A stretch of DNA of 60,762 nt from Marinobacterium profundum (GTDB taxonomy: Bacteria > Pseudomonadota > Gammaproteobacteria > Pseudomonadales > Balneatricaceae), in contig NZ_BCNS01000105.1 of assembly GCF_001528745.1 (NCBI RefSeq), forward strand, positions 1 to 60,762, given 5' to 3'. Of the stretch, positions 1 to 60,762 are shown piece by piece. The stretch's first letter is position 1, and each line of letters starts with the position of its first letter. Below the pieces are notes generated by a model that was not told the DNA's origin, searched no databases, and saw nothing but the letters and a program-made list of their open reading frames with translations. A program made the translations under genes and the position numbers.

Positions 1-154
1 TATCAGCGGGGGACTGCGCTTACGATGAGGGTGTCCAGGTGGGGGTTCCCGCGCGCTAGGTCAGTCTGACCGATTGGGTGCTGGACCTGCTTGGTGCGCT
101 TTTTGGTGTTGCTCTCTACCGTTACCTGTCCGCAGGCACGGAAAAAAGTTGCGG
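1..154. other. Left-edge stretch with no supported gene
   Basis: No reading frame with recognisable protein character covers this stretch. Two forward frames run in from the left edge and stop at about 59 and 69, so the 3' end of a gene starting outside the window is possible, but nothing identifies it. Confidence 0.3.
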
Positions 155-321
155 CTAGGAGGCTGTCCGAGAATGCTGGCCGTAGCGAGAGCCGACTGAT
201 TTGAGCGGGTTTTTGCGGTGTTTTAAGGCGAATAGTGGTTCTATTTAACGCAAAACAGCACAAAAAACAGCCAAACTCAGGTGGCTCGCAGTAGGTTGAG
301 TATTGTCGGACAGCCTCCTAG
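155..321. mobile_element. MITE-like element, family A, copy 1
   Basis: A 167-bp non-coding element is bounded by perfect 16-bp terminal inverted repeats: CTAGGAGGCTGTCCGA at 155-170 and its exact reverse complement at 306-321. Both ends carry CTAG, which may be the duplicated target. An internal block around 224-245 recurs in opposite orientation near 58787-58812 in the second copy. There is no transposase, so it would depend on one elsewhere. It lies just upstream of a rightward terminator, so it may have inserted between a left-hand gene and its terminator. Confidence 0.8.
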
Positions 322-390
322 GCACTGTGACGTTCGCTTTTTTGATCGTCGTTTTATAGCACTCTGACACTCATCGCTGGATTTCAGCAC

Positions 391-424
391 GCCGGAACCG
401 GGTCCCCTGGTTCCGGCTTTTTTG
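391..424 (+). terminator. Rho-independent terminator (rightward)
   Basis: The arms GCCGGAACC (391-399) and GGTTCCGGC are perfectly complementary around a short loop and are followed by a run of T. The run on the right means it ends rightward transcription, presumably of a gene to the left of the window. It also lies beyond the 3' end of the leftward VWA gene. Confidence 0.75.
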
Positions 425-451
425 TGCCTGTGTTTTATTACTGTAAGTGGC

Positions 452-1627
452 TCAGCGCGACAGCGCCTTGATAGCGCGCTCCAGTCCCTCCAGCGTCAGC
501 GGGTACATCTGGCCGCCGAACTGCTGGTGGATCATCTGGGTTGAGCGGGTGTAGTTCCAGCTGGACTCCTGCATGGGGTTGAGCCAGATGCATTTTTCCC
601 AGGTGTCCAGCACCCGCTGCAGCCAGGTCTGGCCGGCTTCCTCGTTCATGTGCTCGACGCTGCCAAAGCGCTCGCCCAGCTCGTAGGGCGACATGGCGGC
701 ATCGCCGACAAATATCACCCTATAGTCCCGTCCGTAGGTGTGCAGCAGGTCGAGGGTGGGGATGCGCTGCTCGAAACGGCGGCGATTGTCGCGCCAGACG
801 CCTTCGTACAGGCAGTTGTGAAAGTAAAAGTACTCCAGGTGCTTGAACTCGCTGCGGGCGGCGGAAAACAGTTCTTCACAGGTGCGTATAAAGGGGTCCA
901 TCGAGCCGCCCACATCCAGAAACAGCAGTACCTTGGCGGCATTGTGCCGTTCGGGCACCATTTTCAGGTCCAGAAAACCTGCGTTGCGGGCGGTACAGCG
1001 GATAGTGTCGTCTAGGTCTAGCTGGTCGGCGGCGCCGGTGCGGGCAAATTTGCGCAGTTTGCGCAGCGCCACCTTGATATTGCGGGTGCCAAGTTCAAGG
1101 CTGTCATCCAGATTGCGAAACTGGCGCTCTTCCCACACTTTCACCGCACGCTTGTGACGCCCCGGGCCACCGATGCGAACCCCTTCTGGGTTGTAACCGC
1201 CGTGGCCAAAGGGGGAGGTGCCGCCGGTGCCGACCCACTTGCTGCCGCCGGCGTGGCGTTCGCCCTGTTCTTCGAGGCGCTGGCGCAGGGTGTCGAGCAG
1301 TTTATCCAGCCCGCCGAGCGCTTCGATCTGGGCCTTGTCGGCGTCGGACAGCTGGCGCAGAAAGTCGGCCTGCAGCCAGTGCTCGGGAATCAGCGCATCA
1401 CGCAGGTCTTCACCGCTGGGCAGGCCGCCGAAATAGGCACCAAAGGCGCGGTCGAAGCGGTCGTAGTATTTTTCATCCTTCACCAGGCAGGCGCGGGCCA
1501 GCAGGTAAAAGTGATCTATATCACAGCAGGCCAGACGGGCATCCAGCGCCGCGAGCAGGTCGAGCAGCTCGCGCAGGCTGACCGGTATCTGGGCCTGGCG
1601 CAGGCGGGTAAAAAAGTCGATCAGCAT
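452..1627 (-). CDS. VWA-domain protein (CoxE-like), partner of MoxR ATPase
   Basis: A 391-residue protein of the CoxE/YeaD-like family of von Willebrand A proteins that work with MoxR AAA+ ATPases, generally as chaperone-like pairs maturing other enzymes; the client here is unknown. The C-terminal half carries a MIDAS-type metal site, D238-x-G-x-S242, with Gly where the first Ser of the usual DxSxS stands. A Gly-rich linker lies around residues 125-155. No signal peptide or membrane segment is visible. Its start codon overlaps the MoxR stop by one base (TAATG), so the two are translationally coupled. Family assignment is firm; specific role is not. Confidence 0.88.
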   Translation of the reverse strand: MLIDFFTRLRQAQIPVSLRELLDLLAALDARLACCDIDHFYLLARACLVKDEKYYDRFDRAFGAYFGGLPSGEDLRDALIPEHWLQADFLRQLSDADKAQIEALGGLDKLLDTLRQRLEEQGERHAGGSKWVGTGGTSPFGHGGYNPEGVRIGGPGRHKRAVKVWEERQFRNLDDSLELGTRNIKVALRKLRKFARTGAADQLDLDDTIRCTARNAGFLDLKMVPERHNAAKVLLFLDVGGSMDPFIRTCEELFSAARSEFKHLEYFYFHNCLYEGVWRDNRRRFEQRIPTLDLLHTYGRDYRVIFVGDAAMSPYELGERFGSVEHMNEEAGQTWLQRVLDTWEKCIWLNPMQESSWNYTRSTQMIHQQFGGQMYPLTLEGLERAIKALSR

Positions 1628-2472
1628 TAGCGTGAACCGCGGCGTGCCATAAAGGCCAGGCGTTGCAGCATGTGCACATCCTGCTCGTTTTTCAGCAGGG
1701 CGCCGTAGAGTGGTGGCATGGCGCTGGAAGGGTCCTGTTCGGCCAGGGTTTTGGCGTCGATGCGGTCGGCCAGCAGCAGCTTGAGCCAGTCGATCAGCTC
1801 GGAGGTGGAGGGTTTCTTCTTCAGGTTGGGCACTTCACGCAACGCAAAGAAGATTTCCAGTGCTTCCCTGACCAGGCGCTGTTCGATGTCGGGGTAGTGG
1901 ACGGCCACGATTTTTTGCAGGGTATCGCGATCGGGAAAGGCGATGTAATGGAAAAAGCAGCGGCGCAAAAAGGCGTCCGGCAGCTCCTTCTCGTTGTTGC
2001 TGGTAATGATTACTACCGGGCGTTTGGCGGCCTGAATACGCTGGCCGGTTTCGTAGACATCGAACTCCATCTTGTCGAGCTCGGTCAGCAGGTCATTGGG
2101 AAATTCTATATCGGCCTTGTCGATTTCATCGATCAGCAGCACGCATTTCTGTTCGGCCTCAAAGGCCTGCCAGAGCGTGCCCTTGCGAATGTAGTTGCCG
2201 ATATCATGCACCCGCGCATCACCCAGTTGTGAGTCCCGCAGACGGGATACGGCGTCGTACTCGTAGAGTCCCTGCTGTGCCTTTGTGGTGGACTTGACGT
2301 GCCACCTCAGCAGCGGCATTTCCAGCGCACTGGCGACCTCTTCGGCCAGCAGTGTCTTGCCGGTGCCGGGTTCCCCCTTGATGAGCAGCGGGCGCTGCAG
2401 CGTTACCGCCGCATTGACGGCCATCTGCAAATCCCGGGTGGCGACATAGCGTTCCGTACCTTCGAATTTCAT
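1627..2472 (-). CDS. MoxR-family AAA+ ATPase
   Basis: A 281-residue MoxR-type AAA+ ATPase that would remodel or activate a client protein with the VWA partner encoded immediately downstream. Walker A is GEPGTGKT at residues 33-40, Walker B is LLIDEID, and a sensor-like TSNN follows. I place the start at the internal Met of MKFEGTERY rather than 21 bases upstream, because conserved homology begins there and a GGAC-containing stretch precedes it. The reading frame ends in TAATG, joined to the VWA gene. Which client the pair serves cannot be told from the neighbours. Confidence 0.9.
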   Translation of the reverse strand: MKFEGTERYVATRDLQMAVNAAVTLQRPLLIKGEPGTGKTLLAEEVASALEMPLLRWHVKSTTKAQQGLYEYDAVSRLRDSQLGDARVHDIGNYIRKGTLWQAFEAEQKCVLLIDEIDKADIEFPNDLLTELDKMEFDVYETGQRIQAAKRPVVIITSNNEKELPDAFLRRCFFHYIAFPDRDTLQKIVAVHYPDIEQRLVREALEIFFALREVPNLKKKPSTSELIDWLKLLLADRIDAKTLAEQDPSSAMPPLYGALLKNEQDVHMLQRLAFMARRGSR

Positions 2473-2644
2473 CTGTCCAAGTCCTCGATGCAAGCCGGGC
2501 GACAGACGCGGGCGCGGCGCTGCCTGTTGTCTGGCGCAAAAGACTCGAGTCTAGCAGAGCCCGCAGCGGCTCCGTAATGACGAGAACGGTCAGCGGATTG
2601 ACTCAGGAGGCCAAGTGATTCGACGCATCTAAAAAGCGGACAAT

Positions 2645-3571
2645 TTACGCGTCAGTAAATGCGGAAAAAATTTCCAGAAAGGAACGCATAACAGGCCCCA
2701 TGGTTTCACCACGGCGCACGACCAGCGACAGTTCCAGTTCATGGCTGAATAGGGCCTCAGGGAGAGCGCGCATTTCACCGTTCTTGACCCAGTTGGCGGA
2801 GTAGCGCCTTGGCAGGTGGCCAATATAACGGCCGGACATAATCAGAAACGCCAGACCTTCAGACAGGTAGGAGGAGGCCGGTGGTGCGGGCAGCTGTTGT
2901 AACAGCTTGCTTTTGATGTCTGGCGAATAGCAGCCCTTGGCATAACCGGTGAGCTGCAGGTCATGCATACTGATGTTTTCTTTGGTGAACAGCGGGCTTT
3001 GATTACCGCAGTAAAGATCGATAACCACCGGGAAACTCACCAGTGCCCGCAGGGTCTGTTTGCTGTCTGGAAACAGGCCAATACCCAGGTGCAGGCCGCC
3101 GCTCATGAGCGCCTCTTCAATCTCATTGGAAGGCAGCACCTTGATGCTGATGTGCACATCCGGATGCTGCTCGGAAAAACGGTGAATCACTTCCGGCACC
3201 CGGGTGGAGGGTGACATTGTTGAGTTATCCAGGATGCCGATCTTGAGCTCCCCGGTAAACTTCCCCTTCAGACCGGCGACATTCGCATTAAAATGCTCCA
3301 CTGCTTCAAACAGTTTCTGGGCCTGGTGATAGACTTCATGACCGTTTTCGGTTAACGAAAATCCACCCCGTCCACGGTTACAGAGCTTGAGCCCAAGCCG
3401 GGTTTCCAGATCCTGAATAGAGGTACTGATACTGGAGAGCGCGATGTTCAGCGGTTCCTGCGCCTGTGTAAGACCACCACTGTTGACGACGGTGATAAAT
3501 ACACTTAAAAGCCGGATATCAATATTGCTGGCTTTACCTATAGAGTAATCTTGTTTGCTATGCAAAGGCAT
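2645..3571 (-). CDS. LysR-family transcriptional regulator
   Basis: A 308-residue LysR regulator with an N-terminal winged helix-turn-helix (about residues 18-77) and a periplasmic-binding-protein-like effector domain. It is divergent from the amidohydrolase-BCCT pair across a 548-bp intergenic region, the classic LysR layout, so it probably controls those genes. The effector is unknown. A few alternative Met codons exist near the N-terminus, so the exact start is uncertain by some residues. Confidence 0.88.
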   Translation of the reverse strand: MPLHSKQDYSIGKASNIDIRLLSVFITVVNSGGLTQAQEPLNIALSSISTSIQDLETRLGLKLCNRGRGGFSLTENGHEVYHQAQKLFEAVEHFNANVAGLKGKFTGELKIGILDNSTMSPSTRVPEVIHRFSEQHPDVHISIKVLPSNEIEEALMSGGLHLGIGLFPDSKQTLRALVSFPVVIDLYCGNQSPLFTKENISMHDLQLTGYAKGCYSPDIKSKLLQQLPAPPASSYLSEGLAFLIMSGRYIGHLPRRYSANWVKNGEMRALPEALFSHELELSLVVRRGETMGPVMRSFLEIFSAFTDA

Positions 3572-4119
3572 ATCACTCGCCCCATTATTTTAATTACTAA
3601 AACCTGTGAAGAGAATACCATTACGGCCTTGAATATCACGGTTTTATATTAAACGGCTGATTCGTGGCTGAACTCCATCTTACCAGTGCCGCCCGGTAGC
3701 CTGAACCTATTCTGCACCCCACCTATGGGTCATGGAGTAACCGCAGCACTTTGGACCCGGATACAAGCCCAGCTGTCAGCTGGCTGAATGACCCTCTGAA
3801 TCGCGGTGTGGACAGCCATAGAGAGCAAGGGGGCGAGATAGCGGGCAGCCGCGGCTGTCTGGGCATCGGTGCTGCCATCGGTTACTTCGGTCATTCGTAA
3901 AGTAACATTTAGTTATTCGTGATTTTACTCATTCAGCATTTTTTCTAGACTGAGCACTCTGGTTTGTTTTAGGTCCATTCGTCCGGCGGGTCTTGTTTCA
4001 GAATGTTGATTTATTAGCCCCGCTGGATTTTTAACCGAACATCCAGAGCCTGTAAGAATTTAAAGCCGATGCTGATTTTTAATTCAGGGTCAGTTAGACA
4101 ATATAATAATGAGGTCTAT
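3572..4119. promoter_or_regulatory. Divergent regulatory region of lysR and amidohydrolase
   Basis: This 548-bp gap holds no convincing gene. It must carry both divergent promoters. A perfect 15-bp dyad, CCAGCTG-T-CAGCTGG, lies at 3769-3783 and is the best operator candidate. The stretch 3895-3950 is AT-richer and is a plausible place for the rightward promoter. No box can be assigned to the LysR protein with confidence. Confidence 0.4.
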
Positions 4120-5766
4120 ATGGCGAATTACGCGTTTATTAACGGCCAGGTGATAACCGTCGATCAGAGTGACCGTATCTGTCAGGCCGTGCTGGTCGAA
4201 GGGCAGCATATCAAGGCGGTCGGCACCAGCGCTGAAATTACGGCGCTGGTAAATGATTCGGTTGAAGTGATCGACCTGCAAGGCCGGACATTGATGCCGG
4301 GGTTTATCGATGCCCATAATCACCTCACTCACCAGGGCGCGGCCTTTGCCACCGTCGACTTTGGCTACCCTGCGGTGTCCTCCATCGCCGATTTGCGTGA
4401 TGCGGTGGGTCATGCCGCTGAGAACTGCACGCCCGGTCAGTGGATTCGCGGCTGGGGCATGAACTACGAGAAATTCAGCGACGGCAGAATCCCCACACGC
4501 TGGGATCTGGATGACATCTCTTCCGATAATCCGGTGTGCATTGTTCACGTCAGTGGTCACAACGTTCTGGTCAACAGTGTCGCACTGGCGCTGGCCGGTG
4601 TGGATGACAATACGCCAGACCCCGCCGGCGGCATGTTTGTTCGCGATGAGCAGGGGCGCATCACGGGATATGTGTATGACAGCGCCCAGCAGCTGGTGAT
4701 ACCCACCAGTGTCAATGTCGGTCATCACGGGCCGGATATCGGCTACGACCTGCCACTGGAAGAGCTGGTGGATGATATAGACCGTGCCTGCAAAGCCTAT
4801 CTGAAAGTCGGTATTACCTCGATTGTGGACCCGCAGGTTACCACCCGGGAAATGCCCGGTTATATGGAAGCGCGCAAGCAAAACAAACTGACCATCAAAA
4901 CCACCTGCATGTACCTGTCCAATCATCAAGATGCGATCAACGAGCTGGGCATAACCGACCATATAGGTAATGACCTCTTGTCCATCGGGCCCATGAAATA
5001 TTACTGCGACGGGGCTCTGATCGGCGGTACAGCGCTGTTTTACGCCGATGAGCCCCAGGGCGAGCAAGGCTGCAAATGCAACAAGAGCGCTGGCCGTGGT
5101 TATACCTACTGGCCGGATATTGAAGCCTTTAAGGAAGCTTTGATCGATACCCACAGGCGCGGCATGCAATTCGGTGTGCACACCCAGGGCGATATGGCGA
5201 TGGACATAGTGCTGGATGCCATTGAAGAAGCCCACCGTCGCTTTCCGCGCTCAGACACGCGCCATCGTATCGAACACTGCCACGGCCCCTCCCGGGAGCA
5301 GGTTGCACGCATCAAGCGCCTTGGTGTGATTCCGGTTACACAGCCAGGCCAGCTTAACGAAACGGGTGATGACCTGACCCACATCTACGGCGAGCGCCGC
5401 GCCAAACGTTTCTGTCCATTGCGTGACATGCTGGACGAAGGCATACCAGCGGTGGTCAGTACTGACGCCTTCGTGCAGTCCTACAAGCCTTTTGATGCGA
5501 TTAGCGCGGCGGTCAACCGGCGCAGCTTAACGGGCCGGGATATGGGCCAGGATCAGCGTATCAGCGTGCTCGAGGCGATTCGTGCCTACACCTGGAACGC
5601 TGCTTACTCCGTTTATCATGAGACCCGCAAGGGCTCGGTCGAAGTCGGAAAACTGGCTGACCTGGTGGTTATAGATGCGGATTTTCTATCCGTGCCGCTG
5701 GATGAAATTAGCCGTCAGCAGGTGCTGATGACACTGTCCAGCGGGGAGATCGTCTACCGGAAGTAG
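4120..5766 (+). CDS. YtcJ-like metal-dependent amidohydrolase
   Basis: A 548-residue cytosolic amidohydrolase of the YtcJ type (metallo-dependent TIM barrel, hydrolysing amide or similar C-N bonds; substrate unknown). Visible metal-site elements are D64-A-H66-N-H68, a later GVHTQGD histidine, an RIEHCHG stretch and STDAF near the C-terminus. The start at 4120 is chosen because GAGG lies 6 bases upstream and homology begins with MANYAFINGQV; an upstream in-frame Met at 4069 has no good binding site. The BCCT transporter follows after about 60 bp on the same strand, so its substrate may be what that transporter brings in. Confidence 0.88.
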   Translation: MANYAFINGQVITVDQSDRICQAVLVEGQHIKAVGTSAEITALVNDSVEVIDLQGRTLMPGFIDAHNHLTHQGAAFATVDFGYPAVSSIADLRDAVGHAAENCTPGQWIRGWGMNYEKFSDGRIPTRWDLDDISSDNPVCIVHVSGHNVLVNSVALALAGVDDNTPDPAGGMFVRDEQGRITGYVYDSAQQLVIPTSVNVGHHGPDIGYDLPLEELVDDIDRACKAYLKVGITSIVDPQVTTREMPGYMEARKQNKLTIKTTCMYLSNHQDAINELGITDHIGNDLLSIGPMKYYCDGALIGGTALFYADEPQGEQGCKCNKSAGRGYTYWPDIEAFKEALIDTHRRGMQFGVHTQGDMAMDIVLDAIEEAHRRFPRSDTRHRIEHCHGPSREQVARIKRLGVIPVTQPGQLNETGDDLTHIYGERRAKRFCPLRDMLDEGIPAVVSTDAFVQSYKPFDAISAAVNRRSLTGRDMGQDQRISVLEAIRAYTWNAAYSVYHETRKGSVEVGKLADLVVIDADFLSVPLDEISRQQVLMTLSSGEIVYRK

Positions 5767-5825
5767 CTGTTTTTTGCCCAGTCAAAAAATAGCGACTGAT
5801 AATAAATATAAGCAGGAGATTGACG

Positions 5826-7454
5826 ATGGATAGCTCGATACAAAACCGCAGCAAAGGGGTACTCGGGGATTACGACAAGCCACTGTTCTGGTCCACGGCC
5901 GGCATCACTCTATTCATAGTGGGCTTGGGTGTGATCAGCCCTGTAACCCTGCAAGCCTACGCCAGTAATGCCCAGGCTTACCTGAGCCACCAGTTTGGCT
6001 GGGCATATATTGCGGCCCTGACGTCCTATGTCGGTATCGGTTTGTGGATTGGTTTCAGTCGCTATGGCGATCTGAAACTGGGCAGGAAGGAGGACACGCC
6101 GGAGTTCTCCACCTTCACCTGGGTCGCGATGCTGTTTAGCTGTGGGATCGGGGTCGGCTTCCTGCTCTGGGGCGTGGCCGAACCCTTGTACCACTATATG
6201 CAGACGCCCTATATGGCCGAGCCGGCCACGCCGGAAGCGATTCCGGTGGCGCTGCAGATTACCTCGCTGCACTGGGGGCTGCACAGCTGGATGGGGTATT
6301 GCATTGTTGGGCTGTGCATCGCTTTCCCGGCGTTCCGCTACGGCAAGCCGATGAACATCGGTATTGCCCTCTACGGCCTGCTGGGGGAGCGCACCGAAAA
6401 CAGCATCTGGGCGCGCCTGCTGGATCTGGTCGGCGCTGTTGCCACCATCGGCGGTATCGCCACAGTGCTGGGTTTGGGTGTGATTTCCATCGACTATGGC
6501 GTTGGGCATATCTTCGGCATTGAGACCGGCAATACCGGCAAGATCATCATTATCACGCTACTGACCCTGGCCTACAGTCTGTCGGCCCTTTCAGGCCTGA
6601 AACGCGGTGTCGCCTTTCTGAGTACCCTGAATGTGGTCGTCGTGATCGCCTTCGGTATCTTTATACTGGTGACCGGAGATACCAATACCCTGATGCGTTA
6701 TTTTGTTACCGATATCGGTAACTACCTGGGCAATTTACTGCCCATGGCCTTCTGGACTGACCCGCAGCAGCAGAGCGACTGGATCAACTGGTGGACAATT
6801 TTCTACTGGCTGATTGTGATTTCCTGGTCTCCCTTTGTCGGTGGCTTTGTTGCGCGCATATCCCGCGGTCGCACGCTGCGTGAGTTCATCATGTTTGCCG
6901 TCCTGACTCCGACCCTTTGCTCCATGCTGTGGTTCTCGGTCATAGGCGGCTCCGCCATCGCCCTCGAAGCTGCGGGCGACATCAGGATCTTCGACGCTGT
7001 GCAAGCCAACGTCGGCTCGGGCATCTACGTACTGCTGGACAGCTTCCCCATGAGTGATGTCCTCAGCCTGGTGGTGTTCTGCAGCATGATTATCTTCCTG
7101 ATCACCTCGGCCGACTCGGCGTGCTTCTTCGTCGCAATGCAGATGTCTAAAGGCGCCTATGAACCCAGCTTTGGCATGAAAGCTACCTGGGGGCTGTTTA
7201 CCGGCCTGCTGGCGATAGTGCTGCTGCTCAGCGGCGGATTGAAAGCGGTGCAGGCGGCCTCCATCATCGCCGGCAGCCCCTTCGCCATCGGCATCGGCTT
7301 TATGGTCTGGTCGCTGCTGCGCTCACTGAAGCTGGAGTACGCCAAAGACCTCCTGGAGGAGGCAGGGCAAGAGGTTCCTCAGCAGCAAAGACGTGAGGAA
7401 AGTGCGGAAGACTTCTCATCGGTGAGCGGGCTGGCCTATAGAACAGCCGACTAA
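5826..7454 (+). CDS. BCCT-family transporter with altered substrate site
   Basis: A 542-residue, 12-helix secondary transporter of the betaine/choline/carnitine (BCCT) family. The TM4 aromatic motif is intact (W150, W155, Y158). In the TM8 signature, the two adjacent tryptophans that cage quaternary ammonium groups in BetP are replaced by I330 and V331, while W334 remains. The DMSP-cluster BCCT in this window keeps all three. This suggests a substrate other than an ordinary betaine. The start is the ATG at 5826 with AGGAG 7 bases upstream; a TTG two codons earlier is less likely. It is probably co-transcribed with the amidohydrolase. Confidence 0.9.
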
Positions 7455-7541
7455 ACAGGATTCAAAAAAACTGCACCAAGTACCTGACCGGCCGGGGCTT
7501 GCGTTTGAACGCTGCCCCGGCCGTCAGCCGTTAGTCGTGGG

Positions 7542-9155
7542 TCAGGCGTGGTCCTGCAGGATCAACTCGGCGCCTTTCTCCGCCACCATCATGGTCGGCG
7601 CATTGAGGTTGCCGGAGGTGATGTTGGGGAAGATGGAGGCATCGATTACGCGCAGTCCGTCAACGCCGTGCACGCGCAGGCGGGCATCCACCACGGCGGT
7701 TTCGGCGTCCGGACCCATGGTGCAGGAGCCGCACAGGTGGTAGATGGAACCGCCTTTTTCGCGGAAGTACTGCAGCATGCTGGCCTCGTCGTGCACGCTG
7801 TCTGCGGGCAGAACTTCCTCCTCGGTGATGGCTTGTAGCGCCGGCGCCCCCATGATCTTGCGGATCAGCCTGTTGCCCTGAATCACTTCGCGAATATCTT
7901 TCTCGGTGGACAGGCAGTTCGGCTTGATCAGGGCCGCATCCTGCGGATTGTTCGACGCAATTTCGATCTGACCCTTGCTGCTGGGGCGGCATGAATTGAA
8001 TGCCACCAGGAATCCTGAGTAAGGCTCCGGCATCATCTTGGCATTGGGGTCATTCGGGATCTGATACGACATCGGGTTGAAGTACAGCTGAATGTTCGGC
8101 AGGGGCTCGTTGTCGTCACCCCTGAAGAAGCCGCCAGACTGGTTGACGCTCATGCTCAGAGGCCCGGTACGATTGATCAGATACTGGATGCCCGCTTTTG
8201 CCTGCCCCCAGTACGACAGAAATTCGTCGTTAAGGGTTTTCATGTTGGCGCGGTAATAGTAACTGACACAGAGGTGATCCTGCAGGTTCTGACCCACGGC
8301 GGGCAGATGTCTGCGCACGGGAATCTGGTGCCTGTCCAGCAGAGCGCTGTCGCCGATCCCGGACAGCTGCAGTAGCTTGGGCGAGTCCACCGCGCCTGCT
8401 GCCAGGATGACCTCCCGCCGGGCCTGGATAGTTTCCACAGTGTCGCCGCTGCGCACCTCTACGGCGATCGCACGGTTGTTCTCGTCCAGCAGCACCTTCT
8501 GCGCCATGCTGACCCGCTTGATGTGCAGGTTCGAACGCTTGAGCGCAGGCTTCAGGTAGGCGGTATTGCTGGAATCGCGCTGGCCGTCGCGAATATTGGC
8601 TTCGTAGATGCCGGCGCCTTCGAGCGTTTCGCCGTTGAAATCGTCGTTCAGCGTGTAGCCCAGCTGTTGGGCGCCTTTCAGATAATGCTGGCAGATCGGG
8701 TGGGCGCCGTCCTTCATCGGGGTAATACCGATCAGGCCCTTGCTGGAATGGTGCTCCGTATCGCCGGCCGGGTGTTGCTCCAGCATTTTGAAGTAGGGCA
8801 GTACGTCCTTGTAGGACCAGCCGGCATTGCCAGCCGCGGCCCAGTCATCGAAGTCCGCCGCCTGGCCGCGCACGTAGATCATGGCATTGATCGAGCCGGA
8901 GCCGCCCTGCACCTTGCCGCGCGGAGCGTAGAGCTTGCGCCCGGCCATGCCTTCCTCTTCCTCGCTGTAATACATGTAGTTGTATTGCGGGTTGTAGTAG
9001 GTCTTGGCGAAGCCGACTGGAAGCTTGATCCAGGGGGAGCTGTCCTTGCCGCCCGCCTCAAGCAGCAGCACGCTGTGCTGCCCTGATTCGCTGAGGCGGT
9101 GGGCCAGGATACAGCCGGCAGAGCCGGCGCCTACGATAATGAAATCGTATTCCAT
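7542..9155 (-). CDS. GMC-family FAD oxidoreductase (choline dehydrogenase-like)
   Basis: A 537-residue glucose-methanol-choline flavoprotein that would oxidise an alcohol to an aldehyde. The N-terminus has the FAD dinucleotide motif GAGSAG, followed by GGSGSINAM. The C-terminal part has the catalytic His in [10 protein letters not shown] and the Asn in TSGNLNAPT. The start is placed at MEYDF (9155), just after the stop of the upstream enolase-family gene, with a GGAG binding site. An aldehyde dehydrogenase in the same leftward run could take its product. The family is clear; the substrate is not, and it need not be choline. Confidence 0.88.
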
Positions 9156-9157
9156 AC

Positions 9158-10396
9158 TTAGCGCTCCGGCTGTGCCTTCCATTCGGTGGACGACTGCTCT
9201 TTATAGTCGTAGGGTCTGGGGTCCATGCTCAGGTGCAGTGCCTTGCCGGTATAGGGCGAGTGCGCTTTCACCACATCCATGTTTAGCTCAATACCCAGTC
9301 CCGGCTTGTCGGATGGAATGATATAGCCGTCTTTCCACTCGATTTTCTGTTGCAGCACATCGGCATGAAAACCATCCCAGGTACCTATGCTTTCCTGAAT
9401 CAGGAAGTTCGGGGTGGCCGTGGCCAGCTGGATGCTGGCGGCTGCGCCGACCGGGCCGTTGTAGAGGTGCGGCGCTATCTGGGCGTAGTACGCCTCGGCG
9501 ATGCCGGCTATCTTCTTGGCCTCCAGGATACCGCCGACGCGGCCCAGGTTCATCTGCAGGATAGAGGCTGCGCCGTTTTTCAGCAGGTCATGGAACTCGT
9601 ACTTGGTCGTCAGGCGCTCGCCTGCGGCCACCGGAATGCTGGTGTTCTGCGCCACGCGGGACATGGCTTCGCTCTGGCCCGGCGGCACCGGCTCCTCGAA
9701 CCACATCGGATCGAACGGCTCCAGACGTTTTGCCAGGCGAATGGCCGAGGCCGGCGTCATCTGACCGTGGGTGCCGAACAGCAGATCACAGCTGTTACCG
9801 ACGGCTTCGCGAATGCGCCGGCAAAAGGTTTCGCTCTTGTCCATGGCTTCCAGCGACAGCATATGCCCGGAGTAGGCGCTGTAGGGGCCGGCCGGATCGA
9901 ACTTCAGCGCGGTGAAGCCGCGCTCCCTGTTCTCCAGCGCGCACTCGACGGCCAGTTCGACATTGTCGTAGTTGTAGTCACCGTTCCTGTCTTTGGGGTA
10001 CAGGTAGGTGTAGCAGCGCAGCTTGTCGTGTACCTTGCCGCCGATCAGTTCATACACGGGTTTGCCGGCGGCTTTGCCGATAATGTCCCAGCAGGCCATT
10101 TCCAGGCCGCTGACGATGCCCATCATGGTCAGGTCAGGTCGTTGGGTGAAACCGCTGGAGTAGGCTTCGCGGAAGAAACGCTCGATATGATGAGGATCCT
10201 TGCCCTGCAGGCAGCGCTCAAATACATCGTCGATGGCCGGTGTCATCACCTTGGGATGAAAGGTGGCCGCGTACACCTCGCCAATGCCTTCGATACTGCA
10301 GTCGGTTTTCAGACTGACGAAGATCCAGTACATGCCGCCCACATGCGGGGGCGGTGTTGCGACGACATAGGTTTCACAAGATACAACTTTCATCAT
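9158..10396 (-). CDS. Enolase-superfamily (mandelate racemase/muconate lactonizing) protein
   Basis: A 412-residue enolase-superfamily protein resembling sugar-acid dehydratases such as galactonate dehydratase. Metal ligands E235 (EEP) and E260 (GER) and the general base H310 (APH) are present. The usual third-strand ligand Asp appears to be replaced, with GTHGQ at 208-212 where relatives have D-x-H-G, and the usual Asp partner of the His is Asn (N283 in QMNLGR). A KFD stretch is at 165-167. It may be a divergent subgroup with shifted ligands or altered chemistry. Its ATG overlaps the stop of the upstream MFS gene (ATGA). Confidence 0.85.
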   Translation of the reverse strand: MMKVVSCETYVVATPPPHVGGMYWIFVSLKTDCSIEGIGEVYAATFHPKVMTPAIDDVFERCLQGKDPHHIERFFREAYSSGFTQRPDLTMMGIVSGLEMACWDIIGKAAGKPVYELIGGKVHDKLRCYTYLYPKDRNGDYNYDNVELAVECALENRERGFTALKFDPAGPYSAYSGHMLSLEAMDKSETFCRRIREAVGNSCDLLFGTHGQMTPASAIRLAKRLEPFDPMWFEEPVPPGQSEAMSRVAQNTSIPVAAGERLTTKYEFHDLLKNGAASILQMNLGRVGGILEAKKIAGIAEAYYAQIAPHLYNGPVGAAASIQLATATPNFLIQESIGTWDGFHADVLQQKIEWKDGYIIPSDKPGLGIELNMDVVKAHSPYTGKALHLSMDPRPYDYKEQSSTEWKAQPER

Positions 10397-11682
10397 GATG
10401 CCTTTTTCTTAGCGGTCATAGTTTTCAGTTTCAGGACGGCCAGGGTGCCGATGACACCCATAGCCGCAATGTAGCCAAAGTACAGCTGGTAGACGGTGAC
10501 GCCCTCATAGCGGGCGGCGATAAAGCCATTGATCTGTGGCAGGAAAATATCCGGGGTGTAGGCAATCAGGGAGACGATGCCGATGGCCAGGCCGGTGACG
10601 TGCAGAGGGATATTGCAGCCATCCAGAATGGACCAGTACAGGCCGCGGATGGCGTAGGTCAGTACGCCAATGAGCAGTACGATCGCCAGCAGGAGGTAGA
10701 TGCTACCCAGCTGCGGGAACAGGATCAGGAATACCAGCCCCAGCGAGGCACCCAGCAGGGCGATGGCCAGAATGTTTTCCTTGCCGTAGCGGTCGCCGAG
10801 GATGCCGGCGCCAATGCCGCCGATCGGTCGCATCCAGAGTTTGGCCACGGTGATGAAGCCGGCGGTGACGGCGGTTATTTCGTAGCCGTCCTGCATAAAG
10901 GCGGAGAAGGAATAGGTCGCCCAGAACAGCTGGTAGCCGCAGAATATAACGATGGCCACCATCCAGAGTTCAGGAATGGAGGCAAGGAATTTGAGATCGC
11001 GCAACAGATTGCCACGGCCTTCACTGCTGACCTTTTCCTCGGCAGCAGTGCCTCCGCGGATAAACAGGAACGTCATCAGGCCGATGCCGATACAGGTGAA
11101 GGAGTACATGTAAATCACCTGCTTCAGTGCCAGCGTATTACTCAGGTTATTGGTTTCTATGGCATAGGCAAAGATGCTGATGGCGATGGTGGCCAATACG
11201 GCTTCAACCAGTCCGCGGCCACCGTCGAGGATGCCGAAAAATCGCCCCTGCTCATCTTTCTGCGCCAGCATCTTTACGCCCTTGAGCATGGATGCCCAGA
11301 AGGTCAGGCCGGCGGCTATACCCCAGGCCATGAAGATGTAAACCAGTACGTCTTTTGAGGGAATGGTGGCAAACCAGAGTCCCAGTGCGCCTGTGCCTAT
11401 CATGGAAACAGTGACCAGCAGGCGTGGCGAGATTCTGTCCGCCAGCCAGCCGCTTGGCAGGTAGCAGATGAAGTACATGACACCGAGCATGGAGTAATAG
11501 TTACCCAGCTCCGAAGGCGTGATCTGGAAGGCTTCGAGAATGGATGTTTCGAAGTTTTGTCGCAGGTAGAGCAACGGATAAATGGCACCGGCTGCCAGCA
11601 GCAGCAGGCTGAACTGAAAATAGCGTTTGAGATCTATTTTCGTCCCGGCAGACGCGGGGGACTGGGTGAGAGTATTGGCCAT
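10393..11682 (-). CDS. MFS transporter
   Basis: A 429-residue major facilitator with about 12 membrane segments, resembling the YihN/organic-acid and sugar-acid branch. The cytoplasmic loop motif GWLADRISPR lies between the second and third helices. The start is set at MANTLTQ (11682), preceded by AGGA, instead of an upstream Met. Its stop overlaps the enolase-family start, so it is coupled to a cytosolic enzyme and likely imports that enzyme's substrate. Confidence 0.85.
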   Translation of the reverse strand: MANTLTQSPASAGTKIDLKRYFQFSLLLLAAGAIYPLLYLRQNFETSILEAFQITPSELGNYYSMLGVMYFICYLPSGWLADRISPRLLVTVSMIGTGALGLWFATIPSKDVLVYIFMAWGIAAGLTFWASMLKGVKMLAQKDEQGRFFGILDGGRGLVEAVLATIAISIFAYAIETNNLSNTLALKQVIYMYSFTCIGIGLMTFLFIRGGTAAEEKVSSEGRGNLLRDLKFLASIPELWMVAIVIFCGYQLFWATYSFSAFMQDGYEITAVTAGFITVAKLWMRPIGGIGAGILGDRYGKENILAIALLGASLGLVFLILFPQLGSIYLLLAIVLLIGVLTYAIRGLYWSILDGCNIPLHVTGLAIGIVSLIAYTPDIFLPQINGFIAARYEGVTVYQLYFGYIAAMGVIGTLAVLKLKTMTAKKKAS

Positions 11683-11929
11683 GTAATTGTTATTCCTGTG
11701 ACACATTGTTTGTTGTTGTTGGTATCACGCCGGCGCAAATATGGCCGTGAATGGCGCATTGCGTCAGACTTGCGGGCATTGATCCGGCGGGCTAATGGAT
11801 GGCGCAGGTGTTCGCCACCATTGGCAGCAGGCCAAAGGCTGAGCCACAAACCTCGGCAGCTGTGCGCACAGATGACGGTGTTGCAGCGCTGATAGACAAC
11901 CCGGCAGGAACGCCGGGCTGTCCTTCGGG

Positions 11930-13354
11930 TTAGTAGTTGAGTACGACCAGGCGGGTCTGGATAAATTCCAGCATGCCGTGTTTGCCATCGTCACCGCCAA
12001 GGCCAGAACGCTTCCAGCCGGCGTGGTAGCCTTGGTACGGATCGGCCGGCGTACGGTTGATATAGATCTCGCCGGCTTCGATGTTGTTGGCAACCTTCAT
12101 CGCCGTGCGGTAGTTCTCGGTGTAGATCACGGAGGCCAGTCCGAACTGGTGGTCATTGGCCAGCGCCAGCGCCTCATCGGCATCGCGGTACTTGAGTACC
12201 GGCAGCACAGGCCCAAAGATCTCTTCCTGGACGATCTCCATATCCTGGCGGCAGTGGGTCAGCAGTGTCGGTGGATAGAAGTGTCCAGGGCCTTCCGGGA
12301 TATAGCCACCCACTTCCAGCTTGGCGCCGTCATCGATCGCACGCTCCACCATCTGGTGAATATTCAGGCGTGCATTTTCATTGATCAGCGGCCCCATAAA
12401 ACTTGGATTCAGGGCGCGGTCACCGAATTGACGCTCGGCCAGGTTGGCGCGCAGCAGCTCAACAAACTGCTCATACACCGCCTCATGCACATAGACGCGT
12501 TCAATTGCGGTGCAGAGCTGGCCACAGTTGGTGGTCTTGGACGCGACTATTTCACGGGCGGCCTTTTCAAGGTCGGCATCGGCTTCGACAATGGCGGGGG
12601 ATTTCCCTCCCAGTTCCAGCGACGACTTGGCGATATTGACCTGGGAGTATTCCAGCACCTTGCGGCCGGCGCCCACACTGCCGGTGAGGGTGATCATGCC
12701 GACTTTCGGGTGGGTGCAAACGGTCTCTGCTGTGGCGTGGTCCATGGTCAGGATGTTCACTACGCCGGCCGGCATGCCGGAGTCCTGTACCGCTTTGGCG
12801 ATTTCAAATGCAGAGCAGGGCGTGTTGTTGCTCGGGCGTACCACCACGGCGTTACCGGTGATCAGGGCCGGCGCGATCTTGCGCAGCAGCGTGTACACCG
12901 GGTAGTTGAACGGAATCAGGCAGGCCACGACACCGATCGGCTCGCGCTGCAGCAGCAGGCTTTCGCAGGGGGTGTCGCTGGGGATGATTTCACCTTCGAT
13001 ACGGCGTGCCCATTCGGCGTGGTAGCGCGTGATTTCGGCGGCGTACACCGCTTCATTGGTGGCGTCCTCCAGGCTTTTTCCTGACTCATCTGCCAGAGCG
13101 CGGCCAATGGCGTCCTTTCGTGCCACCAAAGCATCGGCGAGTTTGTGCATGTAACCGGCCCGTTCGATGCTGGTCAGCTGGCGCCAGCCTTTCTGGGCGG
13201 CAGCGGCAATGGCAACGGCATCAATGGCCTCGTCAGCGGTGGCGGCCTGAACCTGCCCGACAACAGTGTTATCTACCGGGTTATAGACCGAAATCATCGC
13301 GCCTTTGTTGGAGCTTACAAACTGGTTGTTAACGAAGTTCTTGTCGATACGCAT
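11930..13354 (-). CDS. Aldehyde dehydrogenase (AldA/lactaldehyde dehydrogenase-like)
   Basis: A 474-residue NAD(P)-dependent aldehyde dehydrogenase close to AldA-type lactaldehyde/glycolaldehyde dehydrogenases. The catalytic cysteine is C281 (in NCGQLC), the general base is E247 (LELGG), and the FGPVLPV motif is present. AAGGAAG precedes the ATG at good spacing. It is the first gene of the leftward run and is divergent from the IclR regulator. About 250 bp separates it from the MFS gene and includes a short CCCGGC/GCCGGG hairpin near 11900-11918. Confidence 0.9.
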   Translation of the reverse strand: MRIDKNFVNNQFVSSNKGAMISVYNPVDNTVVGQVQAATADEAIDAVAIAAAAQKGWRQLTSIERAGYMHKLADALVARKDAIGRALADESGKSLEDATNEAVYAAEITRYHAEWARRIEGEIIPSDTPCESLLLQREPIGVVACLIPFNYPVYTLLRKIAPALITGNAVVVRPSNNTPCSAFEIAKAVQDSGMPAGVVNILTMDHATAETVCTHPKVGMITLTGSVGAGRKVLEYSQVNIAKSSLELGGKSPAIVEADADLEKAAREIVASKTTNCGQLCTAIERVYVHEAVYEQFVELLRANLAERQFGDRALNPSFMGPLINENARLNIHQMVERAIDDGAKLEVGGYIPEGPGHFYPPTLLTHCRQDMEIVQEEIFGPVLPVLKYRDADEALALANDHQFGLASVIYTENYRTAMKVANNIEAGEIYINRTPADPYQGYHAGWKRSGLGGDDGKHGMLEFIQTRLVVLNY

Positions 13355-13740
13355 GACAGCTTCCTTGGTGTTGTTGAGCGCATCCTAGGGTCTGCCAATA
13401 AGCCTGTCAAATAAATTCCACAGGAAAAATATTATTTCCATATATGGAAATAATAGGGTAATTTCCTCTGAAGCTTTATGTTTCAAGGCCTTGTCCGGCA
13501 GTTCTGTCTGGAAGCCGGCCGCAGCGTTTGAACCGGGCCTTCGTTATCAGGTAGTGTTCACGCAGGCTTGAATAAAGCGCGCGCAGGGGATTGATGGCAC
13601 TGGCTGCCCGATTGCGGGCAAATGAAAATTTTTCAGCGACGCGGGCACGCCTGGCTGTCAGATGGCACTCGGCGAGCGCCAGGCAGCAATAACGGCCATA
13701 TTCGGCCGTTTTATTCTATATATGAAAATCAGGGGTGGAG
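13355..13740. promoter_or_regulatory. Divergent promoter region with 24-bp perfect palindrome (IclR operator candidate)
   Basis: This 386-bp intergenic region has no gene. At 13431-13454 is a perfect 24-bp palindrome with half-site ATTATTTCCATA followed by its exact reverse complement. A degenerate relative (TTCTATATATGAAAAT) lies at about 13713-13728, just upstream of the iclR-type gene. Two related sites, one near each divergent gene, fit an autoregulated IclR operator pair. A second inverted repeat (ACGGCC...GGCCGT) occurs at about 13691-13710. Confidence 0.7.
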
Positions 13741-14505
13741 ATGGTACCGATTAAAGAAAAATCCAAGGCTCCGGCGATCGACAGCAGTGTGCTGATCCTG
13801 GACCTGCTGGCGTCTTCGGCCTATCCCCTGGCGTTGTCCGAGATCTGCGAGCAGACCGGTATTGCTGCCGCCAGCGGACATCGCATTATCAATGCACTGC
13901 TGGATCACCAGCTGGTGGCGCTGGACCCGAGCCGCAAGAAATCCTACTGCATCGGCTCGCGCATATTTCAGATCGCCTCCACCATCTACAACAAGCAAAG
14001 CATTATTCCGTTCTTCTATCCCATTGCCGAGATTCTCAAGAACGAAATTCACAAGTCGATCTTTCTCTGCGTACCGGTGGGCAACAAGGTTGTGGTGGTT
14101 TCCAAGGTGGAATCCTCGCTGAACAATGCGTTCAATATTCATATCGGCCAGACCATGCCGTTGCACCAGGCGGCGGCCGGAAAGGCCATTCTGTCCATGC
14201 GTTCGGATGACTTTCAGCGCAGCTATTTTAAGGGGGAGGAGAGAACCAACCCGGCTATCGAACAAAGTCTGCCGCAGATAGGCGATGACCTTTCCCGCGC
14301 CAAGCGTCTGGGCTATGCGGTGACCCACGGCGAGATCGACAGCCAGGTCAGCTGCATTGCAGCCCCCATCCTGAACCTGAGAAACGAGCCGGTTGCGGCG
14401 ATTAGTGCTGCCATTAATGGCGAACTTTTGAATGCGCAGGATGCGCGAACCTATTCGAAGAACCTGGTGCAGGCCGCGCGCCAGCTATCGTCCCGCATCG
14501 TCTGA
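13741..14505 (+). CDS. IclR-family transcriptional regulator
   Basis: A 254-residue IclR regulator with an N-terminal winged helix (about residues 12-70) and a C-terminal GAF-like effector domain. The ATG at 13741 with AGGGG five bases upstream is preferred over a GTG two codons earlier. It is divergent from the aldehyde dehydrogenase gene, and the intervening DNA holds a strong palindrome. It probably controls the aldehyde dehydrogenase-MFS-enolase-GMC run. It converges with dddD. Confidence 0.88.
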   Translation: MVPIKEKSKAPAIDSSVLILDLLASSAYPLALSEICEQTGIAAASGHRIINALLDHQLVALDPSRKKSYCIGSRIFQIASTIYNKQSIIPFFYPIAEILKNEIHKSIFLCVPVGNKVVVVSKVESSLNNAFNIHIGQTMPLHQAAAGKAILSMRSDDFQRSYFKGEERTNPAIEQSLPQIGDDLSRAKRLGYAVTHGEIDSQVSCIAAPILNLRNEPVAAISAAINGELLNAQDARTYSKNLVQAARQLSSRIV

Positions 14506-14647
14506 TTGCTTCGGGTCTTGCTTGATGGCTTGTGCGACGGCCTGGGGGGCAGGTTGAACCGCAGCCTGCAGGGCTGGCAACCTGATGGCAAGGCTTGGAA
14601 GGGCGCAGGCGAGCGGGAGCCCGCCTGCGGTTGCTGGGTTGGGTGCT

Positions 14648-17161
14648 TTAGCTTGGCAGGTACTCACTGGCCCAGCCGAGGCTGGCAATGTTGCGCTCAA
14701 GCATCGACTCGATTTCGTCTGCGCTGTAGCCGGCAGCGGCCAGCACTTCCCGAGTGGAATGACCCCAGCGCTCCGGCAGGCTGGCGGCCTTGATGCTGGC
14801 CTCGCTTGGGCGGATCGCCAGGTGGTCGATCTGGGTCAGGCAGTGGCCACTGGGATGATCGCGGTGGATCGAGAAGGCGAAGCTGCCCTTATCGATGCCC
14901 ACGCTACCATCACCGTCACGGCTGTACTGCTCGCGCAGGGACTCAATGGACTGCGGAACCGCGGCGGCGATGTCGGCCGTCTGCAGCATGTCTGCCCAGT
15001 AGGCGGCAGGTGCGGCTTGCAGCGCCGTCTTCAGAAATTCGCCGATGTTCGTTGCATTGCCTATGCCGGTCAGGCCTTCAATCTGTTCCAGTCGTGCCAG
15101 CTCAGAGTCCTTCGAGTCGAGGTAGATCCAGCCATCGGCGGCCTGGTAGAAGTGCGACAGGGCATTATGGCCCAGTACTTCGCGGCCTGAGGGCTCGTTG
15201 AAGGGTGCACGCCCCTCGTAGTCAAAGGCAAACGACAGCTGCGCCAGGTTAGTGATGGCCGACAGCGAGGTGCGTGAGCGGGTCGGCTGGCCGGTTCTGA
15301 GCTTGTGGTAAATCGATACTGCCATGCCCAGGCCCGCGGCGAAGCCGCAGTTGACGTCCAGGGTGCCGAGGTGGGCGTGCTCTTCCGGCGTCTGGGGGCC
15401 ACCGAAACGGCTCATGATGCCGCTGTGGGCCTGGATGATGTCATCGTAGCCAATGTAATTGCTCTTGGGTCCGGGCAGCGGGCCGCCGAGGCAGTCCAGA
15501 CGGCAGAAGAGTACGCCGGGGTTCACCGCCTGCAGGCTGTCGTTGTCCAGCCCCAGGGCCTTGAGCTGACGTTCCGGCGCATTGATGACCACCATGTCGA
15601 CCGAGCGCACCAGGCGGTTGAACACCTCGCGGCCTTCGTCACTCATGATATCGACCAGCGCACTTTGCTTGCCCATGCCGGTCTGGAAGGTGAACAGAGT
15701 GCCGATCAGCGGGTCGTACAGCGGCTTGACCGGATCAAGCTTGATCACCTCGGCGCCAAATCGGGCCAGGAAGGCGGTGGAGTGGGGACCGGCGATGACG
15801 TTGGTCAGGTCGAGCACACGAAAGCCCTCGAGCCAGCCGGTATTGGTGGCGGGCGCGATGGCGCTGCCGACCGGGCGGGTCAGGGTTTCTGCGCTCGCCA
15901 CTGCATGCAGCTCGGCCAGGGCCTGCTCGAAGCTGACATTTCTGCGTGGACGCGGCTTGACCATCTGCGCTGCGTTTTCTTCCAGCCAGGCGAAGGGTCC
16001 TGGCTGCTTCATCAGGCCGTATTCGGGATCCATGACCTCAACAATCAGGCCGGCGGCGTTGGTGTGTTCATGGTTGACCCACTCTTGAGTCGTGCGGTGG
16101 GGTGCACCGGGAATCTGGCCTTCGCCGAAGATCTGTCCCCATTCCTCGGAGGTTTTGGTCAGGAAGGCCTGCTTCATTTTGGCGGAGATTATATTGGCCC
16201 ATTTCTTGGGCAGCGGGTAGACGCCGATGGAGGTCTCGCCGTCCCACTGGCTGATCGGGGCATGCAGATCCTGCACTTCGGGCAAGCCTTCGGCGACCAG
16301 TTCGTCATAGATGCCCAATACTGTCAGGGCGCGCTTGGCATGGTTGCGGTGCGACGGGCAGACGCAATAGAACATGCGGCCGTCCGCGCACAGGTAGGTG
16401 CGGTAGAAGGGATCCAGGTATTCCTGCAGATCGTCGTAGCTCAGATCCATGGCAATGTTGTTGGCCTTGCGGTACTCGATTTCCAGCTCGCGCATGGTCT
16501 TGTAGCGCTCGGGCAGGCCTTCGATCACGTAGGAGTTGTACGACAGCCCCTCCATCAGGGCGGAAATGACCGGCACTTCGATGGCATCGCCGCGGCCGCT
16601 GCGCTCGCGAGCCTGCAGCGCCAGGACAACGGACGCCGCCGCCAGAGTGGTGGCATAGGCAGAGCCCAAAGGCAGCGGCGAGAAGCTTGGATTCAGGCCC
16701 AGCAGTACGCGGTTAAAACCCATGTCGGTGAAGGCGCCGGCGGTGGCGGCAACCACTGTCTCGCTGGCTTTCCACTCGCGGCGCAATGTATCGTTGCTGG
16801 CAAAACCGGGTACCGAAAGGGTGATCAGTTCCGGTCGTGCTTCGCGCAGCTGGGCAAAGTCGACCCCCAGGCGCTGCATGACGCCGGGCCTGAAGCTCTC
16901 GATGACAATATCAGCCTGTGCAATCAGCGCCAGTGCCTGTTCCAGCCCGCTGCCGGTTTTCAAATCCAGCTGCAGGCAGCTCTTGTTGCGGTTCAGCACG
17001 GCATTGGCCGGATGATCCCACTGAGGCCCGCCGGGAGGGTCTATATGCACAACAGTGGCGCCCAGATCTCCCAGTGTCATGGCAACCGCGGGGCCTGCAA
17101 TCTGCTGGCCGAAGTCAATGACACGAACACCCGCCAGTGGCAGTTGATTATTATTGTGCAT
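14648..17161 (-). CDS. dddD: DMSP CoA-transferase/lyase DddD
   Basis: An 837-residue fusion of two class III CoA-transferase (CaiB/BaiF) domains, about 1-410 and 440-837, which is the length and architecture of DddD. DddD attaches CoA to dimethylsulfoniopropionate and releases dimethyl sulfide plus 3-hydroxypropionyl-CoA in the cytosol. The Asp in HLGTLDVNCG is residue 602, the position I recall as the catalytic Asp of Marinomonas DddD. The neighbours dddT, dddB, dddC and dddR confirm the assignment. AAGGATG precedes the ATG. Transcription is divergent from dddT across 580 bp. Confidence 0.95.
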   Translation of the reverse strand: MHNNNQLPLAGVRVIDFGQQIAGPAVAMTLGDLGATVVHIDPPGGPQWDHPANAVLNRNKSCLQLDLKTGSGLEQALALIAQADIVIESFRPGVMQRLGVDFAQLREARPELITLSVPGFASNDTLRREWKASETVVAATAGAFTDMGFNRVLLGLNPSFSPLPLGSAYATTLAAASVVLALQARERSGRGDAIEVPVISALMEGLSYNSYVIEGLPERYKTMRELEIEYRKANNIAMDLSYDDLQEYLDPFYRTYLCADGRMFYCVCPSHRNHAKRALTVLGIYDELVAEGLPEVQDLHAPISQWDGETSIGVYPLPKKWANIISAKMKQAFLTKTSEEWGQIFGEGQIPGAPHRTTQEWVNHEHTNAAGLIVEVMDPEYGLMKQPGPFAWLEENAAQMVKPRPRRNVSFEQALAELHAVASAETLTRPVGSAIAPATNTGWLEGFRVLDLTNVIAGPHSTAFLARFGAEVIKLDPVKPLYDPLIGTLFTFQTGMGKQSALVDIMSDEGREVFNRLVRSVDMVVINAPERQLKALGLDNDSLQAVNPGVLFCRLDCLGGPLPGPKSNYIGYDDIIQAHSGIMSRFGGPQTPEEHAHLGTLDVNCGFAAGLGMAVSIYHKLRTGQPTRSRTSLSAITNLAQLSFAFDYEGRAPFNEPSGREVLGHNALSHFYQAADGWIYLDSKDSELARLEQIEGLTGIGNATNIGEFLKTALQAAPAAYWADMLQTADIAAAVPQSIESLREQYSRDGDGSVGIDKGSFAFSIHRDHPSGHCLTQIDHLAIRPSEASIKAASLPERWGHSTREVLAAAGYSADEIESMLERNIASLGWASEYLPS

Positions 17162-17741
17162 GTCTATTCATCCTTAGCGAGAGGAAATTACCTGGCTTTT
17201 TTCTGGGCCGGTATTCGGGTTTAAGTAAATTTGTTTTTAATATTCTAAAAGAGTCTGGCTGGAAATCAGTCAGGCGGAATATTTAGATTAAATGAATGCT
17301 GCCTTGCTACGGTTCGAATACTAAAAATCTGCAGTCCCGTTCACCAGCAATAAAAAATGACCCTGAGGCCTCGTTTTTTTTATAAGTGTTTGTGAACGCT
17401 CATTCCGGAACTTGTCGTGCAGAATGTCCGCCATCGTTATGCAGGTTTTCTACGTATATGGGCGTTTCGGGCAGATTGCTTTGCCAAGCCTGCCATAAAT
17501 TTTTTGTGGTCTCAGGGTGTTTTTATATTGCTTTTAAAAATTGCTCCGAATCCTGACAATGGCCCTCGTGTCGGTGATGGCAGCTCACTATGGGTATTTA
17601 ATCTGTTTCAGTTAATGCTTTTCGAAAAGGTTTCGGGTAGTAAAAAATGTAACTATTTTTATGCATAAGATGAGTTGCCGTATTAATCAAACCTGATTCG
17701 ATAATTTAAAATCGAATTAAATAATAAAGAAGACCTTCACC
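17162..17741. promoter_or_regulatory. Divergent dddD/dddT control region
   Basis: This 580-bp AT-rich gap holds no convincing protein gene; an 83-codon frame at 17417-17668 lacks family character. A 22-bp dyad lies at 17696-17717, with arms ATTCGAT and ATCGAAT around an AATTTAAA spacer, about 25 bp before the dddT leader frame. It fits the size of a LysR-type (DddR) or other regulator site, but no binding evidence exists. Confidence 0.5.
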
Positions 17742-17849
17742 ATGAATAATAAATACAACAACGACATGCCGGTGGTGCATGGCGCGGTTAACAACGGCCA
17801 GGTTTCCGACTTCGCGGTCTCTCGCCGCTTGCCCAGGGGTGTCTTATGA
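17742..17849 (+). CDS. 35-residue leader ORF coupled to dddT
   Basis: A short frame beginning MNNKYNNDMPVVHGAV and ending RLPRGVL reads directly into dddT: its TGA overlaps the dddT ATG as ATGA. A purine-rich AAAGAAG lies about 9-15 bases upstream. It has no signal peptide and resembles no family I know. It is either a translated leader that couples ribosomes into dddT, or a coincidental open frame; the precise overlap favours the first. Confidence 0.5.
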   Translation: MNNKYNNDMPVVHGAVNNGQVSDFAVSRRLPRGVL

Positions 17850-19465
17850 GCAGCGTAGATTCTGCAATCCCGCATAGCAGAGCGCCGGCGGCGGGTCATC
17901 CGGTCATGGTGGTGGGCGCCGCCGTACTGGTGCTGGCCTTTGTCCTGTTTACGGTCATGAATGCCGAATACGCGGCCACTTTGTTCAACGGCGCCAAAAG
18001 CTTTATCGCCTCGGATCTGGCCTGGTACTACATCGGCGTCGTGAGTTTCTGCCTGTTTCTATCCGTCTGGCTGATTTTCAGCCGTTACGGTGATATCCGC
18101 CTGGGCAAGGACAGCGATAGGCCGGAGTTCAGCAACTTTTCCTGGTTTTCCATGCTATTCGGCGCAGGTATTGGTATTGGTATCCTGTTCTGGAGTATTG
18201 CCGAACCTATCTATCATCTGCAGGGCACGCCCTTTATCACCGAGGCGCAGCAGGGCACGGTCGCAGGCGCCCAGGTGGCGATGCGTGTGTCCATCTTCCA
18301 CTGGGGCCTGCATGGCTGGGGACTCTTTGCCGTTACCGGGCTGGCGCTGGCCTACTTTGCCTACCGCAAGGGATTGCCGCTGTCGATTCGCTCCAGCCTT
18401 TATCCGATCTTTGGCGAAAAGATCTATGGCCCCGTTGGCCACGCAGCGGACCTGCTGGCGGTATTCGGCACAGTCTTTGGCATAGCGACATCCCTGGGCC
18501 TTGGCGCTCAGCAGATGAATGCAGGCCTGGCGCAGCTGCTGGATATTGAGGTATCGATCAGCAACCAGGTGATTCTGATTGCGGTGATTTCGGTGATCGC
18601 CACGGCTTCGGTGCTGTCGGGCATCAACAAGGGCATTCGCATACTAAGCGAGTGGAACATGCATCTGACGGTGCTGATTCTGGGCTGCTTTCTCGTCTTT
18701 GGGCCCACCGCCTATCTGCTGGGCGCCTTCGTCACCAACACCGGTGACTACCTGGTGCACGCCGTTGAACTCGGTTTCTGGGTGGATCCTGATCCCAAGG
18801 GGCAGTGGCAGGGCTGGTGGACCATTTTTTACTGGGGCTGGTGGATTGCCTGGGCACCCTTTTGCGGCATCTTCATTGCCCGTATATCCAGGGGGCGCAC
18901 GTTGCGCGAATTCGTACTGGGTGTGCTGGTTGCGCCCCCTGTGCTGGCAGCCTTCTGGATCACGGTGTTCGGCAATACCGCCATGTATATCGAGCTTTTC
19001 GGTGAGGGTGGTCTGGTGGCTGCGGTGAATGAAGATGTAACCAGTTCGCTGTTCAAAACCATGGAGCTGATGCACATGGGATCCCTGGTGACGCTGCTGA
19101 TGACCATTGTCTGTGTGGTGATGCTGGTGACTTACTTTGTGACCTCGGCGGACTCCGCCACCCTGGTGATCTGCACTTTGGTGTGCATGGGGAACGACAA
19201 CCCGCCGGCCCGGTACCGGGTGTTCTGGGGATTGGCAATAGGTGCAGTCGCGGCCGTGTTGCTGTTCGCAGGCGGGCTCCAGGCGCTGCAAACCGCCTCT
19301 ATAGTCGCGGCCTTGCCTTTCTCGGTGGTGCTGTTGCTGGCCATCTATGGTCTGCTCAAGTCACTGCGTGAAGAGAAAGCCGCGGCATCCATTGCCAGGC
19401 ACAGCGCGCTGCACCGCAGGGTAGAACTGCCTGGTAGTGAAGAGCCCGCGGCCGCTGTGCGCTGA
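17846..19465 (+). CDS. dddT: BCCT transporter DddT (DMSP uptake)
   Basis: A 539-residue BCCT carrier with 12 predicted membrane segments. The TM8 aromatic cage is complete (W332, W333, W336), as expected for a substrate with an onium group such as DMSP or glycine betaine, and the TM4 HWGLHGW motif is present. It opens the dddT-dddB-dddC operon divergent from dddD, which is the arrangement of the Marinomonas cluster. Its ATG lies inside the stop of a 35-codon leader frame. Import of DMSP is inferred from context. Confidence 0.92.
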   Translation: MSSVDSAIPHSRAPAAGHPVMVVGAAVLVLAFVLFTVMNAEYAATLFNGAKSFIASDLAWYYIGVVSFCLFLSVWLIFSRYGDIRLGKDSDRPEFSNFSWFSMLFGAGIGIGILFWSIAEPIYHLQGTPFITEAQQGTVAGAQVAMRVSIFHWGLHGWGLFAVTGLALAYFAYRKGLPLSIRSSLYPIFGEKIYGPVGHAADLLAVFGTVFGIATSLGLGAQQMNAGLAQLLDIEVSISNQVILIAVISVIATASVLSGINKGIRILSEWNMHLTVLILGCFLVFGPTAYLLGAFVTNTGDYLVHAVELGFWVDPDPKGQWQGWWTIFYWGWWIAWAPFCGIFIARISRGRTLREFVLGVLVAPPVLAAFWITVFGNTAMYIELFGEGGLVAAVNEDVTSSLFKTMELMHMGSLVTLLMTIVCVVMLVTYFVTSADSATLVICTLVCMGNDNPPARYRVFWGLAIGAVAAVLLFAGGLQALQTASIVAALPFSVVLLLAIYGLLKSLREEKAAASIARHSALHRRVELPGSEEPAAAVR

Positions 19466-19492
19466 GTACTAAAGCAGAATCCTTTTAACCCT

Positions 19493-19538
19493 TCGCAAGG
19501 CCACCAGAGTGCAGCGTTCGCGCTGTACGGCCTTGCGA
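19493..19538 (+). other. UUCG-capped RNA hairpin between dddT and dddB
   Basis: TCGCAAGGCC (19493-19502) pairs with GGCCTTGCGA (19529-19538). Inside it, GTGCAGCG and CGCTGTAC close on a TTCG loop, with a 6-base bulge on the 5' side. No T-run follows, so it is more likely an RNA processing or stability element between operon genes than a terminator. Confidence 0.6.
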
Positions 19539-19566
19539 CGCCCTGATCCTAGAATTTGGAGTCGCC

Positions 19567-20724
19567 ATGTCTACTCAAATAATACTGCCGCGCATCCTGC
19601 AGGTCGGCGCCGGCGCCAGCGAAGAGATCCCCAACATCCTCACCAGCCTGACCTGTTCCAGGCCCCTGATTGTAACGGACAAGATGATGGTGGAGCTGGG
19701 CTATGCCAGCCGCATCCAGAGCAGCCTCAGTGCCCACGGCATCTATGCCGATGTATTCGACAATACGGTGCCGGAACCCACGGTAGCCTCCATTCAGGCC
19801 GGCGTTGAGCAGGCCCGCAACGGCGACTATGACTGCATCATCGCCCTGGGCGGCGGTAGCCCCATCGACAGCGCCAAGGCCATTGCGATACTGGCCAAAC
19901 ACGGCGGCCAGATGCGTGACTACAAGTTCCCGCGCATAGTGCTGGAAGCCGGACTGCCCATTATCGCCGTACCTACAACCGCAGGCACTGGCTCTGAAGT
20001 CACCCGGGTCACCATCATTACCGATGAAACCAGCGACGAGAAAATGCTCTGTGTCGGTATCGGCTTTATGCCGCTGGCGGCCCTGATCGATTACAACCTG
20101 ACCTTGAGCGTACCGCCGCGCACCACGGCGGATACCGGTATTGATGCGCTTACCCATGCCATTGAAGCCTATGTCAGCAAGAAGGCCAGCCTGTACTCCG
20201 ACAGCCAGGCACTGGCGGCCATGAGCCTGCTGGCCCCCAATCTGCGTCGGGCCTATCACAATGGCGGCGACCGCGAAGCGCGCGAAGCCATGATGCTGGG
20301 CTCGACTCTGGCCGGAGTGGCATTCTCCAACGCCTCAGTGGCACTGGTGCACGGCATGAGCCGACCCATAGGCGCTGCCTTTCATGTGCCCCACGGATTA
20401 TCAAACGCCATGCTGCTGCCCTGCGTCACGGCCTGGTCTATTCCGGCCGCGCCCGAACGCTATGCCGATTGCGCCAGGGCCATGGGCATCGCCACCTTGC
20501 AGGACAGCGACGCCCAGGCGAATCAGAAACTGCTGGATGAACTGCACGCCCTGAATGACGAGCTGCGGGTACCCAGTCCGGCGCAGTTTGGCATCGATCG
20601 GCAGGCTTTCTTCGACCTGCTGCCGGTGATGGCGGAGCAGGCGCTGGCATCCGGTTCGCCGGGCAACAATCCAAGGGTGCCGAACCTGGCTGAAATTACC
20701 GAGCTGTACCAGCAGCTCTGGTAA
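19567..20724 (+). CDS. dddB: Iron-containing alcohol dehydrogenase DddB (3-hydroxypropionate dehydrogenase)
   Basis: A 385-residue group III iron-dependent alcohol dehydrogenase. The nucleotide motif GGGSPIDSAK is at about 96-105, and the metal ligands D193, H197, H262 and H276 are all present. In DMSP catabolism DddB oxidises 3-hydroxypropionate (or its CoA-derived form) to malonate semialdehyde. TTTGGAG precedes the start. It sits between dddT and dddC on the same strand, as in known dddTBC operons. Confidence 0.92.
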   Translation: MSTQIILPRILQVGAGASEEIPNILTSLTCSRPLIVTDKMMVELGYASRIQSSLSAHGIYADVFDNTVPEPTVASIQAGVEQARNGDYDCIIALGGGSPIDSAKAIAILAKHGGQMRDYKFPRIVLEAGLPIIAVPTTAGTGSEVTRVTIITDETSDEKMLCVGIGFMPLAALIDYNLTLSVPPRTTADTGIDALTHAIEAYVSKKASLYSDSQALAAMSLLAPNLRRAYHNGGDREAREAMMLGSTLAGVAFSNASVALVHGMSRPIGAAFHVPHGLSNAMLLPCVTAWSIPAAPERYADCARAMGIATLQDSDAQANQKLLDELHALNDELRVPSPAQFGIDRQAFFDLLPVMAEQALASGSPGNNPRVPNLAEITELYQQLW

Positions 20725-20806
20725 GCCCGCCGAATACCCCATTCCAATTAACGACATCCGTTGCGCGCCCCTGGGCGCCGCGGGCTTAACCTTGAGGGCA
20801 GGAATA

Positions 20807-22297
20807 ATGCAAACACTGGGACATTTGATCAACGGCCAGATGCTGGCAGACGATAAGCGCCGCCAGGCCATATTTAATCCGGCGACAGGCGAGGCCAGCC
20901 GTGAGCTGGTGCTGGCATCGCGGGAAACCACTGAGCAGGCCATAGCCGCAGCCGAGGCGGCCTTTCCGGCATGGCGTGATACGCCGCCGCTCAAGCGTGC
21001 GCGCGTCATGTTCCGCTTCAAGGAGTTGCTGGAGCAGAACGCCGACAAGATTGCGGCCCTGATCGGTGAAGAGCACGGCAAGATCAGCCATGACGCCCTG
21101 GGCGAGCTGCAGCGCGGCATCGAAAATGTTGAATATGCCTGTGGCGCACCTGAACTGCTCAAGGGTGAACACAGCAAGAACGTAGGCCCCAATATTGATT
21201 CCTGGAGCGAGTTCCAGCCCCTGGGTGTAGTGGCCGGCATTACGCCGTTCAACTTCCCGGTGATGGTGCCGCTGTGGATGATGCCCATGGCACTGGTGTG
21301 CGGTAACTGCTTTGTGCTCAAGCCGTCGGAGCGTGACCCGTCCTCGACTCTCTATATTGCCCAGCTGCTGCAGGAAGCCGGCTTGCCGGATGGCGTGCTG
21401 AATGTGGTCAATGGTGACAAGGAAGCGGTGGATACGCTGTTGACGGATAGCCGGGTCAAGGCGGTGAGCTTTGTCGGCTCAACGCCCATTGCCGAGTATA
21501 TATATGCCACGGCTACGGCGCATGGCAAGCGCTGCCAGGCACTGGGCGGCGCCAAAAACCACGCCATCGTTATGCCCGATGCGGATATGGATAATGCCGT
21601 GAATCAGCTTCTGGGTGCGGCCTTCGGTTCCTCCGGTGAGCGCTGCATGGCGCTGTCGGTAGCGGTCGCCGTGGGTGATGCTGCAGCCGACAGCCTGATT
21701 GAAAAAATGCGTGTTGCCATGGCCAAGCTCAAGGTTGGGGCCTGTAACGACAGCAGCAATGATTTCGGTCCGGTGATTAGCCGCCAGCACCAGGAAAAGG
21801 TCGTCGGCTATATCAACAGCGCCGAAGCCCAGGGTGCCAAAATCGTTGTTGATGGGCGTGATGTCACAGTGCCAGGTTACGAGAATGGATTCTTTGTCGG
21901 CGGCACCCTGATCGATCAGGTTACGCCGGACATGCAGAGTTATCAGGAGGAAATCTTCGGCCCGGTACTGCAGGTGATGCGCGTTAACAGCATGCAGGAA
22001 GCCATGGATCTGATTAATGCCCATGAATACGGCAACGGCACCTGTATCTTTACCCGAGACGGCGAGGCGGCACGCTACTTCAGCGATAATATCCAGGTGG
22101 GCATGGTGGGTATCAACGTACCGCTGCCGGTGCCGGTGGCTTACCATAGCTTCGGCGGCTGGAAGCGCTCCCTGTTTGGGGACCTGCATGCTTATGGTCC
22201 CGATGCCGTGCGCTTTTACACTAAGCGCAAGACTATCACCCAGCGCTGGCCCTCCGCCGGTGTACGCGAAGGGGCGCAGTTTGCCTTCCCGTCCTGA
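20807..22297 (+). CDS. dddC: (Methyl)malonate-semialdehyde dehydrogenase DddC
   Basis: A 496-residue CoA-acylating aldehyde dehydrogenase of the MmsA family. The catalytic cysteine is C280 (GSSGERC), and the GAKNH and QEEIFGPVLQV motifs are present. In the DMSP pathway it converts malonate semialdehyde to acetyl-CoA with loss of CO2. The start at 20807 has an AGGA site four bases upstream; an in-frame Met five codons earlier is poorer. Its last roughly 150 bp and terminator recur behind the gene as degenerate copies. Confidence 0.92.
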   Translation: MQTLGHLINGQMLADDKRRQAIFNPATGEASRELVLASRETTEQAIAAAEAAFPAWRDTPPLKRARVMFRFKELLEQNADKIAALIGEEHGKISHDALGELQRGIENVEYACGAPELLKGEHSKNVGPNIDSWSEFQPLGVVAGITPFNFPVMVPLWMMPMALVCGNCFVLKPSERDPSSTLYIAQLLQEAGLPDGVLNVVNGDKEAVDTLLTDSRVKAVSFVGSTPIAEYIYATATAHGKRCQALGGAKNHAIVMPDADMDNAVNQLLGAAFGSSGERCMALSVAVAVGDAAADSLIEKMRVAMAKLKVGACNDSSNDFGPVISRQHQEKVVGYINSAEAQGAKIVVDGRDVTVPGYENGFFVGGTLIDQVTPDMQSYQEEIFGPVLQVMRVNSMQEAMDLINAHEYGNGTCIFTRDGEAARYFSDNIQVGMVGINVPLPVPVAYHSFGGWKRSLFGDLHAYGPDAVRFYTKRKTITQRWPSAGVREGAQFAFPS

Positions 22298-22309
22298 TGT
22301 GTAATTGAT

Positions 22310-22334
22310 AGCGCCGCCGCCGGTGGCGCTTTCT
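22310..22334 (+). terminator. Terminator of dddTBC
   Basis: AGCGCCGCC and GGTGGCGCT form a GC-rich stem around GCC and are followed by TTTCT, 13 bp after the dddC stop. The same structure recurs at 22519-22542 inside the duplicated block, there followed by TTTT. Confidence 0.75.
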
Positions 22335-22341
22335 AACTGAC

Positions 22342-22748
22342 AGCTTCGGTGGCTGGAAGCGCTCCCTGTTTGGGGACCTGCATGCCTCTTTAGAGAACGG
22401 CAGGGCCCCGGATGCGGTGCGCTTTTACACTAAGCGCAAGACTATCACCCAGCGCTGGCCGTCCGCCGGTGTACGCGAAGGCGCGCAGTTTGCCTTCCCG
22501 TCCTGAGGTGAAATAGATAGCGCCGCCGCCGGTGGCGCTTTTACACCAGGCGCAAGACCATGCTGTTAAGCCACGCGCTGGCCGAGTGCCGGTGTGCGTG
22601 AAGGTGCGCAGTTCGCGTTTCCGTCCTGAGGTGAAGGATGGTTTGGATGCGGTGCGCTTTACACCAGGCGCAAAACCATGCTGTTAAGCCACGCGCTGGC
22701 CGTCCGCCGGCGTACGCGAAGGGGCGCAGTTTGCCTTCCCGTCCTGAG
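22342..22748 (+). repeat. Three degenerate copies of the dddC 3' end
   Basis: Behind dddC the sequence from SFGGWKRS to its stop and terminator (22148-22334) is repeated. Copy 1 (22342-22542) is near-identical and still encodes the C-terminus in frame, but with an 8-codon insertion (SLENGRAP) and its own terminator. Copy 2 (about 22535-22635) and copy 3 (about 22645-22748) cover only the last third and share a diverged block with a TGCTGTTAAGCC segment absent from dddC. None has a start codon or promoter, so they are pseudogene fragments. Confidence 0.85.
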
Positions 22749-22908
22749 TTCGTCTAACGGGCCATGCGTTTGACGCCAATGCAATGCTACACCCCGGGTC
22801 GCCCTGGCCCGGGGTGTACGGCGTTGCGGGCGTCGTATCGAGGATAGTATTGGTGGCTGTTTTCAGTAACACTCAGGCGCAAAACAAGAAGACTTCAGAG
22901 CACTGCCC

Positions 22909-23832
22909 ATGAACAAAAAACGACTGCCGCCGCTGAACTGGCTGAGGTCCTTCGAGGCCTCTGCTCGTCACCTCAGTTTCACCCTGGCGGCGGCCGAATT
23001 GAACCTTACCCAGGCGGCCATCAGCCAGCAGGTCAAGGGACTTGAAGGCCAGCTGGGCATGGCGCTGTTCAAGCGTTTGCCGCGCGGGCTTGAGTTAACG
23101 GACTCCGGTCGCGCTTATCTGCCGCCGGTGCGGGATTCCATCGAGCGTCTGGCCGCCGTGACCGATGAAATCTTCGGTCAGGGGCGCGCCAAGTCGCTTA
23201 CCATCAAGGTTAATCTGGTTTTTTTCACCCTCTGGCTGGCGCCAAGACTGGAGCGTTTTCGCGCTTTGCACCCCGACGTCGGGCTGCGTTTCAGCAGTAA
23301 TATCTGGGTCGACGAAACCAAGTGGGATGCGGATCTGGAGATCCGTTATGGCGAAGGGGTATGGCCGGGCCTTAGCGCCGACCGCCTGACCTGGGATGAA
23401 CTGGTGCCTGTCTGCAGTCCGCAGCTGCTGGATGCCAAGGCGCCGCCGCTGTCACCGCTGGATCTGTCCGAACAGACGCTGCTGCACGTGATCGGCTACA
23501 AGGAAGGCTGGAGTTACTGGCTGAATCAGACCGGATTCGGGCAGGCGGATACCACCCCTGGTATTCAGTTCGATACGCTGATTTCTGCGCTGGAAATGGC
23601 CACACGCGGCCATGGCATTGCCCTGGGGCGCAGCTCTCTGGTGGCGGAGATGATCGATAGTGGCCGCCTGATTGCACCTTTCCCGCAGCGGGTGACAACC
23701 CTGGAGTCTTTCCATCTGACCTATCCGTCGCACCAGTACCTGCACCCCCATGCCGAGGCGTTTCGCAGCTGGATCGTGAGCGAGGCGCAGCAGGCCTCCG
23801 AGGCCAGTGTAGCTAAAGACAAGGCTGGCTGA
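22909..23832 (+). CDS. dddR: LysR-family regulator, probable DddR
   Basis: A 307-residue LysR regulator of the GcvA-like branch. The N-terminal helix-turn-helix reads LPPLNWLRSFEAS...TLAAAELNLTQAAISQQ, with the effector-binding domain from about residue 90. In Marinomonas the LysR gene dddR lies next to dddTBC and activates dddD in response to DMSP. Position and family support the same here, although about 600 bp of dddC fragments separate it from dddC, so it needs its own promoter. Confidence 0.82.
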   Translation: MNKKRLPPLNWLRSFEASARHLSFTLAAAELNLTQAAISQQVKGLEGQLGMALFKRLPRGLELTDSGRAYLPPVRDSIERLAAVTDEIFGQGRAKSLTIKVNLVFFTLWLAPRLERFRALHPDVGLRFSSNIWVDETKWDADLEIRYGEGVWPGLSADRLTWDELVPVCSPQLLDAKAPPLSPLDLSEQTLLHVIGYKEGWSYWLNQTGFGQADTTPGIQFDTLISALEMATRGHGIALGRSSLVAEMIDSGRLIAPFPQRVTTLESFHLTYPSHQYLHPHAEAFRSWIVSEAQQASEASVAKDKAG

Positions 23833-24738
23833 ATGGGTCGAGCCTTCAGGTACCGGAGGCTTTGCAGCTAGAGTACTTTCAACTTACCTCGACCCATTGC
23901 GATAGTTGAGACGAGATTAAGATGACCGTGTTGGAGCCTGTGCAGGCTGGGGTATCGGAGCGGTTTGATGGTGCGTGTTGCGCCTTGCTGGCGCGTTACT
24001 TTCTTTGCTCGTGCAAAGAAAGTAACCAAAGAAAGCACGCCCCAATGACGCCTTTTCGCTGCGCTCTGAGCTCCTGCGGCGGGCTCCGCTGAAGGTACAT
24101 CCTTGTACCTCATCGGAGGCGCAACAGTCCCTGTTGCGCCCCTTCGGGCCAATTCGCCGCATGACCTCAGTGCTCGCCGGCTTCACAAGGGGGAACAAGA
24201 GCCGCTCTGATGTTTCGGTGACAGTAGGCAACTAGAGCATGTTCATCTTACCTTGGCCCATATCCGGCCCCGAAGCAAGGAAGCACTCAAAGCAACCTCG
24301 ATCGACAGATAAGTGTTTCGTGAAAATGCTCTAATTCCAGACTTGGGGACCCCACCGATATGGCAGAACGGCTCCCATCCCCTTCAGCAGCCGACGAGCA
24401 CCGGGATTATGTTCCGATCAGACCCGAAGGGGTGAGGCAGGGACTGCCGAGCCGCCGATTGGGGACATGGATGTCCCCTTAGCGGCGTCCGGGACATCAT
24501 TCCGGCGCGCAGTGCAGCCGAAGGCCGGCTGATGGGGGCTGTACTTTCTTTGCACACTTTCTTTGCACGAGCAAAGAAAGTGTGTCGCCGACAGGCGAAA
24601 TACGGGCTCGAAAAAATCAGCGGAGCTTCCGCGCTGCTAGCGCACTTTCAACTTACATCGACCCATATCCGGCCACCTCGAAGTAAGGATGCACTCACAG
24701 CAACCTTGATCGACAGGTAAGTGTTTCGTGAAAATGCT
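23833..24738. repeat. Non-coding repeat-rich interval
   Basis: These 906 bp carry no real gene; short frames here translate hairpin repeats. They hold a partial family B end (23878-23907); a 14-bp-arm hairpin at 23995-24026 (arm GTTACTTTCTTTGC); hairpins at 24093-24110 and 24118-24140 (arm GGCGCAACAG); family B copy 1 (24232-24333); a second hairpin at 24553-24584 (arm CACACTTTCTTTGC); and family B copy 2 (24637-24742). The two CTTTCTTTGC hairpins have reverse-complementary loops (TCGT and ACGA), so they are inverted copies. Confidence 0.75.
24232..24333. mobile_element. Family B element, copy 1
   Basis: About 102 bp, opening CTAGAGCAT and closing ATGCTCTAA, an inverted terminal repeat of TAGAGCAT. 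Its interior matches 24637-24742 over most of its length (the GACAGATAAGTGTTTCGTG region). It has no coding capacity. Confidence 0.65.
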
Positions 24739-24742
24739 CTAG
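24637..24742. mobile_element. Family B element, copy 2, ending on a stop codon
   Basis: A 106-bp element bounded by CTAG on both sides (24637-24640 and 24739-24742), matching copy 1. Its right-hand CTAG supplies the TAG stop of the leftward YeeE/YedE gene. Confidence 0.65.
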
Positions 24743-25659
24743 GCGGTCTCGCGCTGTTGTGTCTGGTCCAGCATAAACAGGCCCATTCTGATACCTGCCA
24801 GTATGCAGCCGACGGTCAGAAAGCCTGCCGGCGAGAGCGCAGGCAGAGCCAGCAACAATTGGGAATCGTTGCCGCCCATCGCCAGCGCCGCGCCTATGCC
24901 CATCAGAGTACCGGCGATAAAGTGCAGCAATAGCGGGCCTGTGCTGGCTGGCCGCAGCTGCAGTTTATTCAGGCGGCGGGCGGCCACAGACATGCCGAAC
25001 AACAGGGCCAGTACCAGCGCGTATCGAGCTAGCCTGGGAGTCTGACGCCCGTCCGGATCCATCAGTGCCGCAACCTGATCCTGCAGCAGGCCGCTGGGGG
25101 ACCACCCCGGTTCGTACAAAAACAAAATCCCGGACAGCAGGCCGATTCCCATCATGCCGAGCCAGAGGTTTCTGCGCAGCGGGTTACCCAGTAACGCCCA
25201 AAGCGCCAGTGCGCAGGTCATGGCCGCCAGAATTGCGAAGGCACCGGGCCCCGGCCCCGGCAGCATCGTGACCTCCAGGTTCGGCTGCCAATAGGCCAGG
25301 GTACACCAGCCTGCGACCCAGCCCAGGGGAGTGGTCAGCATCTGCAGTTCTCCGCTGGCCAGTCGGCTCAGGGTGGAGATACTGCAACCCTGGTTGAGCG
25401 CCGTACCCAGTCCGAACAAGAGTCCGCCAACGGCAAACCAGGGCCCCGGCTCGAACACGAGAAAAGGGATCGCAGTCCCAAGGTGCTGGGAAGCCACAGC
25501 GACGGCCCATACCAGCACGCCGCAGCAAAGGATCGACAGCATCACCTCGGGGCGGCCCTGGGACCATTCCCTGACACCGCGCACCATGCACAGCCCCGTG
25601 GTTTGCGTCATATATCCCAGAATAGCGACCAGTAACACTGCACCTGTCAGCAACAGCAT
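24739..25659 (-). CDS. YeeE/YedE-family sulfur-compound transporter
   Basis: A 306-residue polytopic membrane protein with two DUF395 (YeeE/YedE) halves. The family includes thiosulfate transporters that use cysteines along the pore. Here TGLCMVRG (about residue 24) and NQGCSISTLSR (about 91) keep their cysteines; the second-half counterpart reads GGNDSQLL, without Cys. An AGAGGA site precedes the ATG. It lies 76 bp downstream of the FMN protein on the same strand and is probably the last gene of the bufferin operon. Its stop codon lies in a family B element end. Confidence 0.82.
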   Translation of the reverse strand: MLLLTGAVLLVAILGYMTQTTGLCMVRGVREWSQGRPEVMLSILCCGVLVWAVAVASQHLGTAIPFLVFEPGPWFAVGGLLFGLGTALNQGCSISTLSRLASGELQMLTTPLGWVAGWCTLAYWQPNLEVTMLPGPGPGAFAILAAMTCALALWALLGNPLRRNLWLGMMGIGLLSGILFLYEPGWSPSGLLQDQVAALMDPDGRQTPRLARYALVLALLFGMSVAARRLNKLQLRPASTGPLLLHFIAGTLMGIGAALAMGGNDSQLLLALPALSPAGFLTVGCILAGIRMGLFMLDQTQQRETA

Positions 25660-25735
25660 GGTTATATCCTCTCAGGTGTGAAGCCCGGAGATAGTGCCGA
25701 CTGATCCGGGCGGGGACTGCACAGGCCAGCCTTTG

Positions 25736-27313
25736 CTACCTGTGGGGGTGTTGGTTTTCAGCGAGTTCATCACCCAGGGCTAGCTCCCTCAGCGGTATCA
25801 TTTCTGCTGCGGCTGGCGGCGCCGGTAGTGGAAACAGTTCGCTCAGGGGGCTGCTGCGCCCCCCTTGCATGACCTGGTGACAGTGATAGCGCTGCAATTC
25901 GCGGGGCTCTTTGACGCCACAGGCATGGGCGATCACGGCGACTTCATGCACCAGGTTGTGAACGTAGTGATGTACACGCTCCGCCTTGTGGTCCGGGTTG
26001 AGGCCTTTCTGCAGGCGGGGGTTGTGCGTTGTTATACCTGTAGGGCAGGTATTTCGATTGCACTGCAGCGCCTGGATGCAGCCCAGGGCCATCATAAAGC
26101 CCCGCGCCGAGACCACGAAATCAGCTCCCAGACACAGGGCCCAGGCGACTTCTGCCGGATTGATCAGCTTGCCCGAAGCGATCACTCTGATGCGTGACTT
26201 CAGGCCGTGGCTCTGCAGACGGTCCACCAGCATGGGCAGGCTTTCGCGGATGCTCAGTCCCATGTAGTCCATCAGGCTGGTGGGCGCAGCGCCTGTGCCG
26301 CCGTCGGCGCTGTCGAGGGTGATGAAGTCCGGAGCCGAGTCCATACCTAGCTGCCGGATCCTCGCAAACAATGCATCGAGCCAGCCGTAGGCCCCCAGTA
26401 CGCACTTGAATCCCACCGGCTTGCCGGTGACACGCCGTATTCTGGCGATCATGTCGAGCAGATCGTCCACGTTGTTGATATCCGGGTGACGGTTGGGGCT
26501 GATGGAGTCTTTGCCGACGGCTATGCCGCGGATGCTGGCAATTTCGGCGCTGACCTTGGCGCCCGGCAGTATGCCGCCCTTGCCAGGCTTTGCACCCTGG
26601 GACAACTTGATTTCGAACATGCGGACCTGGGCATGGGCGGCGACCTCTCGCAGGCGGGCGTCGCACAGGTTGCCCTGCGCATCGCGTACACCGTACTTGG
26701 CCGTACCTATCTGGAACACCAGATCGCAGCCGCTCTCCAGGTGCCAGGGGGAGAGCCCGCCCTCACCGGTGTTGAGCCAGCAGCCTGCCAGTTTTGCTCC
26801 GCGGGACAGGGCCTGCACTGCGGGTTTGGACAGTGCGCCGTAACTCATGCCGGAGATGTTGAACAGGGAACTGGCGGTGAATGGCTGGGGGCAGTCGGCG
26901 CCGACAATGAGGCTGCTCACGGGGGTTGCATCAATGCCCAGGGTAGGAAAGGGGCAGTTGACGAATATCAGTGCCCCCGGCTGGTGAATATCCCGGGTGG
27001 AGCCAAACGCCTGAGTAGTGTCGAGATTCTTGGCAGCCCGGTACACCCAGCTGCGCTGGGCGCGGTTGAACGGCATTTCTTCCCGGTCCATGGCGAAAAA
27101 GTATTGCCGGAAAAAGCCGCCCAGGTGCTCGAAGGCGTAGCGAAAGTGCGCAACTACCGGATAGTTGCGTCGTAGAGCCTGCTTGGTCTGGCTGATGTCG
27201 AGCAGGTACACCAGGCAAAGCGCCAGCAAGGTCAGGCCGACCAGGAACACGAACGCGTAGGCGAGGGTGGACAGTACGCTATGCACAAGGTCGAAGGTTT
27301 CGCGGGACATCAT
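25736..27313 (-). CDS. Membrane-anchored FMN/Fe-S glutamate-synthase-like oxidoreductase
   Basis: A 525-residue protein with an N-terminal membrane helix (about 12-36) and a glutamate-synthase FMN-binding domain, including GGTGAAP. Cysteines C412, C418 and C423 match the spacing that binds the 3Fe-4S cluster in GltB. There is no glutamine-amidotransferase domain, so it is not a full glutamate synthase; the electron donor and acceptor are unknown. The start overlaps the DUF2063 stop (ATGA) with AGGAG upstream, so it is translationally coupled to the bufferin maturation genes. Upstream in-frame codons to 27511 lie inside that gene. Confidence 0.88.
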   Translation of the reverse strand: MMSRETFDLVHSVLSTLAYAFVFLVGLTLLALCLVYLLDISQTKQALRRNYPVVAHFRYAFEHLGGFFRQYFFAMDREEMPFNRAQRSWVYRAAKNLDTTQAFGSTRDIHQPGALIFVNCPFPTLGIDATPVSSLIVGADCPQPFTASSLFNISGMSYGALSKPAVQALSRGAKLAGCWLNTGEGGLSPWHLESGCDLVFQIGTAKYGVRDAQGNLCDARLREVAAHAQVRMFEIKLSQGAKPGKGGILPGAKVSAEIASIRGIAVGKDSISPNRHPDINNVDDLLDMIARIRRVTGKPVGFKCVLGAYGWLDALFARIRQLGMDSAPDFITLDSADGGTGAAPTSLMDYMGLSIRESLPMLVDRLQSHGLKSRIRVIASGKLINPAEVAWALCLGADFVVSARGFMMALGCIQALQCNRNTCPTGITTHNPRLQKGLNPDHKAERVHHYVHNLVHEVAVIAHACGVKEPRELQRYHCHQVMQGGRSSPLSELFPLPAPPAAAEMIPLRELALGDELAENQHPHR

Positions 27314-28116
27314 GATTGAGCTCCTGCCGGTGAAGGCCGGTCTGACTTGGAATTCAGCGGCACCAAAACGCCGGCCGCAAGATAGTGGGACACAAGGGGT
27401 TGCAGATCGAATCTTGGGTCGCTGGCCAGTACCTGCTCGACCGCATGCCCGAGGGGCGCCCCCCGCGACAGTTGCTGCAATAACAAGCTGGCGCCGGGCT
27501 GCAATGACCAAAGCTGAACTCTCAGCTGAGGGCGTATCACCAGTACCGATTCAGCGCCGCTGTTCAGGTGGACGGTCTGCGGGTCCTCGACCTCCGCCTG
27601 GTTGCATTGCCAGATGTGATAAATGGGAAAGATTGAGTCCACAAGTCGACAGGCCGGCCCCAGGCGAAAGCGCAACTGTGCCAGTGCCCCGGGAGACATC
27701 AGTGCCAGTGTCTGAATATCGATTGTCTTGTTATCGGGAGCATGGACAACCTCGTGGCAGGCCCACTCCAGGCGTGCAACATCGGTCAGATACGGCAGGC
27801 CTGCCGCTGGCTTGAAGCCGGCAATAAACGCAGGCATTCGGTCGCCGAACTGCAACAGATCGCCGCATCTTGAGGGATGAGCCCTCAGGTAGTGGTCTGC
27901 CAGAAACTGGAAAAACTCCGTACCCACCAGCCGTTTCAGTACCGGATAATCCGCCTCCAGGGCTTCCTCCAGAGAAATGCTGAAATTATTGCGGTAGATC
28001 TGCAGCAGCCGGGCGGCGGGCAGGCGGCCATCCATAATCAGGCCCTGCAAGTGCCGCAGCTCAGCGCCCCAGAGGTCCTCGGCAAAGGCGCGTTGCAGCC
28101 GATTCAGGGCGCTCAT
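27310..28116 (-). CDS. bufC: DUF2063 MNIO-partner protein (BufC-like)
   Basis: A 268-residue protein of the DUF2063 family, which partners DUF692 (MNIO) enzymes and helps present the precursor peptide, as MbnC does for methanobactin. The N-terminal helical region (about 1-95, including FAEDLWG and YRNNFSISLEEAL) is the conserved domain. Its ATG overlaps the DUF692 stop and its stop overlaps the next gene's start (both ATGA), so three proteins are made in tight coupling. The symbol follows bufferin nomenclature. Confidence 0.88.
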   Translation of the reverse strand: MSALNRLQRAFAEDLWGAELRHLQGLIMDGRLPAARLLQIYRNNFSISLEEALEADYPVLKRLVGTEFFQFLADHYLRAHPSRCGDLLQFGDRMPAFIAGFKPAAGLPYLTDVARLEWACHEVVHAPDNKTIDIQTLALMSPGALAQLRFRLGPACRLVDSIFPIYHIWQCNQAEVEDPQTVHLNSGAESVLVIRPQLRVQLWSLQPGASLLLQQLSRGAPLGHAVEQVLASDPRFDLQPLVSHYLAAGVLVPLNSKSDRPSPAGAQS

Positions 28117-29006
28117 GAGCGGATACCTCTATCGGGGGGCGAGAGGTTATCCAGGCAGTCCTGGGCAATCCGGGCCTGATCGACCAGCTCCGGCAGGGGC
28201 GGCAGCTCTGCATCCCATTCGATCAGGGTCGGTTTGGGCCCAAGCCACTGCAGGGACTGCCGGTAAAGTGCCCAGACGTCCTCACAGACCGGTGAGGCAT
28301 GGTCGTCGATCCGCAGCGCGCCGTCCTCGAACTGTTTCAGGCTATGGCCTGCCAGATGAATCTCCGCCACCTGAGTGGCCGGAATTGCCCTGAGGTAGGT
28401 TTGGGCATCGAATCCGTGATTGAAGGCGCTGACAAAGACATTGTTGATATCCAGCAGCAGCAAGGCACCGGTGCGCTGGCAGATAGCGTTCAGAAACTCC
28501 CACTCCGCTATGGTCGAGTGACGATAACGCAGGTAGCTGGAAGGGTTCTCAATCAGCAGAGTACGGCCCAGGGCCTCCTGTACCTGATGGACCCGCAGGC
28601 AGAAATGATCCAGCGCTTCCTCGGTGTAGGGCAGGGGCAGCAGGTCGTTGAAATGGATGTCGGATACCGACCCCCAGCTCAGGTGTTCCGACACCAGGCC
28701 CGGCTGCACCTGGTCTACCAAGTCTCGCAGCCGTGCCAAATGAGACCTGCACAGCGGATCGGTTGAACCCAGGGATAGCCCCACGCCGTGCAGGCTGACC
28801 GGGTAGTGCTCACGGGCTCGCAGCAGGTAATAAAGCGGAACCCCGGAGCCGCCGAAATAATTCTCTGAGTGGGCTTCGAGCCAGCCGACAGCGGGAAGGC
28901 TTTGCAGCAGCGCCTCCATATGGGGACCTCGCAGGCCTATGCCGGCTTCGGTCGGAATCGCCCGACTGGAGACAGCTGTACTCTGGTTGGGCATCAGACC
29001 GTTCAT
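28113..29006 (-). CDS. bufB: DUF692 multinuclear non-haem iron oxidase (MNIO, BufB-like)
   Basis: A 297-residue DUF692 TIM-barrel enzyme. This family uses two or three irons to modify cysteines of ribosomal peptides; in bufferins it is reported to form thiooxazoles. Visible family motifs are HSENYFG, SLHGVGLSLG, SEHLSW, LIENPSSY, LLLDINNVF and EIHLAGH, carrying the His/Glu/Asp/Asn metal ligands. AGGAGG precedes the ATG. Together with the downstream DUF2063 gene and the upstream DUF2282 precursor this is the core of a bufferin (gig-type) operon. Confidence 0.92.
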   Translation of the reverse strand: MNGLMPNQSTAVSSRAIPTEAGIGLRGPHMEALLQSLPAVGWLEAHSENYFGGSGVPLYYLLRAREHYPVSLHGVGLSLGSTDPLCRSHLARLRDLVDQVQPGLVSEHLSWGSVSDIHFNDLLPLPYTEEALDHFCLRVHQVQEALGRTLLIENPSSYLRYRHSTIAEWEFLNAICQRTGALLLLDINNVFVSAFNHGFDAQTYLRAIPATQVAEIHLAGHSLKQFEDGALRIDDHASPVCEDVWALYRQSLQWLGPKPTLIEWDAELPPLPELVDQARIAQDCLDNLSPPDRGIRS

Positions 29007-29045
29007 CTGGCGCCTCCTTATGCAGTATTGAGGATTAAGGCTGAT

Positions 29046-29564
29046 TTAGCGGTCCTGCGGCTTGGCTGACCTGGAGCGCAGATAACGGTGTATCAGCGCA
29101 TCCAGCGAAACTAGCCCTGGTCCGTAGAACAGCGGCACCAGCAGCATCAATCCCCAATACTGGTGATGCTGAATGCCCACCTCATTCAGGCTGGGGTAGG
29201 ACAGGACGGCGATGATGTTGAACAGGAACAGCGTCAGGGCACTGAAGCGGGTTGCCAGCCCCACTGCAAGCAGTACCGGCATCAGCAATTCCACGCCTGT
29301 GCCCAGCCAGGCTGCGAGCTGTGGCGACAGAACCGGAACGCTGTATTCGTAGGTGAATAGGTAGAGAGTGGCGTCCCAGCTGGCAATCTTGGCCATGCCC
29401 GCTTTCCAGAAAATGGCGGCGATCCAGAGTCGGAATAACAGGCTTACGGCAGGGCTAAGCAGGTTCAGTCCTTGAGTGCACTGCTGGGCCCAATACAGGG
29501 TGCGGGTAAAAAGGGGTGAACCGGTGCTGACCGGATTTTCGCGATGGGCGTTGAATTGGGTCAT
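29046..29564 (-). CDS. DoxX-family membrane protein of bufferin operon
   Basis: A 172-residue DoxX protein with four predicted membrane helices. DoxX proteins accompany many bufferin operons, where a role in redox or export is presumed but unproven. The start MTQFNAHR (29564) is chosen for its GGAG site; codons further upstream lack one. It lies 39 bp before the MNIO gene and 256 bp after the precursor gene, the gap being filled by a structured repeat. Confidence 0.85.
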   Translation of the reverse strand: MTQFNAHRENPVSTGSPLFTRTLYWAQQCTQGLNLLSPAVSLLFRLWIAAIFWKAGMAKIASWDATLYLFTYEYSVPVLSPQLAAWLGTGVELLMPVLLAVGLATRFSALTLFLFNIIAVLSYPSLNEVGIQHHQYWGLMLLVPLFYGPGLVSLDALIHRYLRSRSAKPQDR

Positions 29565-29652
29565 GGTCGCGTTCTCCTGCAGGCAGTGGCCGGAACAGGC
29601 CCGGACCACTGCCGGTGGATTGGATCAGAGCCTGACCCTGTGCTGGGCCAGG

Positions 29653-29814
29653 CTATTTAGCTGGCGGATAAATTAGGTTCCCTACCTATTTATCCATCAC
29701 CCCACAAAAACAGGCGCAAGTACGTGGACGTGCTGGTTTTTGTGGGCTTCATCATTGGCCTGCGGCCAATGATGAAGCAGGGATGCTTCATGTATTAACC
29801 CGGCGGGTTAATAG
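29653..29814. repeat. Family C structured repeat, copy 1 (between bufA and doxX)
   Basis: This 162-bp element starts 7 bp past the precursor stop. It holds GGATAAATTAGG/CCTATTTATCC, a 10-bp stem CCCACAAAAA/TTTTTGTGGG (29701-29746), a 15-bp perfect stem GCTTCATCATTGGCC/GGCCAATGATGAAGC (29746-29778), GAAGCA/TGCTTC, and a CCCGGCGGG end dyad. Read on the minus strand, these are hairpins between the precursor and enzyme genes, well placed to attenuate or process the mRNA. Confidence 0.75.
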
Positions 29815-29820
29815 TCAATT

Positions 29821-30081
29821 TCACTTGGCTTCAAGGGTGGCGCCGGCGATCTTGCTGCAGGTGCCCTGGGGTACGGCGATAAAGGCATCGGATTGGCGAT
29901 CGTTCTTGGCGGTGCCGGCGCAGGAGCTGGTTGCGGTCTGGCAGTCGTTCTTGCCGGCGGCGGCAACGCCGTAGCATTTTTCGAACTGGGGTTCGTCTGC
30001 CAGTGCTGTGCCTGCGCTGATAATGCCGGCAGTGGACAGTGCAAAAATGGCGGCGCTAATCAGTTGAGTAGAAGCTTTCAT
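29821..30081 (-). CDS. bufA: Bufferin-type RiPP precursor (DUF2282, BufA-like)
   Basis: An 86-residue small protein with a Sec signal peptide (about 1-28, cleavage after ALA) and a mature part holding four cysteines, C36, C47, C54 and C75, in the DUF2282 pattern EKCYGVAAAGKNDC. Such precursors are modified by the MNIO/DUF2063 pair and bind copper in the periplasm. The GAGGAAA site fixes the start at 30081; codons further upstream are not needed. It is the first gene of the leftward operon. Confidence 0.92.
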   Translation of the reverse strand: MKASTQLISAAIFALSTAGIISAGTALADEPQFEKCYGVAAAGKNDCQTATSSCAGTAKNDRQSDAFIAVPQGTCSKIAGATLEAK

Positions 30082-30572
30082 TGTCTGTTTCCTCAGGGGT
30101 CTGTAGGGGATATGGCTGACCTGTTCAGGTGTCGTTGCCATGGGAGCCAGTCTGAAGAAATCGACCTAGTCATAACATTCGCAATGTCACCTGTCGTACC
30201 TGTGGAAAACCGCAGGTCGGGTCTCGGGTGCTACGGTATTGGTGTGGTTTTAAGTGCAGGTTTAGGCCGCTAACTTGATGAAAAATAATAAATAAAATGT
30301 ATTTAAGGAGCCTGGGATTCTAGCGAGTGTGATTTGAGTTGGTGCTGTGGTTTTGCACCGGGTTGGCGTCTTGGCGTGAAAGTTCGTGTACTGGCACCGA
30401 CAGCAGCCTGGGTTGGCCCGGTTCTGCTCCATGGCACAGGTAGTATCCGCAAAGCAGCAGGTAGGAGAACGGATTATGCGGGACGAGTTTGGCGGGTATC
30501 TTGGATAACAGGTCATACATTCGACATTGGGTTCAGTATCCGTTTGAACCCGGTCACAGGCGGAGGCCAATC
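30082..30572. promoter_or_regulatory. bufA upstream region with ACCTG dyads
   Basis: This 491-bp gap has no convincing gene. Upstream of bufA are two inverted repeats built on ACCTG: ACCTG-TT-CAGGT at 30119-30130 and ACCTGTGG-AAAA-CCGCAGGT at 30198-30217 (one mismatch between arms), plus a direct ACCTGT at about 30189-30194. The 20-bp dyad recalls MerR/CueR-type operators, but the promoter itself was not identified. The right part, before the next gene, shows nothing further. Confidence 0.4.
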
Positions 30573-30926
30573 ATGCAAGCCTTGAATCAAGTACCCACCC
30601 ATAGCCGTCTCAGCCACACAGTACTGAGCCGGGAAAACGCCCACTTCAGCGGTACCGGTGGTATTAGTCAAAACAACCGCGCCCAGGGATTTCGCCCGGC
30701 CTTTCTGGATACGCTGACGGGTCGTATTTATATTTCCTGTTTTGCCGATGGGCGGCCAGCCCCCATCCATCTGCTGGATGGTCTGCCGGCCGCGCTGGTG
30801 ATCAGTGAGGCGGGGCAGAGCCGTCGGATCCGGGCGGCCGTCATTTCCGGTTTCGTTCTGAATGAGCGCTTCTATACCCGTGCCCAGGCCGCCGAATATC
30901 TCCGGCAGGTGGCATTGCCGTCATAA
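30573..30926 (+). CDS. Conserved hypothetical protein, 117 aa
   Basis: A small soluble protein with no signal peptide or membrane helix. The middle part (NNRAQGFRPAFLDTLTGRIY...FADGRPAPIHLLDGLP) looks conserved in type, but I cannot name a family with a known function. GGAGG lies 6 bases before the ATG. It is divergent from the bufferin operon and lies about 150 bp before the sensor kinase. Confidence 0.7.
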   Translation: MQALNQVPTHSRLSHTVLSRENAHFSGTGGISQNNRAQGFRPAFLDTLTGRIYISCFADGRPAPIHLLDGLPAALVISEAGQSRRIRAAVISGFVLNERFYTRAQAAEYLRQVALPS

Positions 30927-31075
30927 CGACGTTCTGAGCTGCCGCACCATAAATAGGGTTGGGCATTATACTAAGGTGAGCCGGATCAGAATTTCCTTCC
31001 CATTGAGCTATTGCTTCAGCCTGAACGGGTACCTGTTCGAAATTCCGGCTTATAACTCGAGCTGGGAGTCTCCAG

Positions 31076-32983
31076 ATGATATCGGCTGCGCCTAACCTTA
31101 ACGCTGCTTTGCGCTTTAATGACACCTCAGAGCTGGTCTACGTCAGCCCGCAAATGCTGCGGTTGCTCGGCTACGATGACTCGGTTTTCTTCGTATCCCC
31201 CCTGACAGATCTGATTCCGGAACTGACCGACGAACGGATTGCTGCGCTTTGGCAGCAGACGATGGCCGAGGGCAGTGCCAGGCTGCAGTGTCACCTGGTG
31301 GATTGCAGTGGTGGGCATTCCCCGGTCGATATCCGCTTTGGCCGCATTCAGGCTGGCGGGCAGATGCAGCTGTGTGCCTGCGTTCAGCCCATGGTGGCCA
31401 GCAGCGAAGCCGAGCGGTTGCTGCAGCTGGTAGCACGCACCACCGCGCAAAGTACCGGGAGCGAGTTCTTTCGTGTCCTGGCCCGGTCACTGGCTGAAGT
31501 ACTCAATGTGGACGGTGCCCTGATCACCGAATGCCTGGATTTTCCCACCACTCGGGTGCATACCCTGGCGTACTGGACGCATCGTGATTTTACCGGAGAT
31601 ATTGATTATGACCTGGCGGATACTCCCTGCGAGAAGGTGGTTCAGGAAGGGCGCGTCTGTCTTTATGCCAGTCGACTGACTGAGCGCTATCCCAAGGATG
31701 TCGGGGCCGAGAGCTATCTGGGGGTGCCGATTTTCGACGCCGATAATCAGCGGGTGATCGGCCATATGGCCTTTTTCGATTCACAAGCGATGCCGGATGG
31801 CTTCTATCACAAGGCGGTGTTCGATATCTTCTGCGCCCGGGCCAGTGCTGAACTGCAACGAATGCAGGCTACGCGCAACCTTCGCCTTCAGGAGCAGAAA
31901 TACCGCCTGCTGGTCGAGAATCAGCAAGAGCTGGTGGCCCAGTTGGATTCAGACGGTCGGTTTGAGTTTGCCAGCCCCTCGCTGTGTGAGTTTTTCGGTC
32001 GCACTGAGGCTTCGCTGATGGGAATGCCCTTGCTTGATCTGGTTCAGGCCTCGGATCAGGTACATGGCAGGGCCTGCTGGAGCCAGCTTGGAGTTCCTGG
32101 GCAGCATGGGGAATTCGAGCACAGGGTTGAAACGAAGCGAGGCGAGCGCTGGCTCTCCTGGTCGCTGAAGGCCGCCATTGAGCAAGGTGCCCTGCACAGT
32201 GTAATAGCCGTTGGTCGTGATATTACGGAGCGCCGGGAGGCGGAAGAGAATGCCCGCCAGACTCTGCAGGATCTGGCCCACCTGTCCAGGGTCAGCTCCA
32301 TGGGCGAGATGGCCTCTGCCTTTGCCCACGAGGTCAATCAGCCCCTTTGCGCGATCCTGACGTATTCTCAGGCCTGTCTTAGGTTGCTTGGCAGTGAAAC
32401 CACCGATGTCGCAGAAATTCGCCACGCAATGGAGCGCGTGGCTGCCAATGCAGAATTGGCCGGGGATATCATTCAGCAGATGCGCAACTTTCTGCGCAAG
32501 GGTGAACCGGATTTAATGATGGCGGATATTTTCCAGGTGCTGCAGGACGCCATTACCCTGGCTCGGGTGGAACTGCGGGACGACGCTATCGAAATCCAGC
32601 TGGAGTGTGAGCAATCTTTGCCGCCGGTTCGCATCAACGTTACCCAGATTGAACAGGTCATTTTAAATTACCTGTGCAACGCCCGGGACGCCATGAAAGC
32701 CGTGGGGCGCACCGGCAAGGTGAGTATCAGAGCTCACCACAGCGCACCGCGGGAACTGCAGATCAGCGTTCTGGATCAGGGTCCCGGTATCGACTCGCAA
32801 CTGCTCGACAGGGTGTTCGAGCCCTTCGTCACCAGCAAATCGATGGGCATCGGCATCGGTCTGTCTATCTGCAAGTCAATCGTAGAGGCCCATGGTGGAC
32901 GGGTCGGCGGCTTTAATCATCCACAGGGGGGCGCCTGCTTTCAGTTGACGCTGCCGTTGGTGGGCGAGGGAGGAGGATCATGA
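31076..32983 (+). CDS. Soluble PAS-GAF-PAS sensor histidine kinase
   Basis: A 635-residue histidine kinase without membrane helices, so it senses a cytosolic signal. In order: PAS-like (about 10-105), GAF (about 120-265), PAS (about 275-395), HisKA with phospho-acceptor H418 in FAHEVNQPL, and HATPase_c with NYLCNARDAM and DQGPGID. The FAHEVNQPL box belongs to the FixL/TodS-like HPK4 class. The FixJ-type regulator follows with ATGA overlap, forming a two-component pair. The signal and targets are unknown. Confidence 0.9.
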   Translation: MISAAPNLNAALRFNDTSELVYVSPQMLRLLGYDDSVFFVSPLTDLIPELTDERIAALWQQTMAEGSARLQCHLVDCSGGHSPVDIRFGRIQAGGQMQLCACVQPMVASSEAERLLQLVARTTAQSTGSEFFRVLARSLAEVLNVDGALITECLDFPTTRVHTLAYWTHRDFTGDIDYDLADTPCEKVVQEGRVCLYASRLTERYPKDVGAESYLGVPIFDADNQRVIGHMAFFDSQAMPDGFYHKAVFDIFCARASAELQRMQATRNLRLQEQKYRLLVENQQELVAQLDSDGRFEFASPSLCEFFGRTEASLMGMPLLDLVQASDQVHGRACWSQLGVPGQHGEFEHRVETKRGERWLSWSLKAAIEQGALHSVIAVGRDITERREAEENARQTLQDLAHLSRVSSMGEMASAFAHEVNQPLCAILTYSQACLRLLGSETTDVAEIRHAMERVAANAELAGDIIQQMRNFLRKGEPDLMMADIFQVLQDAITLARVELRDDAIEIQLECEQSLPPVRINVTQIEQVILNYLCNARDAMKAVGRTGKVSIRAHHSAPRELQISVLDQGPGIDSQLLDRVFEPFVTSKSMGIGIGLSICKSIVEAHGGRVGGFNHPQGGACFQLTLPLVGEGGGS

Positions 32984-33609
32984 GTTCGGATCAGGCACGT
33001 GTATTCATAATCGATGATGAAAGCGATGTTCGCGCAGCGCTGTCGATGCTGATTCGCTCGATCGGTCTGGAGGTCGAGACCTTCAGTAATGCTCTGGAGT
33101 TTCTGGTCAGTTACCGGCCGCAATGGTCGGGCTGCATAGTGGCGGACATTCGCATGCCGGGCATGAGCGGCCTGGAACTGCAGGAGAAACTGAACGCCAT
33201 GGGGGCCGATATGCCGCTTATTTTCATTTCCGGTCATGCCGATGTGCCCACCGCGGTGCGGGCGATTCAGGAAGGTGCCCTGGATCTGCTGGAAAAACCC
33301 TTCAGCGACCAGCGTCTGCTGGACAAGGTGCAGAGCGCGGTCAGGCGGGATCTGGAAAGGCGTGCGGAGATTGAGGTCAGAGGACAGCTGCGACAGCGTT
33401 ATGCGGCGCTGACACCGCGGGAAAGGGAAGTCATGACAGCAGTGGTCGCCGGAAAAATGAACAAGGTGACCGCGCACGAACTGAATCTCAGTACCCGTAC
33501 TGTGGAACTGCATCGAGCCAATGTGATGGAGAAGATGCAGGCAGGGTCCCTGGCAGAGCTGGTGCGACTTGCACAGATGCTGGAGCTGGATGAGAGCGGG
33601 CCGGCCTGA
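32980..33609 (+). CDS. FixJ/NarL-type response regulator
   Basis: A 209-residue response regulator with an N-terminal receiver (phospho-acceptor D56 in VADIRMPG, conserved Lys in LEKPF) and a C-terminal LuxR-type helix-turn-helix (LTPREREVM...STRTVELHRANVMEKM). It overlaps the kinase stop by ATGA, so kinase and regulator are co-translated. Targets are not evident. Confidence 0.9.
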   Translation: MSSDQARVFIIDDESDVRAALSMLIRSIGLEVETFSNALEFLVSYRPQWSGCIVADIRMPGMSGLELQEKLNAMGADMPLIFISGHADVPTAVRAIQEGALDLLEKPFSDQRLLDKVQSAVRRDLERRAEIEVRGQLRQRYAALTPREREVMTAVVAGKMNKVTAHELNLSTRTVELHRANVMEKMQAGSLAELVRLAQMLELDESGPA

Positions 33610-33708
33610 GCGGATCCTCGGAAACTGCCGAAGGCTGGGCAAGACGCCACTTTTGCCAAGCTGTCGCGCTACTTTAAAAAGCTTGGCTTGGCTCTATTGT
33701 GCGTCACT

Positions 33709-34494
33709 TCAGCCAGGGTCTTTGGCAACCCATAAGCCGGAAAGCTGCAGTTCCTTTTGCAGGCGCTGGGCTTGGGCTTCGGCGGCTTTGCGGTCGGGCA
33801 GGCCGGTGATGCGCACTCGATAGAGTATTTTGCCTTTCAGGTTAACGGATTCTGTGGTGGCGCTCTGGCCTAGCGCCACCAATTTGCTTTGCATTTGCTG
33901 CGCGGATTTCTGCTGGGAAAATGAGGCAATATTGATTAACCAAGTGTCCTGCGCTGGGGCCATTATATGCTCACTGGCCGCCACTTCAGTTTCTTCCGGC
34001 TCCGCCAGGGCAGCGGTATTGGCTTCGGTCTTGGATATGGGGCCACCAGAGTCTGCATTTATCGCGGGTGCGTCGGATTCCTTGCCTGTGTCGGACTGCG
34101 TCTGGAGTTCATCCAGTGCAGCTTGCAGCGTATCAATACGGCTATTTAATTCGCTTATGGCTGCTATCTGATTGCTGTTGTCGACGGGAGCCGGTGGTGT
34201 CGCGGCCAGGGCTATCTGTGCGTCAAGGCGGGCTTCCAGGTCGCTGACGCGTGAGTCTGTCAGCAGAAAAAGCCCGACGGCTGTGATTACGAAAGCGATC
34301 AAAACCGCGGACAGGGTGTACTGATAGCGAGCTACGGCCGTTGGGGGGGCGGGACGCTCCCCACTTTGAGCATTTGTCCTGCGGCTGCGCTCTTCCCAGG
34401 GAGTGAGCGGCTCGCTATCCGGGGTCTGATTGACCCGTTTACCGAGAGGCTTGTTTCGTGACTCAGAGGAGGGTTCAAATTCATCAGACTGCAC
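33709..34494 (-). CDS. SPOR-domain membrane protein
   Basis: A 261-residue bitopic protein: charged cytoplasmic N-terminus, one membrane helix (about 75-95), a periplasmic coiled-coil stretch (SELNSRIDTLQAALDELQ), a low-complexity linker, and a C-terminal SPOR domain (about 183-258). SPOR domains bind denuded septal peptidoglycan, suggesting division-site localisation. It is monocistronic as far as can be seen. Confidence 0.85.
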   Translation of the reverse strand: MQSDEFEPSSESRNKPLGKRVNQTPDSEPLTPWEERSRRTNAQSGERPAPPTAVARYQYTLSAVLIAFVITAVGLFLLTDSRVSDLEARLDAQIALAATPPAPVDNSNQIAAISELNSRIDTLQAALDELQTQSDTGKESDAPAINADSGGPISKTEANTAALAEPEETEVAASEHIMAPAQDTWLINIASFSQQKSAQQMQSKLVALGQSATTESVNLKGKILYRVRITGLPDRKAAEAQAQRLQKELQLSGLWVAKDPG

Positions 34495-34637
34495 GGTATA
34501 TATCCCCTTTCTGCTTCATGGCGGTGTCTCGCAAATTTAGCAGTAACAATATACAGCCGCTATCTGTTTCGGCAGCGTTCAGTGCTGCCGCTGAAACATT
34601 CAAAAATCGTTCTGCGCTTCTGAGTCATGGGACGGGG

Positions 34638-35228
34638 CTATTCATCTGATTTATCCCACAGATTAATGATTTCGCCGTTGGCGTAGCCGGAGATAAAGGG
34701 CTGCTGAGCGCTGCTGTTGGGGTCGTAGAGGTTGCGCCGCTGGGCACCGATATTGGTGCCGTAAACATGGATGCTGACAGAGGCTGTGTCATTCAGCCCG
34801 TTGGACACGCGGTGGATATCGCCGATGCGCGGTGATACCAGGTCAATGCTGCCGGGGTGCAATTCGTGAGTGCCCAGTGCCAGCAGTTTGCCGCTTTGGG
34901 GATCGGGGGCGAACTCCTCGCAGCGTTCCAAACCGCGCAGCACGCCGACCATACCCCAGACCTGGTGGTCGTGAATGGGTGTGCACTGGCCCGGGCCCCA
35001 GACAAAACTGACCACCGAAAAACGCTCCAGCGGATCGCAGTGCAGCAGGTACTGGCGATACTCGGTGAGGCCTGGCTCGCTATAGGCCTCCGGCAGCCAG
35101 TCGTCGTGTCGGATCAGATCCGCGAGCAGCAATTCACCGGCATCCAGCAGGTAGGCTTCATCATCCGATTCGTTTACCAGAGCGGTGAAGGCCTGGACAA
35201 AATCACGCAGGCGGGCGGTGTTATGCAT
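34638..35228 (-). CDS. Thiol dioxygenase, 3-mercaptopropionate dioxygenase-like
   Basis: A 196-residue cupin of the cysteine-dioxygenase family. The iron-binding His residues are in PIHDHQVWG and in the SVSIHVYG strand. Stretches WLPEAY, QYLLH, FSVVSFVWGPGQ, SPRIGDIH and HVYGTNIGAQRR resemble the Pseudomonas 3-mercaptopropionate dioxygenase more than eukaryotic cysteine dioxygenase; the Arg in GAQRR is the residue associated with carboxylate binding in that enzyme. It would oxidise the thiol to a sulfinic acid. Cysteine remains a possible substrate. Confidence 0.8.
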   Translation of the reverse strand: MHNTARLRDFVQAFTALVNESDDEAYLLDAGELLLADLIRHDDWLPEAYSEPGLTEYRQYLLHCDPLERFSVVSFVWGPGQCTPIHDHQVWGMVGVLRGLERCEEFAPDPQSGKLLALGTHELHPGSIDLVSPRIGDIHRVSNGLNDTASVSIHVYGTNIGAQRRNLYDPNSSAQQPFISGYANGEIINLWDKSDE

Positions 35229-35476
35229 GGCTGTCTCCTCAGGGGTGGATTTGTCTTAAAGCCTATCAGAAGCTAGCGCATTTGCGCCTTTGGCGAGAAA
35301 CTGCAACCAACTGACTGATATTAAAAGATGTTTTTCAAGGCCAAATCATTACTTGAGTGCGCGCCTGCATTTTTCAGCGGTGATCAGAAGCTGCATACAG
35401 ACTAATTGCATAATTAACGCATCCATTGTCGGGTTCTCTGCGTAGAAAAGAGAAACTCAATGCAGTGGAGGTTCCA

Positions 35477-36937
35477 ATGGGATGCGTCGGCAAACGGGTT
35501 TCAGTCTCGTTGTGGGCCCTGGTACTGCTGTCCGGCTGTGACAGTGGCAGCGATACATCTTCCTCTGCAGCGATCCAATCTCAGCCTGGCCTTTCAGTGC
35601 CTGTTGCTTCTGTCTCCCTGCTGGATTCCCCTGCGAAAGTATCATCTGGCATGGTCGGCGCTCAGGGGCGACGACCGCTTGCCTGTGAACTGGTACAGGC
35701 GCAATTCGAGGCCGACCGCACAGTGACCGATATCGAGCAGATACAGCAGCAATTGCGCGGTAATGAAATAAGCTATTCGCGTCGGCTGGAGCTGCTGGAG
35801 CGTCTGGGTTGGCGTCACCTGGCCCTGGCACGGGAAACCTTTGACGCCGGTTATCTGAAGCTGGCTGAGCAGGCCGGTAATTGCATGAACGCCCAGGTAC
35901 CGGGCAGTGCGGCTGCACAGCTGTTGCTCGCACGCTCACTCCACCAGCAGCATCGTTTTGCCGAATCCCAGGTGCTGGCGCTGGAGCTGGTGAGCAGCCG
36001 CGGGGGCTGGTTTGACTATGGCCTACTGGGTGATCTGCAGCTGGAACAGGGCGATCTCGAGGCCGCTGCCAGCGCCTACCAGCGCATGATGGATTTGCAT
36101 CCCGGCCCCCAGGCTTACAGTCGTGCGGCTGAACTGCGCTGGCTCAACGGTGATAGTGACGGCGCCATCGAAATGATGGCGCTCAGTGCCCGCTCTACCA
36201 GTGCGCGGCAACCCGAGGCCAAGGCCTGGGCCCTGGCGCGCCTGGCAAGCTTTGTGATTGCCCAGGGCGATGCTGATACGGCGCTCACTCTGGTACGGGC
36301 GGCGCTGGAAATACGCCCGAACTATCCGCCGGCACTGCTGCTATCGGGCCGCCTTTGGCTGGCGCGGGGTGACTACGCCCGGGCCGTTGAGCAGTTGCAG
36401 CGTGCTGCCATAGAGGCGCCCCAGCCCCTCTATCAGTGGCCGCTGCTGGAGGCGCTGGAGCAAGCAGGAAAGGTTGAAGCACAGGCTACGCTGCAGGCGC
36501 AGCTGGCACGGCGGGGTGCAGACGCCGACAGGCGCACCTATGCGCTCTACCTGGCGTCCACCTCGACCAGCGCTGCGGCACTCTCAAGGGCGCTGACCCT
36601 GGCGCAGCAGGAATATGCAATCCGCCAGGATCCTCTCACGCTGGATACCCTGGCCCTGGCGCAATACCGTCAGGGTGATCTGGTATCCGCCTGGAATCTG
36701 ATTTCCAGCGCACTGGCATCGGGCCTGCAGGACCCGCGCGTACAGTTGCATGCCGGTATGATCGCCGCCGCCCGCGGTGACTGCCAGCAGGCACAGAACT
36801 GGCTAAATAGGGCCCGGCAGCCGGCTTATCGGCTGCTGCCATCCGAGCAACGCATGCTGGCGCAAGCCCGCTGTAGCGCAAGTGAACAGCAGCTTTCAAA
36901 TGCTGTACTGAGTCGCAAGGCTCTCCTTCGCCCGTAA
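35477..36937 (+). CDS. TPR-repeat lipoprotein
   Basis: A 486-residue secreted lipoprotein. The signal peptide ends in the lipobox LLSGC, followed by a Ser/Asp-rich linker and many TPR-like helical pairs rich in Ala/Leu. Asp after the lipidated Cys could favour inner-membrane retention. The ATG at 35477 has GGAGG five bases upstream; an earlier in-frame start would bury the signal. It lies 27 bp upstream of the DUF4331 gene and heads the locus, suggesting a scaffold role. Confidence 0.82.
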   Translation: MGCVGKRVSVSLWALVLLSGCDSGSDTSSSAAIQSQPGLSVPVASVSLLDSPAKVSSGMVGAQGRRPLACELVQAQFEADRTVTDIEQIQQQLRGNEISYSRRLELLERLGWRHLALARETFDAGYLKLAEQAGNCMNAQVPGSAAAQLLLARSLHQQHRFAESQVLALELVSSRGGWFDYGLLGDLQLEQGDLEAAASAYQRMMDLHPGPQAYSRAAELRWLNGDSDGAIEMMALSARSTSARQPEAKAWALARLASFVIAQGDADTALTLVRAALEIRPNYPPALLLSGRLWLARGDYARAVEQLQRAAIEAPQPLYQWPLLEALEQAGKVEAQATLQAQLARRGADADRRTYALYLASTSTSAAALSRALTLAQQEYAIRQDPLTLDTLALAQYRQGDLVSAWNLISSALASGLQDPRVQLHAGMIAAARGDCQQAQNWLNRARQPAYRLLPSEQRMLAQARCSASEQQLSNAVLSRKALLRP

Positions 36938-36964
36938 GGGCAACTCCAAATCTGGAGATACACC

Positions 36965-38443
36965 ATGAAATCGCGAATAGAAAGGATCAGGACGCCCAGT
37001 GTGCTGCTAGCCTGTGTGGGTGCAGCCAGCCTGGCACTGGCATCCAGCCATATGGATGCCCCCCTGATCACTCTGGATGATGCGGCCAATACCGCCGATG
37101 TGTATGCCTTTCGCAGTAACAGCGACGGCATGGCCTATCTGACCACGGCGCTGAGCGTCTATCCGTTCGAGGAGCCCGGTATCGGGCCCAACAAATATAA
37201 CTTTGACGACCGGGTGCGCTACTCGATCCATGTTGCGACCGGTGATGATCTGGCCGCCGGCAGGCCTTCGCTTAGCTACCACTTTCGTTTCAATACCGCC
37301 TACAAGACCAACCAGACGATACTGCAGTCTTACCTGGGTGTGATTGACAGGGTGGGGGACGATGCCCAGAACCTGACCCAGAGTTACCGGTTGACGCAGG
37401 AGAACCACCGCACCGGCATAGTGACGGACCTGACGCCGCCGGGATTCAAAATGCTGGTACCGCCCAATAATCAGGGTATTGCGACCCCTCTGTACAATAT
37501 TGATAACAATGGTGAAAACCCGGCCCGCGACGGCGTAGCGCTGGTGGCTTCACTTGATGCCTATACAGCGCAGACCGTTTACAACCTGCCGGGCGGTTAT
37601 CGCACTTTTGCCGGTCAGCGAGACGACGGCTTCTACGGCGATATTCAGTCGATCTTCGATCTGCTGCAGCTGCGCAGCCCGGGCGTTGATGCCCAGGGTG
37701 GCTACAACGTGCATACGGTGGTGCTGGATATACCCTTGCAGGCGATCGGCGGTGCCGACCAGGTGGTGGGTGTTTATGCCAGTACCAGCCGGCAGAAACA
37801 GACAGTGCTGCGCAAGGACGGGCCCAAGGAGTCTGGTGATTGGGTGCAGGTGGCCCGTCAGGGGAATCCGTTGTTCAACGAAGCCCTGGTCGCCATTGCC
37901 GACAAGGATCTCTATAACCGCTCCTCACCCGAGGTGGACGCTGCACTCTTTGCCAAATACGCCGAGGAGCCTGAGCTGGCCGCATTGCTGAATGATCTGG
38001 TGTTTGGCGGTGATATGGTAGCGCTTGAAACCGGGCGCACAGATATCGCCGGGATCTTTATTCCCGACCTGATCAAGGTGGATCTGTCCACCGCCGCTGC
38101 GCGTCTGGCAGGCGGCGGTGCCGATGATGTGGCCAATCCCGATGATGCCGGCTTCTCGCGCCTGAGTGTGTTCGGCGGTGATGCGCTGAGCAGCTCGGTG
38201 CAGGCAGGTCTTCCCGGCTTTGCGGCGGGTACCATTCCAGGTGGCTGGCCCAATGGACGGCGCTTTGGTGATGATGTCGTTGATATTGCGGTTACGGCGC
38301 TGATCAGTGATCTGCGCAATGATCCACTGGTGATCAACGGACCTGCCGGTGACAACGTCGATGCCAATGATATTGCCTATAACAAGGTGTTCCCCTACGC
38401 CGCGACGCCCCTGAACGGGCGTAATCATGGTCATGGGCACTAA
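36965..38443 (+). CDS. DUF4331 secreted protein
   Basis: A 492-residue secreted DUF4331 protein of unknown function. A signal peptide (about 1-28) is followed by the family hallmark SSHMDAPLITLDDAANTADVYAF and further conserved strands (KYNFDDRVRYSIH, GYNVHTVVLDIPL). The His/Asp-rich mature N-terminus hints at metal binding but is not proof. GGAGA precedes the start. The 3' end overlaps the HupE-like gene, so they are translationally linked. Confidence 0.82.
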   Translation: MKSRIERIRTPSVLLACVGAASLALASSHMDAPLITLDDAANTADVYAFRSNSDGMAYLTTALSVYPFEEPGIGPNKYNFDDRVRYSIHVATGDDLAAGRPSLSYHFRFNTAYKTNQTILQSYLGVIDRVGDDAQNLTQSYRLTQENHRTGIVTDLTPPGFKMLVPPNNQGIATPLYNIDNNGENPARDGVALVASLDAYTAQTVYNLPGGYRTFAGQRDDGFYGDIQSIFDLLQLRSPGVDAQGGYNVHTVVLDIPLQAIGGADQVVGVYASTSRQKQTVLRKDGPKESGDWVQVARQGNPLFNEALVAIADKDLYNRSSPEVDAALFAKYAEEPELAALLNDLVFGGDMVALETGRTDIAGIFIPDLIKVDLSTAAARLAGGGADDVANPDDAGFSRLSVFGGDALSSSVQAGLPGFAAGTIPGGWPNGRRFGDDVVDIAVTALISDLRNDPLVINGPAGDNVDANDIAYNKVFPYAATPLNGRNHGHGH

Positions 38444-39560
38444 GGTTAAACCCGCCCTGTGGCTGTTGCTGGGGCTGCTTTTGCAGCCCTGGCACAGTGC
38501 ACTGGCGCATGACCCGGGCATCAGTACTGTCCGGGTCATGCCTGATGCGGCGGGCCTATCGCTGTTGTTCAGTATTAATGCCAGCGAGCTTGAACGTTTT
38601 GTCAGCCTGGATAGCGACAGTAACGCGACGGTGAGTGAGGCGGAAGTTGAGGCTGCGGCCGAGCGTCTGCGGGGCCTGGCCATTTCCCTGGTACGGCTTG
38701 AGCCTGCGAGTGACTCCCGGATGCCCCGTGCCGGTACCGTTGCACTGGGCGCACAGCAGACTATCGAGCTGGCTGTGCGGATTGACGACGCTGTTGTTCC
38801 CGTCGACACCCAGCTGGCTTTTCTGCGGCTGGACGAGTTTCCCCCCGACCATCGCCTTTATGTCTCCCTGGAGCAGGATGGGACGCTGCTGGATGCGCGC
38901 ATTCTGTCGGCCCGTACGCCACAGCTGACCGTGCCGGCGCAGGCAATCTCCACCCTGCGGTTGCTCCAGACCTATATTACCGAGGGCATGCAGCATATCT
39001 GGAGCGGATTTGATCATATGCTGTTTCTCGTCACCTTGCTGCTGCCGGCGGTGCTGGTACGCACGGGCGCAGGCTGGACGCCGGCCGAGGGGTTGAAGCC
39101 CGCCACGCTTGAGCTGCTTAAGGTCGTCACGGCCTTCACCCTGGCGCACTCCATCACCCTGAGTCTGAGTGTGCTGAATATTCTGAGTCTGCCGTCGCGC
39201 CTGGTGGAGAGCCTGATTGCGCTATCGGTGATATTGGCGGCGCTGAATAATTTGTGGCCGCTGGGGCGAGGTTTGCGCTGGCCGCTGGCGCTGGGTTTTG
39301 GGTTACTGCACGGCTTTGGCTTCGCCAGTGTGCTGTCGCTGCTCGGGCTGCCCGCGGGCGGGCAGCTGGCGGCACTGGCTGGATTTAATATAGGCATAGA
39401 ACTCGGCCAGCTGGCACTGGTCGCGATACTGTTCCCACCGCTTTACCTGGCCCGGTCGCAGCTGTTTTTCCAGCCGCTGGTGTTGCGTACAGGCTCGGTG
39501 CTGGTGATTCTGGTGGCCGGTGTCTGGCTGTGGCAGCGTGTATTCCCGGGGGGTTCCTGA
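38427..39560 (+). CDS. HupE/UreJ-like membrane protein with EF-hand
   Basis: A 377-residue protein: signal peptide (cleavage about HSALA-HDPG), an extracytoplasmic domain of about 160 residues holding an EF-hand-like loop (residues 62-73, DSDSNATVSEAE), and a six-helix HupE/UreJ-type C-terminal domain with GFDHMLF, LAHSITLSLSVL, HGFGFASVL and FNIGIELGQL. HupE/UreJ proteins are linked to nickel or other metal uptake; this larger version's substrate is unknown. The true start may be the ATG at 38427 or 38433; both overlap the DUF4331 end. Confidence 0.82.
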   Translation: MVMGTKVKPALWLLLGLLLQPWHSALAHDPGISTVRVMPDAAGLSLLFSINASELERFVSLDSDSNATVSEAEVEAAAERLRGLAISLVRLEPASDSRMPRAGTVALGAQQTIELAVRIDDAVVPVDTQLAFLRLDEFPPDHRLYVSLEQDGTLLDARILSARTPQLTVPAQAISTLRLLQTYITEGMQHIWSGFDHMLFLVTLLLPAVLVRTGAGWTPAEGLKPATLELLKVVTAFTLAHSITLSLSVLNILSLPSRLVESLIALSVILAALNNLWPLGRGLRWPLALGFGLLHGFGFASVLSLLGLPAGGQLAALAGFNIGIELGQLALVAILFPPLYLARSQLFFQPLVLRTGSVLVILVAGVWLWQRVFPGGS

Positions 39561-39656
39561 GAGTCGCTTTGTGATACTGGCATATGCTTTGCGTCCAGCT
39601 GCGGCATGATGGGCACCGGGCTCTATACTGAGTGCGATGACAGGATGCGGATAGTG

Positions 39657-40319
39657 ATGACGGAACGGGTTATACAGGCGGATGGGATCTGCAAGCACTA
39701 TGGCCGCGGGGAAACCCGGGTCCAGGTGCTGCGTGATCTGTCGTTTGAGCTTGCAGCAGGCGAGTCCGTGGCCATTATGGGGCCATCGGGCTGTGGCAAG
39801 TCGACCCTGCTGAACCTGCTTAATGGCCTAATGCACCCCGATCAGGGCTCACTGGAAGTGTTCGGCCTGCCATATCAGCGCCTTGGCGACAACGGCTGGG
39901 CCCGCTGGCGTCGCCACCGCATAGCGACCCTGTTTCAGGATGGCAATCTGATTCCAACCCTGAGCGTCAGCCGCAATCTTGTCTTTCGGGCGGGCTTGGC
40001 GGGGCTCAAGGTCGAGCCGCTTGAGCTGCTGCAGGCGCTGGGTATTAGTGATGTCGCGCAACGCTACCCCGACCAGCTGTCCGGCGGTCAGCGCCAGCGC
40101 GCGGCCCTGGCCTGCGCTTTTGCCATGCAGCCTGAACTGATTCTGGCGGATGAGCCCACTGGCAGCCTGGATGAAGCCAGTGCCCAACTTGTTATGCCAT
40201 TGTTTTTCAAAACCATGCACGAACGCGGCCTGACGGCCCTGATCGTGACCCACAACCCGGTGCTGGCGCAGGGCTGTGATCGGGTGCTGCACCTGAGCAA
40301 CGGTGCTCTGAGTCCATGA
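39657..40319 (+). CDS. LolD/MacB-type ABC transporter ATP-binding protein
   Basis: A 220-residue ABC ATPase. Walker A is GPSGCGKST, the signature is LSGGQRQRA, and Walker B is LILADEPTGSLDE. It belongs to the LolD/MacB/FtsE branch, which works with FtsX-type permeases in mechanotransmission or lipoprotein handling rather than classic import. The start at MTERVIQ (39657) is preferred to an upstream Met at 39606. The permease begins within its stop (ATGA). Confidence 0.88.
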   Translation: MTERVIQADGICKHYGRGETRVQVLRDLSFELAAGESVAIMGPSGCGKSTLLNLLNGLMHPDQGSLEVFGLPYQRLGDNGWARWRRHRIATLFQDGNLIPTLSVSRNLVFRAGLAGLKVEPLELLQALGISDVAQRYPDQLSGGQRQRAALACAFAMQPELILADEPTGSLDEASAQLVMPLFFKTMHERGLTALIVTHNPVLAQGCDRVLHLSNGALSP

Positions 40320-42769
40320 GCTCGGCAGTGTATTTGTTCCAGGTGTACCTGAGCCATTACCGCCGCCACCCCGGGCAGCTGGCCGGCCTGCTGCTGATCC
40401 TCGCCTGTGCCGCCATGCTCTGGAGCGGCGTGCAATCACTCACCAGTCGGGGCGCAGCCTCCATTGAAGCCTCAGTACAGGCCCAGGCGCCCCAATTGTC
40501 GCTGCAGCGGCTCGACAGGCGTCCCCTTGGGGTGGATGACTTTGCGTTGCTACGCCGAGCAGGCTTTTGCGTTACGCCGCGCCTCAATCTGCAGCTTGAA
40601 CTCGACCGGCCAAGCCAGGCGCAGAGTAAACCCTCTTCTAGCGTACGCGCACGGCTGCGCCTGCTGGGCATCGATCCTCTTACGGCGGCTTGCCTGCCTT
40701 CGCTCCCCGGGATGACGGCGGTGCTGGATGCCGCAGAACCTGAGCTAGTAGCCGGGCAATCGCCAGCAGAAGGGGGGGCGGCACGGGGCACACTCTGGGG
40801 TTCAGCTAGCGCATTGCGGTTGTGGCAAAGCAGCGCGCACGCCGTTACCACTGAATATGCGTTGCAGGCGGCACCTGATCTGCCGGCCGATGTGCTGGTG
40901 GGTGATATAGCCACCATAGCCATTCTTGCCCGGCAGACAGGGCGTGTGGCAGGGCTTGAGCTGCTGATGCCGGCGCCGCTGGCCCGGATGCTGCCTTCAG
41001 GCTACGAGGCGACGCTGCAGGACTACGGGGTTTCATCGGCGCCGCTGGCAAACAGCTTTCTGCTCAGTCTGGAGGCGCTGGGCTGGCTGGCCCTGCTGGT
41101 GGCGGCGCTGCTGGTACGTGCGGTCTATCTGTTTTCGATGGAGCAGCGCCGGCGCAGCCTGGATATCCTCTATCGCCAGGGCGTTGAACTCTGGCGTCTG
41201 CGGCTCTACCTGCTGCTGGAAATGCTGTTGCTGTGCGTGCTCGGCGGGGCTCTGGGCGTATGGCTTGGGCAGCTGCTGGCTGGCCTGCTGGCTGAGGGCT
41301 TTCGAGGCACCCTGGCGGGCTTGTTCAGCCTCGAGGGTCTGGGCGCGGGCCTGTCGGCGGCAGAACTCTGGCTGCGGGCCGCCTTTGTACTGCTGGTGTT
41401 ACTGGCCTGGGCCTGCAGCGATATCTTGCTGCTGAAGTCCGATATTCAGACGGGAGAGACTCGCCGCCCGGAGGGGCCCTGGGGCTGGCTCGCCGGTGTG
41501 CTGCTGATGCAACTGGGTGTGCTGGGTCTGGCGCTGGATACGCCGCTGTGGCTGATTTTTGCGGCCACCGGTGCCTGCCTGCTGGGCGCAGGCCTGTTAC
41601 TGCCGCGCTTGCTGTCACTCTTGCTGTCAGGGCTGCAGGCTTTGGTGCAACGCAGGCCTGGCGCAGTGTTGCTGGAATGGTCCTGCTCGGAGATGCAGGC
41701 GCTGTGTCGTCTGCTGCGCCTGCCATTGCTGGCGCTGGCATTTGCCATCGCTTCTGCCATTGGCATCCAGGCCATGGTGACGGGCTTTGAAAGCACCTTT
41801 GCACGCTGGCTCGATCAGCGGCTGCAGGGGCAGCTTTATCTGGATCCCGCGCAGCCGGTGATATTGCAGGATTGGGTGACCCAGTTGCAGACGCTGCCCC
41901 AGGTGGTGGCGGTACTGCCCCAGGTGCGCGGGCGGGGGCTGGTGGAGCAGCAGGCGGTGGATGTGCTGGGGGTGGACCCTGAGTCTGCGCTTGTGTCGGG
42001 CTGGGATTTTCTGGAGTCGGCACCGCAGCCCTGGCTGGCGCTGCGGGGGCAGGGCCTGATGCTCAATGAGCAGCTGGCGCGGCGCCAGCACCTCAAGCTG
42101 GGCGACTGGATCAAGGTGCGCCTGGGCTCCATGGAAAAGCTGTATCAGGTGGCGGCCATCTATGCCGATTATGGCCGGCCGGATGGCGAAATAATGCTGG
42201 GGTACCGCCATTTTCCAACAGCGCTACCTGGGCGCCATACCACCTTTGTGCTGGGGCTGGCGCCGGGCTCAGCACCGGACTGGCAGCGCTGGCCGCAACA
42301 GTACCCCTGGCTGGCGGATAGCCGGCTGCGTGATCAGGCCGCGCTCAAGGCGGGGGCCCGGGCGGTGTTTGGCCGTACCTTCGACATTACCGGCGCGCTG
42401 AGCGGGCTGACGCTACTGCTATCAGGAGTGGCACTTATGCTGATGGCTCTGACACTGTTTCGTTTGCGCCAACGCCTGTACAGCTGGATCTACGTCTGCG
42501 GCCTGACCCGCGGCCAGTTGCGCTGGCGCCTCTGTGCTCACTCCATGCTGCTCACCACAGTGTTGAGTGTGCTGGCGACGCCCCTGGGCATTTTCCTGTC
42601 CTGGGTGCTGGTGGCCAGGGTCAACCCGGTGGCCTTTGGCTGGGCGCTGCCGTTCAACCTTTATCCGGCCTACTGGCTGCAGGTGTGGCTGGCCTGTCTG
42701 CTGGTCGGTGCCGTAACCGGTGTGCTGATGGCAAGCCCGGTGCGGCTCGAGACACTGAAAAATGAATAG
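40316..42769 (+). CDS. FtsX-type ABC permease (AttFG-like), 817 aa
   Basis: A large permease with about ten membrane helices arranged as two FtsX/MacB-like units with extracytoplasmic domains between them. Its size and its place between a LolD-like ATPase and an AttH-like protein match AttEFGH-type systems, in which two permease halves are fused. The cargo is unknown. It overlaps both neighbours (ATGA upstream, 8 bases downstream). Helix-forming segments are extremely Leu/Ala rich. Confidence 0.85.
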   Translation: MSSAVYLFQVYLSHYRRHPGQLAGLLLILACAAMLWSGVQSLTSRGAASIEASVQAQAPQLSLQRLDRRPLGVDDFALLRRAGFCVTPRLNLQLELDRPSQAQSKPSSSVRARLRLLGIDPLTAACLPSLPGMTAVLDAAEPELVAGQSPAEGGAARGTLWGSASALRLWQSSAHAVTTEYALQAAPDLPADVLVGDIATIAILARQTGRVAGLELLMPAPLARMLPSGYEATLQDYGVSSAPLANSFLLSLEALGWLALLVAALLVRAVYLFSMEQRRRSLDILYRQGVELWRLRLYLLLEMLLLCVLGGALGVWLGQLLAGLLAEGFRGTLAGLFSLEGLGAGLSAAELWLRAAFVLLVLLAWACSDILLLKSDIQTGETRRPEGPWGWLAGVLLMQLGVLGLALDTPLWLIFAATGACLLGAGLLLPRLLSLLLSGLQALVQRRPGAVLLEWSCSEMQALCRLLRLPLLALAFAIASAIGIQAMVTGFESTFARWLDQRLQGQLYLDPAQPVILQDWVTQLQTLPQVVAVLPQVRGRGLVEQQAVDVLGVDPESALVSGWDFLESAPQPWLALRGQGLMLNEQLARRQHLKLGDWIKVRLGSMEKLYQVAAIYADYGRPDGEIMLGYRHFPTALPGRHTTFVLGLAPGSAPDWQRWPQQYPWLADSRLRDQAALKAGARAVFGRTFDITGALSGLTLLLSGVALMLMALTLFRLRQRLYSWIYVCGLTRGQLRWRLCAHSMLLTTVLSVLATPLGIFLSWVLVARVNPVAFGWALPFNLYPAYWLQVWLACLLVGAVTGVLMASPVRLETLKNE

Positions 42770-43874
42770 CTGTCTGGGCCGCTGGCGACCCTGGGTGGGC
42801 ATCCTGCTGTTGCTGTTGCTGTTGCTGTTGCTGGCGGGCTCTGAGCCTGCACCGCCGCCACAAGGTGATGCAACGGCTGTGTTGAGCGAGCAGGTATCGC
42901 CTGAAGCGGACTTTGCCCAGGCCCAGCCCGGCATGACAGTTTCATTGCCCCAGGATATGGGCGCTCATCCGGACTATCGGCTGGAGTGGTGGTACCTCAA
43001 TGCCAATCTGCGCAGCGAGACAGGCGAGGCCTTCGGTGTGCAGTGGACGCTGTTTCGCATGGGGCTTGGCGGGCAGCGCGCAGAAGAAACAGCCATGGCC
43101 GGCTGGTATGGCGATGAGTTGTGGCTGGCGCACGCGGCGCTGAGTCAGCCGGGGCGCCATCGTTTTGCCTCCAAGCTTGGGCGCGGTGGCAGTGGTCAGG
43201 CCGGGGTCGTCGCGGCGCCCTTTGAGGCCTGGATTGATGACTGGCAGCTGAGCGCCTTGCAACAGGGTGGCTGGGCGCTGCAGACCCAGGCGGGCGACTT
43301 TGGCTACCGCTTGCAGCTGATGCCGACCCTGGCTGCGGTAAAGCACGGTAACCAGGGCTTTAGCGCCAAGTCGGCTGTGGGCGGCGGCTCTATGTATTTC
43401 AGTTACCCGGCCCTGGCCATCAGTGGAGAGATCACCCTGGATGGCAAGACGCACCAGGTCAGCGGCCAGGGCTGGTTTGACCGCGAGTGGAGCAGTCAGC
43501 TGCTGCAACCCGATCAGCGTGGCTGGGACTGGATGGCGCTGCATCTGGATGATGGCCGCCGCTTGATGCTGTTCCGGATACGAGGCAAAGCGCCGTTTTA
43601 TGCCGCCAGCCTGATTCAGGCCGATGGCAGCAGCCAGGCACTGAGCCCCGATGAATTCAGCTTGCAGCCGCTGGCCTTTCGCGACAGCAGGCGTGGCCAG
43701 GTGCCGGTGCGCTGGCAGGTGAGGGTGCCGGCAGCGGGCATCGAGCTTGAGGTGACGGCCTGGCCCGGGGACTTCTGGAATCCGGGCCGGCTGAGTTACT
43801 GGGAAGGGCCGGTGGAGGTAAGCGGCAGTCATAGGGGTGAAGGTTACCTGGAAATGACCGGCTACGGCGACTGA
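42762..43874 (+). CDS. AttH/CrtC-like lipocalin-fold protein
   Basis: A 370-residue exported protein of the AttH/hydroxyneurosporene-synthase-like (CrtC) family. The family hallmark LEWWYLNANL is at about 75-84, with FGVQWTLFR, a later SGQGWFDREWSSQ, and WDWMALHLDDGR. The signal peptide core is a nine-to-ten-Leu run encoded by a CTGTTG repeat. Context with the FtsX-type ABC pair suggests a periplasmic partner for a hydrophobic ligand. Confidence 0.82.
   Translation: MNSCLGRWRPWVGILLLLLLLLLLAGSEPAPPPQGDATAVLSEQVSPEADFAQAQPGMTVSLPQDMGAHPDYRLEWWYLNANLRSETGEAFGVQWTLFRMGLGGQRAEETAMAGWYGDELWLAHAALSQPGRHRFASKLGRGGSGQAGVVAAPFEAWIDDWQLSALQQGGWALQTQAGDFGYRLQLMPTLAAVKHGNQGFSAKSAVGGGSMYFSYPALAISGEITLDGKTHQVSGQGWFDREWSSQLLQPDQRGWDWMALHLDDGRRLMLFRIRGKAPFYAASLIQADGSSQALSPDEFSLQPLAFRDSRRGQVPVRWQVRVPAAGIELEVTAWPGDFWNPGRLSYWEGPVEVSGSHRGEGYLEMTGYGD
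42804..42833 (+). repeat. In-frame CTGTTG microsatellite in signal peptide
   Basis: The signal-peptide core of the AttH-like gene is built of CTG/TTG codons in a near-perfect six-base repeat of about five units. Length changes would add or remove Leu pairs without a frameshift. Confidence 0.7.
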
Positions 43875-43918
43875 AGCTGCGCCCGGTAAGGCTTCGGGTT
43901 ATGCTGGCGACCTTTGTG

Positions 43919-44121
43919 CCATTAACCAGACGGACAAACAGGTTCCCTCCCTATTTGTCCGTCACGCCAGAACTCTTTAGCCTAATAGAATGGCCGCAGG
44001 TGCGTGGACCTGCTGGGCTCTTTCCGGCGAAGGGATGGCGCTCGCGTTGGGCCGTTGTTCCAGCGAAAGGCCCAATGATGAAGCATCCCTGCTTCATGTA
44101 TTACCCCGCTGGGTTAATATC
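43919..44121. repeat. Family C structured repeat, copy 2
   Basis: About 203 bp between the AttH-like gene and the ABC exporter. Its stems are GGACAAACAGG/CCTATTTGTCC, GCAGGT/ACCTGC, TTGGGCC/GGCCCAA and GAAGCA/TGCTTC, with the end dyad around CCCGCTGGG. It ends 35 bp before the exporter ATG. An open frame runs through it into the exporter gene but is not a credible extension. Confidence 0.75.
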
Positions 44122-44155
44122 GACTGTCCATCCTGCCCCGAGACCGGTTTTTCCC

Positions 44156-45922
44156 ATGGCGTTATTTTTACAGCTTGGCTGGTTTTTTCGTGAACACCGG
44201 CGTACCTACAGCCTGGCGCTGTTGATGCTGGCGGGCGTAGCCGTGCTGAACATGAGTGTGCCCTGGCTGATTGGTCGCGCCATTGATGCGCTGCTGCAGG
44301 CGTCTGCTGGCAACGATGACGCCATACCGGGCGCGCATTATTTGCTGGCGCTGTGCGGCCTGGGGCTGGCGGTTTATCTGCTGCGCATGGGCTGGCGGCT
44401 GATTCTGTTTGGCACCTCCTATCGGCTTGGCAATCTGCTGCGCGCGCGCTTCTATCAGCGCCTGACTCGCCAGGGCCAGGCGTTCTACAACGTCCACAAC
44501 ACCGGCGACCTGATGGCCCGCGCCACCAACGATATAGATGCCATTGAGCTTGCGGCGGGCGAGGGGGTGCTGTCGGGCTTTGATGGTTTGCTGACGCTGT
44601 TACTGGTGCTGCTGATGATGTTTGTCGTAATCGACTGGCGTCTGGCGCTGGTGGCACTGATTCCCTTTCCCTTTATGGCGCTGGCGTTCTATCGCATATC
44701 CAGCGCCGTGCACCGCCATTTTCAGCAGGCGCTGGAGCAGTTTTCCCGCCTCAATGACCGTACCCAGGAAGCCCTGGCCGGCATTCGTCTGGTCAAGGCC
44801 ATGGGGCGAGAAAGGGTTGAAATCAGCGCATTTTGCGCCATCGCCGAAGAAGCCGCGGCAAGCAATTTCAAGGTGGCACGCAGCGAGGCGCTGTTCGAGC
44901 CGGTGATCTTCCTCTGCATGGCGGCGGCGCTGGCGCTGAGTGTGAGCTTTGGCGCCTGGCTGATTGTGCAGCAGGCGCTGACGGTCGGCGCCCTGGCCAG
45001 CTTTATCATGTATCTGGGGCAGCTGATCTGGCCGATGTTTGCCTTTGGCTGGCTGCTGAATATTGTTGAGCGCGGCAGTGCCGCCTTCAAGCGGGTGGAC
45101 AGCCTGTTGCAGTGCCCGGACAGCATTGATGCCAGCGGTACCCTGCAGCCATCGGGGGCGGATATTCGCCTGCGCGGGCTGACCTTCAGCTACCCCGACA
45201 GTCCGCAGCCTGCATTGCAGCAGATTGATCTGGACCTGCCCCAGGGGCGGGTGCTCGGCGTCGTAGGCCCTACCGGGGCCGGCAAGAGCACGCTGATTCA
45301 GCTGCTGATGCGCTATTGGGATGCGCAGCAGGGGACGCTTGAACTGGGCGGCGTTGCCATAGGCCAATTGCAGCTGGCGGCGGTGCGGGGCGCTTTCGCC
45401 TATGTGCCCCAGGATGCTTTTCTGTTCAGTATCAGCATTGCGCAAAATATTGCCTTGGCCAGGCCCGATGCCAGCCAGGCGGATATCGAAGCCGCCGCCC
45501 GCATCGCGTCGGTACACGACGATATCATGGGTTTTGAACATGGTTACCATACTCCGGTGGGCGAGCGCGGTGTGACCCTGTCGGGTGGGCAGCGCCAGCG
45601 TCTGGCGATCGCCCGGGCACTGCTGACTCAGGCGCCGGTACTGGTGCTGGACGATGCGCTCTCGGCGGTGGATGTGCATACCGAGCGGCGCATTCTGGGG
45701 CATCTGCGGCGCAATATCGGCGCTCAGAGCTGTATTATCATCAGCCACCGGTTGTCTGCGGTACAGCATGCCGACGAGATTATAGTGCTGTCCCACGGCC
45801 TTGTGCTGGAGCGTGGCAATCATGCAGCCCTGCAGATCGCGGACGGCTGGTACAGTCGCATGGAAGCGTATCAGCAACTCGAAGCCTCGCTCGATGCCAG
45901 GGATCAGGAGGTCAGGGCATGA
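44156..45922 (+). CDS. ABC exporter half-transporter (MdlA-like)
   Basis: A 588-residue half-transporter: six membrane helices (about 1-320) and an ABC ATPase with Walker A GPTGAGKST and a canonical LSGGQ signature. Walker B is VLVLDD, with Asp where the catalytic Glu usually stands, marking the degenerate half of a heterodimer. The partner begins inside its stop (ATGA). The start at 44156 (MALFLQLGW) is chosen because upstream sequence is the family C repeat. The substrate is unknown; relatives export drugs or lipids. Confidence 0.87.
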   Translation: MALFLQLGWFFREHRRTYSLALLMLAGVAVLNMSVPWLIGRAIDALLQASAGNDDAIPGAHYLLALCGLGLAVYLLRMGWRLILFGTSYRLGNLLRARFYQRLTRQGQAFYNVHNTGDLMARATNDIDAIELAAGEGVLSGFDGLLTLLLVLLMMFVVIDWRLALVALIPFPFMALAFYRISSAVHRHFQQALEQFSRLNDRTQEALAGIRLVKAMGRERVEISAFCAIAEEAAASNFKVARSEALFEPVIFLCMAAALALSVSFGAWLIVQQALTVGALASFIMYLGQLIWPMFAFGWLLNIVERGSAAFKRVDSLLQCPDSIDASGTLQPSGADIRLRGLTFSYPDSPQPALQQIDLDLPQGRVLGVVGPTGAGKSTLIQLLMRYWDAQQGTLELGGVAIGQLQLAAVRGAFAYVPQDAFLFSISIAQNIALARPDASQADIEAAARIASVHDDIMGFEHGYHTPVGERGVTLSGGQRQRLAIARALLTQAPVLVLDDALSAVDVHTERRILGHLRRNIGAQSCIIISHRLSAVQHADEIIVLSHGLVLERGNHAALQIADGWYSRMEAYQQLEASLDARDQEVRA

Positions 45923-47712
45923 CCGCTGCAGCCGAGACTCACTCCGAACAGCCTGCAGACAAGCGCGGCGCCTTTCGGCTGCTGAGCAAGTATGTGGTGC
46001 GGGACAAACCGCTGCTGATCAAGGCCCTGCTCCTGTTGCTGCTGGCGACAGCGGCGGATGTGGCTGGCCCCATACTGCTGAAAATCTTTATCGATGATCA
46101 CCTGCTGGTGGAAAATTTCGAGCTGCGGGCGCTGCTGACACTGCTGCTGGTCTATCTGCTGACCCAGATCTCGGCCGCCTGGCTGCGTTATCAGCAAACG
46201 CTGCGCTTTTGCGATATGGCGCTCGGGGCCGTGCTGGATATTCGCGAGCGGGTGTTCGCCCATGTGTTGCGCCTGCCCATGGCCTTCTACGACCGCGCCA
46301 TGACCGGTCAGCTGGTCAGCCGCATCACCAACGATACCGAGGCCATCAAGGACCTGTATGTGCAGTTCCTGTCGGTGGTGCTGACCAACCTGATTCTGCT
46401 GGCGGGCATCATAGTCGCCATGGGGCTGCTCAATGTGCAGCTGATGCTGATTGCACTGACGCTGGTGCCGGCGGTGGTGGCGGTGATCTACGTCTATCAG
46501 CGTCTCAGTGGCGCGGCTGTGGGGCAAACGCGCCAGCTTCGTTCCGAGATCAACGCCAGTATCAGCGAGTCTATCGCCGGCATGGGGGTGATTCAGGCCA
46601 GCAATCAACAGCAGCGCTTCAGTGCCCAGTTCGAGGGGCTGAACAGCCAGTACTACCAGGCCCGCATGCGCACCGTGCGAGCCGGCGCACTCTTGTTGCG
46701 CCCGGCCATCGATCTGCTCAGCGTTCTGGTGCTGGTGGCGGTGGTCTGGGGCTTTGGTCTGCAGCAGGTCGCCGGTGTGGCGGAAATCGGCGTGCTCTAC
46801 GCCTTTCTCAATTACCTGAGCCGCTTTACCGAACCCCTGGCCGAGATCACCCAGCGCTTTAATCTGTATCAGCAGGCCATGGTCGCAGGCAGCCGTGTGC
46901 ATCAGCTGATACAGGAGGGCGAGCAACAATACTCGGCGGGTGATGCCCAGATCAGTGCCGGTGCCATCAGCGTGCGTCAGCTGGATTTCCAGTATCAGCC
47001 GGGCAAGACCGTGTTGAAACGGCTTTCAATCGAGGTGCCGGCCGGCGGATTCTTTGCGGTAGTGGGCCATACCGGCAGCGGCAAGAGCACCCTGCTGAAC
47101 CTGCTGCTGAATTTCTACAGCCCTGGCGGCGGCGAGATCCGGCTGGACGATCAGCCCCTGTCACAGCTGAGTCACGAGGCCCTGCGCTCAGGCATAGGCC
47201 TGATTCCGCAGGAGCCCTTCGTGCTGGCGGCCAGTCTCTACGACAACATTGATATGGGGCGGGGTCTGGGGCTGGCGGCGATTGAAAAGGCGGCGCGCCA
47301 GGCGCATCTGCACAGTCTGATTAAGGCTATGCCGGATGGCTATCAGACACTGCTGGGGGAAAGGGGCACGCGGCTCTCGACCGGTCAGCGCCAGCAGCTG
47401 ATCATTGCCCGGGCGCTGGCGGCCTCGCCGCGCATACTGCTGCTCGATGAAGCCACGGCCAACGTCGACAGCGAAACCGAGCAAGTGGTGCAGCAGGCGC
47501 TGAGCGAGTTGCATGGCAAGGTCACGCTGATTGTGGTGGCGCATCGCTTATCCACCATCCGCCAGGCCGACCGTATTCTGGTGCTGTCCCACGGCGAGAT
47601 TGCCGAATCTGGTACTCACACCGAACTGCTGGATCGTCTTGATGGCCTTTACGCTTCCATGTATCGCCTGCAGCAACAGGCGCGGCGGGTGGCAGAGGCC
47701 GAAGACGCCTGA
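45919..47712 (+). CDS. ABC exporter half-transporter (MdlB-like)
   Basis: A 597-residue half-transporter with six helices and an ABC ATPase. Walker A is GHTGSGKST, Walker B with catalytic Glu is ILLLDEAT, and the signature is degenerate (LSTGQ). With the upstream partner this gives one consensus and one degenerate ATP site, the usual MdlAB/heterodimeric pattern. It is translationally coupled to the upstream gene. Confidence 0.87.
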   Translation: MTAAAETHSEQPADKRGAFRLLSKYVVRDKPLLIKALLLLLLATAADVAGPILLKIFIDDHLLVENFELRALLTLLLVYLLTQISAAWLRYQQTLRFCDMALGAVLDIRERVFAHVLRLPMAFYDRAMTGQLVSRITNDTEAIKDLYVQFLSVVLTNLILLAGIIVAMGLLNVQLMLIALTLVPAVVAVIYVYQRLSGAAVGQTRQLRSEINASISESIAGMGVIQASNQQQRFSAQFEGLNSQYYQARMRTVRAGALLLRPAIDLLSVLVLVAVVWGFGLQQVAGVAEIGVLYAFLNYLSRFTEPLAEITQRFNLYQQAMVAGSRVHQLIQEGEQQYSAGDAQISAGAISVRQLDFQYQPGKTVLKRLSIEVPAGGFFAVVGHTGSGKSTLLNLLLNFYSPGGGEIRLDDQPLSQLSHEALRSGIGLIPQEPFVLAASLYDNIDMGRGLGLAAIEKAARQAHLHSLIKAMPDGYQTLLGERGTRLSTGQRQQLIIARALAASPRILLLDEATANVDSETEQVVQQALSELHGKVTLIVVAHRLSTIRQADRILVLSHGEIAESGTHTELLDRLDGLYASMYRLQQQARRVAEAEDA

Positions 47713-47812
47713 GGGCTGGGCCAAAGGGTTGGGCGCAAGGGCTGGAGGTGCTGGGCCTGGTTACAGGAGGGCGGTGCAGGGCTTGGGAGCAGCCTTTGGG
47801 AACAGAGCAGGC

Positions 47813-49117
47813 TCAGTACGGCGGCGCTTCCCTCAGTCTGTCTGCCAGTTGACGCAGCCGCAGTCGGTCCGGCTCGAAGCGCAACGCCTGTTCGGCGCGT
47901 GCCAGCGCCCGGCGACCATGCTCCAGGCTGATTTGCTGCATTTCACCCGGGCCAGTGGCGGCAAGGGTTTCAAAGGCTTTTTGCAGTCGTATGGCCACTT
48001 CCAGATTGGCGGCACCATCGCGGGCAATCGGGTCGAAGGCATCGTCAAACAGATCCTGCAGGGCGAGTTCCGGTACGCTAACCCGGTCATACAGGGTACT
48101 GCAGCGCTCGTCGTCGTCCACAGGTGTCGCCCAGAGCGCAAACAGCCGCACCAGCGAGCCAATCACATCGATGGCGGTCCCTGGATCATTCACCGCCGGC
48201 GACAGTGCCCGGCAAGCAATTTCCGCCAGTACGATCAGGCCAAAACGCGGGTCTTCATCGAAGGTGCGTTCGGGCTGAACGCGAAAGGCGGCGGCAATTT
48301 CCGCGTCGTCCCAAGGCTCTGGATCCTTGTCCGATGGGGCTGCGCCGGATTCTGTGTCTGGTACCTCTGTTGTTACCTGTACCAGGGGCCGACCTGGGCC
48401 GACAAAGTTTCCGGGCAGGCTGGTCAGGCTGATATGCAGTTGCGACTTTTCAGCCAGCGCCTGCAGCGCTGCCAGATCCACGATCTGCACATAGCCAATG
48501 CTGTCGCTGAACACCGCCTGTGCGCCGGGTTCAAGCGGTGTCACCGCAATGCCCCTGAGGGTGGGCGAGCAGCGTCGGCGCTGCAATGCCGTGGCGGCGG
48601 CCTTTTCTGCCTTGTGTACTGTGCTGCCCAGGCGACCCAGGCGGGCGATGGAGTCCACCCAGCGTACGAAGGTGATGATAACGATGGCAAACACCAGCAG
48701 GGTCAGAATGAAGAGGGCAAAATAGCCCGCCTTGCCGTAGTAGCCATTCTGCAGGGCAATGAGGGCGACGATGCTGAAAATAAAGGCACTGATAAAGGCG
48801 GAGAGTGCGTTCTGGGATCGGTCGTCCGAGATCACCAGGGTAAAGGTACGTGGTGTGGCGGTACTGCTGGCCGAGGCGTAGGCCGATACCATGGAGGCGA
48901 CAGCGAAGGTAGCGATGACCAGCATGCTGGAGGAAATAATGCTGAGCAGTGTTTCAATCGAATCCGGTGAAATACTCGGCACCAGGGCCGCAAGGCCGGC
49001 GTAGTCGGCCATTTTGGCAACGAAGACCCAGAGGATCGACAGCACGCAACTGAGCAGCGGCTTGACCCAGAGGCGCTCGCTGATGCGGTTGAACAGAAAC
49101 CTCAGGCGATCATTCAT
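47813..49117 (-). CDS. DUF2254 membrane protein
   Basis: A 434-residue inner-membrane protein with about four N-terminal helices (20-165) and a soluble C-terminal part, matching DUF2254, a family without an assigned function. SPAVNDPGTAIDVI is a recognisable conserved stretch. A 479-codon frame on the opposite strand is its antisense shadow. It stands alone, convergent with the ABC exporter. Confidence 0.82.
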   Translation of the reverse strand: MNDRLRFLFNRISERLWVKPLLSCVLSILWVFVAKMADYAGLAALVPSISPDSIETLLSIISSSMLVIATFAVASMVSAYASASSTATPRTFTLVISDDRSQNALSAFISAFIFSIVALIALQNGYYGKAGYFALFILTLLVFAIVIITFVRWVDSIARLGRLGSTVHKAEKAAATALQRRRCSPTLRGIAVTPLEPGAQAVFSDSIGYVQIVDLAALQALAEKSQLHISLTSLPGNFVGPGRPLVQVTTEVPDTESGAAPSDKDPEPWDDAEIAAAFRVQPERTFDEDPRFGLIVLAEIACRALSPAVNDPGTAIDVIGSLVRLFALWATPVDDDERCSTLYDRVSVPELALQDLFDDAFDPIARDGAANLEVAIRLQKAFETLAATGPGEMQQISLEHGRRALARAEQALRFEPDRLRLRQLADRLREAPPY

Positions 49118-49148
49118 GATCAGTCATTTTGCGGGCACCCGTTGAATG

Positions 49149-49337
49149 CTATTAACCTGGTGGACAAATAGGTTCCCTCCCTATTTGTCCGTCACGCCAG
49201 AACTCTTTAGCCTAAAAGATTGGGCGCAAGTGCATGGACTTGCTGGCCTTCTTGGGGACGAAGAGATGGCGTTCGCATTGGCCTGCGGCCAATGATGAAG
49301 CATCCCAGCTTCATGTATTAACCCGCCGGGCTAATAG
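49149..49337. repeat. Family C structured repeat, copy 3
   Basis: About 189 bp. Its stems are GGACAAATAGG/CCTATTTGTCC (perfect 11 bp), CAAGT/ACTTG, GCATTGGCC/GGCCAATG and GAAGC/GCTTC, with the end dyad CCCGCCGGG. Its ends begin CTATTAACC and finish GGCTAATAG, a terminal inverted repeat of about 15 bp with mismatches. Confidence 0.75.
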
Positions 49338-49380
49338 CTACCCGAAAAGCGTAGCAGGCGGTTAGGCGCCTGCAGGCCTG

Positions 49381-50343
49381 TCAGTCATCCTCTTTTGCGA
49401 TAACGGTGGGTATGGCCTTGAGATAGGCCGCAATGGCGTGGCGGTCACTGGCCGCCAGTTTCGATGTGTTCTCCACCACTTCGGCCATGGAGCCACCAAC
49501 CACGTCGTAGTCGGGGGTAAAGCCGGAGGACAGATACTCGGCGATATCGGCTTTGTCCCAGTCGCCAAAGTCGCCCGCGCCTGGGCTGATATCGGGAATG
49601 CTGCCCTCGCCATCGGGGTTGGCGGCGCCACCGAGCCATTGGCTGTAGTCAGTACCGCCAAGGATATTGCGTGGCGAATGACATTCACCGCAGTGCCCAG
49701 GGCCTTCGACCAGATACTGGCCGCGCAGCAGCTCGGGATCCTCAGTGTCCAGGTCGATCACGGGGCCAGGGCGCAGATAGAGTTGCTTCCAGAGCCCAAG
49801 GGCTCGGCGCACGGAAAAGGGGAAGTCGAGTTGGTGCGACTCATTGGGCCGGTTGACGGCAACCTGGGTGTCGATAAAAGCCTTGAGGTCAGCGACATCC
49901 TGCAGGCTCATGCGGGCGTAGGAGCTGTAGGGAAAGGCTGGATAATAGTGTTGCCCCTGGGGTGACACGCCTTTTAGCAAGGCTGTGGCAAAGTCTGCGT
50001 CTGACCAGGAACCAATGCCGGTCGCCTTGTCGGGGGTTATATTGGGCGCCACAAAGGTGCCAAAGTCGGTGCTAAAGCGCATGCCGCCACTGAGCGGCGG
50101 GATACTGTCGGTATCCGGCTGTTCGTAGTCCGGCGGCATATGGCAGGAGGCACAGCCACCGATATGAAAGACACTGGCGCCGCGCTCTGCGTCACCGGGC
50201 CCGGTATCACCCGCCTGGGTATCCGAGCCTGTGGCCATAGCCAGGGCCTTGGCCGAGATGGCGGGCTCGGGTGCGCTAAGCAGCCAGAGTCCGGCGGCGA
50301 TGCCCGTTGCGACCAGCGTGGCCACTTTCAAGCACAGTTTCAT
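49381..50343 (-). CDS. Diheme c-type cytochrome
   Basis: A 320-residue periplasmic electron carrier with a signal anchor (about 6-30) and two haem-binding sites, C64-A-S-C-H68 and C218-G-E-C-H222, resembling the cytochrome subunits of membrane dehydrogenases. No dehydrogenase is adjacent; the cytochrome c' gene lies about 106 bp upstream. The start MKLCLKV (50343) with AGGA is preferred over codons further upstream. Confidence 0.85.
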   Translation of the reverse strand: MKLCLKVATLVATGIAAGLWLLSAPEPAISAKALAMATGSDTQAGDTGPGDAERGASVFHIGGCASCHMPPDYEQPDTDSIPPLSGGMRFSTDFGTFVAPNITPDKATGIGSWSDADFATALLKGVSPQGQHYYPAFPYSSYARMSLQDVADLKAFIDTQVAVNRPNESHQLDFPFSVRRALGLWKQLYLRPGPVIDLDTEDPELLRGQYLVEGPGHCGECHSPRNILGGTDYSQWLGGAANPDGEGSIPDISPGAGDFGDWDKADIAEYLSSGFTPDYDVVGGSMAEVVENTSKLAASDRHAIAAYLKAIPTVIAKEDD

Positions 50344-50449
50344 GGGATGTCCTGAATGTCGGTCGTGATGTGGCGCTGTTGACAGACTCGGCAAAGATGC
50401 CCTGGGAAGGGGCCTGGGCATCTCGCCTGAGAAACGCGGTTATTCTGCG

Positions 50450-50932
50450 TTACTTGTCTTCTTTCTTGGCGCGGAAATCCTGGTGGCAGCCTTTGCAGCC
50501 GTCACCGACGGCCTTCATGCCACCCCTGAGGCTGGCAAGATCCTTGCCTGCCACTGTGGCGAAGGTTTCCAGTGCTGCGGTAAGGTCGTTGTGCTTTTCG
50601 GACACCTTGGGGTAGGTGGTCCAGATTTCCGGCAGAGCGCTGGTCACTTCCTCAAGGCCGGCATCGGCCTTGCTGCTGCCCTGAGGCCACATGGGACTGG
50701 TGTTCATCTTCGCCAGCGCCAGCAGGTTCTGTGCGGCATTGGCGGCAATGTCTGCGTCGTACTCGGTCTTGCCTTTGGCCATTTCACCGACCAGGCCAAG
50801 GTTAAATGAGTACAGCTGCATAAAAGATTGCCGGGCTTCGATGATTTTCTCGACTTCCTCTGCGAAAACGGCGCCGCTGCCAAGTGCCGATACGATTACC
50901 AGCGTTGCGACAATTCCCTTTCGTTTGATCAT
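50450..50932 (-). CDS. Cytochrome c'
   Basis: A 160-residue periplasmic protein with a signal peptide (about 1-24), a four-helix-bundle-like mature part and the haem site CKGCH near the C-terminus, the hallmark of class II cytochromes c. Such proteins bind NO or protect against it. It is probably transcribed with the diheme cytochrome downstream. Confidence 0.88.
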   Translation of the reverse strand: MIKRKGIVATLVIVSALGSGAVFAEEVEKIIEARQSFMQLYSFNLGLVGEMAKGKTEYDADIAANAAQNLLALAKMNTSPMWPQGSSKADAGLEEVTSALPEIWTTYPKVSEKHNDLTAALETFATVAGKDLASLRGGMKAVGDGCKGCHQDFRAKKEDK

Positions 50933-51184
50933 TAAAGCTCTCCAGTGATTTAGGGGGTATAGCGAGTATAGGGCCCGGTGGCATGAACAAATGCCAAGTT
51001 ACCTTGAAACAGCGAAAAAGTCCCTATTGGGCTTGGAGTGTCTTGCGGAGTTTGGCTGTTGCTGGGTGAGGCGTGGAGGTCATGCGGCTGCCAGCGGCAC
51101 TGAGGGCCAGGTAGCCTGAACAGTAGAAACAAAGTCGGGCGCTGATGATGCCTGTTCAGCGCCCGCGGGATTTACGGCGACCGA

Positions 51185-51628
51185 TCAGGGACAGGTCCAC
51201 TGCTTGATTCTGTCCTGGGAAATTTTTACGGCGTCGTCGCTGAAAATTTCCGGATAGCGGATGATCACGGCTTCCAGCGCATAGTCTGCCAGACCCATAT
51301 CGACGAGGCTGCTGTAGCCTTCGGGCTCGGCCGGGCGGTTGATGGCGCGATCAACGGCGCTGATGATACCGTGGCGCTTGATTAGCTGCCAGGTGCTGGA
51401 GGCGCGGGTCTTCTTGCCGTTTTTGGCGCTCAGGACTTCTTCATAGGCGTAGATGGCGCTTATGGCATCTTTTTCTGCCTCTGTTTCAGTCTCGTAGGCG
51501 TCGGCCCGCAATTGCACGGCCCGCTGCTTGGCTTCCATCGCCAAATCATCTCTGCCACGGTCGGCGCAGTTTTTGGCAAATATTTCACATTTTTCTGGTG
51601 TCTTTATATTCCTGACTCTGTCGTCCAT
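51185..51628 (-). CDS. Conserved hypothetical protein, 147 aa
   Basis: A charged, mostly helical cytosolic protein without a signal peptide, belonging to a conserved family of unknown function; stretches such as RASSTWQLIKRHGII and AVIIRYPEIFS look conserved. Hydrophobic segments are absent. No partner is evident from the flanks. Confidence 0.72.
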   Translation of the reverse strand: MDDRVRNIKTPEKCEIFAKNCADRGRDDLAMEAKQRAVQLRADAYETETEAEKDAISAIYAYEEVLSAKNGKKTRASSTWQLIKRHGIISAVDRAINRPAEPEGYSSLVDMGLADYALEAVIIRYPEIFSDDAVKISQDRIKQWTCP

Positions 51629-51981
51629 ATTTGTATTTCACCCTGTGTTGGCAGATGCCGACAATAACGTCGACAGAGCAGCGTTGCTCACTGACGCATA
51701 TCAGCCTGTATCGCATTATTTCCCCTTGGCACTTTTTTAACTATACGGAGATTAGCTGCGCAATGCAGCCAAAGGCCTGAGTTCTGCCAGATTAACTGTC
51801 TCCGGGACAGGGGAGTAACGGCAGAATATTTTAACTGGCCCAGGGTTGGCTGGTCTTTAGCAGGGGGAGTCAAAGTGATGCCGGCAAGTTTTCGCGGGTC
51901 TGCTGCCGAACTAAATGCGATTCGTGCAATCTATTGAATCTGCACCGGTAATTAACTTGTTGTACGGAGCCTGGAACAGAC
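51629..51981. other. Intergenic stretch without assigned features
   Basis: Between two divergent small genes these 353 bp show no convincing coding frame and no strong inverted repeat. They presumably hold both promoters. Confidence 0.3.
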
Positions 51982-52287
51982 GTGAAGGCATTACTCTACA
52001 CCCTGACACTGCTGCTGTTTTCGCTGGGCGCAGGCGCATCCGAGCATGCTCATGACGAAGCATTGCCGGCGAGCCATGCTGATTTCAGCACGCTGTCTGC
52101 GGCTATTGATCCTGCGGCTTCAAGCGGTGCGGATAGGGTTTTTGTCGCCGTTGTATTGATCAGTCTGTTCGATCTGCCACAAGCATTGTTTGCGTTCAAA
52201 TGTCAGGCCGCCTGCGGCTCCTCGACAGGCGCTCTTCATGCCATACGCGCGCCCCCTGCCTTTTCGGCATTCTTTCCAAGCGTTTAA
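51982..52287 (+). CDS. Possible small secreted protein
   Basis: A 101-codon frame opening with GTG. It encodes a good signal peptide (MKALLYTLTLLLFSLGAGA) followed by a His-containing segment SEHAHDE and a second hydrophobic stretch, with CGGAG upstream. No family is recognised. The C-terminal third is low in character, so a frame error or a chance frame is possible. Confidence 0.35.
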   Translation: MKALLYTLTLLLFSLGAGASEHAHDEALPASHADFSTLSAAIDPAASSGADRVFVAVVLISLFDLPQALFAFKCQAACGSSTGALHAIRAPPAFSAFFPSV

Positions 52288-52370
52288 CAGCTATAGCTTC
52301 ATTTTTATTGATTCCATTTATTTTGGGGTGGCGCCTGCACGTCTGCAGTTTGTTGCCTTTGGGGGATTGC

Positions 52371-52685
52371 ATGATTACTTCAACTCTTTTTCGTCATGGC
52401 GTGAGTGATGCGCCTGCAAAACAGCAGATTAGTCACAGGCTGCAATGGCTTGCCGCTGCTGCGCCACAGATTACCCGCGTGGATATAGTGCTGGACCAGG
52501 TGCCTTATGGTGGGCGTCCCAAACATTTGTATCAGTGCCATATTTCGATGCGTGCCGCCGGGCGCAAACAGTGCGATGTGTACGTGAATAATGGCTCTAT
52601 TGGTCTTGCGGTCGCGGATGCCTTCGATCAGATAGGCAGTCTTATCCGTAACAGACATCCCGATAATCGTGCGCTGGTCCGATAG
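52371..52685 (+). CDS. HPF/RaiA-like ribosome-associated protein
   Basis: A 104-residue protein whose pattern (alternating strands and two helices, RVDIVLDQVPYG...YQCHISMR...DVYVNN...AVADAFDQIGSLI) fits the HPF/RaiA (S30EA) fold that binds idle ribosomes. It lacks the very basic surface seen in many homologues, so the role is tentative. GGGGGA precedes the ATG. The protease gene follows within 50 bp. Confidence 0.6.
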   Translation: MITSTLFRHGVSDAPAKQQISHRLQWLAAAAPQITRVDIVLDQVPYGGRPKHLYQCHISMRAAGRKQCDVYVNNGSIGLAVADAFDQIGSLIRNRHPDNRALVR

Positions 52686-52732
52686 CCCAGACTGTACGTA
52701 TGAATATTTTGATGCACAGGAGTATCTCTACA

Positions 52733-54088
52733 ATGACGCGTAAATTCAGGTACATGCTGATTCTGATGCTTGGCACCCTGTCGAGCTTGAGCATGGCGGG
52801 CTGGCCGATGGCGGATGGGTCAGGGCGCGAGCTGCCGTCGCTGGCTCCGATGCTTGAGCAGGTTAATCCGGCGGTGGTGAATATCTCCACCTACACCAGC
52901 AAGCAGCAACAGCAGAATCCCTTGCTGCAGGATCCATTCTTCCGGCGCTTTTTCAATATTCCCGATGAGCAGGCAAGGCCGCGGCCAAGGCGCCGCCAGA
53001 CCAGTGCGGGCTCCGGTGTGATTGTCGATGCAGCCAATGGCTCCATTATTACCAATTTCCATGTGATTAAAGGAGCCGATGAAATTCAGGTATCGCTAAT
53101 CGACGGCCGCACATTTGAGGCGCAGCTGGTGGGTGGCGATCCCGAGGTGGATATTGCGGTGCTGAAGATCGAGGCCGATGCCTTGACCGCCGTGACTCTG
53201 GCGGATTCGGATAATCTGCGGGTAGGCGACTTCGTAGTCGCCATTGGCAACCCCTTTGGGCTGGGCCAGACCATTACCACCGGTGTGGTCAGTGCACTGG
53301 GGCGCAGCGGGCTTGGGATCGAGGGCTATGAAGACTTTATCCAGACCGATGCCTCCATCAACCCTGGCAACTCCGGCGGGGCTCTGGTGAACCTTCGTGG
53401 TGAGCTGGTGGGGATCAATACGGCGATTATTGCCCCTGGCGGCAGCAGCGTGGGTATAGGTTTTGCCATACCGGTCAATATGGCCCAGGCCAGTGCGGCG
53501 CAGATTCTTGAGCACGGCGAGGTCAAACGAGGCCAGATCGGCGTTGCAATTCAGGATATGACGCCTGCGCTGCAAAAGGCCTTCAAGCTGGCCAATGGCC
53601 AAAAGGGTGTGCTGGTGACCGATGTGAAGAAGGGTTCCGAAGCCGACAAGGCAGGACTGGAAGCCGGGGACCTGATCATGGCCGTTAATGGCCAGGCAAC
53701 GCCAAGTACCGGTCAGCTGCGCAACAGCATTGCCTTTAGCGATATAGGCGAAACCCTGACGTTAAAGGTATTGCGTGATGGCAGAACCCTGACGCTTGAA
53801 GTCGATGTCGGTGAGTCGGCGGACTGGGCAATCAAGGCTGAGCATCCACTGCTGCAAAATGTCATGCTGCAGCCCAACCCTAAGGGGCCAGGGGTGCAGA
53901 TCAAGGCGCTGGCGCCGGACTCAATGGCGGCGGCCAATGGCCTGCGTGCCAATGATGTCCTGCTGAGTGTAAATCGCATCAGGGTCGACTCGGCAGAGGA
54001 TATCGCCCAGGCGTTGCAGAACAGCAAGGATCCCGTGCTGTTACAGGTCGAGCGGGGTGGCGGTGTGTTTTATCTGGTTATTCACTAA
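52733..54088 (+). CDS. DegQ/DegP-type periplasmic serine protease
   Basis: A 451-residue Do-family protease with signal peptide (about 1-22), a trypsin-like domain with catalytic triad H110, D140, S214 (NPGNSGG), and two PDZ domains (about 255-345 and 365-450). It degrades or refolds misfolded envelope proteins. The start at 52733 is chosen because AGGAG lies ten bases upstream and the signal peptide begins there; Met codons at 52700 and 52712 are alternatives. A terminator follows. Confidence 0.92.
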   Translation: MTRKFRYMLILMLGTLSSLSMAGWPMADGSGRELPSLAPMLEQVNPAVVNISTYTSKQQQQNPLLQDPFFRRFFNIPDEQARPRPRRRQTSAGSGVIVDAANGSIITNFHVIKGADEIQVSLIDGRTFEAQLVGGDPEVDIAVLKIEADALTAVTLADSDNLRVGDFVVAIGNPFGLGQTITTGVVSALGRSGLGIEGYEDFIQTDASINPGNSGGALVNLRGELVGINTAIIAPGGSSVGIGFAIPVNMAQASAAQILEHGEVKRGQIGVAIQDMTPALQKAFKLANGQKGVLVTDVKKGSEADKAGLEAGDLIMAVNGQATPSTGQLRNSIAFSDIGETLTLKVLRDGRTLTLEVDVGESADWAIKAEHPLLQNVMLQPNPKGPGVQIKALAPDSMAAANGLRANDVLLSVNRIRVDSAEDIAQALQNSKDPVLLQVERGGGVFYLVIH

Positions 54089-54606
54089 TTGAGCTAACCC
54101 AAGGCAGCGTGAAAAGGCTGCCTTTTCATTTTTGGCCCGGGTCTTGCTTGGTATTAGTAAATGCTAAGCCATCTGGCCACAACCAGGCTAAATAGGGCCT
54201 GAGGATGCGTCTTTAAGTGGCTTAACTGATTGGAATCAAGATGTTAGGCTGTGTGTCAGGGTATTGAAACGTATTTGGGTCTCTCTCGATATGTATCGCA
54301 TTTTGCGAACAAGGCCAATCGATTAAGAACTATATTGTTTGGTATCCGGAGTGCAAAGAGGATAGTTTTGTACTTGTTTGTGGCGACTAGGTGATGTGAG
54401 CAAAATGCATCCAGGAGTCGCCACGGTTTTGTGCAGATTGCTGCTCAAACTGGACAAGCATGTATCCATGACAGCCGAGAGATGGATATCTCGCACCTGA
54501 ATAAGGCTAGAGATAAGGGCGAAATGCCTTTAGCGGGATGGACAGTCACAATAACTTGGCCTGCTGCAGCGGTTATTGCAGATAAAGGCAGTCACGGAGC
54601 AAAGCG
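54089..54606. other. Intergenic stretch, terminator then promoter region
   Basis: The 518 bp begin with the protease terminator at 54101-54132. The rest has no convincing gene and should hold the promoter of the response regulator; no clear box was identified. Confidence 0.4.
54101..54132 (+). terminator. Rho-independent terminator of protease gene
   Basis: AAGGCAGC (54101-54108) pairs perfectly with GCTGCCTT around an eight-base loop, followed by a T-rich tail. Confidence 0.8.
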
Positions 54607-54987
54607 ATGAATAAGCGAATTATGGTGGTTGATGATCAGCCCGACCTGCGAAGGCTGGTTCGCCTATCTCTTGAAATAGGTGGATACGAGGTGCATGAGG
54701 CAGCAAGCGGTGATGAGTGCCTGCTGCGCGTCGCCGAAGTAAATCCCGATCTGGTGCTGCTCGATGTGATGATGCCGGGGCAGTACGATGGCTTTGAAAC
54801 CTGTCAGCGTCTGAAGCAGCAGATGCCATCACTGCAGGTCGTCATGCTCAGTGCGAGGGCGCAGCAGGGGGACCTGGACGTCGGTAACCTGGTGGGAGCC
54901 GATGGCTACGTTACCAAGCCGTTTAGCCCGCTGGCACTGAAAAAGACGGTCGATGAGATACTGGGCGCTCTGGAAGATTCAGCCTGA
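54607..54987 (+). CDS. Single-domain CheY-like response regulator
   Basis: A 126-residue receiver with the acidic pair DD (9-10), phospho-acceptor D53 (LLDVMMPG) and the conserved Lys in TKPFSP. It has no output domain, so it acts by protein contact or as a phosphotransfer intermediate. The histidine kinase gene follows 198 bp downstream on the same strand and is its likely partner. Confidence 0.9.
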   Translation: MNKRIMVVDDQPDLRRLVRLSLEIGGYEVHEAASGDECLLRVAEVNPDLVLLDVMMPGQYDGFETCQRLKQQMPSLQVVMLSARAQQGDLDVGNLVGADGYVTKPFSPLALKKTVDEILGALEDSA

Positions 54988-55185
54988 GTTTTTCGCGGCC
55001 GCAGTAACTACAGACCAGTGGTGGCCAGCAGGCAGCGATCTTGTGTGGCCAGGCTATAGAGCCTGAGCGCCGATTCTTTATAGTTGTCAGATGCACAGTA
55101 CCGTTTGGCCGTACGCCCCCGCTTGACCATGCTGCGGTTAGAATTCGCTATGCCGTTAAGTCGAGCCTGAACGAGGGAGATTGCA

Positions 55186-57516
55186 ATGCGCAGAATCAAC
55201 GGAGTGAGGATACTGGTATTCGTACTGGTCATGCTGGCCGGCAGCTATTGGTCCTATCTGGCGGGCCAGGTGGAGCGCGAAACCCAGATATCCCTGCTGC
55301 ATGAAATCAGTGGCGTTCAGGCCAACTCGATTGAACGCCGACTGATAAAGTCACTGGCGGCGACCTACATTCTGGCGCACGAAGTACGTGTTAAAAATGG
55401 TGACTTTTCCGGTTCCGACTTTGACAGCTATGCGATGGAACTCATCAAGCGCGTAGGTGGTATTTCCAATCTGCAGCTGGCTCCGGCAGGGATTGTCAGC
55501 AGTATTTACCCGCTTGAGGGTAACGAGCGTGCGTTGGGGCACGATATTCTGCGCGATGACAAGCGCAAGGCAGAAGCACGCAACGCGGTGGAAGAGAATG
55601 AGCTGACACTGGCAGGTCCCTTCACTCTGGTGCAGGGCGGCGTGGCGGTGATCGGTCGAAACCCTGTTTTTATCAATCGTAACGGTACCGATTTCTTTTG
55701 GGGTTTTACATCGGTGCTGATTTATCTTGATGACCTGCTGTCCGATTCCGAGCTCGGATCTCTTGCCGAGCGAGGCTACAGCTATCGCATGTCACGTGAG
55801 GACCCCGTATCGGGTGAGATGTCGGTATTCGCCAGCTCTTTGCAACTGGACGACACCAAAGAGCTAACCGTCACCCACGACATACATGTTCCCAATGCCA
55901 TCTGGAAGCTTCAAATGTCTCTGCCTGAAACAGAAGCGGCGTTGCCGCTGGGGTATATGGCATCGGTCCTGGGTGCCTTGCTGCTGGCCTGGCTGGGTGG
56001 ACGTGTCTATGCAGAACCCGTACGCCTGCGCCAGCTGGTAGAGCGAAAAACCCAGGCTCTGTCTTTGCGTGAAGCCCAGTTACGAGACCTTATCGAGGCT
56101 CTGCCTTCCGGTATTCTGGTGACGGATGGTGATGGTCGGGCCCAGTTGGCTAATCAGCGCTACGCGGATATCTTTGATGTTTCCATGAAGATCGGTGAGC
56201 TGACGCAGCCTGCCGCCGAGCGCTTTGTCGATGGTGAGCGTTTCCCCGAGAGTCTCAAGGCCATGATGGAGCAAGGCATTGCGGTTAAAAGCATGCTGCT
56301 GGTTGATAGCAATGGCAGCGAATATGAACTGGATTATGCCCCGGTGGTAGGCGATGCCGAAGAGCGCCTGCATCTGTGGAATTATCGTGATGTGACCCAG
56401 CGGCGCAAGGCTGAGGAATTGATGCGCAAGATTTCCGCCGAGCGTGAGTCCATTTTCCAGCTTAGCCCCGATGCCTTTGCCTCATTTGATGCCCTGGGCC
56501 ACATTCGCCAGGTGAACAAGGCGTTTGAAGTGGCCTTTGGTATTAACTCTGAAGCCATTGTAGGGCTGCATTGCTCGGATCTAGATCGGCAACTTGCGGC
56601 GCTATGTGAAAACGAGTCGACGCTGGAGAATATCGATTATGCGGCGCATCTGGCCAATCGAGATGACCATGACGGCACTCTGCTGGTGGATGAATTGCGC
56701 CTTGCGCGCCCTGAAACGCGTTACCTGCAACGTCTTGTCCGTTTTGAGGCTACCGAGAAAAGCCTGGGTGGCGTGATTTACTTCCGCGACATGACCAAGC
56801 AAAAGGAACTGGAGCAGATGAAGACCGAGTTCCTGTCCACTGCGGCCCATGAACTGCGCACGCCCATGACCGCCATCTATGGGTATACCGAGCTGCTGCT
56901 TCATGCCGATTATGATTCCAAGATGCAGAAGGAGCTGCTGACATCGGTGTATCGACAGACGTCACGCCTCGTCAGCATGGTGGATGATCTGCTTGATCTG
57001 GCGCGCATCGAGTCCCGCGGTGCACTGGAGTTCAAGCTGGAGCGTCAGGAGCTGCTGCCCTTGGTGCAAATGGCGGTGCATGACATCAGCCTGGCCGGTG
57101 GGCCTGGGCATGAATTCGAGCTGACGATTGCAGACAGTCTGCCAGAGGCGGTGATCGATGCCGACAAAATCAGCCAGGTTATGATGAATATTCTCAGCAA
57201 TGCCCAGAAGTACTCGCCCCAGGGCGCTGCCATACAGGTTAGCGTTGATACCTGTATCGAGGAGGAGCAAAGGATGCTGCAGGTTAAAGTCAGGGATCAG
57301 GGCATCGGCATGAGTGAGGTGGATCTCAAGCATATCTTTACGCGCTTCTACCGCGCCGACAAAAGCGGATCCATCCCGGGTACCGGGCTCGGTATGTCGA
57401 TTGCCTGGGAAATCATTGCGCTGCACCATGGCAGCATTGAGGTCCAAAGCGAACCTGGCAAAGGCACTATGGTGACGGTCAAACTGCCCTGTGTCTCAGA
57501 GCCCGCCCTCGCCTGA
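55186..57516 (+). CDS. CHASE-PAS-PAS sensor histidine kinase
   Basis: A 776-residue membrane kinase: TM1 (about 7-24), a periplasmic CHASE sensor domain (about 30-240, with IVSSIYPLEGNERALGHDIL), TM2 (about 255-275), two PAS domains (about 300-405 and 415-535), HisKA with H555 in STAAHELRTPM, and HATPase_c (GTGLGMSIAWEII). CHASE domains bind small extracellular ligands. GAGGGAGA precedes the ATG. With the single-domain regulator upstream and an EAL gene downstream it may feed into cyclic-di-GMP signalling. Confidence 0.92.
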   Translation: MRRINGVRILVFVLVMLAGSYWSYLAGQVERETQISLLHEISGVQANSIERRLIKSLAATYILAHEVRVKNGDFSGSDFDSYAMELIKRVGGISNLQLAPAGIVSSIYPLEGNERALGHDILRDDKRKAEARNAVEENELTLAGPFTLVQGGVAVIGRNPVFINRNGTDFFWGFTSVLIYLDDLLSDSELGSLAERGYSYRMSREDPVSGEMSVFASSLQLDDTKELTVTHDIHVPNAIWKLQMSLPETEAALPLGYMASVLGALLLAWLGGRVYAEPVRLRQLVERKTQALSLREAQLRDLIEALPSGILVTDGDGRAQLANQRYADIFDVSMKIGELTQPAAERFVDGERFPESLKAMMEQGIAVKSMLLVDSNGSEYELDYAPVVGDAEERLHLWNYRDVTQRRKAEELMRKISAERESIFQLSPDAFASFDALGHIRQVNKAFEVAFGINSEAIVGLHCSDLDRQLAALCENESTLENIDYAAHLANRDDHDGTLLVDELRLARPETRYLQRLVRFEATEKSLGGVIYFRDMTKQKELEQMKTEFLSTAAHELRTPMTAIYGYTELLLHADYDSKMQKELLTSVYRQTSRLVSMVDDLLDLARIESRGALEFKLERQELLPLVQMAVHDISLAGGPGHEFELTIADSLPEAVIDADKISQVMMNILSNAQKYSPQGAAIQVSVDTCIEEEQRMLQVKVRDQGIGMSEVDLKHIFTRFYRADKSGSIPGTGLGMSIAWEIIALHHGSIEVQSEPGKGTMVTVKLPCVSEPALA

Positions 57517-57559
57517 CACTCGCTGGATCCCGCACTGTACGTTGTTCAGCTGCATCAGA

Positions 57560-57586
57560 AAAACACCGCCTCCGGGCGGTGTTTTT
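57560..57586 (+). terminator. Rho-independent terminator after sensor kinase
   Basis: AAACACCGCC and GGCGGTGTTT form a perfect stem around TCCG, followed by T residues. A second, mirrored use for leftward transcription is unlikely as no leftward gene ends here. Confidence 0.85.
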
Positions 57587-57816
57587 CGGTAAGGGCCCGG
57601 ATACTCAACAGACCCTGAACTCCATATTGCAAAGCGCTCTGTCCGATATGGCTGTGGTTATTAGTAACATCCGCCTCCAATAACCAGTGGCTCATTCTGC
57701 CTTCGTTATAGCTGATTGTTTTTATTATATTTTTACTTTATTTATGCTTTCGCGTTTTAGTTGGAATGTTAATTGCTTTATTCCAGTTAGTTAATAACAA
57801 ATTGGGGTGCGGCATC

Positions 57817-58626
57817 ATGGCATCAATGACATTTGACGCAGTAGAGCAGAGGGCCAGGGTCCTGGTTGATATGCAGAGCAAGATTGCCGAGGCGATTAAA
57901 ACCGAGGCGTTTACGCTGGCGTATCAGCCGCAGATTGAGGTGGCGACAGGGCGCCTCACCGGGCTTGAAGCCCTGATTCGCTGGAACTCGCCCCGCTACG
58001 GGAATATTTCGCCGGCGGACTTTATACCGGTGGCAGAAGATACGGGGCAGATACTGGAGATTGGTGAATGGGTGCTCAAGCGCGCCTGCGTTGATCTCAA
58101 ACGGTTGCACCTCAAGTGCGGCGATCACCTGCATGTGGCCGTTAATCTGTCGGCGGTACAGCTGCATGAAACCGATATTTGCGAAATGGCTGTGCGGACT
58201 CTGGCGGGGCTGGGCGTTGCCACGCGGCATCTGCATTTTGAGTTGACAGAAACGGCCCTTGTTCGCAGTCTGCATGGCGCTCGCGTCAAAGTGGCGGATT
58301 TGAAAGCCGCAGGCATTGAAACCTGGATGGATGATTTCGGCACGGGTTACGCTTCACTTAGTATCCTGCGTCAGTTCGCCACCAGTGGCCTCAAAATTGA
58401 CCGCAGTTTCGTGACCGATATTGCTACCAATGATGGCGACTTCGCCATCTGCAGCGCCATTATCGTTATGGCGCAGCGGCTTGGGCTGAAGGTTGTGGCA
58501 GAAGGCGTGGAGGACAGTACCCAGGCGCAGGTGCTGAGTCAGTTGGGATGTGACCGGCTGCAGGGTTATCTGATGGGCCGCCCGGTACCCTTTGACGATG
58601 TGCTGACCGACTGGCGCTGCCGCTGA
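57817..58626 (+). CDS. EAL-domain cyclic-di-GMP phosphodiesterase
   Basis: A 269-residue stand-alone EAL protein. The EAL signature (GLEALIRW), DDFGTGYASL and VVAEGVE are all intact, so it should hydrolyse cyclic di-GMP to pGpG. There is no GGDEF or sensor domain. The start at 57817 is preferred because GGGGTG lies upstream; an ATG at 57766 has no binding site. About 300 bp with a terminator separate it from the kinase, so it has its own promoter. Confidence 0.88.
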   Translation: MASMTFDAVEQRARVLVDMQSKIAEAIKTEAFTLAYQPQIEVATGRLTGLEALIRWNSPRYGNISPADFIPVAEDTGQILEIGEWVLKRACVDLKRLHLKCGDHLHVAVNLSAVQLHETDICEMAVRTLAGLGVATRHLHFELTETALVRSLHGARVKVADLKAAGIETWMDDFGTGYASLSILRQFATSGLKIDRSFVTDIATNDGDFAICSAIIVMAQRLGLKVVAEGVEDSTQAQVLSQLGCDRLQGYLMGRPVPFDDVLTDWRCR

Positions 58627-58651
58627 AGGGCAACGCCGCCGCATTGGGCTG

Positions 58652-58885
58652 CTAGCAGCCTGTCGGACTTAACACTGATCTACTGCGGAAAAGTCGAATT
58701 TGGTCAATTTATGTACTCTTTTTTACTCGTCGCAGGCTCCTCGGTCTGCGACCCCGCTAAAGCGGTTCTTTCCACTTCGTTTCAAGAGTTAAATAGAACC
58801 ACTATTCGCCTAAAAAAGAGCCCAAAAACTGCCTCAGATCGGCCTTTCCCTCGCTACGACCGGTCAAGTCCGATAGGACTCCTAG
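58652..58885. mobile_element. MITE-like element, family A, copy 2
   Basis: A 234-bp element with imperfect terminal inverted repeats: CTAGCAGCCTGTCGGACTT at the left and AAGTCCGATAGGACTCCTAG at the right. It shares the block around 58787-58812 with copy 1 in opposite orientation. Its right-end CTAG contains the TAG stop codon of the leftward LuxO-like gene. It fills the whole gap between the EAL gene and that gene. Confidence 0.75.
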
Positions 58886-60279
58886 TCCCACTTTTCCTTT
58901 TTGCGGTAGATAGTGGATGCGCTCACATCCAGCAATGCCGCGGCCTTGGGGATATTGCCGTGGCATAGTTCAATCGTCTGTTCTATCACTTCCTTTTCGA
59001 CCAGCCACAGCGGTTTAACCTCGTGCCTGACCTCCTCGGCGGCATTGTAGGTTTCCGGTTCAGGCGACGCTTTGGGTGCCGCGGGAGCCACGTTTGCGGG
59101 CGCCTGCTGGCACTGTACCGGTGGCGGTATCATGTTGCAGAGCACCTCTTCACCGTCATGCAGTACCACTATGTTACGCACTATGTTCTGTAGCTGACGT
59201 ACATTACCTGGCCAGCTGTAGTCCATCATGGCCGCAGTCGCCTCGGGGGCAAAGCGTTTGAATGCTTTGTGTTCCTCACCGGCATAGCGTGCCAACAGGC
59301 CTTCCATAATGAGCTGAACATCGGTTTCCCGGCTGCGCAGCGGCGGCAGGTGAATGGGGATAACGTGTAGTCGGTAGTACAAATCCTCGCGAAAGCGCCC
59401 GGCCTGCACCTCTTCCCAGGGGTCGCGATTGGTGGCACAGACAAAACGGATGTCGACCTTTTCCTGTTTGCCGGAGCCGACCTTCTGAAAAGTGCCTGCC
59501 TGGATAAAGCGCAGCAGCTTGGTTTGCAGATCCAGTTCCAGCTCGCAGATTTCATCAAGAAACAGGGTGCCACCATCGGCGAGGCTCGCAGCCCCCTGAC
59601 GCTCGGCCTGGGCGCCGGTAAAGGCCCCCTTAACGTGACCAAAAATCTCGCTTTCCATCAGGTCCTTGGGAATGGCGCCGCAGTTGAGCGGTACAAAGGG
59701 GTTCTTCTTGCGTTGGCTACGCTTGTGAATGGCATCGGCGCAGACTTCCTTGCCGGTTCCGCTTTCCCCGGTAATAAAAATGGTGGCATTACTGGCGGCC
59801 GCGCTGTCGATCATGCGGTAGACCGCCTGCATGGCCAGGGACTCGCCTATAAAACCTTCGTAGTTATTACGGGCAAAGGTCTCGCGGTAAGCCTTGACCT
59901 CGGATTGCAATTCGTAATGTTGCAGCGCGTTCTTGACCGTGATGTTCAGGCGTTTGGAGTCAAACGGCTTGACGAGAAAGTCGAAGGCGCCGTACTGCAT
60001 GGCACTGACCGCCAGATCGATGGAGGCATGGGCGGTCATGATAATCACGCAGCAGGGAATTTCGTCGCGATGGATCTGCTCAAGTATGGTCATGCCGCTG
60101 ATATCGGGTAGTTTGATATCCAGCAGCACCAGATGGGGTACTTTGTGAGCGATGGCATCCAGTGCTTTTTGTCCGGTATCGACAGCCTGAATGTTGTAGT
60201 CGCCAGCTGTCAGGTAGCTTTGATAGAGCGCTGCGAGAGAGGGGCTGTCCTCTACCAGCAGAATATTGTTTTTAGTCAT
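58882..60279 (-). CDS. luxO: LuxO-like sigma-54-dependent response regulator
   Basis: A 465-residue regulator: receiver with D54, AAA+ domain with Walker A GESGTGKE (171-178), the sigma-54 contact loop GAFTGA (218-223), and a C-terminal Fis-type helix-turn-helix (HGNIPKAAALLDVSASTIYRKK). The AAA+ and C-terminal sequences closely resemble Vibrio LuxO, which when phosphorylated activates sigma-54 promoters in quorum sensing. No LuxU-type phosphotransfer gene is adjacent. AGGAAG sets the start at 60279. Its stop lies in the end of a family A element. Confidence 0.87.
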   Translation of the reverse strand: MTKNNILLVEDSPSLAALYQSYLTAGDYNIQAVDTGQKALDAIAHKVPHLVLLDIKLPDISGMTILEQIHRDEIPCCVIIMTAHASIDLAVSAMQYGAFDFLVKPFDSKRLNITVKNALQHYELQSEVKAYRETFARNNYEGFIGESLAMQAVYRMIDSAAASNATIFITGESGTGKEVCADAIHKRSQRKKNPFVPLNCGAIPKDLMESEIFGHVKGAFTGAQAERQGAASLADGGTLFLDEICELELDLQTKLLRFIQAGTFQKVGSGKQEKVDIRFVCATNRDPWEEVQAGRFREDLYYRLHVIPIHLPPLRSRETDVQLIMEGLLARYAGEEHKAFKRFAPEATAAMMDYSWPGNVRQLQNIVRNIVVLHDGEEVLCNMIPPPVQCQQAPANVAPAAPKASPEPETYNAAEEVRHEVKPLWLVEKEVIEQTIELCHGNIPKAAALLDVSASTIYRKKEKWD

Positions 60280-60762
60280 ATAAGGCTTCCTGTCAGGCTG
60301 AACGTCGTCCTGGTACATATGGCTAAAGTCCATGACGCTACTGCACAACGATAATGGCAAATTGAAGATTGCTCAACAGCCTTTGTGGCGGTAGCTGTGT
60401 ATTTGGGTAGGAGTACTCAGTATTGGAGCACCTAATAATAGGTGCTTAGTCGCATTGAAATGGAATGCAGGGAAATAAAAAATTGCATCTGGCTGCGACC
60501 TGCACATTTATCGGGAACCTCGTCTCGCAAATCGCGCAGCTTTTCGCAGTTTGCTTCCAGAACTGCTGAACCCTGGCTAACGGGTAACACGAACGACTGT
60601 TTGATTAGGTGTCTTTAAACGCAGGGCCTAAAAAATAACCTTTTAAATATGAGTGACTTAGAATTATTTTATTTCAGTTTTCAGATTCTGGCACGGCTAA
60701 TGCTTTGTTCCAGGTGTAAACAAAACAACAGGCGGTGTCGACTCCTCAGGAGCGGCCCCCAT
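60280..60762. promoter_or_regulatory. luxO upstream region, right edge of window
   Basis: The 483 bp upstream of the LuxO-like gene carry its leftward promoter (not identified) and, at the far right, a rightward sigma-54 promoter. Candidate upstream dyads include ATGCA...TGCAT near 60464-60487, but none matches a known LuxO box well. Confidence 0.4.
60689..60704 (+). promoter_or_regulatory. Sigma-54 promoter (rightward)
   Basis: TGGCACG at 60689-60695, four bases, then ATGCT at 60700-60704: the -24 GG (60690-60691) and -12 GC (60702-60703) are separated by exactly ten bases, the strict sigma-54 spacing. Transcription would start near 60715. AGGAG at 60748-60752 followed eight bases later by AT at the window's last two positions suggests that a protein gene starts at 60761. 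Confidence 0.78.

What the first reader, a model, noticed from the sequence alone, without database searches (positions are those of the whole stretch)
24739..30081. Bufferin RiPP operon extended by an FMN/Fe-S oxidoreductase and a YeeE/YedE transporter
The sequence shows a leftward series: DUF2282 precursor with four Cys, DoxX, DUF692 MNIO, DUF2063, then a membrane-anchored glutamate-synthase FMN-domain protein whose ATG overlaps the DUF2063 stop, then a YeeE/YedE protein 76 bp on. The first four are the known bufferin (gig-type) set. The last two are not standard members as far as I know. Coupled translation suggests that the FMN/3Fe-4S protein acts with the maturation enzymes, for example in supplying electrons or handling the modified thiols, and that a sulfur-compound transporter contributes. 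The role is inferred.
Basis: partly seen in the sequence, partly recalled or inferred. Interest (0 to 1): 0.78.

Follow-up and report, generated by a model that had tools for sequence, protein, structure and literature searches.

The report
Copper-peptide operon with sulfur-transport add-on
A marine bacterium makes a small copper-binding peptide from a known type of gene cluster that here carries two extra genes, a likely sulfur transporter and a flavin enzyme, and related genomes suggest the two belong together as a supply unit rather than to the peptide-modifying machinery.

Summary
A standard bufferin set (DUF2282 precursor, DoxX, BufB-type MNIO, DUF2063) is followed by a membrane-anchored GltS-type FMN/3Fe-4S protein and a YeeE-fold protein. 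The extension is real but narrow: among 96 relatives FMN sits by BufB in 3 genomes and YeeE in 4, all one Marinobacterium-type genus, own genome included. The genes diverged together. One species deleted FMN, leaving 17 codons, yet kept bufferin genes and YeeE. Two distant FMN clades stand directly upstream of this YeeE subfamily. The YeeE subfamily adjoins bufferin sets in three separate lineages and Ssp phosphorothioation genes in others, though 31 of 48 show neither these nor FMN. It lacks the third transport cysteine of TsuA in 48 of 48. Against me: stand-alone FMN relatives often neighbour a HexR-like regulator or PtsP, hinting at carbon/nitrogen metabolism. I read YeeE, helped by FMN, as a portable reduced-sulfur supply unit, not a maturation factor. 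Function is inferred. New variant of a known cluster; no report found in the library searched.

The parts
29821..30081 (-). Bufferin precursor (BufA, DUF2282), 86 aa, four Cys, N-terminal signal sequence by eye
   Evidence: translation; Pfam DUF2282 80.1 bits over cut-off 22.4
29582..29613 (-). Stem-loop just before the DoxX ribosome-binding site; arms change together between species (GGCAGTGG/CCACTGCC against GGTAGTGG/CCACTACC)
   Evidence: alignment of four genomes, pairing read by eye; not tested statistically
29046..29564 (-). DoxX/HvfX-like membrane protein, 172 aa
   Evidence: Pfam DoxX 55.7 bits over cut-off; DoxD 21.3, under its cut-off of 22.7
28113..29006 (-). MNIO enzyme BufB (DUF692), 297 aa
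   Evidence: NCBIfam MNIO_BufB 375.7 against cut-off 310
27310..28116 (-). DUF2063 partner protein (BufC-type), 268 aa
   Evidence: Pfam DUF2063 80.8 bits; HvfC 39.7, under its cut-off of 142
25736..27313 (-). Membrane-anchored stand-alone GltS-type FMN/3Fe-4S protein, 525 aa; ATG overlaps the DUF2063 stop
   Evidence: Pfam Glu_synthase 288.5 bits; AlphaFold model pLDDT 83.3 with N-terminal helix 4-41; the seven best PDB fold matches are glutamate synthases
24739..25659 (-). YeeE/YedE-fold membrane protein, 306 aa, two of the three TsuA transport Cys (C24, C92); third is Gly
   Evidence: Pfam Sulf_transp 67.1 bits; model pLDDT 93.2, TM 0.78 to 6LEO; residue alignment
31076..32983 (+). Divergent sensor histidine kinase (GAF, PAS, HisKA, HATPase), beside the operon in all four genomes; in M. 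nitratireducens it reads as two ORFs in the record
32980..33609 (+). Response regulator (receiver plus LuxR-type HTH), overlapping the kinase gene

Best explanation
This is a bufferin copper-buffering operon of a Marinobacterium-type bacterium onto which an accessory sulfur-supply unit has been added. MNIO plus DUF2063 modify the Cys-rich exported precursor, as in known bufferins (inferred from family). YeeE lets a reduced inorganic sulfur species (thiosulfate, sulfide or sulfane sulfur) into the cytoplasm. The membrane-tethered FMN/3Fe-4S protein is the cytosolic redox helper of YeeE: it reduces or passes on the imported sulfur, or supplies a glutamate-linked reducing step of assimilation. 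This keeps cysteine available when copper damages the Fe-S-dependent sulfite reductase and when much cysteine goes into bufferin. Shown: the gene order, co-inheritance, YeeE beside bufferin sets in separate lineages, FMN of two distant clades beside YeeE, and loss of FMN but not YeeE in one species. Inferred: sulfur as substrate, direction of transport, the FMN reaction, and the link to copper.
For: (1) YeeE of this subfamily lies beside complete bufferin sets in four Marinobacterium-type genomes, in Colwellia sp. C2M11 (L052) and, divergently, in G349 (L037). The tree of 48 YeeE proteins needs at least 3 changes of the bufferin label, which could be gains or losses. (2) FMN genes from two clades separated by long branches each stand directly upstream of, and co-directional with, this YeeE. 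(3) M. nitratireducens lost FMN and kept YeeE with the bufferin genes. (4) The same YeeE subfamily lies within about 8 kb of SspB-SspC-SspD and SspA phosphorothioation genes in 5 loci, with SspA alone in 1 more. SspA is a cysteine desulfurase, a sulfur donor (PMC7188994, search listing). 0 of 52 control loci, some of them short, showed Ssp, MNIO or BufA genes. (5) The YeeE model matches the thiosulfate transporter 6LEO, TM 0.78. (6) Window-G004 dS is 0.79-1.39 in all eight genes and FMN has the lowest dN, 0.075. (7) Metal damage to Fe-S sulfite reductase strains cysteine supply, and cystine rescued Ni+Cu-treated E. coli (PMC12724342, passages).
Against: YeeE lacks the equivalent of Cys293, reported indispensable in S. 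thermophila TsuA (PMC11582611, passages), in 48 of 48 full-length relatives, so classical thiosulfate transport is doubtful. No TusA/YeeD gene is adjacent; the genome's two TusA genes are on other contigs. Of 48 full-length YeeE, 31 have neither FMN, bufferin nor Ssp genes in the stretch held. FMN relatives that stand apart have neighbours of their own that do not speak of sulfur: a HexR-like RpiR-family regulator about 0.5 kb downstream, convergent, in 16 of the 30 loci, including most but not all loci of the window's own family, and PtsP within about 6 kb in 4 of 16 wider loci, three of them in one genus. In window-G002, kinase and regulator have lower dN than FMN. In PMC12724342 sulfate-assimilation genes were induced by Ni+Cu together and not by Cu alone. 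No expression data were available.
Confidence: 0.38

Rival explanations
1. One reading: the FMN/3Fe-4S protein is a maturation factor that feeds electrons to the MNIO (or reduces precursor disulfides), with YeeE handling sulfur by-products.
For: Stop/start overlap with DUF2063 in G000 and G002. FMN has the lowest dN of the eight genes between window and G004. MNIOs turn over better with ascorbate, and it is unclear whether they need an external reductant (PMC13097082, passages). In G442 an FMN gene lies between two bufferin clusters, though on the other strand.
Against: FMN deleted in M. nitratireducens with the cluster otherwise intact. FMN by BufB in 3 of 96 relatives and near 2 genomes' BufB among the 150 rows printed for the class. 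FMN stands by YeeE in five loci without bufferin genes in the stretch held. An MNIO/DUF2063 pair is described as enough to build the thiooxazoles (PMC12538549, passages).
Confidence: 0.15
2. FMN is a glutamate-forming enzyme, perhaps a copper-tolerant stand-in for glutamate synthase (GOGAT), that keeps glutamate made when copper poisons the housekeeping Fe-S enzyme; YeeE is a separate aid.
For: The GltS FMN domain, the QGAKPGxGG and GGTGAAP motifs and the 3Fe-4S Cys are intact in the window protein. Solved relatives are all glutamate synthases. FMN relatives neighbour a HexR-like regulator (16 of 30 loci) or PtsP (4 of 16 wider loci); that PtsP senses nitrogen state is recalled. That copper inhibits bacterial GOGAT is recalled; my searches listed no paper that I recognised as showing it, and none of those listed was read for it.
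Against: There is no amidotransferase domain, and the protein is itself an Fe-S protein. The bufferin-linked and YeeE-linked copies sit by YeeE, not by nitrogen genes. The genome has another FMN paralogue at 68% identity elsewhere.
Confidence: 0.2
3. Hitchhiking: YeeE and FMN were caught downstream of a bufferin operon by chance and are simply read through; no shared function.
For: The linkage is narrow, 3-4 of 96 relatives, all one genus. Both genes mostly stand apart elsewhere.
Against: YeeE-bufferin and FMN-YeeE neighbourhoods recur in other lineages. The order is retained at dS about 1 while the genes beyond YeeE differ.
Confidence: 0.18
4. YeeE is a sensor or gate for periplasmic sulfur or copper-thiol state that signals to the divergent two-component system, as SoxT1B signals to SoxR.
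For: SoxT1B, a YeeE-like protein, acts in signal transduction (PMC11582611, abstract and passages). A kinase/regulator pair lies next to the operon in the four genomes.
Against: No match to this kinase in the Colwellia locus L052; not reported for L037, where the printout left it out. No mechanism for a YeeE with only two of the three Cys.
Confidence: 0.06

Closest known systems
Buf1-type bufferin gene cluster (gig operon of Cupriavidus/Legionella)
   Same: DUF2282 four-Cys precursor with signal sequence, DoxX, BufB-type MNIO, DUF2063
   Different: FMN/GltS and YeeE added at the 3' end, and a two-component system beside it; sigma factor and NrsF genes are the regulators reported in Buf1 clusters (PMC12452194, section 14)
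YeeE/TsuA thiosulfate transporter (6LEO) with YeeD/TsuB
   Same: Fold (TM 0.78), Sulf_transp family, equivalents of Cys22 and Cys91
   Different: Equivalent of Cys293 is Gly in a GGN motif; no TusA/YeeD partner adjacent; 30.5 bits against the NCBIfam TsuA cut-off of 645
Glutamate synthase large subunit, FMN domain
   Same: FMN-domain fold, 3Fe-4S Cys motif, shared motifs
   Different: Stand-alone, membrane-anchored, no amidotransferase domain; real substrate unknown
SspABCD DNA phosphorothioation loci carrying the same YeeE subfamily
   Same: A sulfur-using modification system with this YeeE nearby
   Different: No bufferin or FMN genes in those stretches

Membership tests
Bufferin (Buf1) biosynthetic gene cluster | DUF2282 precursor with signal sequence and four Cys | tested here: met
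   signal judged by eye
Bufferin (Buf1) biosynthetic gene cluster | BufB-type MNIO | tested here: met
   NF050167 375.7 bits against cut-off 310
Bufferin (Buf1) biosynthetic gene cluster | DUF2063 partner and DoxX protein | tested here: met
   Pfam over cut-off for both; NCBIfam HvfC and HvfX models only below cut-off
Bufferin (Buf1) biosynthetic gene cluster | Thiooxazoles on central Cys, copper binding, copper induction | not testable with these tools
   needs mass spectrometry and expression work
TsuA/YeeE thiosulfate transporter | YeeE fold | tested here: met
   TM 0.78 to 6LEO
TsuA/YeeE thiosulfate transporter | Three transport Cys (22, 91, 293) | tested here: not met
   two kept, third replaced by Gly; GGN in 48 of 48 full-length relatives
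TsuA/YeeE thiosulfate transporter | Adjacent or fused YeeD/TusA partner | tested here: not met
   TusA genes only on contigs C95 and C156
TsuA/YeeE thiosulfate transporter | Thiosulfate uptake | not testable with these tools
   needs uptake assay
Glutamate synthase | FMN domain with 3Fe-4S Cys motif | tested here: met
Glutamate synthase | Amidotransferase domain and full-length large subunit | tested here: not met
   525 aa; over cut-off only Glu_synthase; 129.9 bits against the large-subunit cut-off of 1047
Glutamate synthase | Glutamate-forming activity | not testable with these tools
   needs enzyme assay

The most novel reading that the evidence does not exclude
This YeeE subfamily, with a GltS-type FMN protein as redox partner in some lineages, is a portable sulfur-loading unit that has been attached in separate lineages to different sulfur-consuming modification systems: bufferin copper peptides and Ssp DNA phosphorothioation. 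It would transport a sulfur species by a route that does not need the third cysteine, and the FMN protein would be a new kind of partner replacing TusA/YeeD.
Probability: 0.26. Interest if true: 0.68.

Novelty: new variant of a known kind. Interest (0 to 1): 0.48.

Why it matters
If right, it ties copper defence by bufferins to sulfur acquisition, and it gives a first functional handle on stand-alone GltS-FMN proteins. These are widespread: 195 of 369 sampled class genomes have a match to this one at E <= 1e-70. The 11 papers that name an 'FMN-binding glutamate synthase' did not look, from titles and abstract starts, like studies of its function (listing only). It would also show that a YeeE-type channel can serve peptide and DNA sulfur chemistry alike. 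The question can be tested with two gene deletions in a culturable marine bacterium.

Tried and rejected
Considered and rejected: (a) that FMN is a general bufferin gene: by BufB in 3 of 96 relatives and in 2 genomes among the rows printed for 369 class genomes. (b) That FMN was a recent arrival in this operon: its dS between window and G004 (0.98) is like that of its neighbours (0.79-1.39), and M. nitratireducens carries its remnant. (c) Cys residues special to the bufferin-linked FMN (217, 304, mostly 478) exist, but I have no use for them. (d) One FMN gene within 2 kb of BufB in G442 is about what chance allows over 150 printed BufB rows (my estimate, no call), so I give it no weight. (e) Copper inhibition of bacterial GOGAT in print: nothing usable.

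One search shows they do: a HexR-like regulator in 16 of 30 loci, and PtsP in 4 of 16 wider loci (identified). This favours the glutamate/nitrogen rival; I moved that rival from 0.15 to 0.20, my own reading from 0.42 to 0.38 and the novel case from 0.28 to 0.26.

Limits: co-location counts for and 61/62 were made by eye from printed coordinates. The class-level lists were cut by the tool ('more matches are not listed'; 150 BufB rows printed), so rows beyond the cut were not compared. The YeeE alignment that seeded the genome-contig scan (A1; 5 sequences) held four that I already knew to lie beside bufferin genes (window, G002, G004, G349), so its bufferin-linked returns are enriched for those lineages; L052 and L074 are the unseeded ones. 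In L074 the YeeE frame is interrupted in the record, so it is not among the 48 full-length proteins. Stretches held differ in length (L054 has 1.5 kb before FMN, L076 0.15 kb after YeeE, some controls under 5 kb), so 'no such gene' means none in the stretch held. The chance of adjacency is my estimate.
Full report
WHAT IS THERE. Pfam names every protein over its curated cut-off. The MNIO passes NCBIfam's bufferin maturase model (375.7 against 310). The precursor, DUF2063 and DoxX reach NCBIfam's bufferin or Hvf models only below cut-off. Over cut-off the FMN protein shows one Pfam family, the glutamate-synthase FMN region, after an N-terminal helix (residues 4-41 in the model). Positive residues after that helix suggest the enzyme faces the cytosol (by eye). 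All five PDB sequence matches are glutamate synthases, and so are the first seven Foldseek matches. The YeeE model (pLDDT 93.2) matches the thiosulfate transporter 6LEO at TM 0.78.

HOW FAR THE LOCUS EXTENDS. The window belongs to a 5.6-Mb genome in 226 contigs. A genus-mate (G005) has a contig of the same length as the named record of Marinobacterium nitratireducens, so I call the genus Marinobacterium-type. The complete order BufA-DoxX-MNIO-DUF2063-FMN-YeeE recurs in G002 and G004. Next to BufA, on the other strand, a GAF/PAS histidine kinase and a LuxR-type response regulator are found in all four genomes (window, G002, G004, G005); in G005 the kinase reads as two ORFs in the record. Beyond YeeE the neighbours of G004 differ from those of the window. 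Synonymous divergence between window and G004 is 0.79-1.39 in all eight genes, so I take them to have been inherited together. FMN has the lowest dN of the eight in that comparison (0.075; MNIO 0.19, YeeE 0.20); between window and G002, regulator (0.008) and kinase (0.013) are lower than FMN (0.020).

THE DELETION THAT DECIDES ONE POINT. In M. nitratireducens (L046) the DUF2063 stop still overlaps an ATG that begins MMSQETFDLVHTVLSTL, the start of FMN, and the sequence then runs straight into the leader of YeeE. FMN was there and has been lost, while precursor, DoxX, MNIO, DUF2063 and YeeE remain. The overlap itself is present in G000, G002 and this scar. In G004, DUF2063 ends 44 bases before FMN.

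HOW COMMON THE EXTENSION IS. Among 96 relatives, all 96 have some match to the FMN protein (many are ordinary glutamate synthases) and 76 have a BufB-type MNIO at E <= 1e-20. FMN and BufB lie together only in G000, G002 and G004 (compared by eye). YeeE of this type occurs in 7 of 96, and beside BufB in 4: G000, G002, G004 and G005. In a sample of 369 class genomes YeeE (E <= 1e-12) occurs in 4 including the window. One of them, G349, has it divergent from a complete BufA-MNIO-DUF2063-DoxX set. In the same 369 genomes, among the rows printed (150 BufB rows; both lists were cut), FMN is within 2 kb of BufB only in the window and in G442, where it is on the opposite strand between two bufferin clusters. 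In 246 genomes of the family of Colwellia sp. C2M11, 16 have this YeeE; FMN adjoins it in 3 and bufferin genes in 1.

FMN WITH YEEE. A scan of genome contigs with the YeeE alignment returned 69 loci. FMN stands directly upstream of YeeE, same strand, in six Alteromonadales loci: L052, L054, L056, L071, L073 and L076. Outer neighbours mostly differ, but by eye the two Psychromonas loci (L054, L076) share one neighbour and L071 and L076 share another. Only L052 also has bufferin genes: BufA, MNIO, DUF2063 and DoxX upstream, separated from FMN by a Na+/H+ exchanger gene, and a second BufA after YeeE. These FMN proteins are 40-41% identical to the window's and fall in another clade. The tree of 48 FMN proteins separates the two clades by branches of 1.35 and 1.9 and keeps each YeeE-linked group as one clade. 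Two distant FMN clades have thus come to the same place beside the same YeeE subfamily. I estimate, without a call, that immediate same-strand adjacency by chance would be of order one in several thousand per locus. The YeeE tree (48 proteins) needs at least three changes for the bufferin label and three for the FMN label; I read the latter as two gains and the loss in M. nitratireducens.

THE OTHER SIDE: FMN WITHOUT YEEE. In 16 of the 30 loci returned, a regulator lies about 0.5 kb downstream, convergent. It is of the RpiR family (HTH_6 and SIS) and closest to HexR (279.5 bits, just under the cut-off of 296). The window genome's own second FMN copy has it too (L042). Three genomes of the window's genus (L150, L151, L152), and L168 of the other clade, have PtsP, a PTS enzyme I homologue with a GAF domain, 0.2-6 kb away. 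These neighbours suggest carbon or nitrogen metabolism for the ancestral FMN protein. They do not touch the copies beside YeeE, but they make the glutamate reading stronger than I first thought.

A THIRD SETTING FOR THE SAME YEEE. Five YeeE loci (L047, L051, L196, L202, L206) carry SspB-SspC-SspD and SspA within about 8 kb, and L163 carries SspA alone. PADLOC names the four L047 proteins SspB, SspC, SspD and SspA, and also the SspA of L163 and L202 and the SspD of L206. The rest rests on similarity to the L047 proteins. Among 52 control loci (16 FMN-only, 36 distant YeeE), none showed Ssp, MNIO or BufA genes in the same search. Of the 48 full-length YeeE, 9 have FMN, 6 bufferin genes (4 of them both), 5 the Ssp set, 1 SspA, and 31 none of these. 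SspA is the cysteine desulfurase that mobilises sulfur for DNA phosphorothioation (PMC7188994, listing). My search for phosphorothioation, YeeE and SspA found 85 papers with two of the three; in the ten listed, YeeE occurs zero times.

WHAT YEEE CAN AND CANNOT BE. The equivalents of TsuA Cys22 and Cys91 are invariant (C24, C92) in 41 aligned sequences, but the position of Cys293 is Gly in a GGN motif, present in 48 of 48 full-length relatives. Cys91 and Cys293 are reported as indispensable in the S. thermophila transporter (PMC11582611, passages), and YeeE works with the TusA-like YeeD, which has its own Cys (PMC11073785, passages). No such gene is adjacent here; the genome has two TusA genes elsewhere. 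By these features this is a YeeE-fold protein and not shown to be a thiosulfate transporter.

INTERPRETATION. Three facts argue against FMN as a maturation enzyme: the deletion, the rarity near BufB, and the separate pairing with YeeE. They fit a supply unit better. In E. coli, Fe-S damage under nickel plus copper strains sulfite reductase and cysteine supply, and cystine rescues growth (PMC12724342, passages). The same paper saw sulfate-assimilation genes induced only by the two metals together, which weakens the argument for copper alone. A route for reduced sulfur that bypasses sulfite reductase would serve both cysteine supply and a cysteine-rich exported peptide. This is inference. I put it at 0.38, a glutamate-forming role at 0.20, hitchhiking at 0.18, the maturation view at 0.15 and a sensor role at 0.06.

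LITERATURE. A first search was swamped by the word buffering. A whole-word search found 21 papers with two or more of bufferin(s), DUF692, MNIO, YeeE and glutamate synthase; 17 were listed. None of those with bufferin, DUF692 or MNIO holds YeeE, and one, PMC10608839, holds DUF692 and glutamate synthase, in unrelated passages. Of 17 papers (16 listed), PMC13137333 holds DUF2282 and glutamate synthase as separate rows of an expression table. The landscape paper does not mention glutamate synthase, FMN, YeeE, thiosulfate or histidine kinases and calls further conserved genes extremely rare (PMC12452194, passages and section 14). PMC12538549, PMC13097082 and PMC12636315 hold none of glutamate synthase, FMN and YeeE, and PMC5413113 none of glutamate, FMN and YeeE. 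This is the ground for 'not found in print'; supplements, subscription journals and most preprints were not searched.

Noticed in passing
window 29655-29815 (also 49151-49337): A palindromic repeat of about 160 bases sits in the BufA-DoxX gap of this genome; the gap is 98-108 bases in G002 and G004 without it. 44 matches in the genome, 17 near full length at 81-100% identity counting itself, so it looks like a MITE-type element.
   Followed up: partly
window 29582-29613: Stem-loop before DoxX found in four genomes with paired changes; may set less expression of the enzymes than of the precursor.
   Followed up: no
L010, L015, L017, L019-L030, L032, L042: The widespread stand-alone FMN gene lies convergent with a HexR-like RpiR-family regulator in 16 of 30 loci and beside the window genome's own second copy.
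   Followed up: partly
L150, L151, L152, L168: PtsP genes 0.2-6 kb from FMN genes of both clades.
   Followed up: partly
L043 (G000:C2:36000-50000), 6326-7962: The genome's second MNIO-DUF2063 pair gave no match to the window precursor beside it and lies near what reads like a photolyase and an ECF sigma factor/ChrR-type pair; names are from my reading of the translations.
   Followed up: partly
L047, L051, L196, L202, L206, L163: This YeeE subfamily stands near Ssp phosphorothioation genes.
   Followed up: partly
L039, L058, L038: By my reading of translations, YeeE genes of L039 and L058 lie near methionine sulfoxide reductase genes, and that of L038 directly after a thioredoxin-like (TlpA/DsbE-type) gene.
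   Followed up: no
window 34638-35228 (-): A cysteine-dioxygenase-type protein (CDO_I 24.4 bits, just over its cut-off of 23) about 1 kb beyond the response regulator; also in G002, not seen in the G004 stretch.
   Followed up: no
L209 (G442:C11:76000-95000): Two bufferin clusters of different precursor types flank an FMN gene and an acetolactate-synthase-type gene on the opposite strand.
   Followed up: partly
L074: Pseudomonas mandelii 6A1 has a bufferin set followed by a YeeE gene whose frame is interrupted in the record.
   Followed up: no
window 30489-30926 (+): A small ORF between BufA and the kinase is recognisable in G002 and G005 as well; no family assigned.
   Followed up: no
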